From assembly GCF_023243045.1 (NCBI RefSeq), contig NZ_JALKFX010000002.1, positions 58,042 through 121,074 on the forward strand: a DNA stretch of 63,033 nucleotides, written 5' to 3'. The notes below the pieces were generated by a model. That model was given only the letters and a program-made list of their open reading frames with translations, searched no databases and was not told the origin of the DNA. The DNA comes from Frankia sp. AgB32 (GTDB lineage Bacteria; Actinomycetota; Actinomycetes; Frankiales; Frankiaceae). Shown piece after piece: positions 1-63,033 of this stretch (positions are counted from its first letter, which is position 1; each line of letters opens with the position of its first letter). A program made the position numbers and the translations under genes.

Positions 1-86
1 GGTGTTGTCGTGCCCGGGCGGGGGGGGGCGGCGGCGGGGGCGGCCGCTCGGCGGCGCGGCCCCACGGCCGTCCGGAGAAGCGAGGC

Positions 87-881
87 TCACCAACCGCCGG
101 CGGGGCTGCCCGGCGTGCGCGGGCCGCCGAGGTCCGGCTCGTCGCTGTAGGCCTGGCTGCGAGCCGAGTCGCCGGACGTGGGCGGCTCGGTGTAGCCCGC
201 CTCGTCCCCGAACTCCCGTCCGCCAGCCGGGGTGCCGTAACCCGGACCGCCAGCCGGGGTGCCGTAACCCGGACCGCCAGCCGGGGTGTCGTAACCCCGT
301 CCGCCGGCCGGTGTGCCGTAGCCCTCGCCACCGGCGGGCGCGTCGTGCCCCTGGCCACCGGCGGGGGTGCCGTGACCCTGGTTGCCGGCGGGGGCGTCGA
401 ACTGCTGGGCGCCGCCGGCAGCGTCCGGGCGGGGCACCTCGCCGCGCCAGGCGCCGGTCTCGGTCTGCCGCTCTTCGATGAAGGACTTGAACCGGCGCAG
501 GTCGGCCTTGACCCGGCGGTCGTCAGCGCCGAGGACGGCGCCGGCCTTCTCGGCGAACCCCTCGGGCTGCCAGTCCATCTGCACGGTGACCCGGGTGTCG
601 TCGGCCGAGATCCGGTGGAAGGTCACCACGCCGGCGTGCTGCGAGCCGCCGGTGCTCTTCCAGGCGACCCGCTCGTCGGGAAGCTGTTCGGTGATGGCCG
701 CGTCGAACTCGCGCTCCTGGCCGCCGACCTTGATCTTCCAGTGGGTGTGCGTGTTGTCGAGCTGCGCGATGGACTCGACGCCGTCCATGAAGTTGGGGAA
801 GGACTCGAACTGCGTCCACTGGTTGTACGCGGTGCGGATCGGAACATGGACGTCGATCGATTCCTGGACCGTGGTTGCCAT
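87..881 (-). CDS. SRPBCC-family protein with glycine/proline repeat tail
   Basis: The first ~150 residues read as a START/SRPBCC (polyketide cyclase/dehydrase-like) ligand-binding fold, with the pattern IDVHVPIRTAYNQW, FPNFMDGVESI and the closing helix FKSFIEERQ. The rest is a low-complexity tail built from about seven copies of a seven-residue unit of the type GYGTPAGG. The ATG at 881 is preferred over an upstream GTG because AGGAGG precedes it at normal spacing. The family binds hydrophobic ligands; no substrate can be inferred here. The repeat tail is probably disordered. It stands alone on the minus strand. Confidence 0.8.
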   Translation of the reverse strand: MATTVQESIDVHVPIRTAYNQWTQFESFPNFMDGVESIAQLDNTHTHWKIKVGGQEREFDAAITEQLPDERVAWKSTGGSQHAGVVTFHRISADDTRVTVQMDWQPEGFAEKAGAVLGADDRRVKADLRRFKSFIEERQTETGAWRGEVPRPDAAGGAQQFDAPAGNQGHGTPAGGQGHDAPAGGEGYGTPAGGRGYDTPAGGPGYGTPAGGPGYGTPAGGREFGDEAGYTEPPTSGDSARSQAYSDEPDLGGPRTPGSPAGGW

Positions 882-1036
882 GGTGCCTCCTGCCTCGTCG
901 CGAGATGCAGTCAGGACGCTCATCCCCGGGCCGCCGCCCCTAACACACCCGTCTCGTGGCGCATCTCCGCCGACGCGGAATCCGGCCCGCGCCGCACTGC
1001 GCCGCCCCCTGTGCCGCCCAGTGCCGCCGAACGGAA

Positions 1037-1879
1037 TCAGCCTGGACGGCGTGCCGTGACGCGGGCGGCCGCCCGCGCGACCGCGGCCTCGGCGAATCCA
1101 CGGATGATCGGATGCGGCCGGCTGGTGTCCGGCCCGAGCTCGGGCTGGAACAGCGTGGCCAGGAAGAAGGGATGGCCGGGCAGTTCCACGATGCGGGCCT
1201 CGCCCGCGTCGTCGACCCCGCTGAACCGCAACCCGTGGGCCAGCAGCGGGCCGACCTGGCTCGGGTTGATCCCGTACGAGCAGAAGTAGCGCTCGACCGT
1301 GCGATCCGCGCCGACAACCCGTTCGGCCAGGGAGTCCCGCGTGATCAGGACGACGCCCTCGTGCCCCTTCAGCGCACAGGCGATCGGCACGATCAACGGG
1401 TCCGGGGCCTGCGGGTCGACCTCGGCGTGGGCGGCCTCCGACAGGCCGCAGACAGCCCGGGCGAACTCCAGCACCGCGTACTGGAGGCCACCACAGGTGC
1501 CGAGAAACGGGATGCCGCGCTCCCGGGCCACCCGGATCGCCGTGAGTGCTCCCCGCTCACTGGCGTACGGGCCACCGGGCACGAGCCAGACGCCGTCGAA
1601 CGCGTCCAGTGCGGCTGTCGCGACCTCGTCCGTCGGGATCCAGTAGGCGTCGAGTGGCAGGCCGTCCCGGCGGCGCAGGGCTTCGAGCAGGTCCGGCACC
1701 CGGCCGTGCGCCGCGACATCGGCGCTGCGGTCGCCGACGAGCGCCACCCGGGCCACCGGCGCGGCGACCCGGACCTCCGCCGCCGGTCGGGGACCGGGCG
1801 GGCGGGACTGCGGCAGAGCCGGGGCGGACGGAAGCGAGCGAAGGCGGCGGGCCGCGGACGGCGGCGTGGGCGACGACAT
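1037..1879 (-). CDS. CTP-synthase-like class I glutamine amidotransferase domain protein
   Basis: A stand-alone amidotransferase of the type related to the C-terminal region of CTP synthase, about 280 residues. The nucleophile elbow is FLGTCGGLQYAV; VPGGPYASERG and ELPGHPFFLATLFQPEL are the other conserved blocks, with the catalytic His in PGHPF. There is no synthase (AMPK-like) domain, so it cannot be PyrG. Some relatives are described as selenoproteins, but here the elbow residue is an ordinary Cys codon. It is divergent from the LysR gene at 1949 with a 69-base gap, so that regulator may control it. The first ~35 residues are low complexity and the start is uncertain. Confidence 0.75.
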   Translation of the reverse strand: MSSPTPPSAARRLRSLPSAPALPQSRPPGPRPAAEVRVAAPVARVALVGDRSADVAAHGRVPDLLEALRRRDGLPLDAYWIPTDEVATAALDAFDGVWLVPGGPYASERGALTAIRVARERGIPFLGTCGGLQYAVLEFARAVCGLSEAAHAEVDPQAPDPLIVPIACALKGHEGVVLITRDSLAERVVGADRTVERYFCSYGINPSQVGPLLAHGLRFSGVDDAGEARIVELPGHPFFLATLFQPELGPDTSRPHPIIRGFAEAAVARAAARVTARRPG

Positions 1880-1948
1880 GCGCTGATGGTCCGGTGGCCG
1901 CCCGTTCAGGTCCAACGATAATTCGCGCACTTCGCATAAGGAACACTG

Positions 1949-2830
1949 ATGAGCGTGGACATCCACCAGTTGCGCACGTTCGTCGAGGTCGCGACCGCCG
2001 GTTCGTTCTCGGCCGCCGCCCGCGCGCTGGGCTACACCCAGTCCGCCGTCTCCCAGCAGGTCGCGGCGCTCGAGGCCGACCTCGGGGTGGTGCTGCTTCG
2101 GCGGCGGCCGACCGTGGCGGTGACGGAGGCCGGCGCCCGGCTGCTCGAGCACGCGGGTCCGCTACTGCTGCGGCTGGCGGCGGCCCGAACCGACGTCGTG
2201 CGGGCCGCGGGCGCACCCACCGAACGCCTGACCGTCGCCGTGCACCCGCTGGGCACCGAGCGGCTCGCCGCCGTCCTCGCGGCGGTGCTGGCCGACCGGC
2301 CCCGACTCGACGTCCGCGTGGTCGCCGCGGGCACCGCCGAGGCGACGACCGGGGTGGCCCGGGGCGAGTTCGACCTGGCCGTCATCGTCGGCCTGGCCAC
2401 CGCCGGTGACCCGTTGCGCCTGCCCGACGTGGGGCCCATCCGGGCGGTGGGGATCGCCGAGGAGACGGCCTGCCTGGCGCTGCCCGCTGATCATCCGCTC
2501 GCCCGGTCGTCCGGTCCACGGCTGGCGGACCTCGTCGACGCCGGCTGGATCGACGCACCCGCTCTCGGCGCAGCGCTGGCGGATCTTCGCGTGGTCACCG
2601 GCGAGCGACGGTTCCGGGCCCGGCTGCGTTACGACGGCACGGATCTCGGCGGCCTGCTCGCGTTGATCGCCGCCGGCCACGGTCTCGGTCTGCTGCCGGC
2701 GCGCGCGCCGCGCTCCGGCGCGACGACCGTGCCGCTGCGCGGGTGCAACCTGGCTTTCCGCGCCGAGCTGGTGCGCACAGGGCGGACGACCCCGGCGGCC
2801 ACGGCCGTCGCCGCGGCCCTGGGCGGGTGA
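1949..2830 (+). CDS. LysR-family transcriptional regulator
   Basis: 293 residues, the usual LysR length. The N-terminal winged helix-turn-helix reads [22 protein letters not shown] then [18 protein letters not shown] (residues ~6-45). It is followed by a periplasmic-binding-like effector domain ([18 protein letters not shown]). AAGGAA precedes the ATG. LysR proteins usually control a divergent neighbour, here the amidotransferase gene at 1037-1879, with the operator expected in the 69-base gap. The effector is unknown. Confidence 0.9.
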
Positions 2831-3071
2831 CGAACCCGGGCCCGCAGGGGCCGCGCTGACGCCCGGTCGGCGGTGTCCAACCGGACCAGAAGCGGATAGT
2901 GCTGCTCTGGCGCGCGGCCGGCGGGCACGGGGTAGGCTTCAGGTGTTGCTTGTTTCTCGGTGCGTGACCTACGCAGGGAACGGCACGACCAGGCTCCGGA
3001 ACCGGTCGGGGTCTGGTGCGAAGCCGGTAAGCGAAGGACGCCTACCGGGAGCGCGGCAAGGAGAAAGCATC

Positions 3072-3275
3072 GTGGCGCAGGGTACCGTCAAGTGGTTCAA
3101 CGCGGAGAAGGGCTTCGGATTCATCTCCGTCGACGGTGGCGGCCCGGACGTGTTCGTCCACTACTCCTCGATCGTGGCGGACGGCTACAAGTCCCTGGAT
3201 GAGGGCCAGAGCGTCCAGTTCGAGATCGTGCAGGGCCAGAAGGGTCCGCAGGCGGACAACGTCCAGCCCGTCTGA
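3072..3275 (+). CDS. cspA: Cold-shock protein, CspA family
   Basis: 67 residues: a single cold-shock OB-fold with RNP1 (KGFGFI) and RNP2 (VFVHYS), an RNA/ssDNA-binding chaperone. The start is GTG at 3072, with AAGGAG just upstream; the reading frame extends further 5' but that part has no cold-shock homology. About 240 bases separate it from the LysR stop, leaving room for the long regulatory leader typical of csp mRNAs. A strong hairpin (3300-3335) follows. Confidence 0.95.
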
Positions 3276-3299
3276 CCGTCGCACCACCTGAGCTTCGCG

Positions 3300-3335
3300 T
3301 TCGGCGCGTGGCCCCCGCCGGGGTCACGCGCCGAA
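3300..3335 (+). terminator. Hairpin terminator after cspA
   Basis: A perfect 11-base inverted repeat (TTCGGCGCGTG / CACGCGCCGAA) with a GC-rich loop, 25 bases after the cspA stop. There is no long T-run, as is common in GC-rich actinobacteria. It also insulates the promoter at 3342. Confidence 0.75.
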
Positions 3336-3341
3336 ATCGCG

Positions 3342-3376
3342 TTGAGGGTCGGGTAGCCGGCGCAGATACTGCCCCG
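3342..3376 (+). promoter_or_regulatory. Candidate leaderless promoter for the methyltransferase gene
   Basis: TTGAGG at 3342-3347, a 17-base spacer, then GATACT at 3365-3370. The GTG start codon lies at 3377, six bases after the -10, where transcription would begin. There is no ribosome-binding site between them. This geometry implies a leaderless transcript and is repeated at 35113-35125. Confidence 0.5.
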
Positions 3377-4090
3377 GTGCCCACCTTCTCCCAGTTCGAC
3401 CGGCGGGGTTACACCTCCATTGACGTCCGCACCGGCTACGGCGAGTGGTCGGCAACGTACGAGCGGACCGTCGAGGATGTCATGGACCTCGCCCTGCTCG
3501 ACAGACTGAGATCGCCCGCCTGGTCGCAGGTGGCCCGGGCGGCCGATCTCGGTTGCGGCACCGGCCGCACCGGTGCCTGGCTGCGTTCCCGCGGCGTGGT
3601 CGCGGTCGACGGCGTGGACCTGACCCCGCCGATGCTCGCGCTCGCCCGCCGCCGGGGCGCTCACGACCGGCTGATCGAGGCCGACGCGACCGATACCGGG
3701 CTGCCGGCGGCCAGCTACGACCTGGCCGTGTCCTGCCTGATGGACGAGCATCTCGCCGAGCTCACCCCGCTGTATGCGGAGGCCGCCCGACTGACTCGGC
3801 CGAGCGGCCTGTTCGTCCTGGTCGGCTACCACCCACACTTCATGATGATGTCCGGGATGCCCACGCACTACCGCGACGGCACCGGCACTCCGCGGGCGAT
3901 CACGACCCACCTCCACCTGATCAGCGAGCAGGTCGCCGCCGGGCTCGCGGCCGGCTGGTCACTGATCGAGATGCGGGAGAACGTCGTCGACGAGTCCTGG
4001 CTCGAGGTGAAGCCACGCTGGGGCGACTTCCTCGGCCATCCGTTCACCTTCGCCCTGGTCTGGCGGCGGGAGCCGGCCACCGACCGCTGA
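3377..4090 (+). CDS. Class I SAM-dependent methyltransferase
   Basis: About 237 residues. Motif I reads AADLGCGTGRTGAWL, followed by VDLTPPML (motif II acidic) and EADATDTGLP: a Rossmann-fold SAM-binding domain of the UbiE/Methyltransf type. The late motif YHPHFMMMSGMPTHYR is unusually rich in Met and His. GTG at 3377 is chosen because a good -10 lies six bases upstream and no Shine-Dalgarno sequence supports an earlier start. The acceptor substrate is unknown. It appears monocistronic. Confidence 0.85.
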   Translation: MPTFSQFDRRGYTSIDVRTGYGEWSATYERTVEDVMDLALLDRLRSPAWSQVARAADLGCGTGRTGAWLRSRGVVAVDGVDLTPPMLALARRRGAHDRLIEADATDTGLPAASYDLAVSCLMDEHLAELTPLYAEAARLTRPSGLFVLVGYHPHFMMMSGMPTHYRDGTGTPRAITTHLHLISEQVAAGLAAGWSLIEMRENVVDESWLEVKPRWGDFLGHPFTFALVWRREPATDR

Positions 4091-4119
4091 CGCGGCAGCT
4101 GGCGGCGGGAGGCGGTCGG

Positions 4120-4566
4120 TCAGCGCCCCGGCAGCCGGACGACCGTCACGAAGAAGTCATCGATGCTGCGCACGTCGTCGACGAAACGGTCGAAGTCCAC
4201 CGCCTTCGTGACGTAGGCGTTGGCGTGCAGCTGGTAGCTGCGATCGATGTCCTCGACGGCGTCCGACGTCGTGAGCACCACGACCGGTATGCGGCGCAGC
4301 CGCTCGTCCGCCTTGATCTCGGCAAGCACCTCGATGCCGCCACGGCGCGGCAGGTTGAGGTCGAGCAGGACCAGATCGGCCTCGGGCGCGTCGGTGAACG
4401 GCGCCTCGCGCCGCAGAAAGGCCATCGCCTCGATGCCGTCGTTCACGACGTGCAGGACGCCGCCGATCCGGTCGTCGGCGAACGCCTCGCGGGTCATCAG
4501 AACATCCCCCGGATCATCCTCGACCAGCAGAACGTCGAACGAGTGGGCGGGCGGACTCGTCGTCAT
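4120..4566 (-). CDS. CheY-like single-domain response regulator
   Basis: 148 residues forming one receiver domain and nothing else. The acidic pair is in LLVEDDPGD, the phospho-acceptor Asp in LVLLDLNLPRRGG, the switch Thr in VVLTTSD and the Lys in VTKAVDF. The form resembles Rcp1-type regulators paired with phytochrome-like kinases. No histidine kinase is adjacent, so the partner is elsewhere. The start ATG has GAGGTG upstream. There is no output domain, so it probably works by protein-protein contact. Confidence 0.9.
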   Translation of the reverse strand: MTTSPPAHSFDVLLVEDDPGDVLMTREAFADDRIGGVLHVVNDGIEAMAFLRREAPFTDAPEADLVLLDLNLPRRGGIEVLAEIKADERLRRIPVVVLTTSDAVEDIDRSYQLHANAYVTKAVDFDRFVDDVRSIDDFFVTVVRLPGR

Positions 4567-4834
4567 GGAGCACCTCGCGAAGTGGGCGGACCCGCCCGGC
4601 GGGAACGCCTCGTGATCAGGTCGCCGGGGCCCGCGCAGGGGCGTCGGCCGAGGACGAGAGGAGCGGGGGAACGTCCGGCCGGATCGTCCGGCGCAGGCCG
4701 AACGTCTCGCCGGTCGGAGACCGGGACCCGGTTCCCCGGATCGGGGGATATCTGACCGTACGCCGCGGGAACCGGCCTGTCGCCCCCCAAACTGGTGCCG
4801 CGCCGAGGTCGCCGCCCGTCCCGGCCGGCGGTGG

Positions 4835-5247
4835 GTGATTGCCGCCGTTGCCCGCTGGGCAGAGTCAGAACCATGCCGCGGAGCCGACCGAGGACGCGGC
4901 CACGAGCTGCGCCAGCGCATCCCCGCCGTGTACGACGCCTTCGGCGCGCTGCGGGACGCGGCCTTGGCCGACGGCGCCCGGGACGGGCGGACGAAGGATC
5001 TGATCGCGCTGGCCCTGGCCGTGCACTCACAGTGTGAGGACTGCATGGCGGCCCACGCGCGGGCCGCGGTCCGACACGGGGTGAGCGCGCGCAGGCGGCG
5101 GAGGCCATCGGGGTGGCGATCCTGATGTCCGGTGGTCCGGGAACCGCCGACGCCCGCCGCGCGCAGGCCGCTTCGCACCGGGACAACGGCGCCGACCCGG
5201 ACGACGATCACAACCCGCACGCCAGTGACCGCCCAGCACGCCGGTGA
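4835..5247 (+). pseudogene. Carboxymuconolactone decarboxylase/AhpD-like gene, frameshifted
   Basis: The first frame reads IPAVYDAFGALRDAALADG and the redox motif CEDCMAAH of the AhpD-like alkylhydroperoxidase family, then loses homology at HGVSAR. Homology resumes in the next frame as EAIGVAILMSGGPGT, giving the normal C-terminal helix. Restoring one base in the GCGCGC tract near 5087 would join the two parts. The first ~20 residues are also doubtful. It is either a true single-base deletion or a sequencing error in a GC run. AhpD-like proteins use the CxxC pair in thiol-dependent peroxide reduction. Confidence 0.6.
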
Positions 5248-5523
5248 AGGCCCGCACGCCAGTGACGGCCCGCACAGCCATCACGACGACCGGCCGGGCC
5301 AGGAGACCTCCGCGCGGGGGTCGAGTGACCCGGCTGATCCGTTGATTCGGGCCCTCCCAACCGCGAGGTCAGACCGCGTACGCTCGGCTACGCAGGCGCA
5401 GCGCTCCCCCGTGAGCGCCCGCCGGCACCGCTCCGCCGGCAGCGGAGCCAGTGATCATGGATCGCCTGCCGACCAGCCCGGCGACACCGACGTCTGACCG
5501 CACCCGACCATGCCTGGCGCCCC

Positions 5524-6084
5524 GTGTGGAAGCTCGCAGTCCCGGAGCTCGCAGTCCCGGAGGTCACAGTCCCGGAGGTCACAGTCCCGGAGGTCACAGT
5601 CCCGGAGGTCACCACGGACACCCATCGGAACGACTCCATCGACCGCGGCTCCACTCGGCCCGGCGACGCCGACCCGGGTAGTCGGCGCGACATCGCCGGC
5701 CGCGACGACATCGCGGCCCTCGTGACGGCGTTCTACCAGCGGGCTTTCGCGGACCCCGAGCTCGGGCCGGTGTTCATTGACGTCGCCCGCCTCGATCTGC
5801 CGGCGCACCTGCCGGTGATCTGTGACTTCTGGCAGGCGGTGATCTTCCGCGCGGGGACCTACCGGCGCAACGCCTTCGGGGTGCACGCCGACCTGCACGC
5901 GCGCGTCCCGCTCACCGACGAGCTGTTCGCTCGTTGGCTGACCCTCTGGAAGGCCACGGTCGACGAACGGCACCGCGGTCCCAACGCGGACCGGGCCAAG
6001 CTCCAGGCCGACCGGATCGCCGAGTCGATGAGCCGCCGGCTCGCCGCCGCCCCAGCCGCCGAACCGGACCCCGCGGCCCGCTGA
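5524..6084 (+). CDS. Group III truncated haemoglobin with repeat leader
   Basis: About 186 residues. The globin core from residue ~58 reads IAALVTAFYQRAFADPELGPVF, FWQAVIF and NAFGVHADLH, typical of group III (trHbP) globins; the proximal His lies in VHADLH or just after it. Relatives are proposed to handle NO, O2 or ligand chemistry, of interest beside an oxygen-sensitive nitrogenase. The N-terminus contains five VPE-type pentapeptides encoded by a 15-base tandem repeat. GTG at 5524 is the only plausible start, since no ATG or GTG lies between the repeat and the globin, though part of this leader may be untranslated. Confidence 0.75.
   Translation: MWKLAVPELAVPEVTVPEVTVPEVTVPEVTTDTHRNDSIDRGSTRPGDADPGSRRDIAGRDDIAALVTAFYQRAFADPELGPVFIDVARLDLPAHLPVICDFWQAVIFRAGTYRRNAFGVHADLHARVPLTDELFARWLTLWKATVDERHRGPNADRAKLQADRIAESMSRRLAAAPAAEPDPAAR
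5537..5611 (+). repeat. 15-base tandem repeat, five units
   Basis: Five head-to-tail copies of CAGTCCCGGAGGTCA (the first is a variant) inside the start of the truncated haemoglobin gene. In frame they encode VPEVT units. Whole-codon length suggests copy-number change would not break the frame. Confidence 0.9.
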
Positions 6085-6148
6085 CCCGCTGACCCGCGGA
6101 CTGCCGGCCGTGGTCCGGTCCCGCGGCGCCCCGGCCGATCAGGCCGGG

Positions 6149-6589
6149 TCAGGCCCGGCGGCTGGTGTCGAAGTCGGCCCGCGCCCGGCTGATGTCGGCG
6201 GCCGACGCCTCGAACAGGTCGGCGAGGACCCGCAGCTGCGCGGCGACCCGCTCCCCCAGCGGGGTCAGCGAGTACTCGACCCGCGCCGGGATCGTGCTGA
6301 TCACCTCGCGGACGAGGAGCCCGTCGCGCTCCAGGATCTGCAGCGTCCGCGAGAGCATCTTCTCGCTCACGCCCTCCACCCGGCGGCGCAGCGCGTTGAA
6401 ACGGTAGCTGCCCTCGCCAAGCGCGAGCATCGCGAGGATCCCCCACTTGGACCCCACGTCCTCCAGCGCGGCCCGCGAGCTGCAGTGGCGGGCGAACACG
6501 TCGACGACGAGCTCGTCGCTCGGCTCGTCCAGCGCGGGGCCGGGCTCACCCCTCGCCGCGTCCGTATCGGGCCCGGAGTTCATGAGCAC
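6149..6589 (-). CDS. HxlR-family redox/thiol-type repressor
   Basis: 146 residues. The DUF24/HxlR winged helix carries the signature VGSKWGILAMLALGEG, FNALRRRVEGVSEKMLSRTLQILERDGLL and PARVEYSLTPLGERV. The conserved N-terminal Cys in ARHCSSRAALE is where several family members sense quinones, aldehydes or disulfide stress. It is divergent from a quinone reductase-like gene (6671). A 12-base palindrome lies between the two genes, so autoregulation plus control of that gene is likely. An internal ATG two codons in is an alternative start. Confidence 0.9.
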   Translation of the reverse strand: MLMNSGPDTDAARGEPGPALDEPSDELVVDVFARHCSSRAALEDVGSKWGILAMLALGEGSYRFNALRRRVEGVSEKMLSRTLQILERDGLLVREVISTIPARVEYSLTPLGERVAAQLRVLADLFEASAADISRARADFDTSRRA

Positions 6590-6627
6590 AGCCTACGATC
6601 CCACCCGGGACCGGAACCTTTCTGATA

Positions 6628-6639
6628 GTTAGTACTAAC
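6628..6639. promoter_or_regulatory. Palindromic operator between hxlR and qorB
   Basis: GTTAGTACTAAC, a perfect 12-base palindrome in a markedly AT-rich patch, 38 bases before the hxlR start and 31 before the qorB start. It is the only strong dyad in this divergent gap, so it is the likely HxlR binding site. Confidence 0.7.
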
Positions 6640-6670
6640 CATTGGGAACCTAGAACTGGGAGGACGGATC

Positions 6671-7528
6671 ATGACTACGACTGCTGTCACCGGCGCGACG
6701 GGACATCTCGGCCGCCTCGTCATCGACGAGCTGCAGCGGGCCGGGACCGAACCGGCCACGATCGTGGCGATCTCTCGACATCCCGACCGCGCCGCCAAGC
6801 TGGCCGACCGGGGTGTCGTGGTCCGGGCGGCCGACTACTCCGACCCAGCCAGCCTGCCCGCGGCCCTCGCCGGGGTGGACGTGCTCCTGCTCGTCTCCGG
6901 CTCGGAGGTCGGTCGACGCGTCGCCCAGCACACCGCCGTGATCGAGACGGCGGTCGCAACGGGTGTGGGCCGCGTCGTCTACACCAGCGCGCCCCGGGCC
7001 GACGACACCGACCTGTCCCTCGCCGTCGAGCACCGCGGCACCGAGCAGGTGCTGGCCGCCGCGGGCGTGCCCTACACCCTGCTCCGCAACAACTGGTACC
7101 TCGAGAACCACACCGCCCGGTTGGGCGAGTACCTGGCCCAGGGATTCATCCTCGGCGCGGCCGGCGACGGCCGGATCGGCGCTGCCGCCCGAGCCGACCT
7201 GGCCGCCGCCGCAGCGGTCGTGCTGACCAGCGACGGCCACGACAACGCGACCTACGAGCTGGGCGGCCCGCCGTTCACTCTCACCGAGCTGGCAGCGACG
7301 ATCACCGAGGTCACCGGCACACCCGTCACCTACCGCGACGTCTCGGAGGCGGAGCTCATCGCCACCCTCGGCCAGGCCGGGCTGGACGAGGCCACGGCGG
7401 CGTTCGTCGCCGGCATCGACACGTCCATCCGCCATGGCGCGCTGGACCTCGACACCGGTGACCTCGCCCGGCTGCTCGGCCGGCCGGCCGTCACGCTGGC
7501 CGACGCCGTGCGCGCGGCGCAGGTCTGA
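6671..7528 (+). CDS. qorB: NAD(P)H:quinone oxidoreductase 2-like SDR protein (QorB type)
   Basis: 285 residues, an atypical short-chain dehydrogenase/NmrA-like fold. The dinucleotide-binding loop is [35 protein letters not shown] and [12 protein letters not shown] follow the E. coli QorB pattern closely along the whole length. QorB reduces quinones with NADPH. Its pairing with a divergent HxlR regulator matches known redox-stress modules. An AGGACGG-like ribosome-binding site lies upstream. A large hairpin terminates it at 7557. Confidence 0.85.
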
Positions 7529-7556
7529 CCGGCCCCCCGTCCGCGGACCGCGCCGC

Positions 7557-7594
7557 GGCCCAGGAAAAACCTGTCCCTGGGTTTTTCCTGGGCC
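7557..7594 (+). terminator. 15-bp-stem hairpin between qorB and fdxA
   Basis: GGCCCAGGAAAAACC (7557-7571) pairs perfectly with GGTTTTTCCTGGGCC (7580-7594) around an eight-base loop. The A/T block sits inside the stem, so either strand gives an A-tract or T-tract. Most simply it is the qorB terminator. Its closeness to the fdxA promoter region leaves a regulatory role open. Confidence 0.75.
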
Positions 7595-7769
7595 CGTAGC
7601 TTGCCGATATCCTTCGCGCGCCGGCGAACGCCAACTTGTTTACGGTTCCTTTACAGCTCTCCCGGTCCATGGGGCCGATGCCCTGTTACGCTTTCCTGGA
7701 AGCCGCAAGCAATGCCGAACCGAGAAGTGCAAACCTCGACCGTACGGGCGATCCGCGGGGAAGGCACTC

Positions 7770-8105
7770 ATGACGTTTGTCGTCACGTCCGCGTGCATTG
7801 ATGTGAAGGACACCGCGTGTGTGGGCGAGTGTCCCGTGGACTGCATCTACGAGGGCGACCGGAAGCTGTACATCCATCCGGACGAGTGCATCGACTGCGG
7901 GGCGTGCGAGACGGCCTGCCCCGTTGAAGCGATCATGAACGCGAAGCTGGTACCGGAGGCGGAGATCGAGTTCATCGCGGACGAGGCGCGCTTCTTCCAC
8001 ACGGTTCTACCAGGGCGGAACACACCCGTCGGCGATCCGGGCGGCGCGGGGAGGCTCGGCCCGGTCCGGGCCGACACCCCCTTCGTCGCGGGGTACGGAC
8101 GCTGA
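7770..8105 (+). CDS. fdxA: Seven-iron ferredoxin (3Fe-4S/4Fe-4S)
   Basis: 111 residues. N-terminal [19 protein letters not shown] and then [16 protein letters not shown] give the FdxA cluster-ligand pattern: one 3Fe-4S or adaptable site and one 4Fe-4S site. The ATG at 7770 follows AAGGCAC. It is a low-potential electron carrier. It points toward the 2-oxoacid:ferredoxin oxidoreductase and nif genes, so it is a candidate carrier of electrons to NifH (inference from context). A 175-base leader and two tandem terminators flank it. The last ~30 residues are less conserved. Confidence 0.93.
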
Positions 8106-8165
8106 CGGCACAGACCGCCGGCGAAGGCTGACGCGGCCACGGCGTCAGCGGGACCGCCGGCCCAC

Positions 8166-8206
8166 GGCCGGTGCCCAGGACCACCCCCGTCCGGGCACCG
8201 GCCTTT
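8166..8206 (+). terminator. First terminator after fdxA
   Basis: GGCCGGTGCCC (8166-8176) pairs perfectly with GGGCACCGGCC (8193-8203), followed by TTT. It lies 60 bases after the fdxA stop. Confidence 0.75.
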
Positions 8207-8214
8207 CAACGTGA

Positions 8215-8262
8215 AAAAGCCGCCGGCCGGCCGCGATGAAACGCGACCGGCGGGCGGCTTTT
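8215..8262 (+). terminator. Second, tandem terminator after fdxA
   Basis: AAAAGCCGCC pairs with GGCGGCTTTT across a long GC stem and an ATGAAA loop. The A-tract and T-tract make it work on either strand, so it is bidirectional. Confidence 0.8.
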
Positions 8263-8281
8263 CGCCGTGACCGAATTCCAG

Positions 8282-8453
8282 CCGGCACGATGACCAGCCG
8301 TCTGCCTCATTCAGGCGGCACGGCAAATCAACCACCACGCCGCCGCAGCCGACACGACGACTCAACCGGCACGACGGGCTCAACCGGCACGAAAGCGCAG
8401 CCGGCGCGACAACATCGCCGACTCGAAGGAGCAGCCGGCACGAAAGCGCAGCC
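8282..8453. repeat. Imperfect direct repeats with CCGGCACGA core
   Basis: The core CCGGCACGA occurs at about 8282, 8366, 8384 and 8435. CTCAACCGGCACGA is repeated 18 bases apart (8361, 8379). A perfect 19-base unit, CCGGCACGAAAGCGCAGCC, occurs at 8384-8402 and 8435-8453. It has no CRISPR-like regularity. Confidence 0.7.
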
Positions 8454-8730
8454 ACTTCCGGGCACCGCCTTTTCGCGCCATCGCCATCAGGCAGGCGCGA
8501 CCCGGTCCCCATTGCCCGAACGTGCGCGACCACCAACCCTGACAACCGCGGCCACCCACCGACAGCCAAGCCCTCCCGCGTCACACCGCCCCGCGCCCCA
8601 CCGCCCCGCAGCGCGTCGCACCGCCCCGCAGCACGTCGCAGCACGTCGCGTCGCTCCAGCGCAACGCAGCGCAAGGTCACCCTCCGTGGCCCGTCCCGGT
8701 AACAGGTCCGGACCGGCCGCACGGGCAAGC

Positions 8731-8807
8731 GGATACCTGCCGCTTTGACAGGGGCAAATCGGGCGCGGACCCTTGCCGAGAAGACAGGTAGGCCGTTTCC
8801 CACGCAT
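8731..8807. repeat. Dispersed intergenic element, copy A
   Basis: This ~75-base stretch aligns with 36611-36692 in the same orientation. Shared blocks are CCGCTTT, AGGGGCAAA, CGGGCG, AGAAG and TCCCA-GC. See copy B. Confidence 0.55.
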
Positions 8808-9185
8808 GGCCGCCGGAACGCGCTCACCGCCGGTGATGCCGTCCGTCAAAGATAACACAAGGCGACCAGAGCACAGCATATGGCGACCAAAACGGGCGCC
8901 GAACCATACAGAACGACAACCGTGGTCCCCCTGAACCGCGGCGGCCCCTGACTATCGTCGCTCACCGTGACCTTCGAATCCCCCGGTCGGCCGCGGACGG
9001 CGGCGGGCGGCCGCGGGCGGCAGGGAGCCAGCCGCGGCGGTCGCGGGCACACCGAACACCGAACACCGAGCCCCAGCAACCAGCTGCCGGCCAACCAGGC
9101 CACAGCACATGCAGAGACGACTCGCCCACCAGCAAGATCGCCCGGACACGAGCTGGGACGGCTGGGCGCGGAGTCGGTGAAACGC

Positions 9186-9238
9186 GCGCAAGGAGGGGAT
9201 CAGGCCGACAGAGTTCTCGGCCTGATCCCCTCCTGCGC
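9186..9238 (-). terminator. Terminator of the korA-korB transcript
   Basis: AGGAGGGGATCAGGCCG pairs with CGGCCTGATCCCCTCCT (9218-9234) around a ten-base loop, and the stem continues with GCGC after a bulge. It lies 54 bases beyond the korB stop and is the strongest hairpin in the gap. Confidence 0.8.
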
Positions 9239-9291
9239 AAGACGGGCGGTCCGCCCGGCCGCCCGTCTGCTCCGGCCAGGGGCGCAGCACC

Positions 9292-10383
9292 CTAGCCGGC
9301 GACCACCCAGGAATCGGCGCCGGTCATCAGCGTCCGCAGGTCACCGCGGCCGCCGGGCCGGGCCGTCGCCAGCCGCTCCTGGTACAGCTGGTCGAAACTC
9401 GGCTGGGACACCGATCGGTACACGCCGATCGGCGGCTCGGCCAGCGCCGTCTCCGCGAGCCGGGCGAGCCCGTACGCGTAGGTCGAGTTCGGCGTGCCCG
9501 GGTCGTGCACGACCACGCGGGAGTCGCCGCCGTTGCCGATCGCCAGCTCACCGGTGCTCGGGTCGCGGATGACACCCCACTGCTCGTTGCCGCCGAACAC
9601 GATCGGCAGGCCAGGCGAGAGCCGGATCGGGCCCAGGTCCGGCGACGCCGGGTTGTCCGTGTCGGACGGTGCCCCCGCGGCGCCGCGCGGCTGGCGCGGG
9701 ATCGCGCTGAACGTCGGGCAGCCCTGGCGGATCTCGACCAGCGCGGCGCCCTGGTGGGCGGCGGCGGCGGTGAGGGTCGCGGTGAGGTGCCGACGGTCGG
9801 AGTCGACCGTGCGGGCCACGAAGGTCGCACCGGCGCCGAGCGCGAGCGCGACCGGGTTGAACGGGTAGTCCAGCGAGCCGTGCGGGCTCGACGGGCTGAC
9901 CGTGCCGACCTTGGACGCGGGCGAGAACTGCCCCTTGGTCAGACCGTAGATCTGGTTGTTGAACAACAGGATCTTGAGGTTGACGTTGCGGCGCAGCGCG
10001 TGGATCAGGTGGTTTCCACCGATGGACAGCGCGTCGCCGTCACCGGTGACCACCCAGACCGACAGGTCCGGCCGGTTGATCGAGATGCCGGTCGCGAACG
10101 ACGGGGCCCGCCCGTGGATGGAGTGGATGCCGTAGGTGTCGAGGTAGTACGGCAGCCGGGAGGAGCAGCCGATGCCCGACACGATGACCGTGTTCTCCGG
10201 GGCGACGCCGAGCGCGGGCAGCAGCCCTCGCATCGTCGAGAGGATCGCGTGATCCCCGCAGCCGGGGCACCAGCGGACCTCCTGGGGGGTGGTGAAGTCT
10301 GCCACGGTCGGGGCCCGCCGGCCGCTCCCGCCGCCGGCCGGCTCCTCCGCCGTCGCCCCGCTCGTCTCGTTGACCTCGCTCAT
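9292..10383 (-). CDS. korB: 2-oxoacid:ferredoxin oxidoreductase, beta subunit
   Basis: 363 residues. This is the thiamine-diphosphate-binding subunit: PQEVRWCPGCGDHAIL, GIGCSSRLPYYL, IHGRAPSFATG and the ThDP/Mg motif GDGDALSIGGNH followed by NNQIYGLTKGQ. It works with the alpha subunit to oxidise 2-oxoglutarate (or another 2-oxoacid) with CoA and reduce ferredoxin. Its start overlaps the alpha-subunit stop by four bases (ATGA). Its place downstream of nifS, with fdxA nearby, suggests it generates reduced ferredoxin for nitrogenase. Substrate specificity is inferred. Confidence 0.93.
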   Translation of the reverse strand: MSEVNETSGATAEEPAGGGSGRRAPTVADFTTPQEVRWCPGCGDHAILSTMRGLLPALGVAPENTVIVSGIGCSSRLPYYLDTYGIHSIHGRAPSFATGISINRPDLSVWVVTGDGDALSIGGNHLIHALRRNVNLKILLFNNQIYGLTKGQFSPASKVGTVSPSSPHGSLDYPFNPVALALGAGATFVARTVDSDRRHLTATLTAAAAHQGAALVEIRQGCPTFSAIPRQPRGAAGAPSDTDNPASPDLGPIRLSPGLPIVFGGNEQWGVIRDPSTGELAIGNGGDSRVVVHDPGTPNSTYAYGLARLAETALAEPPIGVYRSVSQPSFDQLYQERLATARPGGRGDLRTLMTGADSWVVAG

Positions 10384-12404
10384 CGTCCCGCCTCCGGGGT
10401 CGCGTCCTGACTGGTAGCGGTGCCCGCGGTGGCCGCGCCGGTGCTGGCGGCGAGGCGCGCGGCGACGTCGCCGAGCACCTTCGCGGCGTTGTCGCCCGTG
10501 GTGTCCTCCTCGGTGATCCCCTGGATCACCCGGATGATCACCGAGGCGAGCTCCGCCGACCGGAACGGCATGCCGCGGGTCTGGTTGTAGCCAACGGTGT
10601 CGATCAGGGTCTCCCGGCGCAGGTGACCGGCGAGCTGACCGAGGTTCATCTCCGGCACGAGCACGGTGTGGTACTCGGACAGCACCGACGCGAGGTTCGC
10701 GGGCAGCGGCGAGATGTGCCGCAGGTGCGCCTGGGCGACCTTCATCCCCGCGGCACGCACCGTCTGGCAGGCCTCGCCGATGGGACCCCAGGTCGAGCCC
10801 CAGCCGATCACGAGCACGTCCGCGCCGGACCCGGGCGCCCCGCTCGGGTCGTCGACCTCGAGCGGCGGCACGTCGATGCCGTCGATCTTGGCCTGCCGGG
10901 TGCGGATCATCAGGTCGTGGTTGTCCGGGTCGTAGGACACCGCGCCGGTCTGGTCGGCCTTCTCCAGGCCGCCGATGCGGTGGGTCAGACCGGGGGTGCC
11001 GGGAATCGCCAGCGGCCGGGCGAGGGTCGCCGGGTCGCGGGCGTAGGGGTGGAAGACCGGGTTGCCCGCCTCGTCGACCGCGTTCGCCTCGGTGGCGAGG
11101 TCAATCCCGATGAACGGCAGTTCCGCCACCTCGGGTACCCGCCACGGCTCGCTGCCGTTGGCGATGTACGCGTCGGAGAGCAGGATGACCGGGGTCCGGT
11201 AGGCCAGCGCGATCCGCGCCGCCTCCATCGCCGCGTTGAAGCCGTCCGCGGGGGAGCGCACGGCGATGACCGGGATCGGCGCCTCGCCGTGCCGGCCGTA
11301 GAGGGCCTGCAGCAGGTCGGACTGCTCGGTCTTGGTCGGCAGGCCGGTGGACGGCCCGCCGCGCTGCACGTTCACGATGACGAGCGGCAGCTCCATGATC
11401 ACCGCGAGGCCGAGCGCCTCGGCCTTGAGCGCCATGCCGGGGCCGGAGGTGACGGTCACCCCGAGCATGCCGGCGAACGACCCGCCGATCGCCGCGCCGA
11501 TCGCGGCGATCTCGTCCTCGGCCTGGAAGGACCGCACGTCGTTGGAGGCCAGGATGGCCAGCTCGTGCAGGATCTCGGACGCCGGCGTGATCGGGTAGGC
11601 GCCGAGGAACAGCGGCATCCCGGCCTGGTGGGCTGCGGCGACCAGGCCGTAGGCGACCGCCTTGTTGCCCTTGAGATGCCGGTACGTGCCGGGCGGGAGC
11701 GCGGCCGGCTTCACCTCGTAGACGTTCGCGAACGCCTCGGTCGTCTCGCCGTAGATCACCCCGGCCCGCAGCGCGGCGATGTTCGCGGCCTGCACGTCCG
11801 GCTTGGACGCGAACCGCTTGCGCAGGTACTCGATCGTGTCCTCGATCGGCTGGCTGAACATCCAGGACACCAGGCCGAGGGCGAACATGTTCTTCGTCCG
11901 CGCGGCGTCCTTGCGCTTGAGGTTGTGGTCGGCGACGGCCGCGGAGGCGAACCCGGTCAGGTTGATCGCGTGCACCTGGTAGGCGTCCAGCGAACCGTCG
12001 GTGAGCGGGTCGGCCTCGTAACCGGCCTTCTCCAGGCCCAGGACCGTGAAGGTGTCGGTGTCCACGATGATCACGCCGCCGGGCCGCAGCTCGGTGACGT
12101 TGGCCTTCAGTGCCGCCGGGTTCATCGCGATCAGGACGTCGGGCTGGTCGCCGGGGGTCGAGATGTCGTGGTCGGCGATGTGGAGCTGGTAGCTCGACAC
12201 CCCGGCCACGGTTCCCGTTGGCGCGCGGATCTCCGCCGGGTAGTTCGGCAGGGTCGCCACGTCGTTGCCGATCGCGGCGGCCTGGGCGCCGAACCGGTCT
12301 CCGGTGAGCTGCATTCCGTCGCCGGAGTCACCGGCGAACCGGATCACCACGTTCTCCAGCCGTCTGACCCCGTCGGGCCGCTCGGACAACTGCTCGGTGG
12401 GCAT
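10380..12404 (-). CDS. korA: 2-oxoacid:ferredoxin oxidoreductase, fused gamma-alpha subunit
   Basis: 674 residues. The N-terminal gamma domain (VVIRFAGDSGDGMQLTGDRFG, residues ~15-200) is fused to the pyrimidine-binding alpha domain (KGNKAVAYGLVAAAHQAG, GAYPITPASEILHELA, FQAEDEIAAIGAAIGGSFAG). It has no ferredoxin-type cluster domain, so electrons leave through the beta subunit to an external ferredoxin. ATG at 12404 is chosen over 12416 because GAGG lies at proper distance. An 82-base gap separates it from nifS with no clear terminator, so it may be co-transcribed with nif. Confidence 0.93.
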   Translation of the reverse strand: MPTEQLSERPDGVRRLENVVIRFAGDSGDGMQLTGDRFGAQAAAIGNDVATLPNYPAEIRAPTGTVAGVSSYQLHIADHDISTPGDQPDVLIAMNPAALKANVTELRPGGVIIVDTDTFTVLGLEKAGYEADPLTDGSLDAYQVHAINLTGFASAAVADHNLKRKDAARTKNMFALGLVSWMFSQPIEDTIEYLRKRFASKPDVQAANIAALRAGVIYGETTEAFANVYEVKPAALPPGTYRHLKGNKAVAYGLVAAAHQAGMPLFLGAYPITPASEILHELAILASNDVRSFQAEDEIAAIGAAIGGSFAGMLGVTVTSGPGMALKAEALGLAVIMELPLVIVNVQRGGPSTGLPTKTEQSDLLQALYGRHGEAPIPVIAVRSPADGFNAAMEAARIALAYRTPVILLSDAYIANGSEPWRVPEVAELPFIGIDLATEANAVDEAGNPVFHPYARDPATLARPLAIPGTPGLTHRIGGLEKADQTGAVSYDPDNHDLMIRTRQAKIDGIDVPPLEVDDPSGAPGSGADVLVIGWGSTWGPIGEACQTVRAAGMKVAQAHLRHISPLPANLASVLSEYHTVLVPEMNLGQLAGHLRRETLIDTVGYNQTRGMPFRSAELASVIIRVIQGITEEDTTGDNAAKVLGDVAARLAASTGAATAGTATSQDATPEAGR

Positions 12405-12486
12405 GGGAGACCTCATTTCAGGCGTCGCGTCCCGCGCCGAACATCACCGGGGAGTGCTCGGCGAGACGGGCGGCGCGGATCAGTGA

Positions 12487-13842
12487 TCAGGGCAGGGCAG
12501 ATCGGGGAACGGGCAGTTCGGGGGCCCGACCACCGATCGAGGCGGCCTCGCCGGCCGACCCGAACGGGTCGGCCGGGTCGGCGGGGTCGGCTGGGTCTGC
12601 GGGATCGGCGGGATCGGCGGGATCGGCGGGCCGGGGCAGCTCGCCGGAACCGACCGCGTGCAGCGACTGCACCCGCAGCACCGCGCGGGCCACCGTCGCC
12701 GCGGCGGCGTGGAGCTGGTCGACGGTGGTGAACCGGCCGACGCTGAAGCGCAGGCTCTCCCGCGCCGCGGTCGCCGAACGGCCCATCGCGAGCAGCACCG
12801 GCGACGGCTCCTGCCCCCCGCCGTGGCACGCGGAGCCGGCGGAGACCGCCACGTCCGGCAGGCACGACTGCACGGCGTCGGCGTCGGCACCGACGAAACG
12901 CAGGTTCAGCGTGTTCGGCAGTCGGTCCTGGCCAGGCCGGCCGGTGCCGACCACGGCCGGCCCGTTCACCTGCACCGTCTCGGCGCCGAGCCAGCCGACC
13001 AGCAGGTCGTAGAGCAGCTCGGTCTGGTCGCGGTGGCGGGTGGCCTCGTCGTCCATCACCGCGGCGGCGATCCGGGCGGCGGCGCCGAAGCCGACGATCC
13101 CCGGGGTGTTCAGGGTCCCGGACCGCAGCCCGCGTTCCTGCCCACCGCCGTGGACGAGCGGCACGAGCCGGGCCCGCACCCGGCGCCCGGCGACGAGCAC
13201 GCCGACGCCCTTCGGTCCGTAGATCTTGTGCGCGGAGGCGACGGCCAGGTCGATGCCGGCGTCGACCACCGAGACGTGCAGGCGCCCGAAGATCTGGGTG
13301 ATGTCGCAGAGGAACAGCGCCCCGGCCTCGTGGGCCAGCTCGGCGACCGGCCGCGGGTCGGTCAGCGCCCCCGTCTCGTTGTTCGCCGCCATCACCGCGA
13401 CCAGGGCGACCTCGCCGCCGGCGGGCGTCGGGCGCAGCAGTGCGCGCAGGTGGGCGAGGTCGAGGACGCCGTCCGGGTGGACCCGGATGGTCTGCACGCT
13501 GCCCTCGTGCCGCTCGGCGGCGGCGCGCGCGGCAGCGAGCACCGCCGGATGCTCGGTGGCGCCGACCAGCACCCGGCGCCGCGTCGGCGGCTCGCCGGCG
13601 AGGATCCCGGCGATCGCCAGGTTCGCGGCCTCGGTGGCGCCGCTGGTGAACACGACGTCGCGGGGCCGGGCCCCGGCGAGCGTGGCGATGTCGCGGCGGG
13701 CCTGGTCGACGAGCCGGGCGACGGCCTGACCGGCCGGGTGTGGGCTCGCCGGGTTCGCGAAGTGCTCCCGCAGCAGCGGCAGCATGGCGTTGAGGACCTC
13801 CGGGTCGACCGGGGTCGTCGCGTTGTGGTCCAGATAGATCAT
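12487..13842 (-). CDS. nifS: Cysteine desulfurase, NifS type, with ADP-repeat tail
   Basis: 451 residues. A PLP-dependent aminotransferase class V enzyme: LDHNATTPVDPEVL, the PLP lysine in ASAHKIYGPKG (about K206), and the persulfide Cys in SAGSACHGGG (about C339). It supplies sulfur for nitrogenase clusters. The last ~50 residues are not part of the fold: they begin with about six Ala-Asp-Pro repeats encoded by a degenerate nine-base repeat (12555-12634). It overlaps the hesA stop by four bases (ATGA), so it is translationally coupled. Confidence 0.92.
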   Translation of the reverse strand: MIYLDHNATTPVDPEVLNAMLPLLREHFANPASPHPAGQAVARLVDQARRDIATLAGARPRDVVFTSGATEAANLAIAGILAGEPPTRRRVLVGATEHPAVLAAARAAAERHEGSVQTIRVHPDGVLDLAHLRALLRPTPAGGEVALVAVMAANNETGALTDPRPVAELAHEAGALFLCDITQIFGRLHVSVVDAGIDLAVASAHKIYGPKGVGVLVAGRRVRARLVPLVHGGGQERGLRSGTLNTPGIVGFGAAARIAAAVMDDEATRHRDQTELLYDLLVGWLGAETVQVNGPAVVGTGRPGQDRLPNTLNLRFVGADADAVQSCLPDVAVSAGSACHGGGQEPSPVLLAMGRSATAARESLRFSVGRFTTVDQLHAAAATVARAVLRVQSLHAVGSGELPRPADPADPADPADPADPADPADPFGSAGEAASIGGRAPELPVPRSALP

Positions 13843-14738
13843 GCGGAGCCGCCGGGGTCGTGTTCCGGGCTGTCCGGGCTGTCCGGGCTGTCCGGGCTGC
13901 CTGGTCCACAGTCCGGGCAGGCCGGGTCGCGCCGGGTCCGCGGGGCCCGCATGTCGACGTCCCACAGGTCGACGTGGACGAGGCGGCCGACGGCGGGCTC
14001 GGCGAACCCGCCGGCGACCTTCAGCGCCTCGGTCGCCGCCAGGCAGCCGACCGTCCCGGCGACCGAGCCGAGCACCGGGAAGCCGAGCGGCTCCCAGGAC
14101 GGGTCGCCCTCCGGGAACACGCACCGCAGGCACGGCTCCCCCGGCCGGACCACCAACAGGTACGCCTCGGTGGAGTTCATCGCCGCGACGACCAGCGGCA
14201 CCCCGTTGCGCACACACAACCGGTTGATCAGATAACGCTCGGGGAAGTTGTGCCGGGCGTCGACGACCACGTCGGCCTCGGCGATCAGGCTCGGCACGGC
14301 GGGGTCGTCCAGCGGGCGGTCGATCGCGACGATCTCCACCTGCGGGTGGTGCGCGCGCAGTGTGTCGGCGGCGCAGAGCACCCGCGACTGCCCGACCCGC
14401 TCCGGACGCATCAGCGTCTGCCGGTTGAGGTCGGGCTCCTCCAGGTCACCGGGGTGCACCAGGATGAGCCGGCCGACCCCGGCGGCGGCCAGGTAGGTCG
14501 CCGCCGCCCCGCCGACCCCGCCGACCCCGGCCACCAGCACCGTCGCCTGACTCAGCCGCCGTTGGACCGCGACCCCGAAGCCGGGGATGCTCACCTGCCG
14601 GTCGTAGCGTCGGGAGACGTCGGCACCGGGCGGGGCGGACTGGACGGGCAACGCTGACGGGACCGGCACGGTCCGCGCTGGCGGTCCGGGGCAGATCGTC
14701 CTCAGGCGCGGGTGGGAGTGGGATCGGGCAGTGACCAT
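13839..14738 (-). CDS. hesA: HesA/MoeB/ThiF-family adenylyltransferase in the nif operon
   Basis: 299 residues. An E1-like fold with the nucleotide loop VAGVGGVGGAAATYLAAAGVGRL, the Asn/Arg/Gln block DLNRQTLM, and two zinc-type Cys pairs (CLRC, CPDC). HesA proteins are recurrent in cyanobacterial and Frankia nif clusters and may help Mo or sulfur handling. The first ~40 residues precede the fold. The C-terminus carries about four Ser-Pro-Asp repeats from a nine-base repeat (13862-13898). It is separated from the HesB-Nfu gene by 67 bases. Confidence 0.88.
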   Translation of the reverse strand: MVTARSHSHPRLRTICPGPPARTVPVPSALPVQSAPPGADVSRRYDRQVSIPGFGVAVQRRLSQATVLVAGVGGVGGAAATYLAAAGVGRLILVHPGDLEEPDLNRQTLMRPERVGQSRVLCAADTLRAHHPQVEIVAIDRPLDDPAVPSLIAEADVVVDARHNFPERYLINRLCVRNGVPLVVAAMNSTEAYLLVVRPGEPCLRCVFPEGDPSWEPLGFPVLGSVAGTVGCLAATEALKVAGGFAEPAVGRLVHVDLWDVDMRAPRTRRDPACPDCGPGSPDSPDSPDSPEHDPGGSA

Positions 14739-14805
14739 CGTGCGCTCCGCGGTTATCGGCAGGACGGGTGGAAAAGGGCGGGCTGCTCCGCCGAGCCGTG
14801 GCCGG

Positions 14806-15426
14806 TCAGGAGACCAGCGCGACCCGGCCGATCTCCGGCAGCAGCTCCTTGAGCCGGGCCTCGATCACCCCGGAGAGGGTCGCGCCCGCGCTGGAGCAGC
14901 TCCCGCAGGCGCCGGTCAGCTTCATGTGCACCTCGGCGGAACCCGGCTGGCCGCCGCCGGCGAGGACGGCGACGATCTCGGCGTCGCCGCCGTCGCCCTG
15001 TAGGAACGGACGGATCTCCGCCATCGCCTCCTCGACCCGCTCGCGCAGCAACGCGTCGGCCTCGGAGCGCTCCGGTGCGTCCGAGGCGCCGAACGACGAC
15101 CCGCAGCCGCAGGAGCTCTTGGCGTTCGGGTTGGTGAAGGTGAACCCGGAGGACGTGAGGGTCTCGGCGTAGTCGACCCGCATGCCCCGCAGCAGATGTG
15201 CCACCGAGGAGGCGACGACGACGTCGAAGCCGTCCTGGCCGTAGACGGCGTCCTCGGCTTCGGCGCCGGGAACGAGCGAGAGGTTGTAGGTGTAGCCGGC
15301 GCAGCCGCCCGTCTCGACGCCGATGCGCAGGGCGAAGCCGTCCGTCCCGGGCGTCGAGGTGAGCAGGTGACGCACCTGCGTGCGGGCCCGCTCGGTCAGC
15401 TCGATGACAGGGGTGGTCGTGGTCAT
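14806..15426 (-). CDS. HesB/IscA - Nfu fusion protein (nif Fe-S carrier)
   Basis: 206 residues in two domains. Residues ~1-110 are an A-type carrier: Cys in [12 protein letters not shown] and the CxC of KSSCGCGSS. Residues ~120-206 are an Nfu domain with [21 protein letters not shown] (CxxC). Both halves bind and transfer Fe-S clusters. It takes the place of nifU in this cluster but lacks the IscU-like scaffold and the 2Fe-2S domain of classical NifU. It overlaps the nifB stop by four bases. Calling it nifU outright would mislead. Confidence 0.9.
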
Positions 15427-16910
15427 GGGGTGCCAACCTCCGCGGGTGCACGGTCGGTGATGAGGCGGCCGCCGACTTCGGCCACCGCCTTGTCGATGAG
15501 GTCGTAGATCTCCACCGGCTCGATGCCGGCCTCGGCCAGGGCGTCGGTCGGCCCCGGGCCGATCTTGCTGCAGAGCACCGCGGCACAGTCGGCGAGCATC
15601 TCGATGGTCTGGGCGAGCTTCGACGGGCCCTTGCCGTCGCCCTCGTCCTCGTCGCAGTCGGACGGGCCGTTGCAGTAGCGGTCGACGTCGCGGGTCTGCA
15701 CCAGCCGCGCCCAGCCGGGTGCGGCCTCGTAGATCCAGAACTCGCCGGCGTGGCCGAAGTGCTGGTTGACGACGCCGCTGCCCTTGGTCGCGACGGCGAC
15801 GAGGACCACCTCGTCCGGGCGGACCGCCGGGGCGGCCGGCTCGTCCGGGGGAGTCGGGATCGTCAGGCCGGTGGAGATGTTGAGGCTCTCCCGGGTCATG
15901 GCGACCTCGGAGCGCCAGCGCTCGATCTCCTCGTGCGCGGCCTGCCGGCCTTCTAGGTCGTAGGCGATCTCGCGACCCTGGTATGTCTCGGGGCTGAACT
16001 CGTCGCCGCGGTCCTCGCCGAGCAGGCCGACCGCGTCGGAGCGGCACTGCCGGCAGTGCCGCATCATGTTCATCTCGGCGCCGTCGTCCTGCTCGCACCG
16101 GTCCTGCAGGAGCTTGAGCTCCTGCGCGGTCGGCCCGCGCTGGCCGGTCAGGCCGAAGTGGGTGCCATGCTCGGGCGCCGAGACCAGCGGCATCACGTTG
16201 TGCAGGAACGCGCCGAGCTCCTTGACCGTCCGGGAGACCTCGACGAGGTGCTCGTCGTTGACCCCGGGGATCAGCACCGAGTTGACCTTGCAGAGGATCT
16301 TCCGGTCGGCCAGCGCGGCGAGGCCTTCGAGCTGCTGCTCGGAGAGGATCCGCGAGGCTTCCTGGCCGGTGTACCGCTTGCCCCTGTAGGCGACCCACGG
16401 GTAGATCCGCTCGCCGACCGCGGGATCGATCATGTTGATCGTGATCGTCACGTGGTCGACGTTCAGGTCGGCGATGCGGTCGACGAACTCGGGCAGGCGC
16501 AGCCCGTTGGTCGACAGGCAGAGCTTGATGTCCGGGCAGTCCCGGGCCACCAGTTCCATCGTGCGGAACGTCGGCTTCGGGTTGGCCAGCGGGTCACCGG
16601 GTCCGGCGATGCCGAGCACGCTCATCTGCTTGATCTCGCTGGCGACCAGCTTGACCTTGGCGAACGCGTCCTCGGGGGTCAGCAGGTCACTGGTGACGCC
16701 CGGCCGGCTCTCGTTGGCGCAGTCGTACTTCCGGTTGCAGTAGTTGCACTGGATGTTGCAGGCGGGGGCGACCGCGACGTGCATGCGGGCGTAGTACTGG
16801 TGCGCCTCAGCGCTGTAGCACGGATGGTTGGCGATCTTCTCGGCGATCTCCGGGTCCTGCTGCGGCGTGGTGGTGCCGCAGCTGGTGGTGCTCCGGCAGC
16901 CGGCGCTCAT
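15423..16910 (-). CDS. nifB: FeMo-cofactor biosynthesis radical SAM protein NifB
   Basis: 495 residues. Radical SAM cluster ligands C51, C55 and C58 lie in [35 protein letters not shown] and [14 protein letters not shown] are further NifB signatures. The C-terminal ~110 residues form a NifX/NafY-like domain ([19 protein letters not shown]), giving the fused NifB-NifX architecture. It makes NifB-co, the carbide-containing precursor of FeMo-co. The stop overlaps the HesB-Nfu start and its own ATG overlaps the nifZ stop, both by four bases. Confidence 0.97.
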
Positions 16911-17392
16911 CGGGGGCCGTCCTTCCCACCGGCCGCCCCCGCAACGGTCGACTTCGCCGCCGGCTCGCTCCCGGCCTTGTCGCCGTGGCCGTGGCCCTTG
17001 CCACCGCCGCCGGAGCAGTCGGCCTTGCCGTGCTTGCAGCCGCCACCAGACCCGCCGTGGTGCTCGTCCGCGGTCGGCGCCGAGGTCGACACACTCGTCG
17101 CGATCGGGACGGCGACCGGCGGCGCGCTCGGCTCGCGGGTGGGTTCTCCCTCGCCGTCCGGCAGCGGAGCGAGTTCGCGCTCCAGGGCGCCGACAACCCG
17201 GCCGTTGCGGAAGGCGACCGCGTAGACGATGTGTTCCTGCAGGTAGAGGCCGACGTTGATGACCTCGCCCCGGGTACCCGCCTCGACCAGCACTTCGCCG
17301 ACGGAGACCGCCGGGTCGGGGTAGGTGCCGTCGTTGCGCAGCTCCTTGACGGTGACGACGACATCTCCGACGTCGTAGGTGTTGCTGCTCAC
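16907..17392 (-). CDS. nifZ: NifZ with His/Cys/Gly-rich C-terminal tail
   Basis: 161 residues. The NifZ beta-barrel domain covers about residues 1-80 ([42 protein letters not shown]). The remaining half is an extension containing [16 protein letters not shown] and [11 protein letters not shown], dense in His, Cys and Gly, which looks able to bind metal. NifZ helps mature the second P-cluster of NifDK. Four-base overlaps join it to nifW and nifB. Confidence 0.92.
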
Positions 17393-17787
17393 TGGTCCTC
17401 CTCCGGCTGCGCGGTCGGTGCCGGCCGGGCGTCGCCCGGCCGCTGCACGGTGATGTCGGACGACGGCACGAAGCCCGCCGCCTCAGGTGCGCGGTCCTTG
17501 AGGACCTTGAAGACCCGGTGGTCCAGCGCCGTGGCATTGAGGAACGCCTGGTAGCAGCGCTCGAGGCCGTCGTGGTAGACGCGCAGCAGTTCCGCCGGGT
17601 CGGCCTGCTCGCCGTCGCCGGCGTCGTGCAGGCGGCCCAGCTCGTCGCCGAACAGCCGCAGGATGTGCAGCCGGTTGACGGCGACGACGCGCGGGTCGTA
17701 GGCGACGCCGAGCAGGTCGAGGTACTGCTCCGCGGTGGTGCAGCGGTGGAACTCGGCGAGCTGGGCCGCGGCGGTGGTCGTGCTCAT
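17389..17787 (-). CDS. nifW: Nitrogenase-stabilising/protective protein NifW
   Basis: 132 residues, near the usual length. [35 protein letters not shown] (spread over residues ~13-48) and [19 protein letters not shown] are NifW signatures. NifW binds NifDK and is linked to oxygen tolerance and P-cluster maturation. The C-terminal ~20 residues are Pro/Asp-rich and variable. Its start overlaps the upstream small gene by four bases. Confidence 0.93.
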
Positions 17788-18032
17788 GCCGACGTCTCCT
17801 TCTCGGCCTGGCCCTCGAGCAGGGCGATTTCGGCGTAGGCGTCGTAGGTGCGCTGGGCGACGTCGAGGATCGACTCCCAGCCGAGCGGGAGCTCCTCGGA
17901 GAGGTCGTGCAGATCGAGCTTCAGCTGCGAGGCGCGGCTGTTGAGCCGGCGCAACCGCTTGCGGGCCGCCTCCGGGTCGAGTTCGGCAGCGTCTTCGCGT
18001 CGGACGGCCTCGGGTGCGGGGTCAGGCGTCAT
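17784..18032 (-). CDS. CCE_0567-like small nif protein (DUF683 type)
   Basis: 82 residues, mostly helical, with the core DPEAARKRLRRLNSRASQLKLDLHDL split across two predicted helices and PLGWESILDVAQRTYDAYAEIALLE. This matches the small helical-hairpin family found next to nifX and nifW in many diazotrophs. Its role is unknown. It overlaps the DUF269 gene by 11 bases and nifW by four. Confidence 0.85.
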   Translation of the reverse strand: MTPDPAPEAVRREDAAELDPEAARKRLRRLNSRASQLKLDLHDLSEELPLGWESILDVAQRTYDAYAEIALLEGQAEKETSA

Positions 18033-18465
18033 CGCGGGCGACCTCCCCGTACTGCTCGATCACCTTGGTCGCGCCGGTCACCAGGGACTCGCCGCGGGCG
18101 CTGAGCCTGTCCAGCGAGTCGAAGCCGAAGCGCTGCACGTCGCGCAGCGCCTCGGAGACCACGACGAGCCGGCCGGCAAAGATGATCACTCGGCCGAAGC
18201 CCTCGTGACTGAGGTCGAGGATCGTCGTCGTGAAGGCGCCGGTGGCCCGCTCGGTGGCGGCGGCGACGGCCTGGTAGAACGACCGCAGCCGGGCCTCGGT
18301 CGCGGGTTCCAGGTCGCAGTTGGCGGCGATGTTGCGGCGGTCCTCGCGGGTGAGGACGAACGGCGCCAGCAGGTGGTCGTCGGAGAACCGGTCGAGCTGG
18401 CCGTACGCGTCGCTGGCGCGGACCTGGTCGACCAGGTCGCGCAGGAATCCGGTCGTCTCGGTCAT
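18022..18465 (-). CDS. NifX-associated protein (DUF269)
   Basis: 147 residues. [58 protein letters not shown] and a closing helix [13 protein letters not shown] match the DUF269 family that follows nifX in almost all nif clusters. Its biochemical role is not established. The start ATG overlaps the nifX stop by four bases. Confidence 0.92.
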
Positions 18466-18893
18466 GCCGCATCTCCCTTGAGCACCGCGGCGACGCTGCG
18501 GGTCCAGCTCTGCTCGGCCGGCTGCGGGTCTCGGGCCCGCATCACCTTGCGCAGCCACGGCGGCGGAGTGCCGGCGAGGGTCGAGATGTACCGGGCCAGC
18601 AGGTCCTCGACGCTGGTGCCCTTGGCCACCTTCACCGGATGGATCTTGGCCTTCACGACGCGGGCGGCCGCTGTGCCGCCGATGTCGCTGATGTTGAGGA
18701 TCACGCAGTCGAGGACCGCCGCGAGCCTGGATTCGATCTTGCCTTCCTCGTCGTCGGAGGCCGCGTCCAGCAGGCGGCGCTCCAGCAGGCGCGACCCGGT
18801 GGGGCCGACCTCGTACACGTCGAACCGTTGGCACCAGCCGAAGTGCTGGTCCACGGCGGTTCCGTCGCTGGTGGCGAAGGCGATCTTCAACAC
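18462..18893 (-). CDS. nifX: FeMo-cofactor carrier protein NifX
   Basis: 143 residues. [51 protein letters not shown] and [14 protein letters not shown] are the NifX/NafY fold with its cofactor-binding QHFG loop. It carries NifB-co or VK-cluster intermediates to NifEN. The C-terminal [13 protein letters not shown] matches longer NifX forms. It overlaps the nifN end by seven bases. Confidence 0.95.
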
Positions 18894-20542
18894 GGTGACT
18901 CCTGGAACAGGTCGTCGAGTTCATCGGGGTCGGCCGTGGCGCCCGGCTGACGGGTGAGGTCCGTGGTGGACCGCCCGTCGCTCGTGTGCCCGCCGGGCCC
19001 GTGGTCGAGGACGCGGTTGGCCGCGTCGAGGAGCAGGCGAAGGCTGCCGGCGTAGCCAGCGGTGCTGGCCAGCGCCGCCCCCAGCCGGTCGAAGATCGGA
19101 AAGCCGAGCGGCAGGAACGCGGCGCCGATCCGGTGGGCGACCTCGCGGGTGTGGCTGGAGCCGAGCACCAGTTCGGCACCGGCCGCCGCGGCCCGCTCGG
19201 CGAACTCGTCCAGGTCGCCGACGACGACCTCGGCCCAGGGCGCGTCGGCGAGGACCGGCTCCGAGGTCGGCGCCATCGCGGTGACGATCTCGGCACCGGC
19301 GTCGTGCAGCAGCGACCCGGCCGCGACCAGGAGATCGGGCTCGGCGGCGATCGCGACCCGGACGCCGCCGAGCACGAAGTGCGCGTCGAGCAGTCCGTCC
19401 GCGAGGCGTTCGCGGGCCCGGCGGACCTCCCGCGGGGCGGTCCGGCCGCTGACCACCATCAGCTCGCTGACCAGGGCGTCCATCTCGGTCAGGCCGGTCA
19501 GGTGGGGGTGGTCGAACAGCGGGGCGCCGGTGCGGGCGGCGAGCAGCTCGCCCGCGGTGGTCGCTGCGGCCCCGGCGACCAGGACGGCCCGGGCGTCGCG
19601 CAGCGAGCGCAGCTCGGCGAGCGTGGTACCGCCGGTGGTCGTGGGTTGCCAGGCGGGGGCGAGGTGCCCGTCCAGCGAGCCGGACAGGTCCGGCACCAGC
19701 ACCGGGACGAGGCCGAACGCGCGCACCAGGCCGGCGAGCTCGTCCAGGTCGGCCGCGGTGAGTCCGGGACCGGCGAGGATGGCGATCAGGTCGCCGTCCT
19801 CGCCGGCGCTTCCGGCCGGACGGGTCACGCTGGCCGTCCTGGCCTGCCGGGTCAGGGGCGAGGCCGGCACGGCGGTCGTGACCTGTGCGGCGGTGGCGGC
19901 CGGCTCCGTCGCGGGGATCGCGCGAGCGGTGCCGGCCGACCGGCTGAGGGCGGCCGGGGTCGAGGCCGCGACCAGCGCGGTCGCCCCGTCCGCCGGGCCG
20001 CGGGCCGTCGTCGGCGCCGGGATGACCGCGCGGATCAGCGCCTCCAGGGCCGCGGACCAGCCGTCGGTGAGGCCGCCGACGAAGTCCGGGGTGGACACCC
20101 CGATGATCAGCGGTGCCGAGGCGGTGGTGGTGTCCGGGGCGCCGTCGGGGCGCGCGCTGTCGGTGTCGGCCTCGGCCCAGGCCGCCAGGTAGGACCGCAG
20201 CTGGCCGCCGACATCCTCCCCCGAGACCTCGGTGACGCCGGTGGTGAGCAGGCCGATCACGTCCGGGCGCTGCTTCTTGCGGATGGCGTCGAGGGTCGCG
20301 ACCATCGCCTCGCCGCTGCCGACGACGGCGGTCACCTCGCTGATCGCCGTGGTCTGCAGCGGGATCGGCTCGTTGAAGTGCCGGGTGAGCAGGGCCTTGG
20401 CGAACGACGCGCAGCCCTGCGAGCCGTGCATGATCGGCAGCGAGCCGGCGAGGCCGAGGAAGACGAGCGCCGCGCCGAGCGGCTGGCTGAGCTTGAGCGG
20501 GTCGATCGCGGCGCCCCGCTCGGCAATGACGATCTTCGCCAT
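18887..20542 (-). CDS. nifN: FeMo-cofactor scaffold subunit NifN, enlarged
   Basis: 551 residues, about 100 more than many NifN proteins. The N-terminal [21 protein letters not shown] and [19 protein letters not shown] with one cluster Cys are clear, and the C-terminal [15 protein letters not shown] is typical. Extra length comes from an Ala/Thr/Pro-rich insert at residues ~176-248 and a small one at ~127-142, both probably surface loops. NifN pairs with NifE. Its ATG shares one base with the nifE stop (TGATG), so translation is coupled. Confidence 0.94.
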
Positions 20543-21936
20543 CACGCCACCCCGGCCAGGTCGGCGAGGGCGGGGGCGGGGGCGTCCCACGGCGCGGGCC
20601 GGCGGACCTGCTCCCAGACGGGGCTGGAGATCGCCATGTCGAGGCGGCGGGCGAACTCGACCATCCCGGTGTAGCCCGCGTAGGGGATGTGCCGTTCCTG
20701 GTTGATGTCGAGGAACGGCAGCCGGCCCTTGATCGCGGTGTACTGGTTGCGGCCACCGGCGACGAGGATGTCCGCGCCGGTCTCCGCGGCCACCCGCAGC
20801 AGTTCCCGCGGGCTGCCCTCTTTGATCATCTTCGCGTCGCCGAGCAGCTCACGGATCTTCTCGACGTCCCCGTCGGAGCTCTTCGTGATGCCGCTGCCCA
20901 CGACCTCGATGCCGAGGTCCTGCAGCGCGGAGACGATCGACCAGCTCTTGACGCCGCCGGTGTAGAGCACCGCCCTGCGGCCGGCCAGGCGCTCCCGGTA
21001 CGGCGCGAGCGCCTTCTCGGTGGCGGCCTCCTCGGCGGCGATGAGTTCCTCCGTGCGCCGGGTGAGCTCGTCGTCGCCGAGCAGGCGGGCGAAGCCGCGA
21101 AGGGTGTCGCCCATCGCCCGGGTGCCGTAGAAGCTGCCCTCGAACCAGGGAATGTCGTAGCGCTCGTCCAGCCCGCGGGCGAGGCCGAGCAGCGCCCGGG
21201 AGCAGACGACCATCGACGCCTTCGCCCGGTGGGCGGCGGCCACGTCGTGGTAGCGGGCGTCGCCACTGATGCACGCCCGGACCCGGATGCCGAGCCGGCC
21301 GAGCAGCGGCAGCACGTCCCACAGCTCGCCGGCGATGTTGTACTCGCCGATCAGGTTCACGTCGAACCGGCCGACGTCGGCCGGCTCGACGGTGCCGATC
21401 ACGTGGTCCAGCAGTGCCTGGCCGGCGATCTTGTTGCCGAGGTTCTTGTTCCCGACGAAGCCGGGGGCGTCGACCGGGATGACCGGCACGCCGGTCTGCG
21501 CGGTGGCGGCCGTGCACACCGCGTCGAGGTCGTCGCCGATCATGGCGGTGACGCAGGTGGTGTAGACGAAGACCGCTGGGGGCGCGAACCGCTCGACGAC
21601 GTCGAGGATCGTGTCGAACAGCCGCTGCTCCCCGCCGAGAACCACGTCGTTCTCGGTCATGTCGGTGGTGAAGCCGCGGCGGTACAGCGTCGGCCCGGAC
21701 GACAGGCTGCCGCGGCCGTCCCAGGAGTTGCCGGCGCAGGCGATCGGGCCGTGGACGATGTGCGCGCTGTCGACGATCGGCACCAGGGTGATCATCGCGC
21801 CGTCGAAGGTGCAGCCGCCGGAGGTGCCACCCGGCTTGGGCTTGGGGCAACCGGCCTTGCGCTGCTTCTCGCTCTTGGTGGTGTTGGTGTCACAGGAGGT
21901 TTCGGTGAACAACGCGGCACGGTCTGCAGCAGACAT
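20542..21936 (-). CDS. nifE: FeMo-cofactor scaffold subunit NifE
   Basis: 464 residues. The N-terminal segment [18 protein letters not shown], then [32 protein letters not shown] and [21 protein letters not shown] define NifE. It lacks the NifD His442 cofactor ligand in the ISSPVWE context. With NifN it forms the scaffold on which NifB-co becomes FeMo-co. GAGGA precedes the ATG at 21936. A 253-base gap with a strong hairpin separates it from nifK. Confidence 0.96.
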
Positions 21937-21982
21937 AGGCCATCCTCGGGAGGGGGCGGTCCTCGGGTGAGGCTGGACAAGG

Positions 21983-22016
21983 GGGTCGGTCGACCCGGGA
22001 GGGAGTCGACCGACCC
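21983..22016 (-). terminator. Hairpin between nifK and nifE
   Basis: GGGTCGGTCGAC (21983-21994) pairs perfectly with GTCGACCGACCC (22005-22016) around a ten-base loop. It lies in the 253-base nifK-nifE gap. It may terminate or attenuate the nifHDK message, or protect its 3' end from decay, so that structural genes outnumber assembly genes. Confidence 0.65.
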
Positions 22017-22189
22017 GCCCGTGAGCGGGGAGTCGGTGCAGGTGGTCCTGGCCCGTCTCGACCCGCGGGGAGTGGTCGGCCGGCCGCAGGGAGCGCGGTG
22101 GGCGCGACCGGCCGACCACGTCTGGCCCCGGCTGGTCGCCGCGGTGAGCGGCGACGCCGGTGGCGATCCCGGCTACAGCAGGTGACAGG

Positions 22190-23752
22190 TCAGCGGACCG
22201 CGTCGAAGCTGTGGTCGGGGGCCTCGCGGTCCATCTCGTCGAGGATCGTGTTGACGAGCTGGGTGAGCAGGTGCAGCCCGCCCGTGTACCCGACGATCGG
22301 GAAGCGGTGCAGGTGGTGCCGGTCGAAGATCGGGAACCCGACCCGGACCAGCGGCACCTTCGCCTCACGGGAGATGTACTTGAGCTGCATGCTGCCGATG
22401 AGCAGGTCGACCGGCTCGGTGAAGACCAGCGACCGCAGGTGCCAGAGGTCCTTCTCCGGCCAGACGGTGGCCTCCGAGCCGAACTTGCTGGCGGAGAGCA
22501 CCTTCTCCATGCGGGCCTTGAACGTGCTGTCGGCGTTCGTGCTCACGATGTGGATGGGGATCATCCCGAGCTCGAGCACGAACCGGGTCAGCGCGATGAC
22601 GAGGTCCGGGTCGCCGGCGATCGCGACGCGCTTGCCGTGCACGTAGGCGTGCGAGTCGGTGATCGCGTCGACGAGGCGGCCGCGCTCGACGGTGAGCTCG
22701 GTCGGGACGCTGACCTCCGCGACCCGGGCGACCTCGGTCAGGAAGGCGTCGGTGCCCTTGACCCCGAGCGGGGTCTCCAGCAGGACGGTCTCCTGCTTCC
22801 AGTCCTTCTGGATGTACTCGGTGGTGCGGTGCAGCGAGGTCTGCTGCAGGATCAGGCTCGCGCGGCTGAACTTCGCCTGCGCGCCCTGCGCGAGCGGGGT
22901 GCCACCCGGGTAGAGGAAGTACTCGCCCTCGGCCGGGGAGTCCAGCGAGCTGGAGTGGTCGCCCAGGATCAGCGGGTCGACACCCATCAGCTCGAGGATG
23001 CGCCGGTACTCGCGGTGGTTGCCGACGTAGGTGTCGAAGCCGGGGATGACGTTCAGCCGGGGCTTGTCCGACTTCTTCACCTTCGACGCGTCCGCGTCCG
23101 GGGACTTCGCCAGCATCTCGAGGATGCCCTTGAGCATCACGTCGTAGCCGGTGATGTGCGAGCCCACGAAGGACGGGGTGTGGGCGTACGACACCGGGAA
23201 GTCCTCGGCGATGACGCCCTGCTCGCGTGCCGCGCCGATGTAGGCGAACAGGTCCTCACCGATGACCTCGGCCATGCAGGTGGTGCTGACCGCGATGTGC
23301 TTCGGCTTGTAGAGGGCGCTGATGTTCTCCATCGCCTCGACGAGGTTGTTGATCCCGCCGAACACGGCGGCATCCTCGGTCATCGAGGTGGAGGCGGCGG
23401 GCACCGGCTCCTTGAAGTGCCGGGCGAAGTGGCTGCGGAAGTACGCCACGCAGCCCTGCGAGCCGTGGACCAGCGGCATGGTGCCCTCGAAGCCGAGCGC
23501 GGCGAGAACCGCGCCGAGCGGCTGGCAGGCCTTGGCCGGGTTGACGGTCAGGCCCTCGCGGGCGAAGTTCTTCTCGCGGTACTCCCACCCACGAGTCCAG
23601 TCCAGGACGCGCTGGACCTCTTCCTTGGAGGCCGCGTCCTCGAACTCGCGCTTGCCCTCGAACTGCTTCTGGTAGACCTCGTCACGAAAGATGTCGTTGT
23701 GGTCGAGGACACGCAGTGGGACTTCGCTGCTGTTCTCCGGGGTCGTCGTCAC
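22190..23752 (-). CDS. nifK: Nitrogenase MoFe protein beta chain
   Basis: 520 residues, standard length. P-cluster Cys ligands appear in [33 protein letters not shown] and [13 protein letters not shown]. The N-terminal arm [35 protein letters not shown] is typical (read in two parts). [14 protein letters not shown] lies near the C-terminus. With NifD it forms the catalytic heterotetramer in the cytoplasm. The gap to nifD (212 bases) contains two hairpins. Confidence 0.98.
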
Positions 23753-23801
23753 CGGACGTCCTCCTCTCCCCTGTGGGGCTGTCCCCTACGGGGGCTTGAT
23801 G

Positions 23802-23853
23802 CCTGGCCGGCAGCCGCCAGCCACCGCTGGTCGCTGGCGGCTGCTATCGGCCA
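23802..23853 (-). other. Long hairpin in the nifD-nifK gap
   Basis: GCAGCCGCCAGC (23809-23820) pairs perfectly with GCTGGCGGCTGC (23832-23843), and an outer CTGGCC/GGCCAG stem extends it. It lies just upstream of nifK. It could pause transcription, protect mRNA or slow nifK translation. Confidence 0.6.
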
Positions 23854-23881
23854 GTGCTGGGAAACCGCGCGTACCGCGGGT

Positions 23882-23903
23882 GCCGGGCGGTTCCTCGCCC
23901 GGC
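23882..23903 (-). other. Second hairpin in the nifD-nifK gap
   Basis: GCCGGGCG (23882-23889) pairs with CGCCCGGC (23896-23903) around a six-base loop, 61 bases after the nifD stop. It is a candidate partial terminator or 3'-end stabiliser for nifHD mRNA. Confidence 0.55.
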
Positions 23904-23964
23904 GGTTCGGCTAGCGCCGGCTCACGCCTGGCCGCTCATGCCGAGTGCCGTGTGGACGGCTGGG

Positions 23965-25425
23965 TCAGGACACCTCGCCGGCCTTCGACCAGGGAGCCTC
24001 CAGGAGGTCCCAGGCCGGGCTGTTGATCGCGATGTCCATGTCACGGGCGAAGACCGCGAAGCCATCCACTCCGTGGTAGGGCCCGGAGTAGTCCCAGGAG
24101 TGCATCTGCCGGAAGGGGATGCCCATCTTGTGGAAGACGTACTTCTCCTTGACGCCCGCACCCATCAGGTCCGGCTTGAGGAACTTGGCGAACTCCTCGA
24201 GCTCGAACGCGGTCGGGTCGTCGTAGAGAACGGTGCCTTCCTTGAGCATGGCGTAGGTCCGGGTGTAGTCGTCCTTGTGGGCGAACTCGTAGCCGGTACC
24301 GACGACCTCCATGCCAAGGTCCTCGTACGCGCCGATGGTGTGGCGGGGGCGCAGGCCACCGACCGCGAGCATCACCCGCTTGCCCTCCAGCCGGGGCCGG
24401 AACGCCTTGGTGATCTCATCGAAGCGGACCTGGTAACGAGCGATCGCCGCCTCGGTCTTCGCCTTGATCTCGTCATCGAAGAACTCGGCGATCTTGCGCA
24501 TGGAGGAGATGATCTTCGACGGGCCGAAGAAGTTGAACTCGGTCCACGGGGTGCCGAAGCGGTCTTCCATGGTGGTGCAGATGTAGTTCATCGAGCGGTA
24601 GCAGTGGATCAGGTTGAGCTTCGACAGGTGCGTCGACTTCATCTCGTTGATCGTGCCGTCGCCGGACCACTGGGCGATGACCCGAAGGCCCATCTCCTCG
24701 AGGATCCGCCGCGACGCCCACGCGTCGCCGCCGATGTTGTAGTCACCGATCAGCGCGACGTCGTAGTCGGTCTGCTCGAAGGTGCCGCCGCCGGTGCCAA
24801 GCACGTGGTCGCGAACCGCGTCGTTCGCGATGTGGTGGCCCAGGGACTGGCTGACGCCGCGGAAGCCCTCGCAGCGAACCGGGATGACCGGGATGTCGTT
24901 CTTCTTCGCGGACTTCTTGGCAACGGCCTCGATGTCGTCGCCGATCAGACCGATCGGGCACTCGGACTGCACCGAGATGCCCTTGGCCAGCGGGAACAAC
25001 TCGACGATCTCGTCCAGGACCTTCTCCAGCTTGGTGTCACCGCCGAAGACGATGTCCTTTTCCTGGAAGTCGGTCGTGATCTGCATCGCCGTGAAGTTGT
25101 CGACGCCCAGGTGGCCATGGGCATAGTTGCGCCGGGTGGCCCAGGAGTACTGACCGCAACCGACCGGCCCGTGACTGATGGTGACCATGTCCTTCACCGG
25201 GCCCCACACCACACCCTTGGAACCGGCGTAGGCGCAGCCACGGATCGTCATGACCCCAGGACGGGACTTGATGTTGGACTTGACCTCGCACTCCTTCGAC
25301 CCCTCGGGGTCGTTGGACTTGATGTGCTTGGCCCGGAACTTGGCTGCCTTCGCGGGGTACTGGGACAGAACCTCGGCGATCATCGCCTCGGTCTCGGCCC
25401 TCTCGGGTGCCGGGGTCGTCGTCAT
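23965..25425 (-). CDS. nifD: Nitrogenase MoFe protein alpha chain
   Basis: 486 residues. The FeMo-co ligands are C275 ([10 protein letters not shown]) and H442 ([12 protein letters not shown]), at the same numbers as in Azotobacter. P-cluster ligands are C64, C90 and C156 ([29 protein letters not shown]). It holds the active site for N2 reduction. The 44-base gap to nifH suggests one nifHD transcript. Confidence 0.98.
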
Positions 25426-25469
25426 GGTCAGGACCTCATCCTCGGTGTCGGAGCAGGGAGTTTGGAGTA

Positions 25470-27732
<2,263 letters not shown>

Positions 27733-28304
27733 CACCAGCCGTCGCTCCGGTACTGAAGACCATGGGCTGCGCCGCGAACTGTGGTTCACCGTTTGTTCGG
27801 CGGCGACATGAATCAGACTAGGAGCCGATTATTTCGGACTGGCAAGCGCGGGTAACTTCGCGGTTAACAGGTATTCTTCGCGGATGGGCGGAAGATATGC
27901 GGTCACGTTATTGACGACGATATCTCCGAGGATAAACTCAAGGATAAGTTTTTCTTCGGGACCACTCCGGAGCCGCCGGTGGCGCCCCCGTGCGTGGCCC
28001 CCCGCACCCCGCTGGGGTGCGGCGGGACGGAGGTCGGGGCCCACGCGGTCGCCCCCCTCACCGGAGGTCGGGGCCGGCCTCGGTCGAAAATGGCAGGCCC
28101 GGCGGCCGCGGCCGACCACGGCGATGCCGGGCCGTCTCCGGCGGCGGCCAGTCGGCCCCTATTTCGCTATTCAAGTGTTGCGGAAACGTGCTCATCGGCC
28201 CCTGCACCGCCCGCGCCCCGGCGGTGCGGAGTACGCACTAATCGGCACGGCCGAACGGCGTCATCATCGTCCTGTGCAGCGAGGGTTAACGGTTCCGAAA
28301 CCCT
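27733..28304. other. nifV upstream region, AT-rich with repeats, no clear gene
   Basis: An AT-rich stretch (27800-27960), unusual for this DNA, precedes nifV on the minus strand and is the likely nif promoter region. The direct repeat CTTCGCGG occurs at 27856-27863 and 27876-27883, 20 bases apart. A minus-strand frame at 27829-28119 reads with AT-rich third positions and is judged non-coding. 27960-28300 is GC-rich and featureless. No sigma-54-type -24/-12 site was found. Confidence 0.5.
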
Positions 28305-28350
28305 TGTCCTAGTTCCTGGGTTGGACCTGTCCTAGCGCCTGGGATATCTT
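28305..28350 (+). promoter_or_regulatory. Tandem operator repeat and promoter upstream of the nif-divergent gene
   Basis: TGTCCTAGTTCCTGGG (28305-28320) and TGTCCTAGCGCCTGGG (28328-28343) are a 16-base direct repeat with two mismatches, 23 bases apart. The second copy sits between a -35-like TTGGAC (28321) and a -10-like TATCTT (28345). A protein binding both copies would face one side of the helix and cover the promoter spacer. Confidence 0.55.
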
Positions 28351-28506
28351 ATGGATAAGAAAAAAGAAGCCTGGTCACGCCGGTACTGTCGGGCCGCGCC
28401 GGTACCGGCGGAACGCAGGGCTTTCCCGCCTGGGAGAGCGGAAGGAGCTGGGCGTGTCGGTGGACGTGTACACGGGGAACCTCGGTTGCCAGCTGGGAGT
28501 GTAGAG

Positions 28507-28941
28507 ATGTCGGAGGCGCAGATGATCGGTGTGCCAACCGACGCTCCCGGGACCTGGGAGGACCTGCGGTCGGCCGTGGTGGGAAACAACGGAGTCTTCA
28601 GGACCACCATGGGCATGCTGCGGGAGATCGGTGGCTACGGCCGACTCGGCACGAACGTAAGGCAGATCCTCAGCCGCAACCTCGCCGGTATCGGCCTGGG
28701 GCACCTGCCGGTTGAACTGCCCGCCTATCAGGACAAGGAGATTCTCCTCTTCCAGTACGGCACCCCCGCAGCCGAGATCGTCGAAGCGGTTCGTGAGGGC
28801 GCCTCGGATGGCGCGGAGACCGCGCTGGTCCGGCTGAACTCGTCGCAGGACCTCGCCAAGGTGCGCGACGCCTCCCTCAAGGCCGTCGAGCTCCTGTCGA
28901 TCCTCAACGACCGATGCCGGGACTGCGCCCGTCCCATCTAG
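28507..28941 (+). CDS. Unrecognised protein divergent from nifV
   Basis: 144 residues, unrecognised. The start ATG at 28507 has GGGAG upstream and a ~150-base leader. The body is predicted alpha/beta and soluble. It includes GLGHLPVELPAYQDKEILLF, then YGTPAAEIVEAVREGAS, and ends with CRDCARPI, a possible metal or thiol pair. Codon use is typical of the surrounding genes, so it is probably real. Its position divergent from nifV and its repeat-bearing promoter suggest a role or expression tied to nitrogen fixation. That link is inference only. Confidence 0.75.
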   Translation: MSEAQMIGVPTDAPGTWEDLRSAVVGNNGVFRTTMGMLREIGGYGRLGTNVRQILSRNLAGIGLGHLPVELPAYQDKEILLFQYGTPAAEIVEAVREGASDGAETALVRLNSSQDLAKVRDASLKAVELLSILNDRCRDCARPI

Positions 28942-29344
28942 CACCACGGCCTTCTGGCCACGCTCGGTGACACTCGCCGGTCATCGAGCGGCCCACCGGA
29001 CCATCCGTCCCGCCGCGCACGGCGCGGCCACGGGACTCCGCCTCGCACCACCCGATCGCCACCTCCCGACGCCGGCGGACACACCCGCCGTGCCGTGCCG
29101 TGTCGTGCCGGTGAGCCGCCGAGATCGCCGCTCGGGGCTCACCGTCACCGCGTTCGCGCCGCCGTTCACCTGCTGTGCCACCCGATGCGTCCGAGATGCC
29201 CGATGCCTGCGCGGCAGAGGGACCACCGTGGCCCTTCTAGTGCGTGTCGCGCCCGCTTTGTCCATAGCAAAGGGCCACACCCAGTCCCGCCGCCAGACAC
29301 ACCGGACCTCCCGGTGGTAGCACGCTGTGACGGGGACCGCTTTC
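28942..29344. other. Intergenic region, nothing recognised
   Basis: About 400 bases between the unknown gene and the tetR operators. Frames here lack homology and normal codon pattern. No strong hairpin was seen. Confidence 0.5.
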
Positions 29345-29378
29345 CTGTCCGATCGGACAGTCCTGACCGATCGGACAG
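29345..29378 (+). promoter_or_regulatory. Tandem TetR-type operators
   Basis: CTGTCCGATCGGACAG (29345-29360) is a perfect 16-base palindrome. CTGACCGATCGGACAG (29363-29378) is the same site with one changed pair. Centres are 18 bases apart and the tetR start is 15 bases downstream. The pattern implies cooperative binding of two TetR dimers and autorepression of the tetR-mmpL operon. Confidence 0.8.
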
Positions 29379-29392
29379 CTAGACTGAGCCGC

Positions 29393-29941
29393 GTGACCCG
29401 GTCCACCGTCCCGCTGCGCCAGCAGCTCCTCGACGCCTCGCTGCGGCTGTTCTCCCAGCGCGGGTTCCGGGGAACGTCGCTGCAGGACATCGCGCGGGAG
29501 GTCGGATGTTCGAAAGCCTCGCTGCTGTACCACTTCGCCAGCAAGGAAGCGATTCTGGTCGAGCTGCTGGCTCCCTGCACCGCCGCGATGACCGAGCTGA
29601 CCGACCGCCTACGGGACGAGCCCGATGACCAGGTCGTGGCGCGGGCCGTCGAGGGCCTGGTCGACCTCATCGTGCGTTTCCGCCGCGAGGTCCATCTGCT
29701 GCTCGCCGAGGGGCCTGCCATCAGCGCCGCCCGTGGGGACGGCGCCGGCGAGGCAGCTCAGGAGCCGGAACCCCTCCTGAGCTGCCTCGCCGGCCGGTCG
29801 ACCGAACCACCGGACCGGTTACGGGCCTGGATGGCACTGGGCGCGATCACCCTTGGCGCCGCCGGCGCGGCGGACCAGCCGACCGAGCTGGTGCGCCACG
29901 AACTGGCCGCCGGCGCGCGGCGCGTTCTCGACCTGAGCTGA
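29393..29941 (+). CDS. TetR-family repressor of the adjacent MMPL exporter
   Basis: 182 residues. The N-terminal helix-turn-helix reads ASLRLFSQRGFRGTSLQDIAREVGCSKASLLYHFASKE (split over residues ~12-49). The rest is the variable ligand-binding domain. GTG at 29393 is chosen because the operators lie directly upstream; an earlier frame would translate them. It precedes the mmpL gene by 135 bases on the same strand. It probably senses an exported lipid or hydrophobic drug. Confidence 0.88.
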   Translation: MTRSTVPLRQQLLDASLRLFSQRGFRGTSLQDIAREVGCSKASLLYHFASKEAILVELLAPCTAAMTELTDRLRDEPDDQVVARAVEGLVDLIVRFRREVHLLLAEGPAISAARGDGAGEAAQEPEPLLSCLAGRSTEPPDRLRAWMALGAITLGAAGAADQPTELVRHELAAGARRVLDLS

Positions 29942-30076
29942 ACGTCCCGCGCCAGCGCGGCCGCACCCGGGTTGGCCGCGGGCCGCCCGGAAAGGAACGG
30001 TCCGACGACGGGTCGTGCACCTCACGACCTGGCTCCAGCCCGGTTGCCGGCTGGAAGACGTGAAGGAGGTGGGCCC

Positions 30077-32290
30077 GTGGGAGCCCTGCTGCATCGACTG
30101 GGTCGCTTCGCCGTACGGCGGCGGTGGTTCGTCATCACCGGCTGGGTGGTCGTCCTGGCCGTCGTGGGGGTGTGCGCGGCGACCTTCTCCGGGCCCACGA
30201 GCAGCGCCTTCCAGATCCCCGGCACCGAGTCGCAGCGCGCGATCGACCTGCTCGACGAGAAGTTTCCCGGCACCGGCGGCGCGGCGGCCCGCATCGTCGT
30301 CGCCGCCCCCGCCGGCCACAAGCTGTCCGAGCCGCAGTACCAGGCGGTCCAGGAACGCGCCCTCGCCCAGGTCGCCAAGGCCCCGCAGGTCATCAGCGCC
30401 GTCACCCCCGCGAAGGCCACGGTCAGCAAGGACGGCCGGATCGCGTTCGGCGACATCACCTACGCCGTGCCCGTCGACAAGGTGAGCGACGCCTCGAAGG
30501 ACGCCCTGCGCGCCATCGCCGCCGAGGTGCGCGCCGCCGGGCTGCAGGTCGAGTTCTCCGGCGGGGTCGTCGCCACCACCGCAGCCGAGGGCAACACCGA
30601 GGTCTACGGCCTGCTCATCGCGTTCGTCGTGCTGGCGATCACCTTCGGCGCGCTGGTGTCCGCCGGCCTGCCGATGATCACCGCGCTGGTCGGTGTCGCG
30701 CTCGGGCTGCTGGGCATCCAGGCGATCTCCGGTGCAGTCTCGCTGAGCTCGACGGCGCCGACCCTGGCCCTCATGCTCGGCCTCGCCGTCGGCATCGACT
30801 ACTCGCTGTTCATCCTGTCGCGGCACCGCCAGAACCTCGCCGACGGCATGGCCGTGGACGACTCGATCGCCCTGGCCACCGCCACCGCCGGCGGCGCGGT
30901 GGTCTTCGCCGGGCTCACCGTGGTGATCGCCCTGGCCGCGCTGTCCGTCATGGGCATCCCGTTCCTCACCGTGATGGGTCTGGCCGCCGCGGCCACCGTC
31001 GCGATCGTGGTGCTGATCGCGGTGACGTTCGTGCCCGCCATGCTCGCGGCCCTCGGGACCCGGGTGAACGCCGGGCGCATCGGTTTCCTCTCCCGCCGGG
31101 TCACGGCCGCGACCCGCGGCGACCGGATGAACTTCGGCCGGCGCTGGTCCGGGATCGTCACCGCCCGGCCGTGGCTGACCGTGCTGGTCTGCGTCGCGGC
31201 CACCGTCGTGCTCGCCCTGCCGGCGACCAGCCTGAAGCTCGGCCTCCCGGACGACTCCAGCAAGCCGAGCTCCACCACCGAGCGGCGCGCCTACGACCTG
31301 CTCACCCAGGGCTTCGGGCCCGGCTTCAACGGTCCACTGACGCTGGTCGTGTCGACCCCCGGACGCACGGACGCCGCCGCGCTCGCCGCGCGGGGCGCCG
31401 GTGATCTCATGGTGACACCCGACGTCGCCGCCGTCGGCAAGCCTGTCGCGAACAAGGCCGGCGACGTCGCGATCCTCCAGGTCACCCCCCGGTCGGGCCC
31501 CTCCTCCGACGCGACGAAGACCCTCGTCGGACAGATCCGCACCGGCGCCGCGAAGTTCCGCGCCGAGCAGGGCGTGCAGGCCTACGTCACCGGCACCACG
31601 GCGTCCAACATCGACGTCTCCGACAAGCTCGCGGGCGCGCTCCCGCTGTACCTGGCCCTGATCATCGGCCTCGCGCTGATCCTGCTCATGGTCGTGTTCC
31701 GGTCGCTGCTCGTGCCGCTCAAGGCGGTCGTCGGCTTCCTGTTCTCGATCGCGGCGTCGCTGGGCATCACCGTGTTCGTGTTCCAGCAGGGCCATCTCGG
31801 CGGCCTGTTCAACGTCGACACCGCGGGCCCGCTCGTGAGCTTCCTGCCGGTCCTGCTCATCGGCATCCTGTTCGGACTCGCCATGGACTACGAGGTCTTC
31901 CTCGTCTCCCGCATCCGTGAGCACTACGTCGGCCATCACGACCCGAGCGAGGCCATCACCGCCGGCATGGCGACGACCGCCCGGGTCATCACCGCCGCCG
32001 GGCTCATCATGATCTCGGTGTTCGGCAGCTTCATCTTCGGCAACGACGCGGTCATCAAGTCGATCGGCCTGGCGCTGGCCGTCGGCGTCGCCGTCGACGC
32101 GTTCCTCGTCCGGATGACCCTCGTCCCCGCCATCCTGAAGATCTGCGGCCACCTGTCCTGGGCACTGCCCGCCCGCCTCGGCCGGATCCTGCCCGACCTC
32201 GACCTCGAGGGCAGCCACCTGACCGCCGGCGCGCAGACCCACCACCCGGACGCCAGCACCTCCGCGACACCCGGCGCGGACAGCGCCTGA
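30077..32290 (+). CDS. MMPL/RND-family membrane transporter
   Basis: 737 residues with two MMPL repeats, each having one TM helix, an extracytoplasmic domain and five clustered TM helices, 12 TM in total. The proton-relay motifs are GIDYSLFILSRHRQNL in the first half and AMDYEVFLVSRIREHY in the second. GTG at 30077 is preferred because AAGGAGGT lies seven bases before it. Actinobacterial MMPL proteins export lipids or hydrophobic compounds. Expression is probably controlled by the upstream TetR. Confidence 0.9.
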   Translation: MGALLHRLGRFAVRRRWFVITGWVVVLAVVGVCAATFSGPTSSAFQIPGTESQRAIDLLDEKFPGTGGAAARIVVAAPAGHKLSEPQYQAVQERALAQVAKAPQVISAVTPAKATVSKDGRIAFGDITYAVPVDKVSDASKDALRAIAAEVRAAGLQVEFSGGVVATTAAEGNTEVYGLLIAFVVLAITFGALVSAGLPMITALVGVALGLLGIQAISGAVSLSSTAPTLALMLGLAVGIDYSLFILSRHRQNLADGMAVDDSIALATATAGGAVVFAGLTVVIALAALSVMGIPFLTVMGLAAAATVAIVVLIAVTFVPAMLAALGTRVNAGRIGFLSRRVTAATRGDRMNFGRRWSGIVTARPWLTVLVCVAATVVLALPATSLKLGLPDDSSKPSSTTERRAYDLLTQGFGPGFNGPLTLVVSTPGRTDAAALAARGAGDLMVTPDVAAVGKPVANKAGDVAILQVTPRSGPSSDATKTLVGQIRTGAAKFRAEQGVQAYVTGTTASNIDVSDKLAGALPLYLALIIGLALILLMVVFRSLLVPLKAVVGFLFSIAASLGITVFVFQQGHLGGLFNVDTAGPLVSFLPVLLIGILFGLAMDYEVFLVSRIREHYVGHHDPSEAITAGMATTARVITAAGLIMISVFGSFIFGNDAVIKSIGLALAVGVAVDAFLVRMTLVPAILKICGHLSWALPARLGRILPDLDLEGSHLTAGAQTHHPDASTSATPGADSA

Positions 32291-32308
32291 GCCGCTCCGG
32301 CCGCTCGG

Positions 32309-32341
32309 CCGGGAACGCCACCGGCCGGCCGCCGTTCCCGG
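32309..32341 (+). terminator. Terminator after the MMPL gene
   Basis: CCGGGAACG (32309-32317) pairs with CGTTCCCGG (32333-32341), and the loop itself is self-complementary (CCGGCCGG). It lies 18 bases after the stop. Confidence 0.6.
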
Positions 32342-32559
32342 GTCAGGGGACGGCGGCCTCGGCGGCGTCGCGGTATTGCTCCACGTCCGACTGACCGGCC
32401 ATGCGTCGACGCTACCGAGCCACCGAGTTCCGACGACCCATGCGCCCGGCGTCCCGCTCCACTTCTGGTCGGGCTGTGTCCCGTCGGGCTGTGTCCCGTC
32501 GGGCTGGGAACGTGACAGGCCAGATCAACGTGGCAGACCCGTTCGACCGGCCGATCTGG

Positions 32560-33195
32560 TCAGCTGGCGAGGTTGGCGGCCGGCCGGCGCGGATGGGTGG
32601 CGGCGTAGTCGCTCTCGGCTGCGGCGCGCAGGGCAGGGTCGAGCCGGTCGAAGGCGTCGGCGGCGAGTTCGAGCAGGTCAAGGCGTCCGCCGGTGGTGTA
32701 CCAGTGCACGAGGACGGTGTCTACGGTGGCGAGGGTCCAGCTGGCCAGCAGGCCGGGCAGCGGGCTGTCGGGCTCGGCGCCGAGCCGGGCGGTGACCAGC
32801 GGGGTCAGTGCCTCGAACCGTTCCCACTGGACTTCGGAGAGGCGAACCCGCAGCTCGGGCCGGGTGTCGATCATGCGCAGCACGGCCAGCGCCGGCGCCG
32901 GCGCCTCGGCGCACACCCGCAGCAGGGAGAAGGCAGCCGCCCGCAGCGACTCGGCGACGGGCTCGTCGGCCGGTCGGGCGTCGACGAGACTGTCGAAGCC
33001 GGCCGAGCGAAAGATCTGGGAAACGACGTCCTCTTTGGCCGGGTAATACCGAAAGAAGGTACGGGGGGACACTTCGGCCGCGGCGGCAATGTCCTCCACC
33101 GTCGTCGCCTCATATCCACGCTCGGTGAACAGCTGCGCGGCGGCGCTGGCGAGCGCCCTGCGCGTCTGTTCCTTCTTCCGTTCCCGCAAGCCCAT
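32560..33195 (-). CDS. TetR-family regulator
   Basis: 211 residues. The helix-turn-helix reads LASAAAQLFTERGYEATTV then EDIAAAAEVSPRTFFRYYPAKED, typical of the AcrR-like group. The C-terminal domain resembles the MftR-type TetR_C domains of actinobacteria. The ATG at 33195 has GGGAGG upstream. It is divergent from an MFS drug-transporter gene that is now broken (33318), so its main target may be lost. A TGGCA/TGCCA dyad at 33227 lies between them. Confidence 0.88.
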   Translation of the reverse strand: MGLRERKKEQTRRALASAAAQLFTERGYEATTVEDIAAAAEVSPRTFFRYYPAKEDVVSQIFRSAGFDSLVDARPADEPVAESLRAAAFSLLRVCAEAPAPALAVLRMIDTRPELRVRLSEVQWERFEALTPLVTARLGAEPDSPLPGLLASWTLATVDTVLVHWYTTGGRLDLLELAADAFDRLDPALRAAAESDYAATHPRRPAANLAS

Positions 33196-33226
33196 CGCTG
33201 CCTCCCGACCTCCCAGCGTAGCCTGA

Positions 33227-33242
33227 TGGCAGATAAATGCCA
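33227..33242. promoter_or_regulatory. Dyad operator between tetR and the MFS remnant
   Basis: TGGCA - six bases - TGCCA in an AT-rich patch, with a further TTGCCA at 33257-33262. It is the probable binding site of the TetR encoded at 32560. Confidence 0.55.
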
Positions 33243-33317
33243 AATAGCACACAGTTGCCATTTCGGTGGGGAGTGCCGAGACTTGGACCGAGGCCCTTCC
33301 ATCCACCGGAGGTCCCT

Positions 33318-34080
33318 GTGGCCACATCCTCCCCCGTCACCACCGCGCCGTCCTCGTCCCCGAAGCACGAGTGGCCGCGCGACGGACTGCTGGCCCGGCC
33401 GCGCTCCAACCCGTGGCTCACGCTGGTCAGCGTCGCACTCGGCGTGGTCATGGTGGGCCTGGACGGCACGGTTGTGTCGATCGCCAACCCGTTCATCGCC
33501 CGCGACCTCGGCGCGACTCTGGAAAGCCTGCAGTGGGTGACCAACGCGTACGCGTTCCTCTACGGCTACACGCAGTGGCTGGAGGACGGTCGAGGCCTCG
33601 GCGCCTCAGCCGCCGGCCTGATCCTGCTCCCGACGTTCGGCGTCGGCGTCGCCGTCTCCGCGTTGACCGGCCGACGCTCCGAGGTCCGCGGCAAACCGCT
33701 GGTCGGCGCGGTCACAGCTCATCGCCTGCGCATTGCTGCTGGCACTGAACGGCGGCAGCGCCCCCTGGCTGCTGGTACTCGTCACGGTGATCCTCGGCCT
33801 ACCGCAGGGCCTGATCAGCCTCGCCAACCAGAACGCCCTCCGCCACCAGGCCACCCCCGAACGCATCGGCGCCTCCGCCGGCCTGCTGCGCACCTTCATG
33901 TACCTGGGCGCGATGATCGCCTCCTCCGCCAGCGGCCTCTTCTACGGCCAACGCGCCACCACCCACGGCCTGCACAGCCTCGCCGTCTTCACCCTCGCCG
34001 CCGCCGCACTCCTACTCCTCCTCACCATCACCGACCGCTCCCTCACCCGCCTCGTCCCACGGGATGCGGTGGGACGCTGA
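33318..34080 (+). pseudogene. MFS (EmrB/QacA-type) drug transporter, deleted and frameshifted
   Basis: The GTG at 33318 still has a good GGAGG site. The N-terminus is normal to the second TM region (VMVGLDGTVVSIANPFIARDLG, LQWVTNAYAF). It then jumps directly to a late segment (LEDGRGLGASAAGLILLP), so a large central block, most of the usual 12-14 helices, is missing. A second lesion removes two bases near 33714 (GTCACAGCTC, where GTCACACAGCTC would keep the frame). The tail ALLLALNGGSAPW to LTITDRSL then runs in another frame to 34080. It cannot make a working transporter. Confidence 0.85.
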
Positions 34081-34092
34081 CGCCGCCCATCA

Positions 34093-34308
34093 TCAGTGAC
34101 CGGCGTTGTCCACCGGCCGAGTGCCGCCACGATGCCCCAGCCTGATGAACGTGATGAATGCCTGCAGCACCAGAGCGACGACGACCGCCGGTTCGACACT
34201 CCACGGCACCGCTCCGGCCGACGCCAACACAGTGAGGATGACCAGGGCGACGACGAGCGTCGGCAAGGCCGAAGCGACGGCGATGCCGAAACGTGTACGG
34301 CGGGTCAT
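34093..34308 (-). CDS. Small membrane protein, unknown function
   Basis: 71 residues with two predicted TM helices, VVALVILTVLASAGAV and VVVALVLQAFITFI, and a short basic N-terminus. ATG at 34308 is supported by AAAGGAG. It shares a strand with the MerR-like gene 51 bases upstream, so they may be one unit. No family is recognised. Confidence 0.6.
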   Translation of the reverse strand: MTRRTRFGIAVASALPTLVVALVILTVLASAGAVPWSVEPAVVVALVLQAFITFIRLGHRGGTRPVDNAGH

Positions 34309-34359
34309 GCTGCTCTCTCCTTTGAAACGACGTCGGTCTCGGAACGGTCCAGCTGACAA

Positions 34360-34962
34360 TCAGGTCTCGGCACGGGCACGATCGAGATAGGTGATGAGCT
34401 CCCGCCAGGCGCCGGCCGAATAGGCCGAATCCCGCCCGCTCCCCCGGATCGCGCATCCGCCTCCACCTGGACCTCGGCGCCCGTTTCCGCCCCCCACAAC
34501 CGTCTCGGCCGCCGAATCGGCCGCTTCCACCTCGCGCTTCCAGGCCCCGCGCACCGCGGACGAAAGCTGGGAATCGCCGCCGCTGAACAGCGCGGACAGC
34601 TCGTCCATCCGCTTCACCAGCTTCTGGACGGCGAGCGCGCCCGGATCGACGCCGGCGACGCGCAGCGCCTCGGCCCGGCGACACAGCTCCGGCCACTCCA
34701 CCTCCAGCAGGTAGTGCGCGGCCGGCCCCACCGCGGCGGCGTGGTCCTGCAAGGCACGCTGCTGCTCGGAATCCAGGTGACCTCGCACGGCCTCGCTGTT
34801 GGCGTGCGGACCCGGACCATCCATGGCCCGCAGAACCTCGATGAGCGTGGAAACGCTCGGTTCACGTGAGGTGCCTCTTTGATCCCAGTGGTGCAACGTC
34901 CGCACGGTCAGCCCACTCGCCTCCGCGAGCACCCCAACCTTCCACGCCCGCTCAAACCCCAT
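34360..34962 (-). CDS. MerR-family regulator with internally deleted DNA-binding domain
   Basis: About 200 residues. It opens as a normal MerR protein (AWKVGVLAEASGLTVRTLHHWD). Directly after the recognition helix it skips the wing and second helix pair (no G-L-L...GHRRY block) and continues at IEVLRAMDGPGPHA. The effector half (YLLEVEWPELCRRAEALR, KLVKRMDELSALFSGG) looks intact. The frame is open, but DNA binding is probably lost. The tail (GGGNGRRGPGGGG) is low complexity. It may be a decaying gene. The GTG at 34983 is an alternative start. Confidence 0.6.
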   Translation of the reverse strand: MGFERAWKVGVLAEASGLTVRTLHHWDQRGTSREPSVSTLIEVLRAMDGPGPHANSEAVRGHLDSEQQRALQDHAAAVGPAAHYLLEVEWPELCRRAEALRVAGVDPGALAVQKLVKRMDELSALFSGGDSQLSSAVRGAWKREVEAADSAAETVVGGGNGRRGPGGGGCAIRGSGRDSAYSAGAWRELITYLDRARAET

Positions 34963-35099
34963 ACCGCCAGCATGCGACCTCACCCGACGTCAGCCGCAAG
35001 CCCGCCGGCTCGGCGGCGGCAGAACTCGGTCGCGAAAGAGTGCCCAGGCCGGGCAACGTGGCTGTCAGCCGAGGCAGGTGGGGACCTGGAGGGCCCGAG

Positions 35100-35124
35100 G
35101 TATAGCAGGAGCTATACTCGCCTG
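35100..35124 (+). promoter_or_regulatory. Toxin-antitoxin promoter/operator, leaderless
   Basis: GTATAGC (35100-35106) and GCTATAC (35111-35117) form a dyad. The second arm overlaps a perfect -10, TATACT (35113-35118), and the toxin GTG starts six bases later at 35125. There is no room for a ribosome-binding site. Antitoxin binding to the dyad would block the -10. Confidence 0.65.
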
Positions 35125-35490
35125 GTGGGAGGGCAACCCTGGGACGGCTACCTCGTCGACGAGGTCCGCGACTGGATCGACGGCCTCGACGCGGCAGCGC
35201 ACGCCCGTGTCGTGCAAGCAATAGATCTTCTCGCGGAGGCCGGCCCGGGGCTGGGGAGGCCACTCGTCGACACGATCAGCGGCTCGTCTGTCCCCAACCT
35301 GAAGGAACTCAGGCCAGGCACGGTGCGGATCCTGTTCTGCTTCGACCCGTGGCGTTCGAGCATCCTGCTCGTCGCCGGAGACAAAGCCGGGCAGTGGACC
35401 GCCTGGTACGCCGAGGCGATCCCGCTCGCGGAGCAGCGTTACAAGAACTACCTGGTGGAACGCGGTCAGGAAGAGGGCGATCGACGATGA
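35125..35490 (+). CDS. RelE/HigB-type (phage Gp49-like) toxin
   Basis: 121 residues. WDGYLVDEVRDWIDGLDAAAHARVVQAIDLLAEAGPGLGRP (in parts), ELRPGTVRILFCFDPWRSSILLVAGDK and YAEAIPLAEQRYKNYL match the Gp49/HigB-like mRNA interferase fold. The Lys/Arg-rich strand LKELRPGTVRI holds the probable catalytic residues. GTG at 35125 lies at the predicted transcription start. The toxin precedes and overlaps its antitoxin by four bases, the reversed HigBA-like order. Confidence 0.85.
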   Translation: MGGQPWDGYLVDEVRDWIDGLDAAAHARVVQAIDLLAEAGPGLGRPLVDTISGSSVPNLKELRPGTVRILFCFDPWRSSILLVAGDKAGQWTAWYAEAIPLAEQRYKNYLVERGQEEGDRR

Positions 35491-35804
35491 GTGGCTACAC
35501 ACGGTGGTCCGACATCCGCGCCGAGCAGGTCGCCCGAGCCGGCGGGGAAGACGCAGTCGCCGCTGGCAGACAGGAACTTCTCGCTGTCGCGGTAGGCCAT
35601 CGACTTGCCGAGGTGCGCCGAGCGCGAGGACTGACCCAGCAGCAGGTGGCAGAACGGATGGGAGTAACCAAGGGCCGAATCTCCCAGATCGAGCGGGGCT
35701 CACTGTCCGGCCAGGACGTCGTCGCCCGCTACGCCGCCGCCCTCGGCGGCCAACTACACCAGGCCATCTACTTCGACGACGGAGACATAGCCGCAATCGC
35801 GTAA
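35487..35804 (+). CDS. XRE-family antitoxin
   Basis: 105 residues. An HTH_3 domain occupies residues ~35-85: GHRLAEVRRARGLTQQQVAERMGVTKGRISQIERG (in parts), followed by VVARYAAALGGQLHQAIYF. It begins in an ATGA overlap with the toxin stop, so toxin and antitoxin are translated together. It neutralises the toxin and should repress the shared promoter via the dyad at 35100. Confidence 0.88.
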   Translation: MSGYTRWSDIRAEQVARAGGEDAVAAGRQELLAVAVGHRLAEVRRARGLTQQQVAERMGVTKGRISQIERGSLSGQDVVARYAAALGGQLHQAIYFDDGDIAAIA

Positions 35805-35820
35805 AGCCGCGCTCAAAGCT

Positions 35821-35928
35821 CATCCTGTGGCGATCGAACAGCCGCCCATGCAGTTGCAGGACGGTGGCGGCGGCCGCGCTGTTCGCCTTGGGGGCGTTCG
35901 GGTCGTTGAAGTAGTCGATCCGTGCCAC
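35821..35928 (-). pseudogene. N-terminal remnant of a Nudix hydrolase gene
   Basis: The minus strand from a GTG at 35928 reads ARIDYFNDPNAPKANS, the characteristic opening of an actinobacterial Nudix hydrolase. It then loses homology within ten codons, before any Nudix box. The rest of the gene is absent. Confidence 0.5.
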
Positions 35929-36316
35929 TGCCACTGGTATCAGGCTCTTTCCGTGGAGGCCCAGACTCGCTCGAAGCTCGCCGCGTAATGGTCGAACAGG
36001 CCGCCGGACCGGGCGTGAAGATGCAGGAAGGGCGAGTGCGCAGCGGGGGCGCCGTAGACGTGGGTATTCACGAGCAACACTTTCGACTTCACAAAAAGCG
36101 GGGAAAACCATATCCTGGCACCCTGACGACATTCGTTTTCTGCTGCTGAGAAATTCCCGGCGATCGACCCGGGTTCACCGTGGGCCTGATGGTCGTAGAA
36201 CGCTGCGACACCCGATGCTGGCCGCGAGCGGGAGCCCGAAGTCGAAGCCAGAAACCGCCTGACCCGCTCGGCTACATAACGATCTTAGGAGGCCGCCACG
36301 CCACATCCGGGGGGTT
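35929..36316. other. Degraded intergenic stretch
   Basis: About 390 bases between the Nudix remnant and the tRNA terminators. Frames are short and lack homology. An AT-rich patch (36075-36145) stands out from its GC-rich surroundings. Nothing is identifiable. Confidence 0.4.
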
Positions 36317-36334
36317 CGGGGGGTTGTCCCCCCG
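36317..36334 (-). terminator. Hairpin downstream of tRNA-Ala
   Basis: CGGGGGG/CCCCCCG with a TTGT loop, 61 bases past the tRNA 3' end. A second hairpin, GGTGCCC/GGGCACC (36358-36374), lies closer. Either could end the tRNA transcript. Confidence 0.55.
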
Positions 36335-36394
36335 GCCAGCATCACGGCAGGTGGGAAGGTGCCCGGAGGGCACCGACCAGCGGAATCCAGCGCG

Positions 36395-36467
36395 TGGAGA
36401 CGCGGGGATTTGAACCCCGAACCCCTGCCTTGCAAAGGCAGTGCTCTGCCAATTGAGCTACGCCCCC
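36395..36467 (-). tRNA. tRNA-Ala (anticodon TGC)
   Basis: 73 bases folding to a full cloverleaf. The acceptor is GGGGGCG/CGTCTCC with two G-U pairs, the D-arm is GCTC...GAGC, the anticodon stem is CTGCC/GGCAG with loop TTTGCAA, and the T-arm is CGGGG-TTCAAAT-CCCCG. The anticodon at 34-36 is TGC. The 3' CCA is not encoded. Confidence 0.97.
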
Positions 36468-36610
36468 TCGGGACGCGCCGCCCTGGCGCGGGCCGGCCCG
36501 GAGGCCGGTCACGCTGCGGCGGAGCGCGTTCCTAGCGTACGACATCCGGCCGGCGGCGGGAGCGGGGGCGATCTCAACACAGCGTCCCCCGCGGACGCGG
36601 GCGTGGCTGA

Positions 36611-36692
36611 GCGGGTCCGGGCCGCTTTTGTAGGGGCAAAACGGGCGAGGAGCCCTGCAGAAGCGGCCCGGAGGGTCTGTCCCATGCGCAAG
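36611..36692. repeat. Dispersed intergenic element, copy B
   Basis: Similar to 8731-8807 over ~80 bases in the same orientation: GCCGCTTT, TAGGGGCAAAACGGGCG, AGAAG, TCCCATGC. It lies between tRNA-Ala and parA. Both copies are intergenic. No transposase is nearby. Confidence 0.55.
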
Positions 36693-36731
36693 GTGGAGCG
36701 GCACGCCGGCCGGCGGCGGGCCCGTCAGCTG

Positions 36732-37796
36732 TCAGGAGGGGCGGCGGACGGTGGGGTCGATGTAGGCGAGGCGTTCGCGGACCTTCATCGCCAGGTCGCG
36801 GAAATCGCTGTAGCAGCGGCGGACGGCGGTCTGGGTGCCGCCGAGGGCGCCGTCGCCGGCGCGGAGCTCGAACATGGGCTTGCGGGCGTCGTGGGCCAAC
36901 GGGATCAGGTTGGCGTAGTTGCGCAGGGTCGCGATCTCGAAGGAGCGGTCGCGCGAGCCGGGGTTGCCGGAGCCGAGGACCGAGGTCGCGAAGACCTCGG
37001 GGATGCGATCCAGCCAGCGGTCGTGGGCCTTGGCGGGACGGTCGGTGCGGGTGGGGGGCTGCATGACGATGTAGCCGATCGGCATCATCAGGCCGCGGGG
37101 CGCGGGGATGCGGTCGGGGACCTTCGGCAGCACGGTGCCCTGCCAGGTGGAGCGCCAGTCCCGCAGGGTCGGGCCGAGGTTACGCAGGCCGCGCAAAGAG
37201 AACAGGTCGGCGGCGATCGGCATGAGCACCGTGTCGGCGGACAGCAGCGACGCCCGGTTGATCGCGCCGAGGTTCGGGCCGACGTCGATCAGGACGATCT
37301 CGGCGCCGACGGAGCGGGCGCCGTTCTCGATCACGCGGTGTAGCGCAGTCGTGGTGCGCAGGGCGGCGATGTCCTTGCCAAGGAAGCTGTTCGGCCAGGC
37401 GGCGGACAGCCGGTCCTCGAACGTGCTGAGTTCGACGTCGCCGGGCAGCAGCCACAGGCCGTCCTCGATGGTCACCGGCGCGCACAGGTCGACGTCGCCG
37501 ACACCCTCCATGATCGGCGCGATCGCGGAGGCCATCGTGCCGGTGTCGGGGCTGGTGCGGAGCACGCGCGCGTCGAGGTCGAACGGCTTCGGGGCGGACG
37601 ACGCGGTGTCCTCCGGCTCGCCCCACAGCATCGTCAGTTCGTCCTCGTCGAGGAACTGTGCGGTGAGGTTGGCCTGCGGGTCGAGGTCGACGGCGAGGAT
37701 CCGATGGCCCATCCGCTGGAGCATGTGGGCCAGGTGGTAGCAGAGGGTCGTCTTGCCTACGCCGCCCTTGTTGTTGAACAGCGCCATCGTGATCAC
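36732..37796 (-). CDS. ParA/Soj-family ATPase, orphan
   Basis: 354 residues. The deviant Walker A is NNKGGVGKTTLCYHLA; ILAVDLDPQANLTAQF (A') and IVLIDVGPNLGAINRASLL (Walker B) follow. About 60 residues longer than chromosomal ParA, with an insert at ~55-100. No parB, and no parS-like repeat, lies beside it, so it is not an obvious chromosome partition pair. Similar stand-alone ParA proteins occur on plasmids and integrated elements or position other cargo. Its nearness to tRNA-Ala fits an element remnant. The start is GTG without a clear ribosome-binding site; an ATG three codons in is possible. Confidence 0.85.
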   Translation of the reverse strand: MITMALFNNKGGVGKTTLCYHLAHMLQRMGHRILAVDLDPQANLTAQFLDEDELTMLWGEPEDTASSAPKPFDLDARVLRTSPDTGTMASAIAPIMEGVGDVDLCAPVTIEDGLWLLPGDVELSTFEDRLSAAWPNSFLGKDIAALRTTTALHRVIENGARSVGAEIVLIDVGPNLGAINRASLLSADTVLMPIAADLFSLRGLRNLGPTLRDWRSTWQGTVLPKVPDRIPAPRGLMMPIGYIVMQPPTRTDRPAKAHDRWLDRIPEVFATSVLGSGNPGSRDRSFEIATLRNYANLIPLAHDARKPMFELRAGDGALGGTQTAVRRCYSDFRDLAMKVRERLAYIDPTVRRPS

Positions 37797-38018
37797 TCGG
37801 CGATCCGATCGCGGCTGCTACGAGGAACTCCACCCCGACTGTCCGTCATGTCCGACACGGCATGCATTCTCGCGCCTGCCGGATTTCCCGCAACGCGCGG
37901 GCGAAGCGGGGTGACGCGGATCGCCGCACCTCGGACCTTCAACGGCCCCCAGCGACCCTCAGCCGCCAGGAGCCGCCATCACGGCCAACGGCCCATCACG
38001 ACCGGGGCCGTCAGCCCC

Positions 38019-38858
38019 TCACGACCACGGGCCGAGGTCCGGCCAGGTCGGCGCGCCTGGTTCCCGGCCGGTCAGCCAGGCCAGCGCGGGCAGCGTCGGG
38101 AGGTCGACGACGACCAGGCGGTCGCCGCGGCCGACCGCGGTCGACGGTCGGTCGCCGGGGGCCAGCAGCAGGGTGACGTCGGCGGGCAGCCGGGCCGGCA
38201 GGCCGCGCACCGTCCACGCCCACTCCACCTCGACGTACGCGCGGCCGAGGTCCGTCCAGCTCGGACCGCCCAGATCGGCGAGGTCGAGGTCGACGAGGTG
38301 GATCTCGACCTCGCGCCAGCGCAGAAAGACCAGATCCGCGAGCGACGTGTCGCCATAGGAGCTGACCCAGCCGCGGCCGGTGCGCCAGGCGTCGACGTGG
38401 GCCGCGTCCCAGGCTCGTTCCAGGCTGGCGACGGCCTCGGTGAGCTCGGCGCGGGCCGCCTCGACAGTCACGTCCTGACCGGCGGCGATGTCGTCGTCGC
38501 GCTGCTGCTGGCCGCCCGGGTACTGCTTGCGAACCTCGCCGCACGACGCAGCCTCGACCATGCCGCGGTGGCCGTCGGCGTTGCGGGCAAGATGGGTGAG
38601 CAGGTGGGCGACGCTCCAGCCGGGCAGGCCGCTCGGGCGGCGCAGCACGTCGTCGTGGAGGCCGCCGGCCAGGTCGAGCAGCCGGCGGTGGGCGGCGACG
38701 ACCCCGGCGAGCAGGTCGTGGGGGATGACCGAGGGCAGATAGCCCGAACCGGACAGCACGTGCCCGGGCGTCGCCGCGGCGTCCGCGGACTCGAGGCCGG
38801 TCTCCTGGGCCGGTCTCACATCGGTGTCGACGGGACGGGATGAGGAGGGGGCAGCCAT
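38019..38858 (-). CDS. Maleylpyruvate isomerase-type mycothiol-dependent protein
   Basis: 279 residues. An MDMPI/DinB-like N-terminal domain starts around residue 45: LLAGVVAAHRRLLDLAG, LPGWSVAHLLTHLARNADGH with the metal-binding His pattern, then RWREVEIHLVDLDLA. The C-terminal part fits the MDMPI C domain. The family uses mycothiol, the actinobacterial thiol, for isomerisation or thiol transfer. The exact reaction is unknown. ATG at 38858 is preferred; the upstream frame lacks homology. Confidence 0.82.
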   Translation of the reverse strand: MAAPSSSRPVDTDVRPAQETGLESADAAATPGHVLSGSGYLPSVIPHDLLAGVVAAHRRLLDLAGGLHDDVLRRPSGLPGWSVAHLLTHLARNADGHRGMVEAASCGEVRKQYPGGQQQRDDDIAAGQDVTVEAARAELTEAVASLERAWDAAHVDAWRTGRGWVSSYGDTSLADLVFLRWREVEIHLVDLDLADLGGPSWTDLGRAYVEVEWAWTVRGLPARLPADVTLLLAPGDRPSTAVGRGDRLVVVDLPTLPALAWLTGREPGAPTWPDLGPWS

Positions 38859-39050
38859 AGCCCCACGTTGCACCCTGCGGCCGCGTAACGCCAGGGGAAA
38901 TCGCCGACTGGGGACAACGGTCCGGCGGGGACGACATCGATTCCCGCCGGTTTGATCCACCCGGCGCGAATGATGATCGTAACGTCGCCGCGGTGGTGGC
39001 CTAGGCTGAGGTCGCGGGTCTCATCAGGCGACGGACGGAAGGGTGGGCGG

Positions 39051-39398
39051 ATGTTCACGACTCCTCGCTTCCTGCAGGGAATCGTCCCGTTCGAGGGCCG
39101 CGGCCTGGACGCGCCGTTCTCTCTGGGCGCGCAGTTCAGCTACGTGGTCCCGGCGGGCATCACCGCGCAGCCGCTGTATTTTCGCGGCGGCAACTCCACC
39201 GACGAGCTCGTCTGCGCGATCCTGCAGCGCGACGGCACACCGATGCGCTATTTCCCGATCGGCGCCCGCGCCTCCGTGCACGTCCCGCTGCGTGTCATCC
39301 AGGACCTGACCCCCGAGACCCACGTCGAGCTGCACCTGGCGGCACCGGCGGGGCTGGTCGGCACCCTGGTCGCCGACGTCGGCATCGTCGAGCTCTAA
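39051..39398 (+). CDS. Conserved-looking small beta-rich protein, unknown
   Basis: 115 residues, no family recognised. It is rich in predicted strands: FSYVVPAGITAQPLYFRGG, ELVCAILQRDGTPMRYFPI, ASVHVPLRVIQDLTP and LVGTLVADVGIVEL. There is no signal peptide or TM segment. GGAAGGG precedes the ATG. Codon pattern and position support a real gene. It is monocistronic between minus-strand genes. Confidence 0.65.
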   Translation: MFTTPRFLQGIVPFEGRGLDAPFSLGAQFSYVVPAGITAQPLYFRGGNSTDELVCAILQRDGTPMRYFPIGARASVHVPLRVIQDLTPETHVELHLAAPAGLVGTLVADVGIVEL

Positions 39399-39481
39399 GC
39401 CGGCCCGGGCCCACCCCCGCCACCGGCCGAACCTCCGACCGCCAGGACCTGCGCGTCAGGCTCAGGCCGCGGTCGGCGCAC

Positions 39482-39925
39482 CTACTCGTCGCCCGGCCCG
39501 GAACGCCGGTTCCGCTTGGTGCTGGACCGGCGTTTCTTCGCCTGCAGGCGACGTTCGACGGACCCTCGGGACGGCGCGGTCGCCCGTCGGGCGCGCGGCG
39601 GGCGGGCGGTGGCGGCCTGCAACGTGTCCACCAGCCGTTCGAGCGCGGCCTCCCGGTTGCGCAGCTGCGAACGGTGCTCACTTGCGACGATGGTCAGCAC
39701 GCCGTCGTGCAGGCGGCCGGCGAGGCGGGTCATCGCCCGCTCCCGCAGCACCGCCGACAGCGTCGGCGAACCGGCGAGGTCGAAGGAGAGCTCCACCCGG
39801 GAGTCGGCGGTGTTCACCCCCTGCCCGCCCGGACCGGACGAGCGGGAGTACCGCCAGCGCAGCTCGCCGGCAGGCAGCACGAGCCCCGGGCGTACCTGGA
39901 TCTCCCGGGGCACCATGACGTTCAT
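39482..39925 (-). CDS. arfB: Peptidyl-tRNA hydrolase ArfB (ribosome rescue)
   Basis: 147 residues. The release-factor catalytic motif GGQ lies in RYSRSSGPGGQGVNTADSRVEL, and the C-terminal tail is basic (RLQAKKRRSSTKRNRR), the part that enters the empty mRNA channel of a stalled ribosome. The short length and absence of a codon-recognition domain separate it from RF1/RF2. An ATG three codons in is an alternative start. Confidence 0.93.
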   Translation of the reverse strand: MNVMVPREIQVRPGLVLPAGELRWRYSRSSGPGGQGVNTADSRVELSFDLAGSPTLSAVLRERAMTRLAGRLHDGVLTIVASEHRSQLRNREAALERLVDTLQAATARPPRARRATAPSRGSVERRLQAKKRRSSTKRNRRSGPGDE

Positions 39926-40009
39926 GGTGCCCGATCCGCTGCCCTGCCGTCAGCCGACTTTCGGCCGCGTCAGCGCGACCCGGCCAGGGTCAGCGCAGAC
40001 CCGACAACG

Positions 40010-40156
40010 TCAGCGCTGGCCGGACAGGGTGCCGGTGGTGGAGGTCGCCTCGCGCCACAGGTCGATCTCCTCGCCGCCCCGAGCCCGCCGCCGGACGGCG
40101 GTGACGGCCGCTCCCGCACCAGCCAGCAGCGCCAGCACGGTCATCTTGCGGGCCAT
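40010..40156 (-). CDS. DLW-39 family microprotein
   Basis: 48 residues: MARKMTVLALLAGAGAAV, a short hydrophobic N-terminal segment, then RRRARGGEEIDLWREATSTT with the diagnostic DLW motif followed by an acidic/Ala-Thr end. GGAG precedes the ATG at 40156. This actinobacterial family is small and of unknown function; the N-terminus may be membrane-associated. Confidence 0.8.
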   Translation of the reverse strand: MARKMTVLALLAGAGAAVTAVRRRARGGEEIDLWREATSTTGTLSGQR

Positions 40157-40346
40157 GTCGACTCCCTCATCTCGGCGCTCGCCTCGGCGTTCGCGTCAGC
40201 GACGGTCCAGCCCGCGACGGCTGGATCAGTACCACGGTATCCCGGCGCTGACGGGCTGTCCGATGTGCGGCGGACCTGCCGGCGACGGCCATTGCTCCAC
40301 GTGAATCCAGCCGGTCGTTGATCCAGGTGGGGGCCGGCGCGGCGGC

Positions 40347-41171
40347 TCAGCGGCGCAGCAGGCCCCGCAGCCGGGAACGGGTCGGCCAGGACGGCGGGGG
40401 ACCGGCCACCTCGTAGGCGGGGAAGGCCCGCTCGGCCACGTCGACGAGCATCGCGACATCGATCGGCCGCAGCACGACGCCAGCGGACAGGACGTAGTCG
40501 GCCACGCCGGCCGCGGGCAGCAGCAGCACGCCCTCGACCAGGGCGAGCCCGGCGGGCACCTCCGCGCGGGCGAAGGCGACGACCGGTTGGACCTCGAGCT
40601 GCCACCCGCCCGGCAGCTCGCCGAGCAGCTGCGCGGTGGCCTCCTCCCCCATCCAGGCGACGAGCCCGAGCATCGCGCGCAGCGGCACCTTGCCGGCCCA
40701 GACGCCCGCGGAGTTCTGCCGCACCGGCCCCTGATGGGCGTCGGTCTCGATCACCCAGGCGCCGGACGGCCCGATGACGAGATGGTCGATGTTGCCCGCG
40801 GAGTCCGCGAGGGCCCGGTCGTGCAGCACCGTGTAGCCCGCTCGGATCAGTCGGTCCAGGGCGCGGGCGGTGCTGCGTTCGGCCTCGGCGTCCTGGCGCC
40901 ACGCCTCGATCTCGGGCGGAGTGCGCAGGAAACGCACGGCCCCGACAATGCCGACCGCGAGCACGGCGAGTACCGACAGTTGCACGGTTACTCCCGCCGC
41001 TAGTCCGGCGGCGCTGCCCAGCAGAACGACGACGGCTACCGCCGCGGCCGCGACGACTCCCGCGAGGATCAGGGCCCGCGGTCTGTGATCTCCGCGTTCA
41101 GCGGAGTACAACTCCCTGCGCCGCAGGTATTCGGCCATCGCCGAACGCCCCGCTGACTGCCGATCGGACAC
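40347..41171 (-). CDS. Membrane-anchored NERD (nuclease-related) domain protein
   Basis: 274 residues. Two TM helices lie at ~32-58 and ~62-80 (ILAGVVAAAAVAVVVLLG, LSVLAVLAVGIVGAVRFL). A NERD domain follows: ARALDRLIRAGYTVLHDRAL, GNIDHLVIGPSGAWVIETD, which keeps the D...E-x-D/K-like nuclease core in altered form (ETD rather than E-x-K). It may bind or process nucleic acid at the membrane. The start is GTG at 41171; an ATG at 41138 is possible. Confidence 0.82.
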   Translation of the reverse strand: MSDRQSAGRSAMAEYLRRRELYSAERGDHRPRALILAGVVAAAAVAVVVLLGSAAGLAAGVTVQLSVLAVLAVGIVGAVRFLRTPPEIEAWRQDAEAERSTARALDRLIRAGYTVLHDRALADSAGNIDHLVIGPSGAWVIETDAHQGPVRQNSAGVWAGKVPLRAMLGLVAWMGEEATAQLLGELPGGWQLEVQPVVAFARAEVPAGLALVEGVLLLPAAGVADYVLSAGVVLRPIDVAMLVDVAERAFPAYEVAGPPPSWPTRSRLRGLLRR

Positions 41172-41515
41172 GCCGCGGTCACCACCTCCCGGCGCCGTCA
41201 GGACGCCGCCGCGCTTGGTGCTGTCTCCGGGGGCGGGACCCGATCAGGTGGCGGTCAGTCACGACGCGCCACCGGCTTTCTGGTCCATCCCGGTCACCAT
41301 TCCATGGAATTCACAACAGCGACAGGGTCAAGGACGTGGAATATGCGAGAGAGAACCACGTTAAACCCACATCTATACCACCCATCGGCGGGGCCGCCGA
41401 GACGACACCGCGTGGACAGGTCGGGTAGGGACCCGGCGGCGCTGGGGAGAACACCCGGGGCCGCCGCCATCGGACGCGGCACGGACCGGTTGCAGCACCG
41501 AGAAGGAGCCGCAGG
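41172..41515. other. Region upstream of egtA
   Basis: A 344-base divergent gap between the NERD gene and egtA, AT-rich between 41280 and 41380. It contains the perfect palindrome ATTCCATGGAAT (41299-41310) and no gene. It should hold promoters for both directions. Confidence 0.5.
41299..41310. promoter_or_regulatory. 12-base palindrome upstream of the egt operon
   Basis: ATTCCATGGAAT is perfectly palindromic and lies about 206 bases before egtA in an AT-rich stretch. It is a candidate operator; the binding protein is unknown. Confidence 0.35.
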
Positions 41516-43120
41516 ATGCCACGTCACGCGACACCTCGGGGGTCAGGGGCCGACGCGTCGCCCCCTGACCACAGCACGTCGGTCGAGACGACGGCCCACC
41601 CGTCCGCGCCTCGACCGTCCGCCACCCGACAGGTGTCCCTCCCCGCCGGCAGCGGCCTCGGGGACGGCCCCGGGTGCGTCTCCCGCGCACTGCGGCTGAA
41701 CCGGGACGCGGTACTCGCCTTCGCGGCCGACTGTGTTCTCCCTTCGACGGCCCCGGGCCCGTCCGGCGCCGGACTGGGGAAAAACGCCGATCCGGGGACA
41801 GCCGCCGGGCTGGGGACGAGGGTGGGGATCGAGACAGAGTGGTTCGTCGTCGACAGCCAGGACGTCCACCGACCGGTCGAGCCGGCCCGGACCCTGCGGG
41901 CGCTGTCGGCCATCGGCGGCGGCCATGACACCGGGGAGGCGGTCCTCGCGGCCGGATCGGTCCTGCCCGGCGGGAGCCGGATCACGTTCGAGCCGGGCGG
42001 GCAGCTCGAGCTGTCGGGACCCCCGGCGTACCTCGCGGCCGCCATCCGGTCCACCGCCGAGGACCTGCGGCTCGTGCGGGCGGCGCTGGCCGAGGACGGC
42101 CTGGCGATCGTCGGGATGGGCACCGATCCGCTGCGGGCCGGGGTGCGGCACACCGCCGCGTCCCGGTACGCGGCGATGGAGGAGCACTTCCGCGCCGGCG
42201 GCGGCGCCGCGGGGCTGGACATGATGCGTTCCACCGCGTCCGTCCAGGTCAATCTCGACCTGGGCGCGACCGCGGGGGAAGCGGCACAGCGCTTCCGACT
42301 GGCGCACACCATGGGGCCGGTGCTCACCGCGATGTTCGCCGCGTCCCCCGCGCTGGCCGGGCGGCGCACCGGCTGGTGCTCGTCCCGCCAGCGGATCTGG
42401 ACCGGCATCCACGCCAGCCGCACCGGCGCCGTGCTCGAGCTGGCGGACCGCGCCGGCGGCATCCCCGCCGAGGACGACGGGGCCCCGCCGCCGGCCGAGG
42501 TGGCCGAACGGTGGGCCCGCTACCTGTGCGACGCCCGGCTCATGCTGATAGCCGACCTCGACGGCGCCACCGTCCCGGTCACGCCCGGCGAGGAGCATCA
42601 CTTCCGCGCGGCGACCGGTGGCCACACGCTCGCCGACTGGCTCGACGGCCGCGGCCCGGTCAGCCGGACGCCCACCCTCGACGACCTCCGGTACCACGCG
42701 ACGACGCTGTTTCCGCCGGTGCGCCCGCGTGGCTGGTGGGAGCTGCGCTACCTCGACGCCCAGCCCGGGCAGGGGTGGCGGGTGGCGGTCGCGGTCGCCA
42801 CCGCGCTGCTCGACGACCCGATCGCCGCGGCGGGCGCCGCGCAGGCCTGCGCTCCGGTGGCCCGCAGCTGGCAGGCAGCCTCCTCGCGCGGTCTGGCGGA
42901 CGAACCGCTGCGGCGGGCGGCGGCGCGCTGCCTGGAACTGGCGACGTCGGCACTGCGGCGGGCCGGTGAACCGGAACTCGCCGAGTCCGCCGAGGTGTTC
43001 GCGCAGCGGTATACCCTGCGGGGTCGCTGTCCTGCCGACGAGCTGTCCGAGCGGTTCGACCGGATCGGGCCGGCCGCGGTGCTGCACGAGGAGGCACAGC
43101 TGTGCGATCCGGTCGCCTGA
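41516..43120 (+). CDS. egtA: Gamma-glutamylcysteine ligase EgtA (ergothioneine)
   Basis: 534 residues. GIETEWFVVD is the GCS2-type ATP-grasp-like start, then ITFEPGGQLELSGPP, STASVQVNLDLG, AASPALAGRRTGWCSSRQRIW and PRGWWELRYLDAQPG. It joins glutamate and cysteine to give gamma-glutamylcysteine, the sulfur donor for EgtB. The first ~95 residues are low complexity and longer than in mycobacteria. GAAGGAG precedes the ATG. The 3' end overlaps egtB by 19 bases. Confidence 0.92.
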   Translation: MPRHATPRGSGADASPPDHSTSVETTAHPSAPRPSATRQVSLPAGSGLGDGPGCVSRALRLNRDAVLAFAADCVLPSTAPGPSGAGLGKNADPGTAAGLGTRVGIETEWFVVDSQDVHRPVEPARTLRALSAIGGGHDTGEAVLAAGSVLPGGSRITFEPGGQLELSGPPAYLAAAIRSTAEDLRLVRAALAEDGLAIVGMGTDPLRAGVRHTAASRYAAMEEHFRAGGGAAGLDMMRSTASVQVNLDLGATAGEAAQRFRLAHTMGPVLTAMFAASPALAGRRTGWCSSRQRIWTGIHASRTGAVLELADRAGGIPAEDDGAPPPAEVAERWARYLCDARLMLIADLDGATVPVTPGEEHHFRAATGGHTLADWLDGRGPVSRTPTLDDLRYHATTLFPPVRPRGWWELRYLDAQPGQGWRVAVAVATALLDDPIAAAGAAQACAPVARSWQAASSRGLADEPLRRAAARCLELATSALRRAGEPELAESAEVFAQRYTLRGRCPADELSERFDRIGPAAVLHEEAQLCDPVA

Positions 43121-44571
43121 CCCCCGAAGCGCCGACCCCGGCGCCCGAGACGACCACGGACGACAGGACGACCACGGACGACAGGACGACCACGGGGGAC
43201 GAGCGGGACCGGCGCGACCCGTCGGCGCCGCTGCGGCCGGTCACCGCCGCGGCCGTGGCGGACGCCCTCGACCGCGCGCGGCGCCGGTCCCTCGCCTACA
43301 CCGACATCGACGCGGACGAGCTGGTCCGCCAGCACTCGCCGTTGATGTCGCCGCTGGTCTGGGACCTCGCCCACATCGGCAACTACGAGGATCTGTGGCT
43401 GGTGCGGGCCCTGGGCGCGGCCGACCCGACCAGGCCCGGTCTGGACGACATCTACGACGCCTTCCGGCACAGCCGCGCCAGCCGGATCCGCCTCGCGCTG
43501 CTCGGTCCGGACGGCGCCCGTGACTACCTCCGGGAGGTTCGAGGCCGCACCCTCGACCTGCTCGAACGGTTCACACCCCTGCCGGCCGACACACACTCCG
43601 CCGACGCCGACCCCGCCGCGCGGCTCCTGACCGACGGTTTCGTCTACGGCATGGTCATCCAGCACGAGCACCAGCACGACGAGACGATGCTCGCCACCCA
43701 CCAGCTTCGCGCCGGGCCGCCGCTGCTCGACGCGGGGGCAGCGCCACCGCCGGGCCGGGCCGTGCCGCACCGCGAGGTGCTGGTGCCGGCGGGGCCGTTC
43801 ACCCTCGGCACCAGCTCCGACCTGTGGGCCCTCGACAACGAGCGACCCGCGCACCAGGTGGACCTGCCGGCCTTCTGGATCGACACTCTGCCGGTCGGCA
43901 ACCGGGCGCAGATCGCCTTCATCGAGGCCGGCGGCTACGACGACGAACGGCTGTGGTCACCGGCCGGCTGGGAGTGGCGGCAGCGGGAGGGCCTGACCGC
44001 GCCGGCGTTCTGGCAGCGCGACGGCGACACCTGGCTGCGTCGCCGCTTCGGCCGGGTCGAGACGGTGCCGCTGGACGAGCCGGTCCAGCACGTCTGCTGG
44101 TACGAGGCCGAGGCGCACGCCCGCTGGGCGGGCCGGCGGCTGCCGACCGAGGCGGAGTGGGAGAAGGCAGCCGCACACGACCCGGTCACCGGACGTTCAC
44201 TGCGCTATCCGTGGGGTGACACCGATCCGACGCCGAACCATGCCAACCTTGGGCATCGCACGAGCGGCCCCGCCCCGTCGGGGGCCTACCCCGCGGGCGC
44301 GAGTCCCTGCGGAGCCGAGCAGATGATCGGGGACGTGTGGGAATGGACCGCGAGCGGATTCACGCCATACCCCGGCTTCCGGTCCTATCCGTACCGCGAG
44401 TACAGCGAGGTCTTCTTCCCGAAGCCCGGCGAGCCGTCGTCGTTCCGGGTGCTGCGCGGCGGCAGTTGGGCGGCGGACGCCACCGCCGTCCGCAACACCT
44501 TCCGCAACTGGGACTACCCGATCCGCCGGCAGATCTTCGCCGGCTTCCGGCTGGCCCGGGACGCCGACTGA
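43102..44571 (+). CDS. egtB: Hercynine oxygenase / sulfoxide synthase EgtB
   Basis: 489 residues. A DinB-like N-terminal domain supplies iron ligands: H91 in WDLAHIGNYEDLW and H188/H192 in QHEHQHDETM. The C-terminal formylglycine-generating-enzyme-like domain reads VPAGPFTLG, RLPTEAEWEKAA, GDVWEWTASGF and LRGGSW. It joins gamma-glutamylcysteine to hercynine with O2. The GTG start lies inside egtA with GAGGAGG upstream. The N-terminus contains a short TTDDR tandem repeat (43151-43198). Confidence 0.95.
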   Translation: MRSGRLTPEAPTPAPETTTDDRTTTDDRTTTGDERDRRDPSAPLRPVTAAAVADALDRARRRSLAYTDIDADELVRQHSPLMSPLVWDLAHIGNYEDLWLVRALGAADPTRPGLDDIYDAFRHSRASRIRLALLGPDGARDYLREVRGRTLDLLERFTPLPADTHSADADPAARLLTDGFVYGMVIQHEHQHDETMLATHQLRAGPPLLDAGAAPPPGRAVPHREVLVPAGPFTLGTSSDLWALDNERPAHQVDLPAFWIDTLPVGNRAQIAFIEAGGYDDERLWSPAGWEWRQREGLTAPAFWQRDGDTWLRRRFGRVETVPLDEPVQHVCWYEAEAHARWAGRRLPTEAEWEKAAAHDPVTGRSLRYPWGDTDPTPNHANLGHRTSGPAPSGAYPAGASPCGAEQMIGDVWEWTASGFTPYPGFRSYPYREYSEVFFPKPGEPSSFRVLRGGSWAADATAVRNTFRNWDYPIRRQIFAGFRLARDAD

Positions 44572-44629
44572 GCACCGCCGGGTCGAGCGACATCGCGAGC
44601 GGTAGCAGCGTCGTGGGAAGGAGCAGTGC

Positions 44630-45523
44630 GTGTGCCGCCATCTCGCCTGGATCGGAGCGCCGCGGACGCTCGCCCGTCTCACCCTGGAACGGCCGCACAG
44701 CCTGCTGCGGCAGTCCTGGGCGCCGCGCCAGATGCGGTACGGCACGATCAACGCCGACGGTTTCGGCGCCGGCTGGTACGCCCCGGAGCTGCGGGCCGCG
44801 CCCGCCCGCGTCCGGCGGGCGGTGCCGATGTGGACGGACGCGTCCTACGCGTCAATGGCCGGCGTGATCGCGTCGGGTTGTGTCCTGGCGGCGGTGCGCA
44901 GCGCGACCGTCGGCATGCCGGTGGAGGAGTCGGCCACGGCGCCGTTCACCGACGGCACCCGGCTGCTGAGCCACAACGGACGGGTTGACGCGACGGCCGT
45001 GCGGGCGTTGCTGCGCGCGCGGCCGGGCGCCCCGCCGCCCGAGTCGACCTGCGACTCGGCGCTGCTGGCCGCGCTGGTGTGGGAGCGGGCCGGCGCAGCC
45101 CCGCTCGCCGACGCGGTCGCCGACGTCGTGACCTCCCTGGCCGCCGCGGACCTCGCGGACAGCGCGGGCACCGCGACGCCCTGGGCCGTCGACTGGTCGG
45201 CCGGCCCCGAACCGCCGGCCCCCGCACTGCCGGCCCCCGAACCGGCCGGGTCCGAACCGGCGGGCCCCGAACCGACTGGGTCCGTACCGGATCGGACCGA
45301 GCGGCCGGCACTCGGGCGGGCTCGGCTCAACCTGCTCGTCACCGATGGCTCGCACCTCGTGGCGACCGCCTGGGGGGACACACTCTGCTACCGGGTGGAG
45401 GCGGATGGCGTGCTCGTCGCCAGCGAAGCCGATGATGACGAATCAGGCTGGATCACTGTTCCGGACCATCATCTTTTGGTGGCCGACACGCACAAAGTTA
45501 CTCTTCGTAGTTTGATCGCCTAG
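44630..45523 (+). CDS. egtC: Gamma-glutamyl-hercynylcysteine S-oxide hydrolase EgtC
   Basis: 297 residues. A class II glutamine amidotransferase fold whose second residue is the nucleophile Cys (CRHLAWIG), followed by RYGTINADGFGAGWY and FTDGTRLLSHNGRVD. It removes the gamma-glutamyl group. A Pro/Glu/Ala-rich insert of ~40 residues (from ~190) interrupts the fold and is probably a loop. The start is GTG with AAGGAG, 58 bases after egtB. Confidence 0.92.
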   Translation: MCRHLAWIGAPRTLARLTLERPHSLLRQSWAPRQMRYGTINADGFGAGWYAPELRAAPARVRRAVPMWTDASYASMAGVIASGCVLAAVRSATVGMPVEESATAPFTDGTRLLSHNGRVDATAVRALLRARPGAPPPESTCDSALLAALVWERAGAAPLADAVADVVTSLAAADLADSAGTATPWAVDWSAGPEPPAPALPAPEPAGSEPAGPEPTGSVPDRTERPALGRARLNLLVTDGSHLVATAWGDTLCYRVEADGVLVASEADDDESGWITVPDHHLLVADTHKVTLRSLIA

Positions 45524-45567
45524 AACAGTTACTGTGGGTTGCACAAACGTCGATGGAGGACGCCACG

Positions 45568-46671
45568 ATGACAGCGAGGACTCCGACGACCGCCCCCACT
45601 GGGACGGCCATCCCCCCGACGGCGACCACTGTCAGTGGCAGTGGTCCGGCACCGTCGGCCAGCGAGCCGGACACGGGCTCGCGCCTCACCCTGGACCGGC
45701 ACCTGCGAGCGGAGGACCGCGCCGTCGCCCTGGCTCGCGACGTCCTCACCGGACTCACCGCGGCCCCCCGCGAGCTACCGCCGAAGTGGTTCTACGACGC
45801 GACGGGCGGGATGCTCTTCGAGGAGATCACCCGCCTGCCCGAGTACTACCCGACCCGCCGGGAGCGGGCCATCCTGGACCGGCACGCGGGTGACATCGCG
45901 GCGGCCTGCCCGGCGGACACCCTCATCGAGCTGGGTTCCGGCAGCTCCGCGAAGACCCGGTTGCTGCTCGACGCGCTGCGCGACGTCGGCAGCCTGAAAC
46001 GGTTCGTCGCGTTCGACGTCGACGAGACCACGCTGGCCAAGGCCGGGCACGGACTGCTCGACGCCTACCCGGACCTGTCCGTGCACGCCGTCGTCGGTGA
46101 TTTCGAACGGCATCTGTCGTACCTGCCCAGCGGTGGGCGGCGGCTGACCGCCTTCCTCGGCGGCACCCTCGGCAACCTGCGTCCCGCCGCCCGCCGGGAG
46201 TTCCTGCTGACGCTGCGCGAGCAGGCGTCGACCGACGACGCGCTGCTGCTCGGCACGGACCTGGTCAAGAGTCCCGACCGGCTGGTCGCCGCCTACGACG
46301 ACGGCGCCGGGGTGACCGCGGCCTTCAACCGCAACGTGCTCAGTGTGATCAACCGCGAGCTCGGGGCGGACTTCGATGTCCGCGGCTTCGCCCACATCGC
46401 GCTGTGGAACGCGGCCGAGAACTGGATCGAGATGCGGCTGCGGGCCGTCCGCGACCAGCAGGTGACCATCAACGCCCTCGCGCTGACCATCGACTTCCAG
46501 CGCGGCGAGGACCTGCTCACCGAGATCAGCGCGAAGTTCACTCCAAACGGGATCAGCGCGGAGCTGGCGGAGGCTGGCTGGGCGACCGCGCAGCGGTGGA
46601 CCGACCCGGAGGGAGACTTCGCGGTCACCCTCGCGACCCCGTCGTCCGTCCCCACGGGCGCCCCGGTCTGA
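45568..46671 (+). CDS. egtD: L-histidine N-alpha-methyltransferase EgtD
   Basis: 367 residues. LPPKWFYDATGGMLFEEITRLPEYYPTR (in parts), IELGSGSSAKTRLLLDAL (SAM loop), FLGGTLGNLRP, and INRELGADFDVRGFAHIALWN are EgtD signatures. It trimethylates histidine to hercynine, the first step. GGAGG precedes ATG 45568, which is preferred over an ATG five codons earlier. It ends the operon at a bidirectional terminator. No egtE follows. Confidence 0.95.
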   Translation: MTARTPTTAPTGTAIPPTATTVSGSGPAPSASEPDTGSRLTLDRHLRAEDRAVALARDVLTGLTAAPRELPPKWFYDATGGMLFEEITRLPEYYPTRRERAILDRHAGDIAAACPADTLIELGSGSSAKTRLLLDALRDVGSLKRFVAFDVDETTLAKAGHGLLDAYPDLSVHAVVGDFERHLSYLPSGGRRLTAFLGGTLGNLRPAARREFLLTLREQASTDDALLLGTDLVKSPDRLVAAYDDGAGVTAAFNRNVLSVINRELGADFDVRGFAHIALWNAAENWIEMRLRAVRDQQVTINALALTIDFQRGEDLLTEISAKFTPNGISAELAEAGWATAQRWTDPEGDFAVTLATPSSVPTGAPV

Positions 46672-46679
46672 GCTTGCTC

Positions 46680-46704
46680 GAGCCCGGCCGGACCGGCCGG
46701 GCTC
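46680..46704. terminator. Bidirectional terminator between egtD and ilvD
   Basis: GAGCCCGGCC (46680-46689) pairs with GGCCGGGCTC (46695-46704) over a five-base loop, filling the 35-base gap between convergent genes. Confidence 0.85.
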
Positions 46705-46706
46705 GG

Positions 46707-48560
46707 TCAGCCGCCGAGCAGGCCGACGTCGCGCGCGGCGCCGGTGGAGGCGGAGGTGGCCATCGCCGCATAGGCCCGCAGCGCCGCGGAGACGATGCGC
46801 TGGCGGTCCGCCGGCCGGTAGCCACCGGCTGCCTCCAGCTCGGCCCGCCGACGGGCGAGCTCCTCCTCGGACACCAGGAGTTCCAGGCGGCGGGTCGGGA
46901 TGTCGATGTCGATGACGTCTCCGTCTCGGACCAGGGCGATGATCCCGCCGTGGGCCGCCTCCGGCGAGACGTGGCCGATCGACAGGCCGGAGCTGCCGCC
47001 GGAGAACCGGCCGTCGGTGATCAACGCGCACTTCGGGCCGAGGCCGCGGCCCTTGAGGAAGGCCGTGGGGTAGAGCATCTCCTGCATGCCGGGGCCACCG
47101 CGGGGGCCTTCGTAGCGCACGATGATGACGTCGCCGGCCTTGACCCGCTTGTTGAGGATGGCGTCGACGGCCTCGTCCTGGCTCTCCACGACGAGCGCCG
47201 GGCCGCGGAAGCTCCACTGCGCCTCGTCCACCCCGGCGGTCTTCACCACGGCGCCGCCGAGGGCGAGGTTGCCGAACAGCACCGCGAGGCCGCCCTCGGC
47301 CGAGTAGGCGTGCTCGACCGAGCGGATGCAGCCGTTCTCGGCGTCGGTGTCGAGGGACTCCCAGCGGTTGGTGGAGCTGAACGGCTCGATGGTCCGCACG
47401 CCACCCGGCGCCGCGTGGAACAGCTCGATCGCATCCGGTGACGGGCTGGCGCCGCGGACGTCCCAGCGGTCGAGGAACTCGCGCAGGCTGGCCGCGTGCA
47501 CCGAATGGGTGTTCCGGTCGAGCAGGCCGCCGCGGTCCAGCTCGCCGAGGATCGCCGGAATCCCTCCGGCGCGGTGCACGTCCTCCATGTAGTACCGGGT
47601 GGAGCTCGGCGCGACCTTGGACAGGCAGGGCACCGTGCGGGAGATCTGGTCGATGTCGGCGAGGGTCACGTCGACCCCGGCCTCGACGGCGGCGGCCAGC
47701 AGGTGCAGCACAGTGTTCGTGGAGCCACCCATCGCCACGTCCACGGCGAAGGCGTTGCGGAAGGCGGCGGCGCTGGCGATCGCGCGGGGCAGGACCGCCT
47801 CGTCCTCCTTCTCGTAGTACCGGCGGGCGAGGTCGACGACCAGCCGGCCCGCCTCCAGGAAGAGCTCCCGGCGGGCGGCGGAGGTGGCGAGGGTGGAACC
47901 GTTGCCGGGCAGCGACAGGCCGATCGCCTCGGTGAGGCAGTTCATCGAGTTGGCCGTGAACATGCCGGAGCAGGAACCGCACGTCGGGCAGGCCGACCGC
48001 TCGATCGTCGCGAGCTGGTCGTCGGAGACGTCGGGGTTCACCGCCGCGGACATCGCGGTGATCAGGTCGAGCTTGGACCGCGCCGTGCCCTCGGAGATGA
48101 CCGCGTTGCCGGACTCCATCGCCCCGCCGGAGACGAACACGGTCGGGATGTTCAGCCGCAGCGCCGCGAGCAGCATCCCCGGGGTGATCTTGTCGCAGTT
48201 GGAGATGCACACCAACGCGTCCGCGCAGTGCGCGTTGACCATGTACTCGACGCTGTCGGCAATGAGCTCGCGCGACGGCAGCGAGTACAGCATCCCGCCG
48301 TGGCCCATCGCGATGCCGTCGTCGACGGCGATCGTGTTGAACTCCCGCGCCACCCCGCCGGCCTCGGCCACCGCGCCGGCGACCAGCGCCCCGAGGTTAC
48401 GCAGGTGCACGTGGCCCGGGACGAACTCGGTGAAGCTGTTCGCCACGGCGACGATCGGCTTGCCGAAATCGTCGTCGGTCATGCCGGTGGCCCGCCACAG
48501 GGCGCGGGCACCGGCCATGTTCCGACCGTGTGTGGTCGTTCGGGAGCGCAGAGGGGGCAT
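46707..48560 (-). CDS. ilvD: Dihydroxy-acid dehydratase
   Basis: 617 residues. [23 protein letters not shown] is the usual start; Fe-S ligands lie in [12 protein letters not shown] and [31 protein letters not shown] and [20 protein letters not shown] are further signatures. It catalyses the third step of valine/isoleucine synthesis. ATG 48560 matches the family start; an ATG five codons upstream is possible. It is monocistronic. Confidence 0.97.
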
Positions 48561-48721
48561 CTCGACCTCGAGCATCACGTCGGCAGCGCCGCGACGGGGG
48601 TCGCCGACGGCGGTTATCTGGCGATGAGACGACGGTACGCCACATCGCCGTCTCCACCGCGCAGAACCACGATCGACCGGGGACGGCCACCGAGATTCCG
48701 CCCTGAGCTGGCGGTCAGAGG

Positions 48722-49912
48722 TCAGGTCAGGGGTCGGTCGTCCGGATCGGGCGGTTCCGGGCCGGGGTTCGGCGGTTCGCCCGGCGGCGGCGCCGCCCAG
48801 GGATAGCCGGCGGCGCGCCGCCCCGGACCGCGGCCAGACGGCGGGGGCACGTCGGGCCCTGCGCCGGGACCCGTGGAGGCGCCCCGGCCGTCGTCGGCGG
48901 CTGGCGTCGTGGTGCCCGGGAGGGTTCCCGCGTCGGCGCCGTCCCCGGCGTCGGCGGGAACGTCGCGGCCGTCCCGATGCGGGGAGCCCGCCGGCCTCGG
49001 CCTGCGCTCCGGCATGGGCGGTGCGGGAAGGTCGTCGAAGTTCGGCGGGTAGTCGGGGATCAGCAGTGGCTCGTCGAGCTGGGGAAGCTCGGGATGGGAG
49101 TCGTCCGCCGGGGGCTGCGACGGCGGCCCGGGCGGCGGCGGCCACGAGCCGCCGGGACGCCCTGCCGGCGTCGGCGTCGGACCGGGTCGATCGACTGCGG
49201 GGACGCCCCCCTGCCCGGGTCGCGGCGTGGCGGCCGGCGGCTGGCCTCCGTCGGCGCCGCCCGGTCCCGGCTGCGGATACCACGGCTTACCACCGGCCCA
49301 GCCGGGTGCGGGCGACGACCCCTGGGGGCCTTGCTGCCCCGGCTGCGGTCCCTGCGACGGCTGTCCCGGCCAGGACTGTCCCGACCAGGACTGGGCCGGC
49401 CCGGGCTGACCCGGTGGCGGCGGATTACCCGACCACTGCGGATACCCCGGCGGCTGCGGCGCGCCAGGGGGCACCGGCGGTCCGTAGTAGGGGTGGCCGG
49501 GTGGCACCGGATGGCCGGGCGCCGGCGGCTGGCCCTGGTAGCCCCAGGGAGGCTGCTGCTGGCCGGGCGCCGCGTTCGGGTCGGCCGGGGACGGCTGGCC
49601 CGTGCCGCGACGGGCGCGGAACAGCTTCCCCGCCCCGGCCGGACGGCGGCGGCGCCACTGGTCGCGGGCGACCCACACCAGCCCGAGCGAGGCGACGGTC
49701 CCGGCGATCGGCGCGATCCAGACCCGACTGACGAGCAGGTAGATCGCCTGGACGACGGTGAAAACGTAGCCGGTGACGAAGAAGGCGAACGGCCGGATCC
49801 GGAACTGGCTCATCCTGTCCCGCAGCAACATGGCGGGGAACAGCCAGATGAGGAAGCCGAAGAAGACGGCCGTCAGCGGAGCGAGGAAAAGATAGGCGAA
49901 GAACGTTGCCAT
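48722..49912 (-). CDS. Membrane protein with long Pro/Gly/Gln-rich cytoplasmic tail
   Basis: 396 residues. Three predicted TM helices within the first ~95 residues ([58 protein letters not shown]). About 300 residues of low-complexity Pro/Gly/Gln-rich sequence follow ([35 protein letters not shown]). There is no enzymatic domain. Such tails often serve as flexible linkers or condensate-forming regions. No clear ribosome-binding site precedes the ATG at 49912. Function unknown. Confidence 0.75.
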
Positions 49913-49940
49913 GGTCGCGGGTCCAGGCGTTCGGCGCGGG

Positions 49941-50282
49941 TCAGGCCGGGTCGGACTCGGCTGGGACGTCCCGGCCGTGCACCACCAACGGCTGGTCGAC
50001 AAAGTACGGCCCCAGGGCCGCTCGCCAGCGGACGAAACGCTCGGACTCCCGGAAGTTTCGCAGGTGACTGTCGAGGGAGTCCCACTCGACCAGCAGCACG
50101 AAGCCCGACGGTTCCTCGATGAGCCGGGTCAGCCGAGCGGACCGGCAGCCGAGCGTCCCGAGGATCTCCGGGCGCGCCTGCCGATAGGCCGACTCGAACT
50201 CCAGCTCGGTGCCCGGGCGCACGGTGATCCGAGCGATTTCCAGCACTCCCGAGGCCGCGGCGCCAGCTCCGTCGTCACTCAC
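49941..50282 (-). CDS. Antibiotic biosynthesis monooxygenase (ABM) domain protein
   Basis: 113 residues. A dimeric alpha+beta barrel: VLEIARITVRPGTELEFESAYRQA, SARLTRLIEEPSGFVLLVEWDSLDSHLRNFRESERFVRWRAALGPYF (in parts). The family includes small monooxygenases and haem-degrading relatives; no cofactor-specific residue can be assigned. The start is GTG. Confidence 0.82.
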   Translation of the reverse strand: MSDDGAGAAASGVLEIARITVRPGTELEFESAYRQARPEILGTLGCRSARLTRLIEEPSGFVLLVEWDSLDSHLRNFRESERFVRWRAALGPYFVDQPLVVHGRDVPAESDPA

Positions 50283-50412
50283 CAGTCACACTCCTCGCTG
50301 TCCGCCCTGGCCCCCCCGGGGGGCGACCCGACCGGCCGGGGTCGTGACGCCCAGTGTGTCACCGTTGGCGGCCCATGGTCCGCCGACCGGCGCACCTGAC
50401 CGACACCGTCGA

Positions 50413-51771
50413 CTAGTTGGCCATGTCGACGAATCGGGAGTAGTGCCCCTGGAAGGCGACCGTCACGGTGCCGGTCGGCCCGTTGCGGTGCTTCGCGATG
50501 ATCAGATCGGCCTCGCCGGCGCGGGCCGACTCCTTTTCGACCGTGTCCTCCCGGTACAGCAGGATCACCGCGTCCGCGTCCTGCTCAAGGCTTCCGGACT
50601 CGCGCAGGTCGGAGACCTGCGGACGCTTGTCCGCCCGCTGCTCGGAGGCACGGTTGAGCTGCGAGATCGCGACGACCGGGACCTCCAGCTCCTTGGCCAG
50701 CAGCTTCAACGACCGGGAGATCTCGCTGACCTCCTGCTGGCGGCTTTCGACCTTCTTCGGCGACGACATGAGCTGCAGGTAGTCGAGGATGACCAGGCGC
50801 AGCTCGTTGCGCTGCTTCAGCCGTCGGGCCTTGGCCCGGATCTCCATCATGGTCAGATGGGGGCTGTCGTCGATGAACAGCGGCGCCTCGGACACCTCGC
50901 CCATCCGGCGGGCAAGTCGGCCCCAGTCGTCATCGGTGAGCCGGCCGGTGCGGATGTTCTGCAGCGACACCCGCGCCTCCGCGGACAGCAGCCGCATGGT
51001 GATCTCCATCCGGCTCATCTCCAGCGAGAAGATGACCGAGGTCATCCCGTTCTTGATCGACGCCGCCCGGGCGAAGTCCAGGCCCAGGGTCGACTTGCCC
51101 ACGGCCGGACGGGCCGCGACGATCCACAGCTGGCCGCCGTGCAGGCCGTTGGTGAGCTCGTCGAGGTCGGTGAAGCCGGTCGGCACGCCGGTGAGCGTCC
51201 CTTCATGACCGGCGATCGACTCGATCTCCTCCAGGGTGGGATGGAGCAGGTCCGCCAGCGCGGCGTAGTCGTCGTTCGACCGCCGTTCGGTGACCTCGTA
51301 GACGGCGGCCTGGGCGCGGTCGACGACGTCGCTGACGTCGGGCGCGGCGCCGTAGGCGAGCTGGACGATGCGGGTGCCCGCCTCGGCGAGGCGGCGCAGC
51401 ACCGCCTTCTCCGCGACGATGCGAGCGTAGTAACCGGCGTTGGCGGCGGTGGGCACACTGGAGATCAGGGTGTGCATGTAGCCCGGGCCGCCGACGCGTT
51501 CGAGCTGGTCGCGACGACTGAGCTCGGCGGCGACGCTGATGACGTCGGCGGGCTCGCCCCGGCCGTACAGGTCACCGATGACCTCGTAGACGATCCCGTG
51601 CGCCGGCCGGTAGAAGTCCCCGATCTGCAGGACCTCGACCACGTCGGCGATGGCGTCCTTCGACAGCAGCATGCCGCCGAGCACGCTCTGCTCGGCCGGG
51701 AGGTCCTGCGGCGGGGTTCGGTCGAACTCCGCGGCGCCCCCGCCTGCGCGCGAGATCTCAGTGACGCTCAT
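50413..51771 (-). CDS. dnaB: Replicative DNA helicase DnaB
   Basis: 452 residues. The N-terminal primase-interacting domain reads PPQDLPAEQSVLGGMLLSKDAI; the RecA-like C-domain has Walker A in ARPAVGKSTLGLDFARAA, Walker B in LRLVILDYLQLM and SQLNRASEQRADKRPQVSDLRESG. It has normal length with no intein, unlike several actinobacterial dnaB genes. GGGAGGG precedes the ATG. It lies 560 bases beyond rplI, across a DnaA-box cluster. Confidence 0.97.
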   Translation of the reverse strand: MSVTEISRAGGGAAEFDRTPPQDLPAEQSVLGGMLLSKDAIADVVEVLQIGDFYRPAHGIVYEVIGDLYGRGEPADVISVAAELSRRDQLERVGGPGYMHTLISSVPTAANAGYYARIVAEKAVLRRLAEAGTRIVQLAYGAAPDVSDVVDRAQAAVYEVTERRSNDDYAALADLLHPTLEEIESIAGHEGTLTGVPTGFTDLDELTNGLHGGQLWIVAARPAVGKSTLGLDFARAASIKNGMTSVIFSLEMSRMEITMRLLSAEARVSLQNIRTGRLTDDDWGRLARRMGEVSEAPLFIDDSPHLTMMEIRAKARRLKQRNELRLVILDYLQLMSSPKKVESRQQEVSEISRSLKLLAKELEVPVVAISQLNRASEQRADKRPQVSDLRESGSLEQDADAVILLYREDTVEKESARAGEADLIIAKHRNGPTGTVTVAFQGHYSRFVDMAN

Positions 51772-52195
51772 GACGCGCCCTCCCGCCTGCAGCGATCCAT
51801 CTACCCAAAGATCTGAAGTGCCCAGTGATCTGACTGCCCGGAGATCCGTATTCGAACACATGTTCGTACAGGCCGGAGCGGCGGTCAACGGGCCGCGCCG
51901 CATGGTGCGCGGCACCGCCGTGGGGTGGCCGCCGCGCGGATGGCACCCCAGTCTGGCGGCCTGACCTTATGGATCGGCAGCCACCCCCGCCAAAAAGTTA
52001 TCCACAGGCTCTTGTGGAAAAGCTGTGGGTAACTGCCGCGAACCTGGGGAGAAGCTCGGGACGAACGTGCCTCTCCTGTGGATAACGGGAGTCGGCATCC
52101 CGGACAAATCCAGGTGCGGCGCGGCCCCGCCGGGAACCCGCCTGTGGATAACTAGCCGGCAAAAAGATTTTGGGAACGGTCGGGCCGGGGAACGC
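51772..52195. other. rplI-dnaB intergenic region with DnaA boxes
   Basis: A 560-base gap in all (51772-52331). The dnaB-proximal ~225 bases hold no gene. A DnaA-box cluster occupies 51998-52151, AT-rich islands such as GGCAAAAAGATTTTGG lie beside it (52158-52173), and the rplI terminators occupy 52196-52310. Confidence 0.6.
51998..52151. promoter_or_regulatory. Cluster of DnaA boxes upstream of dnaB
   Basis: Perfect TTATCCACA at 51998-52006 (plus strand), and TGTGGATAA at 52077-52085 and 52143-52151 (minus strand). One-mismatch sites TGTGGAAAA (52013-52021) and TGTGGGTAA (52024-52032) lie between. Five boxes in 154 bases is far above chance in such GC-rich DNA. It may make dnaB expression DnaA-dependent, titrate DnaA, or take part in origin function. 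Confidence 0.75.
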
Positions 52196-52245
52196 GAACT
52201 CCCCCGGGCCGACCGCCACACGGGCGAGTCGATCCGGGGGAGTTC
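52196..52245 (-). terminator. Long-stem terminator downstream of rplI
   Basis: GAACTCCCCCGG (52196-52207) pairs perfectly with CCGGGGGAGTTC (52234-52245) around a 26-base loop. Confidence 0.75.
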
Positions 52246-52292
52246 CACAGCACGAGGGCCCGGCCACCCGGGCCGGCCCACGTTCACCACAC

Positions 52293-52310
52293 GCCCGGCA
52301 TGCGCCGGGC
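52293..52310 (-). terminator. First hairpin after the rplI stop
   Basis: GCCCGGC/GCCGGGC with an ATGC loop, about 22 bases past the rplI stop. It forms a tandem terminator with the stem at 52196. Confidence 0.7.
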
Positions 52311-52331
52311 CTGGGTGCTTCGCAGCCGTCC

Positions 52332-52778
52332 TTACGCCTTGCGCACCTGGACCTTGACCGAGGCCGTGACCTCGGGGTGCAGGTGCACGGCGACGGTGTA
52401 GGAACCGAGCGCCTTGATCGGGGTGGTCAGTTCGACCCGCCGCCGATCCAGCTCGGGACCGCCGGCCGCGGTCACCGCTGCGACCACGTCGGCCGCCGTG
52501 ACCGAGCCGAACAGCCGGCCTTCCTTGCCTGCACGGCCGGTGAGCTCGACCTTGAGACCGCCGAGCTGGCCGGAGATCTCCTTGGCGTGGTCCAGGTCGC
52601 GCACGGAGCGCGCGTCCCGGGCCCGCTTGATCTGCTCGACCTGACGCTCCGCGCCCTTGGTCGCGAGGATCGCGTACTTGCGCGGGACCAGGTAGTTGCG
52701 TCCGTAGCCGTTCGCGACCTCGACGATGTCACCGGGGCTACCGAGCCCGGGGACTTCCTGAGTGAGGATGAGCTTCAT
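52332..52778 (-). CDS. rplI: Ribosomal protein bL9
   Basis: 148 residues. MKLILTQEVPGLGSPGDIVEVANGYGRNYLVPRKYA (in parts) is the diagnostic N-domain, followed by the long connecting helix and a C-domain LFGSVTAADV. It binds 23S rRNA and bridges ribosomes. It lies 11 bases after rpsR. Confidence 0.98.
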   Translation of the reverse strand: MKLILTQEVPGLGSPGDIVEVANGYGRNYLVPRKYAILATKGAERQVEQIKRARDARSVRDLDHAKEISGQLGGLKVELTGRAGKEGRLFGSVTAADVVAAVTAAGGPELDRRRVELTTPIKALGSYTVAVHLHPEVTASVKVQVRKA

Positions 52779-52789
52779 CGCGCCGCCCC

Positions 52790-53026
52790 CTAGCGAGCAG
52801 TCGCGGTGTAGGGCAGCAGCGCCATCTCGCGGCTGTTCTTGACCGCTGTCGCCACGTCCCGCTGATGCTGGCTGCAGTTGCCGCTGACCCGCCGGGCACG
52901 GATCTTGCCCCGGTCGGAGATGTACTTGCGCAGCAGCGAGGTGTCCTTGAAGTCGATGTAGTCGACCTTGTCCTTGCAGAAGACGCAAACCTTCTTCTTG
53001 GGCTTGCGTACGGCTGCCTTGGCCAT
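52790..53026 (-). CDS. rpsR: Ribosomal protein bS18
   Basis: 78 residues. [19 protein letters not shown] keeps the C-type CxxC pair, which suggests the zinc-binding (C+) form, and [31 protein letters not shown] is the rRNA-binding core (in parts). It works with S6 on the 30S platform. It lies between ssb and rplI. Confidence 0.98.
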
Positions 53027-53079
53027 GGAAGTGCTACGGCCCCGTTGCGCCGTCCTCGCGGAGGACGACGAGCGCCCGC

Positions 53080-53613
53080 TCAAAACGGAGGCTCGTCTGA
53101 GTAGCCACCGGCCGGCTGCTGCGACCAGGGGTCATCGTTCGGCGCCGCGTTTCCGAAGCCGCCGCCAGCCGGGGGACCGGAAGGTCCGCCGGTGGGCGCC
53201 TCGTAGCCGCCGCCACCACCGCCACCAAATCCGCCACCGCCGCCACCGCGGGCAGCGCGGACGACCTTGGCGGTCGCGTAACGCAGGCTCGGGCCGACTT
53301 CGTCGACGTCGAGCTCAATAACGGTTCGCTTCTCGCCCTCACGGGTCTCGAACGAACGCTGCTTCAGCCGTCCCGACACGATGACTCGGGCTCCCTTCTG
53401 CAGAGACTCGGCGACGTTCTCCGCGGCCTGCCTCCAGACGGAGCAGCGCAGGAACAGCGCCTCCCCGTCCTTCCACTCGTTGGACTGACGGTCCAACGTG
53501 CGGGGGGTGGACGCCACGGTGAAGCTCGCGACGGCCGCCCCGTTGGGCGTGAACCGCAGTTCGGGGTCGCTGGTCAGGTTGCCAACGACGGTGATGATCG
53601 TCTCACCGGCCAT
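53080..53613 (-). CDS. ssb: Single-stranded DNA-binding protein
   Basis: 177 residues. An OB-fold core ([29 protein letters not shown] in parts, [18 protein letters not shown]), a Gly-rich linker ([15 protein letters not shown]) and the acidic tip DEPPF that docks partner proteins. The start at 53613 has GGAGAGG upstream. An internal ATG-led frame five codons earlier is not needed. Confidence 0.97.
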
Positions 53614-53676
53614 GGGCGCCCTCTCCAATTTCGGCGGCCCACGACAGCGGGAGCACCGCCGTCAGGGTGGACCGGA

Positions 53677-54003
53677 TCATGCCGCTACCCGGCGGGGCTG
53701 ACGAGGCTTCTTCGGCTCGGGGAGCCGGATGACCTTCGTACGCAGGACCGACTCGTTCAGCAGAAGCTGCCGGTCGAGCTCGGCGACCACGGCCGGCTCC
53801 GCGTGCAGGTCGATGACGGCGTAGATGCCCTCATGGTTCTTCTGGATCTCGTACGAGAGCCGCCGCCGGCCCCACACGTCGACCTTCTCCACCACGCCGC
53901 CGCCCTGACGGACGACTCCGAGGTACTGGTCAAGGGACGGCGACACGGTGCGTTCCTCGAGATCGGCATCGAGGATCACCATGAGCTCGTAATGGCGTGC
54001 CAA
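53677..54003 (-). CDS. rpsF: Ribosomal protein bS6, TTG start
   Basis: 108 residues. [41 protein letters not shown] and VLRTKVIRL are S6 hallmarks. The only start giving a full-length protein is TTG at 54003, with a strong AGGAGGTGG site upstream; the first in-frame ATG (Met8) would cut the first beta strand. It leads the rpsF-ssb-rpsR-rplI operon. Confidence 0.93.
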
Positions 54004-54033
54004 GGTTGAACCCACCTCCTGTGGACTCAGCGG

Positions 54034-54050
54034 CCACGGATCGTCCGTGG
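54034..54050 (-). promoter_or_regulatory. Hairpin in the rpsF leader
   Basis: CCACGGA (54034-54040) pairs with TCCGTGG (54044-54050), about 30 bases before the TTG. Many bacteria autoregulate this operon by S6:S18 binding to the leader RNA; this stem is a candidate but its bulge was not matched to the known motif. Confidence 0.4.
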
Positions 54051-54171
54051 CAGGAGGGACCGCGCACCGGATCTGCGTCGCCGCGAACGCGCCAGGCGGC
54101 ACAACCAGGGTTGGCTGGACCAGCGACGCATCCGGACGATCACCAGGGCACGGCACCCGATCGCGGCAGGG

Positions 54172-54193
54172 CGATCGATCTGGTGATCGATCG
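54172..54193. other. GATC-rich perfect hairpin upstream of rpsF
   Basis: CGATCGATC (54172-54180), loop TGGT, GATCGATCG (54185-54193). It lies between the small membrane protein gene and rpsF. It may terminate the former or be an operator. Confidence 0.45.
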
Positions 54194-54247
54194 GGGCCTG
54201 ACCAGCAGACGGGCGCGTGCGCCAGCGCACGGCATGTCTCGGTGAGT

Positions 54248-54574
54248 TTACTCGATCCGGTCCGTCGACCTGGGCGCGCCAACCGACAGGACCACGCGCA
54301 GCCAGGCTGTCCCCACTCCGGCCAGGCAGACGAGGTCCGCGGTCACCAGCAGCCCGCGCACATGCCGGGACGGAGCCGGATCCGCGACCGCCAGCACGAT
54401 CGTGGTGAGCACGGCGAGCAGGGCACATCCGACCAGGACCCAGACGGTGCTTCCCGGCGCGGACCGGGCGGCGTTCCCGGGCCGACCGGCGCTGGCCTGG
54501 GCGGCGCCCATCGCGCCGCTCTCCCGCTCCCCGTCCGCGGCGTCGCCGACTCCCACTCCGTCGCCCCCGTCCAC
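54248..54574 (-). CDS. Small membrane protein, unknown
   Basis: 108 residues. A hydrophilic N-terminal third is followed by two predicted TM helices: [21 protein letters not shown] and [20 protein letters not shown]. The GTG at 54574 starts one base after the preceding glycosyltransferase stop, so the genes are probably coupled. An ATG at residue 22 is an alternative start. No family recognised. Confidence 0.6.
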
Positions 54575-54575
54575 C

Positions 54576-55829
54576 TCAGTCGACCCACTTCCCCTGGGTG
54601 AAGGCGACCACGAACGCCACCATCACGGGCCCGCACACACACAGATACGTCGAGGCCACCCAGGGCCAGCGGGCGGCGAGCCGGGCAAGCATCAGGTAGA
54701 GCGGGAAGGCCACGAGGATGCCGCGGATTCCCGACGCGTAGTAGTTCGTACAGGCCATGATCGCGGTCATCACGCCGAGGAACGTGGCTTCTCCCCACCG
54801 TCGCCCGACAAGCAGGGCGATCGTCAGCGCCACGCCGACGACGACCGCGAGCAGTTCACCGCGCCAGAACCAGACGAAGGCCGACTGACCGTCGCCGTCG
54901 ACCGCCGCCGACCAGGTGGCCGACCATCCCGACCAGGGCCAGTCGACCTCGCGGTGCCAGCCGACCCGCATGGCGTCCGTGTAGGACCCCCACCCGCCGG
55001 TGCGCACCCGCAGGTAGCCCAGGTAGGCGACGACGGGGATCGGCGGGAGCGCCAGCGACAGCGCCGGCCAGGCGAGCACCGGACGGCCCGCAGCCCGGCG
55101 GGAGACGACGTACTGCACCGCCAGCGCCACGCCGAAAGCGACGCCACTGATCCGGGCGGACGCCGCCCCTGCCCCGAGCAGCCCGGCGAGCCACCAGCGC
55201 TCGCGGCGGGCGGCCAGCCACGAGGCGGTCGCGAAGGCCAGGAACACACCCTCCGAGTAGGCGGCGAACAGGAAGACGGCGTAGGGAAAACAGATCAGGC
55301 TGACGACCGCGAACCGGGCGTCCCGCTCCCCCACCTCGTCCGCGGCGAGCCGCCACAGCGCGGCCGCGGTGACCACGCCGGCGAGCAGGGACACGATCAG
55401 GCCCGCCGCGATCCAGTCCCGGACGACCAGGTGGACGAGCCGGATCGCCAGCGGCAGACCTGGGAAGTCGACCTCCGTGCGGTCCGAGTACGCGGGGGAC
55501 AGGTAGCCATGACGCGCGACCTTGGTGAACAGTCCGACGTCCCAGCGGTCCCAGAGGGTGCGCAGCCCGGGAGCGGACCGGGCGGATCCCGGTGTCAGCG
55601 CCCGGGCGGCAGCCAGGGACAGCAGCGCGACGGCGATCCGGCTGCCCAGCCAGAGCGGCAGCGTCGCCCGCACCGATTCCGGCAGCCGGGACCAACCAGC
55701 CCGGACAGCGGCGGACGGCCCGCCCTCGCCGGGAACATCCCCGGCCGCTTCGCTCGCCGCGCCCGCATCCGCGACGGGCTCACGGGCCACGGCCGGGCCG
55801 CCAGGCGTGGGGCGCGGCGCGTCAGCCAT
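54576..55829 (-). CDS. PIG-V-like multi-pass glycosyltransferase
   Basis: 417 residues with about nine TM helices. RTLWDRWDVGLFTKVARHGY carries the W-D pair typical of the PIG-V/GT76-like mannosyltransferases, which use polyprenyl-phosphate sugars outside the membrane. FPYAVFLFAAYSEGVFLAFATASW is the conserved central block. The N-terminal ~45 residues are disordered. It overlaps the next gene's end by eight bases. Probably acts in cell-wall glycan or glycoprotein assembly. Confidence 0.82.
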   Translation of the reverse strand: MADAPRPTPGGPAVAREPVADAGAASEAAGDVPGEGGPSAAVRAGWSRLPESVRATLPLWLGSRIAVALLSLAAARALTPGSARSAPGLRTLWDRWDVGLFTKVARHGYLSPAYSDRTEVDFPGLPLAIRLVHLVVRDWIAAGLIVSLLAGVVTAAALWRLAADEVGERDARFAVVSLICFPYAVFLFAAYSEGVFLAFATASWLAARRERWWLAGLLGAGAASARISGVAFGVALAVQYVVSRRAAGRPVLAWPALSLALPPIPVVAYLGYLRVRTGGWGSYTDAMRVGWHREVDWPWSGWSATWSAAVDGDGQSAFVWFWRGELLAVVVGVALTIALLVGRRWGEATFLGVMTAIMACTNYYASGIRGILVAFPLYLMLARLAARWPWVASTYLCVCGPVMVAFVVAFTQGKWVD

Positions 55830-57948
55830 CGGCGGAGCCTTCCGCACCCGGCGGGGACGCGGGGTCCGCGCCGGCGGAGTTCCGGGGCCGGAACAGCGCG
55901 CCCGGCTCCATCGGCGTGAGCCTGGGGCCCGTCGGCGACGTGCTCTCCCCGGCGCCCGATCCGCTCCCTGCGCCGGCGGAGCCGGTGTGCGTCCCGAGGG
56001 TCGCCGTGGCGGCGCGCTTCGAGCCGCCGTTCTGTGCCTGGCTGCCACCGTTGGCCTGGCTGCCACCGTTGGCCTGGCTGCCGGTGCCGGCCTGGCTGCC
56101 GGTGCCGTCGCCGGATTCGCGCCGTGCCGACCGGGTCTGCCGGCCCCGCCATCCGCCCCGCACGTCGGGGGCGTGGTCGAGGACTCCGCCGGCCGGGTCG
56201 TCGATGGCCGCCAGATCGAGTGCGGCGTCCGGCCGGTCCACGGTGAGCCGTTCGTCGGCGCTCGGTGCGGTGCCGGCGCGGACCACGTCGGCCCTGGGAT
56301 GCAGGATCTCCCGCACGACGAAACCGGCGATGACGAGCAGGATCAGGTCGCGCAGCGCCACGGCGGAGACGAACCAGCCCCGGTCGATACCCCGCCTGCC
56401 CTGGGTGTCGTTGTAGATGAAGTGCATGAACCGGGTGAACAGCACCCAGGACTCGCTGAGCTGCCAGAGCAGGAACAGCCGCCATCGCGGCCGGGCGAGC
56501 GCGACCAGGGGGAGCAGCCAGATCGTGTACTGCGGCGAGAAGACCTTGTTGCTCAGCAGGAACGCCACGACGAGCAGGAACAGGATCTGGGGCAGTCGCG
56601 GCCGGCGCGGCGCGAGCCAGGTCAGCAGGCCGATCGCGATCACTGCCACCACCAGGGTGGCGCCGGTGATGAGGTTCAGGGTGTGCACGGGCAACCCATG
56701 CTCACGAATGCCCTGCAGGATCAGGGGCAGCGCGACGGCGAGGGTCGCGAACGCCGCCACCGAGGCCGCGACGGCCAGCCGGCGGGTGTCCGGCCGGTGG
56801 ACGATGAGCGCGGCGGCGGCCGCGATCACGACGAGCGCGGTGAACAGGCAGATCAGCAGATGCATCGGGGCGAACCAGGCCGGGTCGTGCCGGTTCGCCA
56901 GCCAGGTCGCGCCGAAGGCCAGCGAATCCCAGTCGGCGCCCCGGTCGGAGTTGAGGTCGACGAACCGGGCGAGTCCGTTGCGGGCGCTGTCCGGGCCGCC
57001 GCCCAGCAGGGCCGTCCAGTGCCCGCCATGCCAGAAGGTCGTCCAGATGCTGTCGCCGACCTTGGCGTTCTGCTGGTTGAAGTAGCCGGCCGTCAGCCAC
57101 AGGGGGACCAGCACGACGACCACGGTCACCACCGCGGCGAGGGTGGCTTTCGCCCATTCGCGCATCTTGCCGGCCCGCAGGCAGAGCAGCCCCAGCCCCA
57201 GCAGGAACAACAGCGGGTAGAGCTTGGTGAGGATCCCCAGCCCGATCAGCACGCCCGCCAGCCGGGGGGCCCGTCTGGACCAGGCGAGCAGGCCGCCGGC
57301 CGCGAACGCCACGGCGAGGATGTCCCAGTTCGTCAGCAGGTGCAGCACCAGGGCGGGGGCCAGCGCGAACAGGGCGGCATCCCAGATCCGCCGGGAGCCG
57401 GCGGTCAGCGCCGTGCAGGCCACCGCGATGCACGCGGCCACGGTGAACAGCAACGCCGTGAGGTCGTAGAAGACCGCGGAACGCCGGTCCATCGAGTAGT
57501 GGTCGAACACCCGCTGGCCGTTCTCGACCCGGTAGACCGCCTTCGGCGACGAGGCCAGCCCCGCCGGTACGGCGATGAGCTCCATCGCCGTACCGATCAG
57601 CGGCGGGTACTCCGTCGGGTAGTCCAGGTAGGGGACCTTCCCGTCGACCAGCCCCTCCTGGCTGTACAGCGCGACGACGTCGGAATAGCAAAGAGCGCTG
57701 TACTGATGCTCGTGCGCCCAGTTGCGGGTGTCCCGGCAGCTGACCTTCTGGGCGTAGCCCAGCATGCAGGCGATGACAACGAACGCCATCAGCACCCGCA
57801 GCGGGGTCAGCCAGCCGGGCCGGCCTGGCCCGGCCGCGTGCCCGCCGGGCGGCCCGCCGATCAGCTGGCTCGCGCCCCCGACGACCGGGTCCTCCCGGGC
57901 AGGGCAGACGCGGGCGGGAGACGCCGGTGTCGTGGCCATGTCGGCCAT
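55822..57948 (-). CDS. GT87-like (DUF2029) mannosyltransferase-type membrane protein
   Basis: About 708 residues. Ten or more TM helices; an extracytoplasmic loop with DYPTEYPPLIGTAMEL holds the acidic and tyrosine residues typical of GT-C/GT87 enzymes; LTNWDILAVAFAAGG and FSPQYTIWLLPLVAL are other signatures. The last ~170 residues are low complexity and include a GSQANG-type repeat (nt 56036-56100). It transfers sugars from a lipid donor outside the membrane. Starts at 57939 and 57954 are also possible. Operon with the PIG-V-like gene. Confidence 0.85.
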   Translation of the reverse strand: MADMATTPASPARVCPAREDPVVGGASQLIGGPPGGHAAGPGRPGWLTPLRVLMAFVVIACMLGYAQKVSCRDTRNWAHEHQYSALCYSDVVALYSQEGLVDGKVPYLDYPTEYPPLIGTAMELIAVPAGLASSPKAVYRVENGQRVFDHYSMDRRSAVFYDLTALLFTVAACIAVACTALTAGSRRIWDAALFALAPALVLHLLTNWDILAVAFAAGGLLAWSRRAPRLAGVLIGLGILTKLYPLLFLLGLGLLCLRAGKMREWAKATLAAVVTVVVVLVPLWLTAGYFNQQNAKVGDSIWTTFWHGGHWTALLGGGPDSARNGLARFVDLNSDRGADWDSLAFGATWLANRHDPAWFAPMHLLICLFTALVVIAAAAALIVHRPDTRRLAVAASVAAFATLAVALPLILQGIREHGLPVHTLNLITGATLVVAVIAIGLLTWLAPRRPRLPQILFLLVVAFLLSNKVFSPQYTIWLLPLVALARPRWRLFLLWQLSESWVLFTRFMHFIYNDTQGRRGIDRGWFVSAVALRDLILLVIAGFVVREILHPRADVVRAGTAPSADERLTVDRPDAALDLAAIDDPAGGVLDHAPDVRGGWRGRQTRSARRESGDGTGSQAGTGSQANGGSQANGGSQAQNGGSKRAATATLGTHTGSAGAGSGSGAGESTSPTGPRLTPMEPGALFRPRNSAGADPASPPGAEGSADG

Positions 57949-58109
57949 TCTCACCCACCGCCGTGACGGATCAGGTCACCAGCATCCGTAGCCACCGCCA
58001 CGGAGGATCCGCGCCGGCCCTACCTCGACCGAAGAAGTGAGCCGCGAGAAAATCACCGTGCTGACGGCCCGGTGGACTGGCCGTTCCCCGCCCCGGCTGG
58101 TCCAGCGGT

Positions 58110-58138
58110 CCGGGGGCGCATCGTGACGACGCCCCCGG
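58110..58138 (-). terminator. Terminator after the penicillin-binding protein gene
   Basis: CCGGGGGCG (58110-58118) pairs with CGCCCCCGG (58130-58138), loop 11 bases, 34 bases past the stop. Confidence 0.75.
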
Positions 58139-58171
58139 TCGGCTGACGCGCCGGGCCGGTCGGCCCACCGG

Positions 58172-61100
58172 TCATGAGAAAGGGTCGACGACGACTCCCG
58201 TCTGTCTCGTCCGCGGGCGGTTGTCACCAGGCTGCGGGGACTGCTGCGGCTGCTGACCGCCGCCGGTACCACCGCTGGCACCGCCGTTGAACAGGTCGCC
58301 GAGGTCGATGCCGGTCCCTGGTGTCGGGGCGGTGGACATCGTCGGCGTCGGGGTGGGCGCCGGCTCGTTGTCCTGCACCATTCCGCCGAAGGCGGGAGGG
58401 TCGAACGTCGACTTGGGCACGCCCTGCAGAGCGGCGTCCATGAACGCCTTCCAGATCTTGGCCGGATAGGTGCCGCCGTAGACACCGTTCTCCGCACCGG
58501 GAATGCCTTTGAGCAGCTCCTTGCTCGTACCGCCGCCGCGGAACATGTTCACGCAGGACGACAGCTCCTTGGTGTATCCACAGAACCAGGCGGAGCGGAA
58601 GTCCGTGGTGGTGCCCGTCTTGCCGGCGGCCTCCCGCCCACCGGCGAGCGCTGCCCTGGTTCCGGTGCCGGCCGGGTCGTTGATGACGCTCTGCAGGGCG
58701 TAGGTGGCGTCACGGGCCACCGTCGTCGGGATGACCTGCTTGGCAGCCGGGTTGCCCGAATAGATGACCTGGCCGGTGCCGTCGACGACCTTGTCGACGA
58801 TGTGCGGCGTGGCCCGCACGCCGTTGGCGGCGAGCGTCGCGTACACCCCGGTCATGTCGATGGCATGGATCGGGTCCTTGCCCAGCGTCAAGCCCGCCTC
58901 GACGGGCAGCGAAGCATTTTCCGGAATGCCAAGGAGGTGCGCGGTGTTGATGACGTCCGGCACGCCGATGTTCTGGGCGAGCGGTACATACACCGTGTTG
59001 ATGGAACGGGCGGTGGCCTGGATGAGGTTCATATAACCGAGATCGCCGACATCACCCTCGTCGTTGCTGACCACGTAGTTGCCCGGCAGCGTGACCCTCT
59101 CCGGCGCGGCGAACGTCGATTTCAGGTTGATGTTCTTCTGCAGGGCCGCGACCAGTGTGATCGCCTTGAAGGTGGATCCGGACTGCACCCGCGCCACGGA
59201 CACGTTGTCTTCAAACTGTTTGCGCCCCTGCGAGTCCTTTCCGTACAGCGACCCGCCGTACCAGGCAAGCACCCGCCCGGTTCCCGGTTCGACGGCCGAC
59301 AGTCCGGTCCGCAGATCCGGTACAGCGGCGTATGCGGTACCCAGCACGTTCGTGACGGCCTCGTAGGCGGCCATCTGCCGGCCCTTGTCGATCGTGGTGG
59401 TGATACGCAGACCGCCCCGGTTGATCTGGTCATCGGTGATCCCGGCGTTCTTCAGCTCGGTTTTCACCTCGTCGCGGATATAAGCGACCTGGGCGGAGGA
59501 GGTGGTCGGGTCGTCCACCTTCGGAATGACCGCCGGCGGTGTCCCGCTGGTGATCGACGTCGGGGCCCAGCCCTCCGCGGCCATCGTCGCGACCACCTCG
59601 TGCCACCGGGTCGCGGCCGGCGCTGGATTCTTCGCCGGATCAAGATAGTTCGGTGCTCGGATCAGGCCCGCGATCACCGCACCCTGTTCGGCGGTGAGTT
59701 TCGCCGCCGTCGTGTTGAAGTACACCTTCGACGCGGCCTCGATTCCGTAGGCACCACGGCCGAAGTAGATCGTGTTCAGGTAGAACTCAAGGATCTGGTC
59801 CTTGGAGTACTTCTGGTCCAGCTTCACCGCGAGCGCGATCTCCCGCATCTTGCGGGTGAAGGTCCGTTCCTGCGTCAGGTAGGCGTTCTTGGCGTACTGC
59901 TGGGTGATCGTCGATCCACCCTGCAGGTCGCCGCCCGTGAGGTTGACGTAGAGCGCCCGCGCGATTCCCTTCGGGGAGATACCGGGCTCGTGGTAGAAGT
60001 TCTTGTCCTCTGCCGCGAGCACCGCATGCTGCATGTCCTTGGACACCTCGGCCAGCGGGACGTCGGTGCGGTTCACCGTTCCGATGCGGGCGATCTCGTC
60101 GCCGGTGTCCTGGTTGGAACCGGCGGGCGGACCGTAGTAGACGATCGAGGTCTGGGCGGTCTTGACCTGGCTCGGCAGCGGCACCTGGGTGGCCGCGTAG
60201 ACCACGGCGATGCCCGCGACGAACAGCAGGATCGAGGAGAACACTCCGGCCAGCACAAGGCGGCGCAGCCACCTCGGACGACGTCGCCACCACATCGGAC
60301 CACGCCTTCCCTGGCCTGGGCGGGGGGGCTGCGCGGAGCGTCCGTTCCGGCCAGACCGGCCTGGCCCGCTCGGGCCATCCGGACCACCGGGGCCGTCCAT
60401 CGCCGCCCGGTACGCGCGGGTGGGCTCACCCCGGCCAGGTCCAGCGCCCGTGGGAGTCATCCGGCGCGTCCCGGTCCGGTCGCTGACGGGACGCCGATCG
60501 GCCGCCTCCCGCTCGCCGATCCGCAGGGCCATCTGCTCGGTGGCCCGGGTGGGCTGGTCACGCCGACGGCCCGCGATCCGCCGACCCGGGGTGACGGCCG
60601 TCATCGCCGCCCCACCCGCGGCGTCAGCCTCCGCGTCGGTGGGATTCACCTTCCTGTAGACGGTCGACTCGGCGTCGCGCTCCCGGATGTCGATCCGGCG
60701 CAGGGCCGCCTGGTCGACGGTGTCGTAGCGGGCGTCGGTGCCGTCCGGCCCGCCTGGGCGCGCTGACCGGTCCGACCGGCCGCGGCCGGCACCGGTCCGA
60801 TCCGCGGCGCGCGCCGAGCCCGCCCCCGCACCGGTCCGGCCGCGGCGTGGACCGCTGCGGGGAATCAGACTGGTGCTGGTACCGGGGCCTGCCCCGGTCG
60901 CATCGCCGGGCCCCGCCGCACGGTCGGACACGCCCGGGCGCCCGGTGTTCGCCTCACGGTCCGCGATTCCCTTGTCCGTCACCCCGCGGCCGGCCCGGCG
61001 GCGCAGGTCGTCGGCGGCGGCCAGGCCCGCGGCGGAGCTGGCGGCGGCCTCGGCCGGACGGACGGCACGCCGCGGATCAGGGCCACGCGGATCAGGGCCA

Positions 61101-61858
61101 CGCGGTGGGATGCCAGGGGCGACCGCTCGGGTCGCCGGGGGATCGAACGCCCGCTCGGAGGCCCCCCTCGTGCCCGTCCGCGTCGCCGGCCAGTCGGGCG
61201 TGCGCGCCGCCCCGGTCGACCGGTCGGACAGCGCCCGCTCGCCCGTCGGCTCCGGCGACACCCCCCGCCGCACGGGCGGGCCGGCGGCGGAACTGCCATG
61301 AGCGGCTGCGGCGTCCAGGTCTGCGGGATTCGGCACCCAGCCGCCACCCGTGCCAGAACCGGCTGGGCCGGCCTCGGGCGCGGCCCGGCGCGGCGCACCC
61401 GGCGACCGCGACTCGTCCGGACCAGCCGCCGCGCGGTTGGGTGGCGACGCGGGCGAGGACGGTGGGACCAGCGCGGCCCGGGATCCGTTGGCCGCGCCGG
61501 ACCGACCGACCGGCGGGACCAGCGCGCCGCGGGCCCCGCCGGACCCGGCGGGACGGACCAGCGCCGCGCGGGGTTCGACGGCACGGGGTTCGACCGCACG
61601 AGGATCGACCGCACGAGGATCGGGGGCGCCGGGCGGCGGCATCGGCGCGGGCCGCTCACCACGCGGCCCGACTGCCCGCGTCGGACCGGGCGGGACGGCC
61701 TGACCCGTACCGGCCTGGGAGCCGCGCGGGACCGGCGGTCCGGGCCGGTCGATCCGCTCCGGCGCGGCCCGGTCAGGAAACGCGTCCCGGGATCGGTCCG
61801 GCTCGGGCCGACCCCGATCCGAACCGTCCCGGCCACTCTGGTCGTAGGGAGAGCTCAC
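58172..61858 (-). CDS. Class A penicillin-binding protein with long disordered N-terminus
   Basis: About 1228 residues. Residues 1-~530 are Pro/Arg/Gly/Ala-rich with short repeats (RAVEPRAVEPRA, PRGPDPRGPDPR), cytoplasmic and disordered. One TM helix lies at ~531-556. The GT51 transglycosylase has its catalytic Glu near 616 (AAEDKNFYHEPG) and GGSTITQQYAKN. The transpeptidase has SGSTFK (Ser ~894), ARSINTV (SxN) and GKTGTT (~1081). The C-terminal tail is Pro/Thr/Gly-rich. It polymerises and crosslinks peptidoglycan. GTG 61858 follows GGAG; an ATG at 61870 is possible. Confidence 0.93.
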   Translation of the reverse strand: MSSPYDQSGRDGSDRGRPEPDRSRDAFPDRAAPERIDRPGPPVPRGSQAGTGQAVPPGPTRAVGPRGERPAPMPPPGAPDPRAVDPRAVEPRAVEPRAALVRPAGSGGARGALVPPVGRSGAANGSRAALVPPSSPASPPNRAAAGPDESRSPGAPRRAAPEAGPAGSGTGGGWVPNPADLDAAAAHGSSAAGPPVRRGVSPEPTGERALSDRSTGAARTPDWPATRTGTRGASERAFDPPATRAVAPGIPPRGPDPRGPDPRRAVRPAEAAASSAAGLAAADDLRRRAGRGVTDKGIADREANTGRPGVSDRAAGPGDATGAGPGTSTSLIPRSGPRRGRTGAGAGSARAADRTGAGRGRSDRSARPGGPDGTDARYDTVDQAALRRIDIRERDAESTVYRKVNPTDAEADAAGGAAMTAVTPGRRIAGRRRDQPTRATEQMALRIGEREAADRRPVSDRTGTRRMTPTGAGPGRGEPTRAYRAAMDGPGGPDGPSGPGRSGRNGRSAQPPRPGQGRRGPMWWRRRPRWLRRLVLAGVFSSILLFVAGIAVVYAATQVPLPSQVKTAQTSIVYYGPPAGSNQDTGDEIARIGTVNRTDVPLAEVSKDMQHAVLAAEDKNFYHEPGISPKGIARALYVNLTGGDLQGGSTITQQYAKNAYLTQERTFTRKMREIALAVKLDQKYSKDQILEFYLNTIYFGRGAYGIEAASKVYFNTTAAKLTAEQGAVIAGLIRAPNYLDPAKNPAPAATRWHEVVATMAAEGWAPTSITSGTPPAVIPKVDDPTTSSAQVAYIRDEVKTELKNAGITDDQINRGGLRITTTIDKGRQMAAYEAVTNVLGTAYAAVPDLRTGLSAVEPGTGRVLAWYGGSLYGKDSQGRKQFEDNVSVARVQSGSTFKAITLVAALQKNINLKSTFAAPERVTLPGNYVVSNDEGDVGDLGYMNLIQATARSINTVYVPLAQNIGVPDVINTAHLLGIPENASLPVEAGLTLGKDPIHAIDMTGVYATLAANGVRATPHIVDKVVDGTGQVIYSGNPAAKQVIPTTVARDATYALQSVINDPAGTGTRAALAGGREAAGKTGTTTDFRSAWFCGYTKELSSCVNMFRGGGTSKELLKGIPGAENGVYGGTYPAKIWKAFMDAALQGVPKSTFDPPAFGGMVQDNEPAPTPTPTMSTAPTPGTGIDLGDLFNGGASGGTGGGQQPQQSPQPGDNRPRTRQTGVVVDPFS

Positions 61859-62239
61859 CGACCGCTCCATCCGTCGCTGTGGGACTCCCCGGTCACCCGT
61901 CCGTCGCAGGGAACAGACCGGTGCCCCCAACCGCAGCCGGAGGTCCGATCGCCGACAGTCAGGCGCCGTCGGCGCCGAACCGTGCGAGACGCCGGCGGCC
62001 ACTGCCCGGAACCGGACATCGGCCAACCCCGAAGGGTACGGTCGCCCGACGGGCGTCCACCGGCAAGGTCACCAGAGTGGTCCACACCCGGCTCGTGCCG
62101 CGCCCGCACCCGCTCTGAGACCCACATGGCAGACCAGGATCTCATGCCGTAACTCGCTCTTTCCCGCAGGGCATCGCGGCCTGGCCAGCGGCCGGCTGGA
62201 AGCGGGGCGGGAGGCACGCGGGCGGCGCGCCGGCGCCGG

Positions 62240-62647
62240 TCAGGTGTCCGCGGCCTGGCGCCGGCTCTGGCGCTTCGCCCGCGGCTCGCCGGTGCCGATC
62301 ACATAGGACGTGATCAGGTGGTTCCACCCGCAGGGCCGGCAGACCTCGACGACGTACACCCGCAGCTCGCTGTACCTGGTCGCGAGCGCGGGCAGGTCGC
62401 GCGTCGCCCGCACCCGCCCGGAACTCTCCCCGAGCTCGTCGCCGTAGGTGTAGGTCACATGGATCAACGGAGCGTCGCAGCGGCAGACCGGACAGCGCTT
62501 GGTCGTCGGCTCGCCGTGGTACTTGGCCGCGCGCAGCAGGTAAGGGTGCGCGTCACACACGTCGAGCGACGACACCCGACCCGCGGCGAGATCCGCGAGC
62601 GTCGCCCGCCGGGCCAGCGCGTAGTCGATGACCGACCGCGAACGCAT
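62240..62647 (-). CDS. DUF5318 family protein
   Basis: 135 residues. VIDYALARRATLADLAAGRVSSLDVCDAHPYLLRAA (in parts), a zinc-ribbon-like pair KRCPVCRC and EVCRPCGW, and TYTYGDELGESSGRV. The four Cys suggest one zinc site. It is widely conserved upstream of the class A PBP in actinobacteria, with unknown function. It lies 380 bases before the PBP gene on the same strand. Confidence 0.82.
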   Translation of the reverse strand: MRSRSVIDYALARRATLADLAAGRVSSLDVCDAHPYLLRAAKYHGEPTTKRCPVCRCDAPLIHVTYTYGDELGESSGRVRATRDLPALATRYSELRVYVVEVCRPCGWNHLITSYVIGTGEPRAKRQSRRQAADT

Positions 62648-63033
62648 GGAACAACGGTACGCCGCGGACGCCGGCCGGGCAGATTATCCGGGCAGAACCG
62701 CACTCGGCGGGTGTCTCCGGCGCAACCGGCCGTCGCGGCGTGGTCCGCGGCCACGACAGCGCGACGAATCCGGCTGTGAGCTGGGCCACACTGTGATGCC
62801 GGGGCCGGTTTCTCCCCACCGGGTGCGACCGGGCCACGGCGATGCCCTGGCGGCCATCGGCCGGGCGTGGCGACGTTGCCGACAATTGCTGCGACCAGGC
62901 ACTTCTGGTCGGCGGGACGGTCTGGCGGCCGTCCCCCCCCCGGCGGCGGGGCGCGCCGGGCCGCGGGCCGGCGCCCCCCGACCGCGCGAGGTGTTGTGTG
63001 ATCTCCTGGTCGCCGGGTGGTGATGTGTGGTTG
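62648..63033. other. Window end, no gene seen
   Basis: The last 386 bases show no frame with homology or normal codon pattern. They include C-rich and GC-rich runs near 62930-62980. A gene may begin beyond the window. Confidence 0.4.

Follow-up and report, generated by a model that had tools for sequence, protein, structure and literature searches.

A conserved, helically phased array of DnaA boxes upstream of dnaB in Frankia and other Actinomycetes

Why would recognition sites for the initiator protein DnaA cluster between rplI and dnaB, the genes for ribosomal protein L9 and the replicative helicase, in Frankia sp. AgB32? Three answers were proposed in the sequence-only reading of this DNA, namely regulation of dnaB by DnaA, a site of DnaA titration or reactivation, and a secondary, origin-like element. 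The analysis described here lends the best support to regulation of dnaB, leaves titration open and does not support a secondary origin. The starting observation itself is sound: a motif scan recovers five DnaA boxes at 51998-52151 of the window (that is, the whole stretch of 63,033 nucleotides analysed), three of them perfect and two with one mismatch, and matches to the family models TIGR00158 and TIGR00665 bear out the identities of the flanking genes (Table 1). The total number of boxes in the window is only mildly unusual, given that 7 sites at no more than one mismatch compare with a mean of 1.46 in 100 shuffles and that 1 of the 100 shuffles also reached 7; the striking part is the clustering. 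The assembly (6,682,039 bases) contains 17 perfect sites vs 6 matches to a reversed control pattern, and 276 vs 136 when up to one mismatch is allowed; at the density of sites in the assembly, a simple Poisson expectation amounts to about 1.5e-8 five-box clusters of the same span and 1.2e-6 perfect-box trios.

Table 1. Features of the rplI-dnaB region, in window coordinates
Feature	Position	Strand	Basis and remarks
dnaB, replicative DNA helicase	50413..51771	-	TIGR00665, 535 bits; PF03796/PF00772
dnaB start codon	51769-51771	-	read from sequence; GGAGGG ribosome-binding site directly upstream
LexA (SOS) box, ACGAACATGTGTTCGA	51852..51867	-	11/12 consensus positions; sequence only
-35-like TTGACC of putative dnaB promoter	51883..51888	-	promoter activity presumed
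DnaA box 5, perfect, TTATCCACA	51998..52006	+	motif scan; inverted relative to the others
DnaA box 4, one mismatch, TTTTCCACA	52013..52021	-	11 bp to box 3, 15 bp to box 5
DnaA box 3, one mismatch, TTACCCACA	52024..52032	-	motif scan
Putative weak in-phase site B, TTCTCCCCA	52045..52053	-	2 mismatches; 21 bp to box 3
Putative weak in-phase site A, TCGTCCCGA	52056..52064	-	4 mismatches; 21 bp to box 2, 11 bp to site B
DnaA box 2, perfect, TTATCCACA	52077..52085	-	53 bp to box 3
DnaA box 1, perfect, TTATCCACA	52143..52151	-	66 bp to box 2
Possible terminator of the operon ending in rplI	52177..52215	-	GC-rich inverted repeat, then T-rich stretch; putative
rplI, ribosomal protein L9	52332..52778	-	TIGR00158

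So is the cluster a peculiarity of a single genome? The sequence-only reading had named a lack of conservation in close relatives as one possible refutation, and conserved the boxes are. The register of 65/66, 53, 11 and 15 bp is kept by recognisable boxes in 12 of 12 same-genus genomes that span the rplI-dnaB gap (AgB32 is counted among them; G006, whose contig ends at rplI, was left out), with one or two of the five boxes missing at the cut-off of no more than one mismatch in some of them (box 2 in G012 and G003, boxes 2 and 3 in G010). Between boxes 2 and 3, the aligned Frankiaceae regions share TCCCCA at site B in 21 of 21 rows; at site A, TCC is likewise present in all 21, and the majority have GTCCC. 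In the window, these two sites and the boxes that flank them are spaced by 21, 11 and 21 bp, in step with the strong boxes, and judging by this placement DnaA might occupy both weak sites as well. The same-family genomes G015 and G018, which were left out of the 21 rows, have one box each and no LexA box. Frankia gtarii, the closest named genome among the best 80 of 586 loci, has five boxes and a DnaB N-terminus that is 88% identical.

To which of the two neighbours do the boxes belong? Within 600 bp of the dnaB start, a box at no more than one mismatch is present in 28 of 30 loci that represent 11 family labels, and only 6 of the same 30 have rplI in the 1.5 kb upstream. Among 44 rplI loci without dnaB in the downstream stretch retrieved (about 1.5 kb in most cases, much less in two), 40 are box-free there; where dnaB does adjoin rplI, at least one box is found in 20 of 24 loci (L034, L040, L085 and L097 have none). 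A relationship of the boxes to rplI is thus ruled out because they accompany dnaB where the two genes are apart. This observation also bears on the idea that DnaA bound to the array is a roadblock or terminator for the upstream ribosomal-protein operon. It is true that the Frankia array follows the possible rplI terminator, the inverted-repeat arms of which (52177-52190 and 52202-52215) are 93% complementary, and that boxes 4 and 5 can form a terminator-like hairpin (1 found vs 0.5 expected); the inverted repeat at 52177-52215 itself is absent from the output of the terminator scan. However, the boxes keep to dnaB rather than to rplI where the two genes are separated, and we give this idea a negligible chance.

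The attachment of the boxes to dnaB extends to the named genomes, represented by the best 80 of 586 confirmed loci, a selection that for this very reason leans to relatives of the Frankia DnaB; with L183 and L185 left out for having too little upstream DNA, 70 of the remaining 78 loci have a box upstream of dnaB. In these 78, box density is 3.70 per kb in the 600 bp upstream of dnaB, 0.061 per kb farther upstream and 0.039 per kb within the gene. Because most of the farther-upstream DNA probably encodes protein, the reversed pattern makes for a better comparison, and it yields 10 matches upstream of dnaB vs 173 for the true boxes. A pool of 127 loci, made up of the 30 other loci, 76 of the 78 named ones (from the best 80 of 586; L147 and L213 were left out) and the 21 Frankiaceae rows, with 600 bp of upstream sequence taken from each locus of the former two groups and at most 900 bp of intergenic sequence from each Frankiaceae row, includes 118 loci with at least one box and 86 with two or more, which leaves 9 with none and 41 with fewer than two; the 24 adjacent rplI-dnaB loci stand outside this pool. 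Beyond the class Actinomycetes, boxes are found at dnaB in only 2 of 20 genomes of the phylum (hand-picked, like the 30 loci, and mostly complete), so that an extension of the array to these groups is ruled out for the consensus used here, which may differ there. That DnaA sites recur before dnaB in most of the actinomycetes examined suggests a conserved connection of the initiator with the helicase gene, not a second origin.

The arrangement of the boxes is as telling as their location. In the pool of 127 loci (76 of them from the best 80 of 586), 268 boxes are in the dnaB sense vs 55 in antisense (83% dnaB-sense), and same-strand spacings between 10 and 140 bp cluster near multiples of 10.7 bp, with the gaps between nearly empty. 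For 99 unique label/spacing pairs from this pool, the phasing R at 10.7 bp is 0.69 (null 99.9%, 0.33), and 85 pairs from outside the Frankiaceae give 0.68; in these sets, labels f4 and f19 were merged by guess with Mycobacteriaceae and Micromonosporaceae, 14 mixed-family loci count as one label, and the reading of family labels is in part our own deduction. When one genome is drawn per family label and adjacent spacings alone are used (about 18), the mean R is 0.725 and the lowest draw 0.56, with the 99% null at 0.53. Opposite-strand boxes are phased too (R 0.66; null 99%, 0.43), and so are two-mismatch sites when their distance is taken from the strong boxes (R 0.58 at 10.9 bp; null 99%, 0.18). 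There is an adverse control, in that the reversed pattern at no more than two mismatches also shows weak phasing to strong boxes (R 0.37, p 0.0125, n 60); for a scrambled pattern, phasing was not found (R 0.44, p 0.475, n 21).

Such spacing suggests that DnaA assembles cooperatively along one side of the helix, cooperativity being the presumable source of the phasing. The phasing could represent an inherited register or selection, with part of it due to common descent; spacings that differ by whole turns between families would favour selection. At oriC, according to the accessible text of one study, full-turn changes between boxes are tolerated and part-turn ones are not (PMC4285127). The corresponding figures for 22 genomes, obtained from the 2-kb stretch beyond the dnaA C-terminal domain, are R 0.40 (null 99%, 0.35) and 48 boxes in one orientation vs 54 in the other; that these stretches are oriC is assumed, and several show only one or two boxes at the cut-off.

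Could the array nevertheless be a secondary or cryptic origin of replication? Strong boxes accompanied by phased weak sites do resemble part of an orisome, but the boxes at dnaB are co-oriented and far more strictly phased than those at oriC. Furthermore, the sole PF08299 (dnaA) match of the genome lies on a different contig (C155:67748), so the array is not adjacent to dnaA, and about 0.7-1 kb beyond dnaA there is an oriC-like cluster of six boxes, one of them a perfect TTATCCACA and one TTGTCCACA. Contig C66, which has three perfect boxes, is ruled out as the seat of oriC because no dnaA is among the ORFs listed there and both dnaA and the oriC-like cluster are on C155. An AT-rich unwinding element was not found at the array: the lowest GC content in any 30 bp of the rplI-dnaB intergenic region is 0.37, vs 0.20 at the cluster beside dnaA. 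The AT-rich islands that had been noted at first are weak, and the box cluster has a GC content of 0.62. The GC skew around the array is flat in 7-kb steps (-0.007 and +0.006), which on one draft contig is a weak test. With no unwinding element at the array and an oriC-like cluster at dnaA, a second origin is very improbable.

The location of dnaB in the chromosome matters more for titration. The distance between dnaB and dnaA is about 41-46 kb in G003, G005 and G010 and 24-144 kb in the other genomes of the class for which it is known exactly (in G376 it is probably 0.2-0.3 Mb, the length being known only in rounded form, and two boxes are still present), and the link of the boxes to dnaB is accordingly only partly separable from a link to the neighbourhood of oriC. 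The array is a box cluster of putative affinity that lies near oriC yet outside it. In the same three complete same-genus genomes, 23 of 47 (G005), 19 of 46 (G003) and 14 of 40 (G010) TTRTCCACA sites crowd within 85 kb of dnaA. These facts would suit a sink akin to datA or to Streptomyces D78, whereby the array binds or inactivates DnaA near oriC and its early duplication damps re-initiation, with the position at dnaB a matter of history. So would the three perfect boxes of the array vs one at the oriC cluster of AgB32 (G000), or vs two if one also counts TTGTCCACA, listed in the accessible part of PMC4285127 as the box with high affinity in M. tuberculosis and S. coelicolor. Clusters in Streptomyces and Bacillus are, moreover, cited as repressing untimely initiation, so far as the available texts go (PMC10950094, PMC5742627). 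What a sink does not require is placement directly upstream of dnaB, and this is where, in most families, the majority of loci have their boxes, frequently with no rplI alongside. Outside the class, dnaB is 27-64 kb from dnaA in 12 of 18 measured genomes of the phylum, but only 2 of these 12 have boxes. We regard a sink as an unlikely primary function, albeit one that deserves to be kept in view. A DARS-like site, which would reactivate DnaA by promoting ADP-to-ATP exchange, might be recognised in the closely spaced co-oriented and inverted boxes with conserved sequence between them; however, the defining activity is not legible from sequence and the attachment to dnaB would go unexplained, and we consider the chances of such a site slim.

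Other groups of boxes are seen in these genomes. A second array lies 14-21 kb from dnaB (L138:1670-1815, at 7432.7 kb in G005; L145:1501-1601; L146:1405-1451): G005 has four boxes spaced by 45-47 bp, G003 has three with a spacing of 46 bp, and G010 has two with a spacing of 38 bp. The G005 copy directly follows the 3' end of a gene for a ParA/MinD-like ATPase and precedes a short ORF that has no match in Pfam. On the oriC side of dnaB, at a distance of about 12 kb, there are two to three TTGTCCACA boxes at intervals of 12-21 bp (L137:3947-3988 in G000; L139:1559-1588 in G005, in the latter portion of a PadR-like ORF). Across oriC, some 80 kb from dnaA, three boxes fall within 43 bp just past the 3' end of an aminotransferase gene (L140:1501-1543, at 81.8 kb in G005), and a similar trio at C66:22399-22441 of G000 may be the same site. 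Far from oriC, there is a box pair with a spacing of 99 bp (G005 C1:737733-737840, L141; G010 C1:362880-362987; G003 C1:4888666-4888773).

What, then, lies between the array and dnaB? A LexA box that matches at least 11 of 12 consensus positions is present in 21 of 23 same-family regions, the exceptions being G015 and G018, and TTGAC begins 21-22 bp ahead of it in 20 of the 21 Frankiaceae rows. A sigma-70 consensus scan found no promoter. LexA-like boxes (at least 10 of 12) occur near dnaB in 38 of 78 named loci, drawn from the best 80 of 586, which makes dnaB a possible member of the SOS response in several families. LexA would presumably repress dnaB. In the accessible text of PMC8151990, M. 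tuberculosis dnaB is listed among the genes for which an SOS box is annotated or putative; the word dnaB is absent from a paper on S. venezuelae LexA (PMC9380542). Across families, the nearest dnaB-sense DnaA box is 93-383 bp from the LexA box, and phasing of this distance was not found: R is 0.31, below the 95% null of 0.38, and the idea of a promoter held in phase with the array was rejected. It is therefore unlikely that the array touches RNA polymerase in any fixed way. A rigid array at a drifting distance from the promoter would suit a sink. Nothing speaks as strongly against a simple activator as this variability, which is also the main reason why titration retains an appreciable minority share of our confidence; the concentration of boxes near oriC likewise keeps titration open.

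With all this in mind, we propose, with a probability of roughly 0.6, that DnaA binds the array to control dnaB from upstream, perhaps with some titration of DnaA as a by-product. The boxes lie within a few hundred base pairs upstream of dnaB, and the case for regulation is the best supported because they track this gene across different neighbourhoods and because mycobacterial DnaA binds upstream of dnaB. Specifically, in the accessible part of PMC7738170, the region upstream of dnaB is among the five top regions bound in vitro by DnaA of M. tuberculosis and in vivo by that of M. smegmatis, and a mycobacterial DnaA mutant with less binding there under-expresses dnaB. The DnaA regulon of Caulobacter likewise includes dnaB, to go by the available text of PMC8203912. 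By analogy with that one mycobacterial mutant, the sign of the regulation in Frankia is suggested to be positive.

Under this hypothesis, Frankia DnaA would bind the strong boxes, and the weak in-phase sites between them would be filled via cooperative contacts on one face of the helix. The resulting DnaA oligomer would be short, would have a defined orientation and would stop some 80-380 bp before the LexA-controlled dnaB promoter. Occupancy of the array could then serve as a readout of the amount of (active) DnaA to which helicase synthesis is tuned, and SOS induction would raise dnaB via LexA, independently of the array. The bound array would also detain several molecules of DnaA in the vicinity of oriC and should thus titrate the protein mildly. 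The most likely function, as far as the arrangement of sites indicates, would be tuning of dnaB transcription from a LexA-controlled promoter combined with retention of DnaA. A bolder and quite tentative generalization, which we think may well prove wrong, is that throughout the class DnaA has a second assembly platform of its own upstream of dnaB, stricter in phase and orientation than oriC, on which a one-face filament would couple helicase supply and DnaA availability to initiation, with a LexA-mediated damage override in several families.

The way in which initiator activity, helicase supply and DNA damage are matched in slow-growing or filamentous actinomycetes is, to our knowledge, poorly understood. 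A conserved phased array at dnaB would extend the mycobacterial binding observation to a class-wide rule, and the Frankia array supplies exact sequences for mutation. No description of a class-wide phased dnaB array was found in the literature searched, which largely excluded subscription journals. Among the known systems, several clusters of high-affinity boxes around the oriC of S. coelicolor, namely H69, H24 and D78, were reportedly described by Smulczyk-Krawczyszyn et al. in 2006. D78 is said to act on the frequency of initiation, and we know of no role for it at dnaB; H24, we suspect, is the site upstream of dnaB. Nor do we know of any attachment to dnaB of E. coli datA or the B. subtilis clusters. 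From the accessible texts, these are box clusters outside oriC, like the present array with its putative activity (PMC10950094, PMC5742627). In Caulobacter crescentus, DnaA boxes are predicted upstream of dnaB, as here, in a different phylum and with no phased array described in the available part of the source (PMC8203912). The kind of site is already known given that DnaA binding upstream of dnaB was reported for mycobacteria, and the region concerned in M. tuberculosis and M. smegmatis precedes the same gene in the same position. In the portion of that report available, neither a phased array nor orientation nor conservation beyond mycobacteria is described (dnaB of Caulobacter is mentioned); unlike the mycobacterial site as described there, the Frankia array has a rigid, five-box form (PMC7738170).
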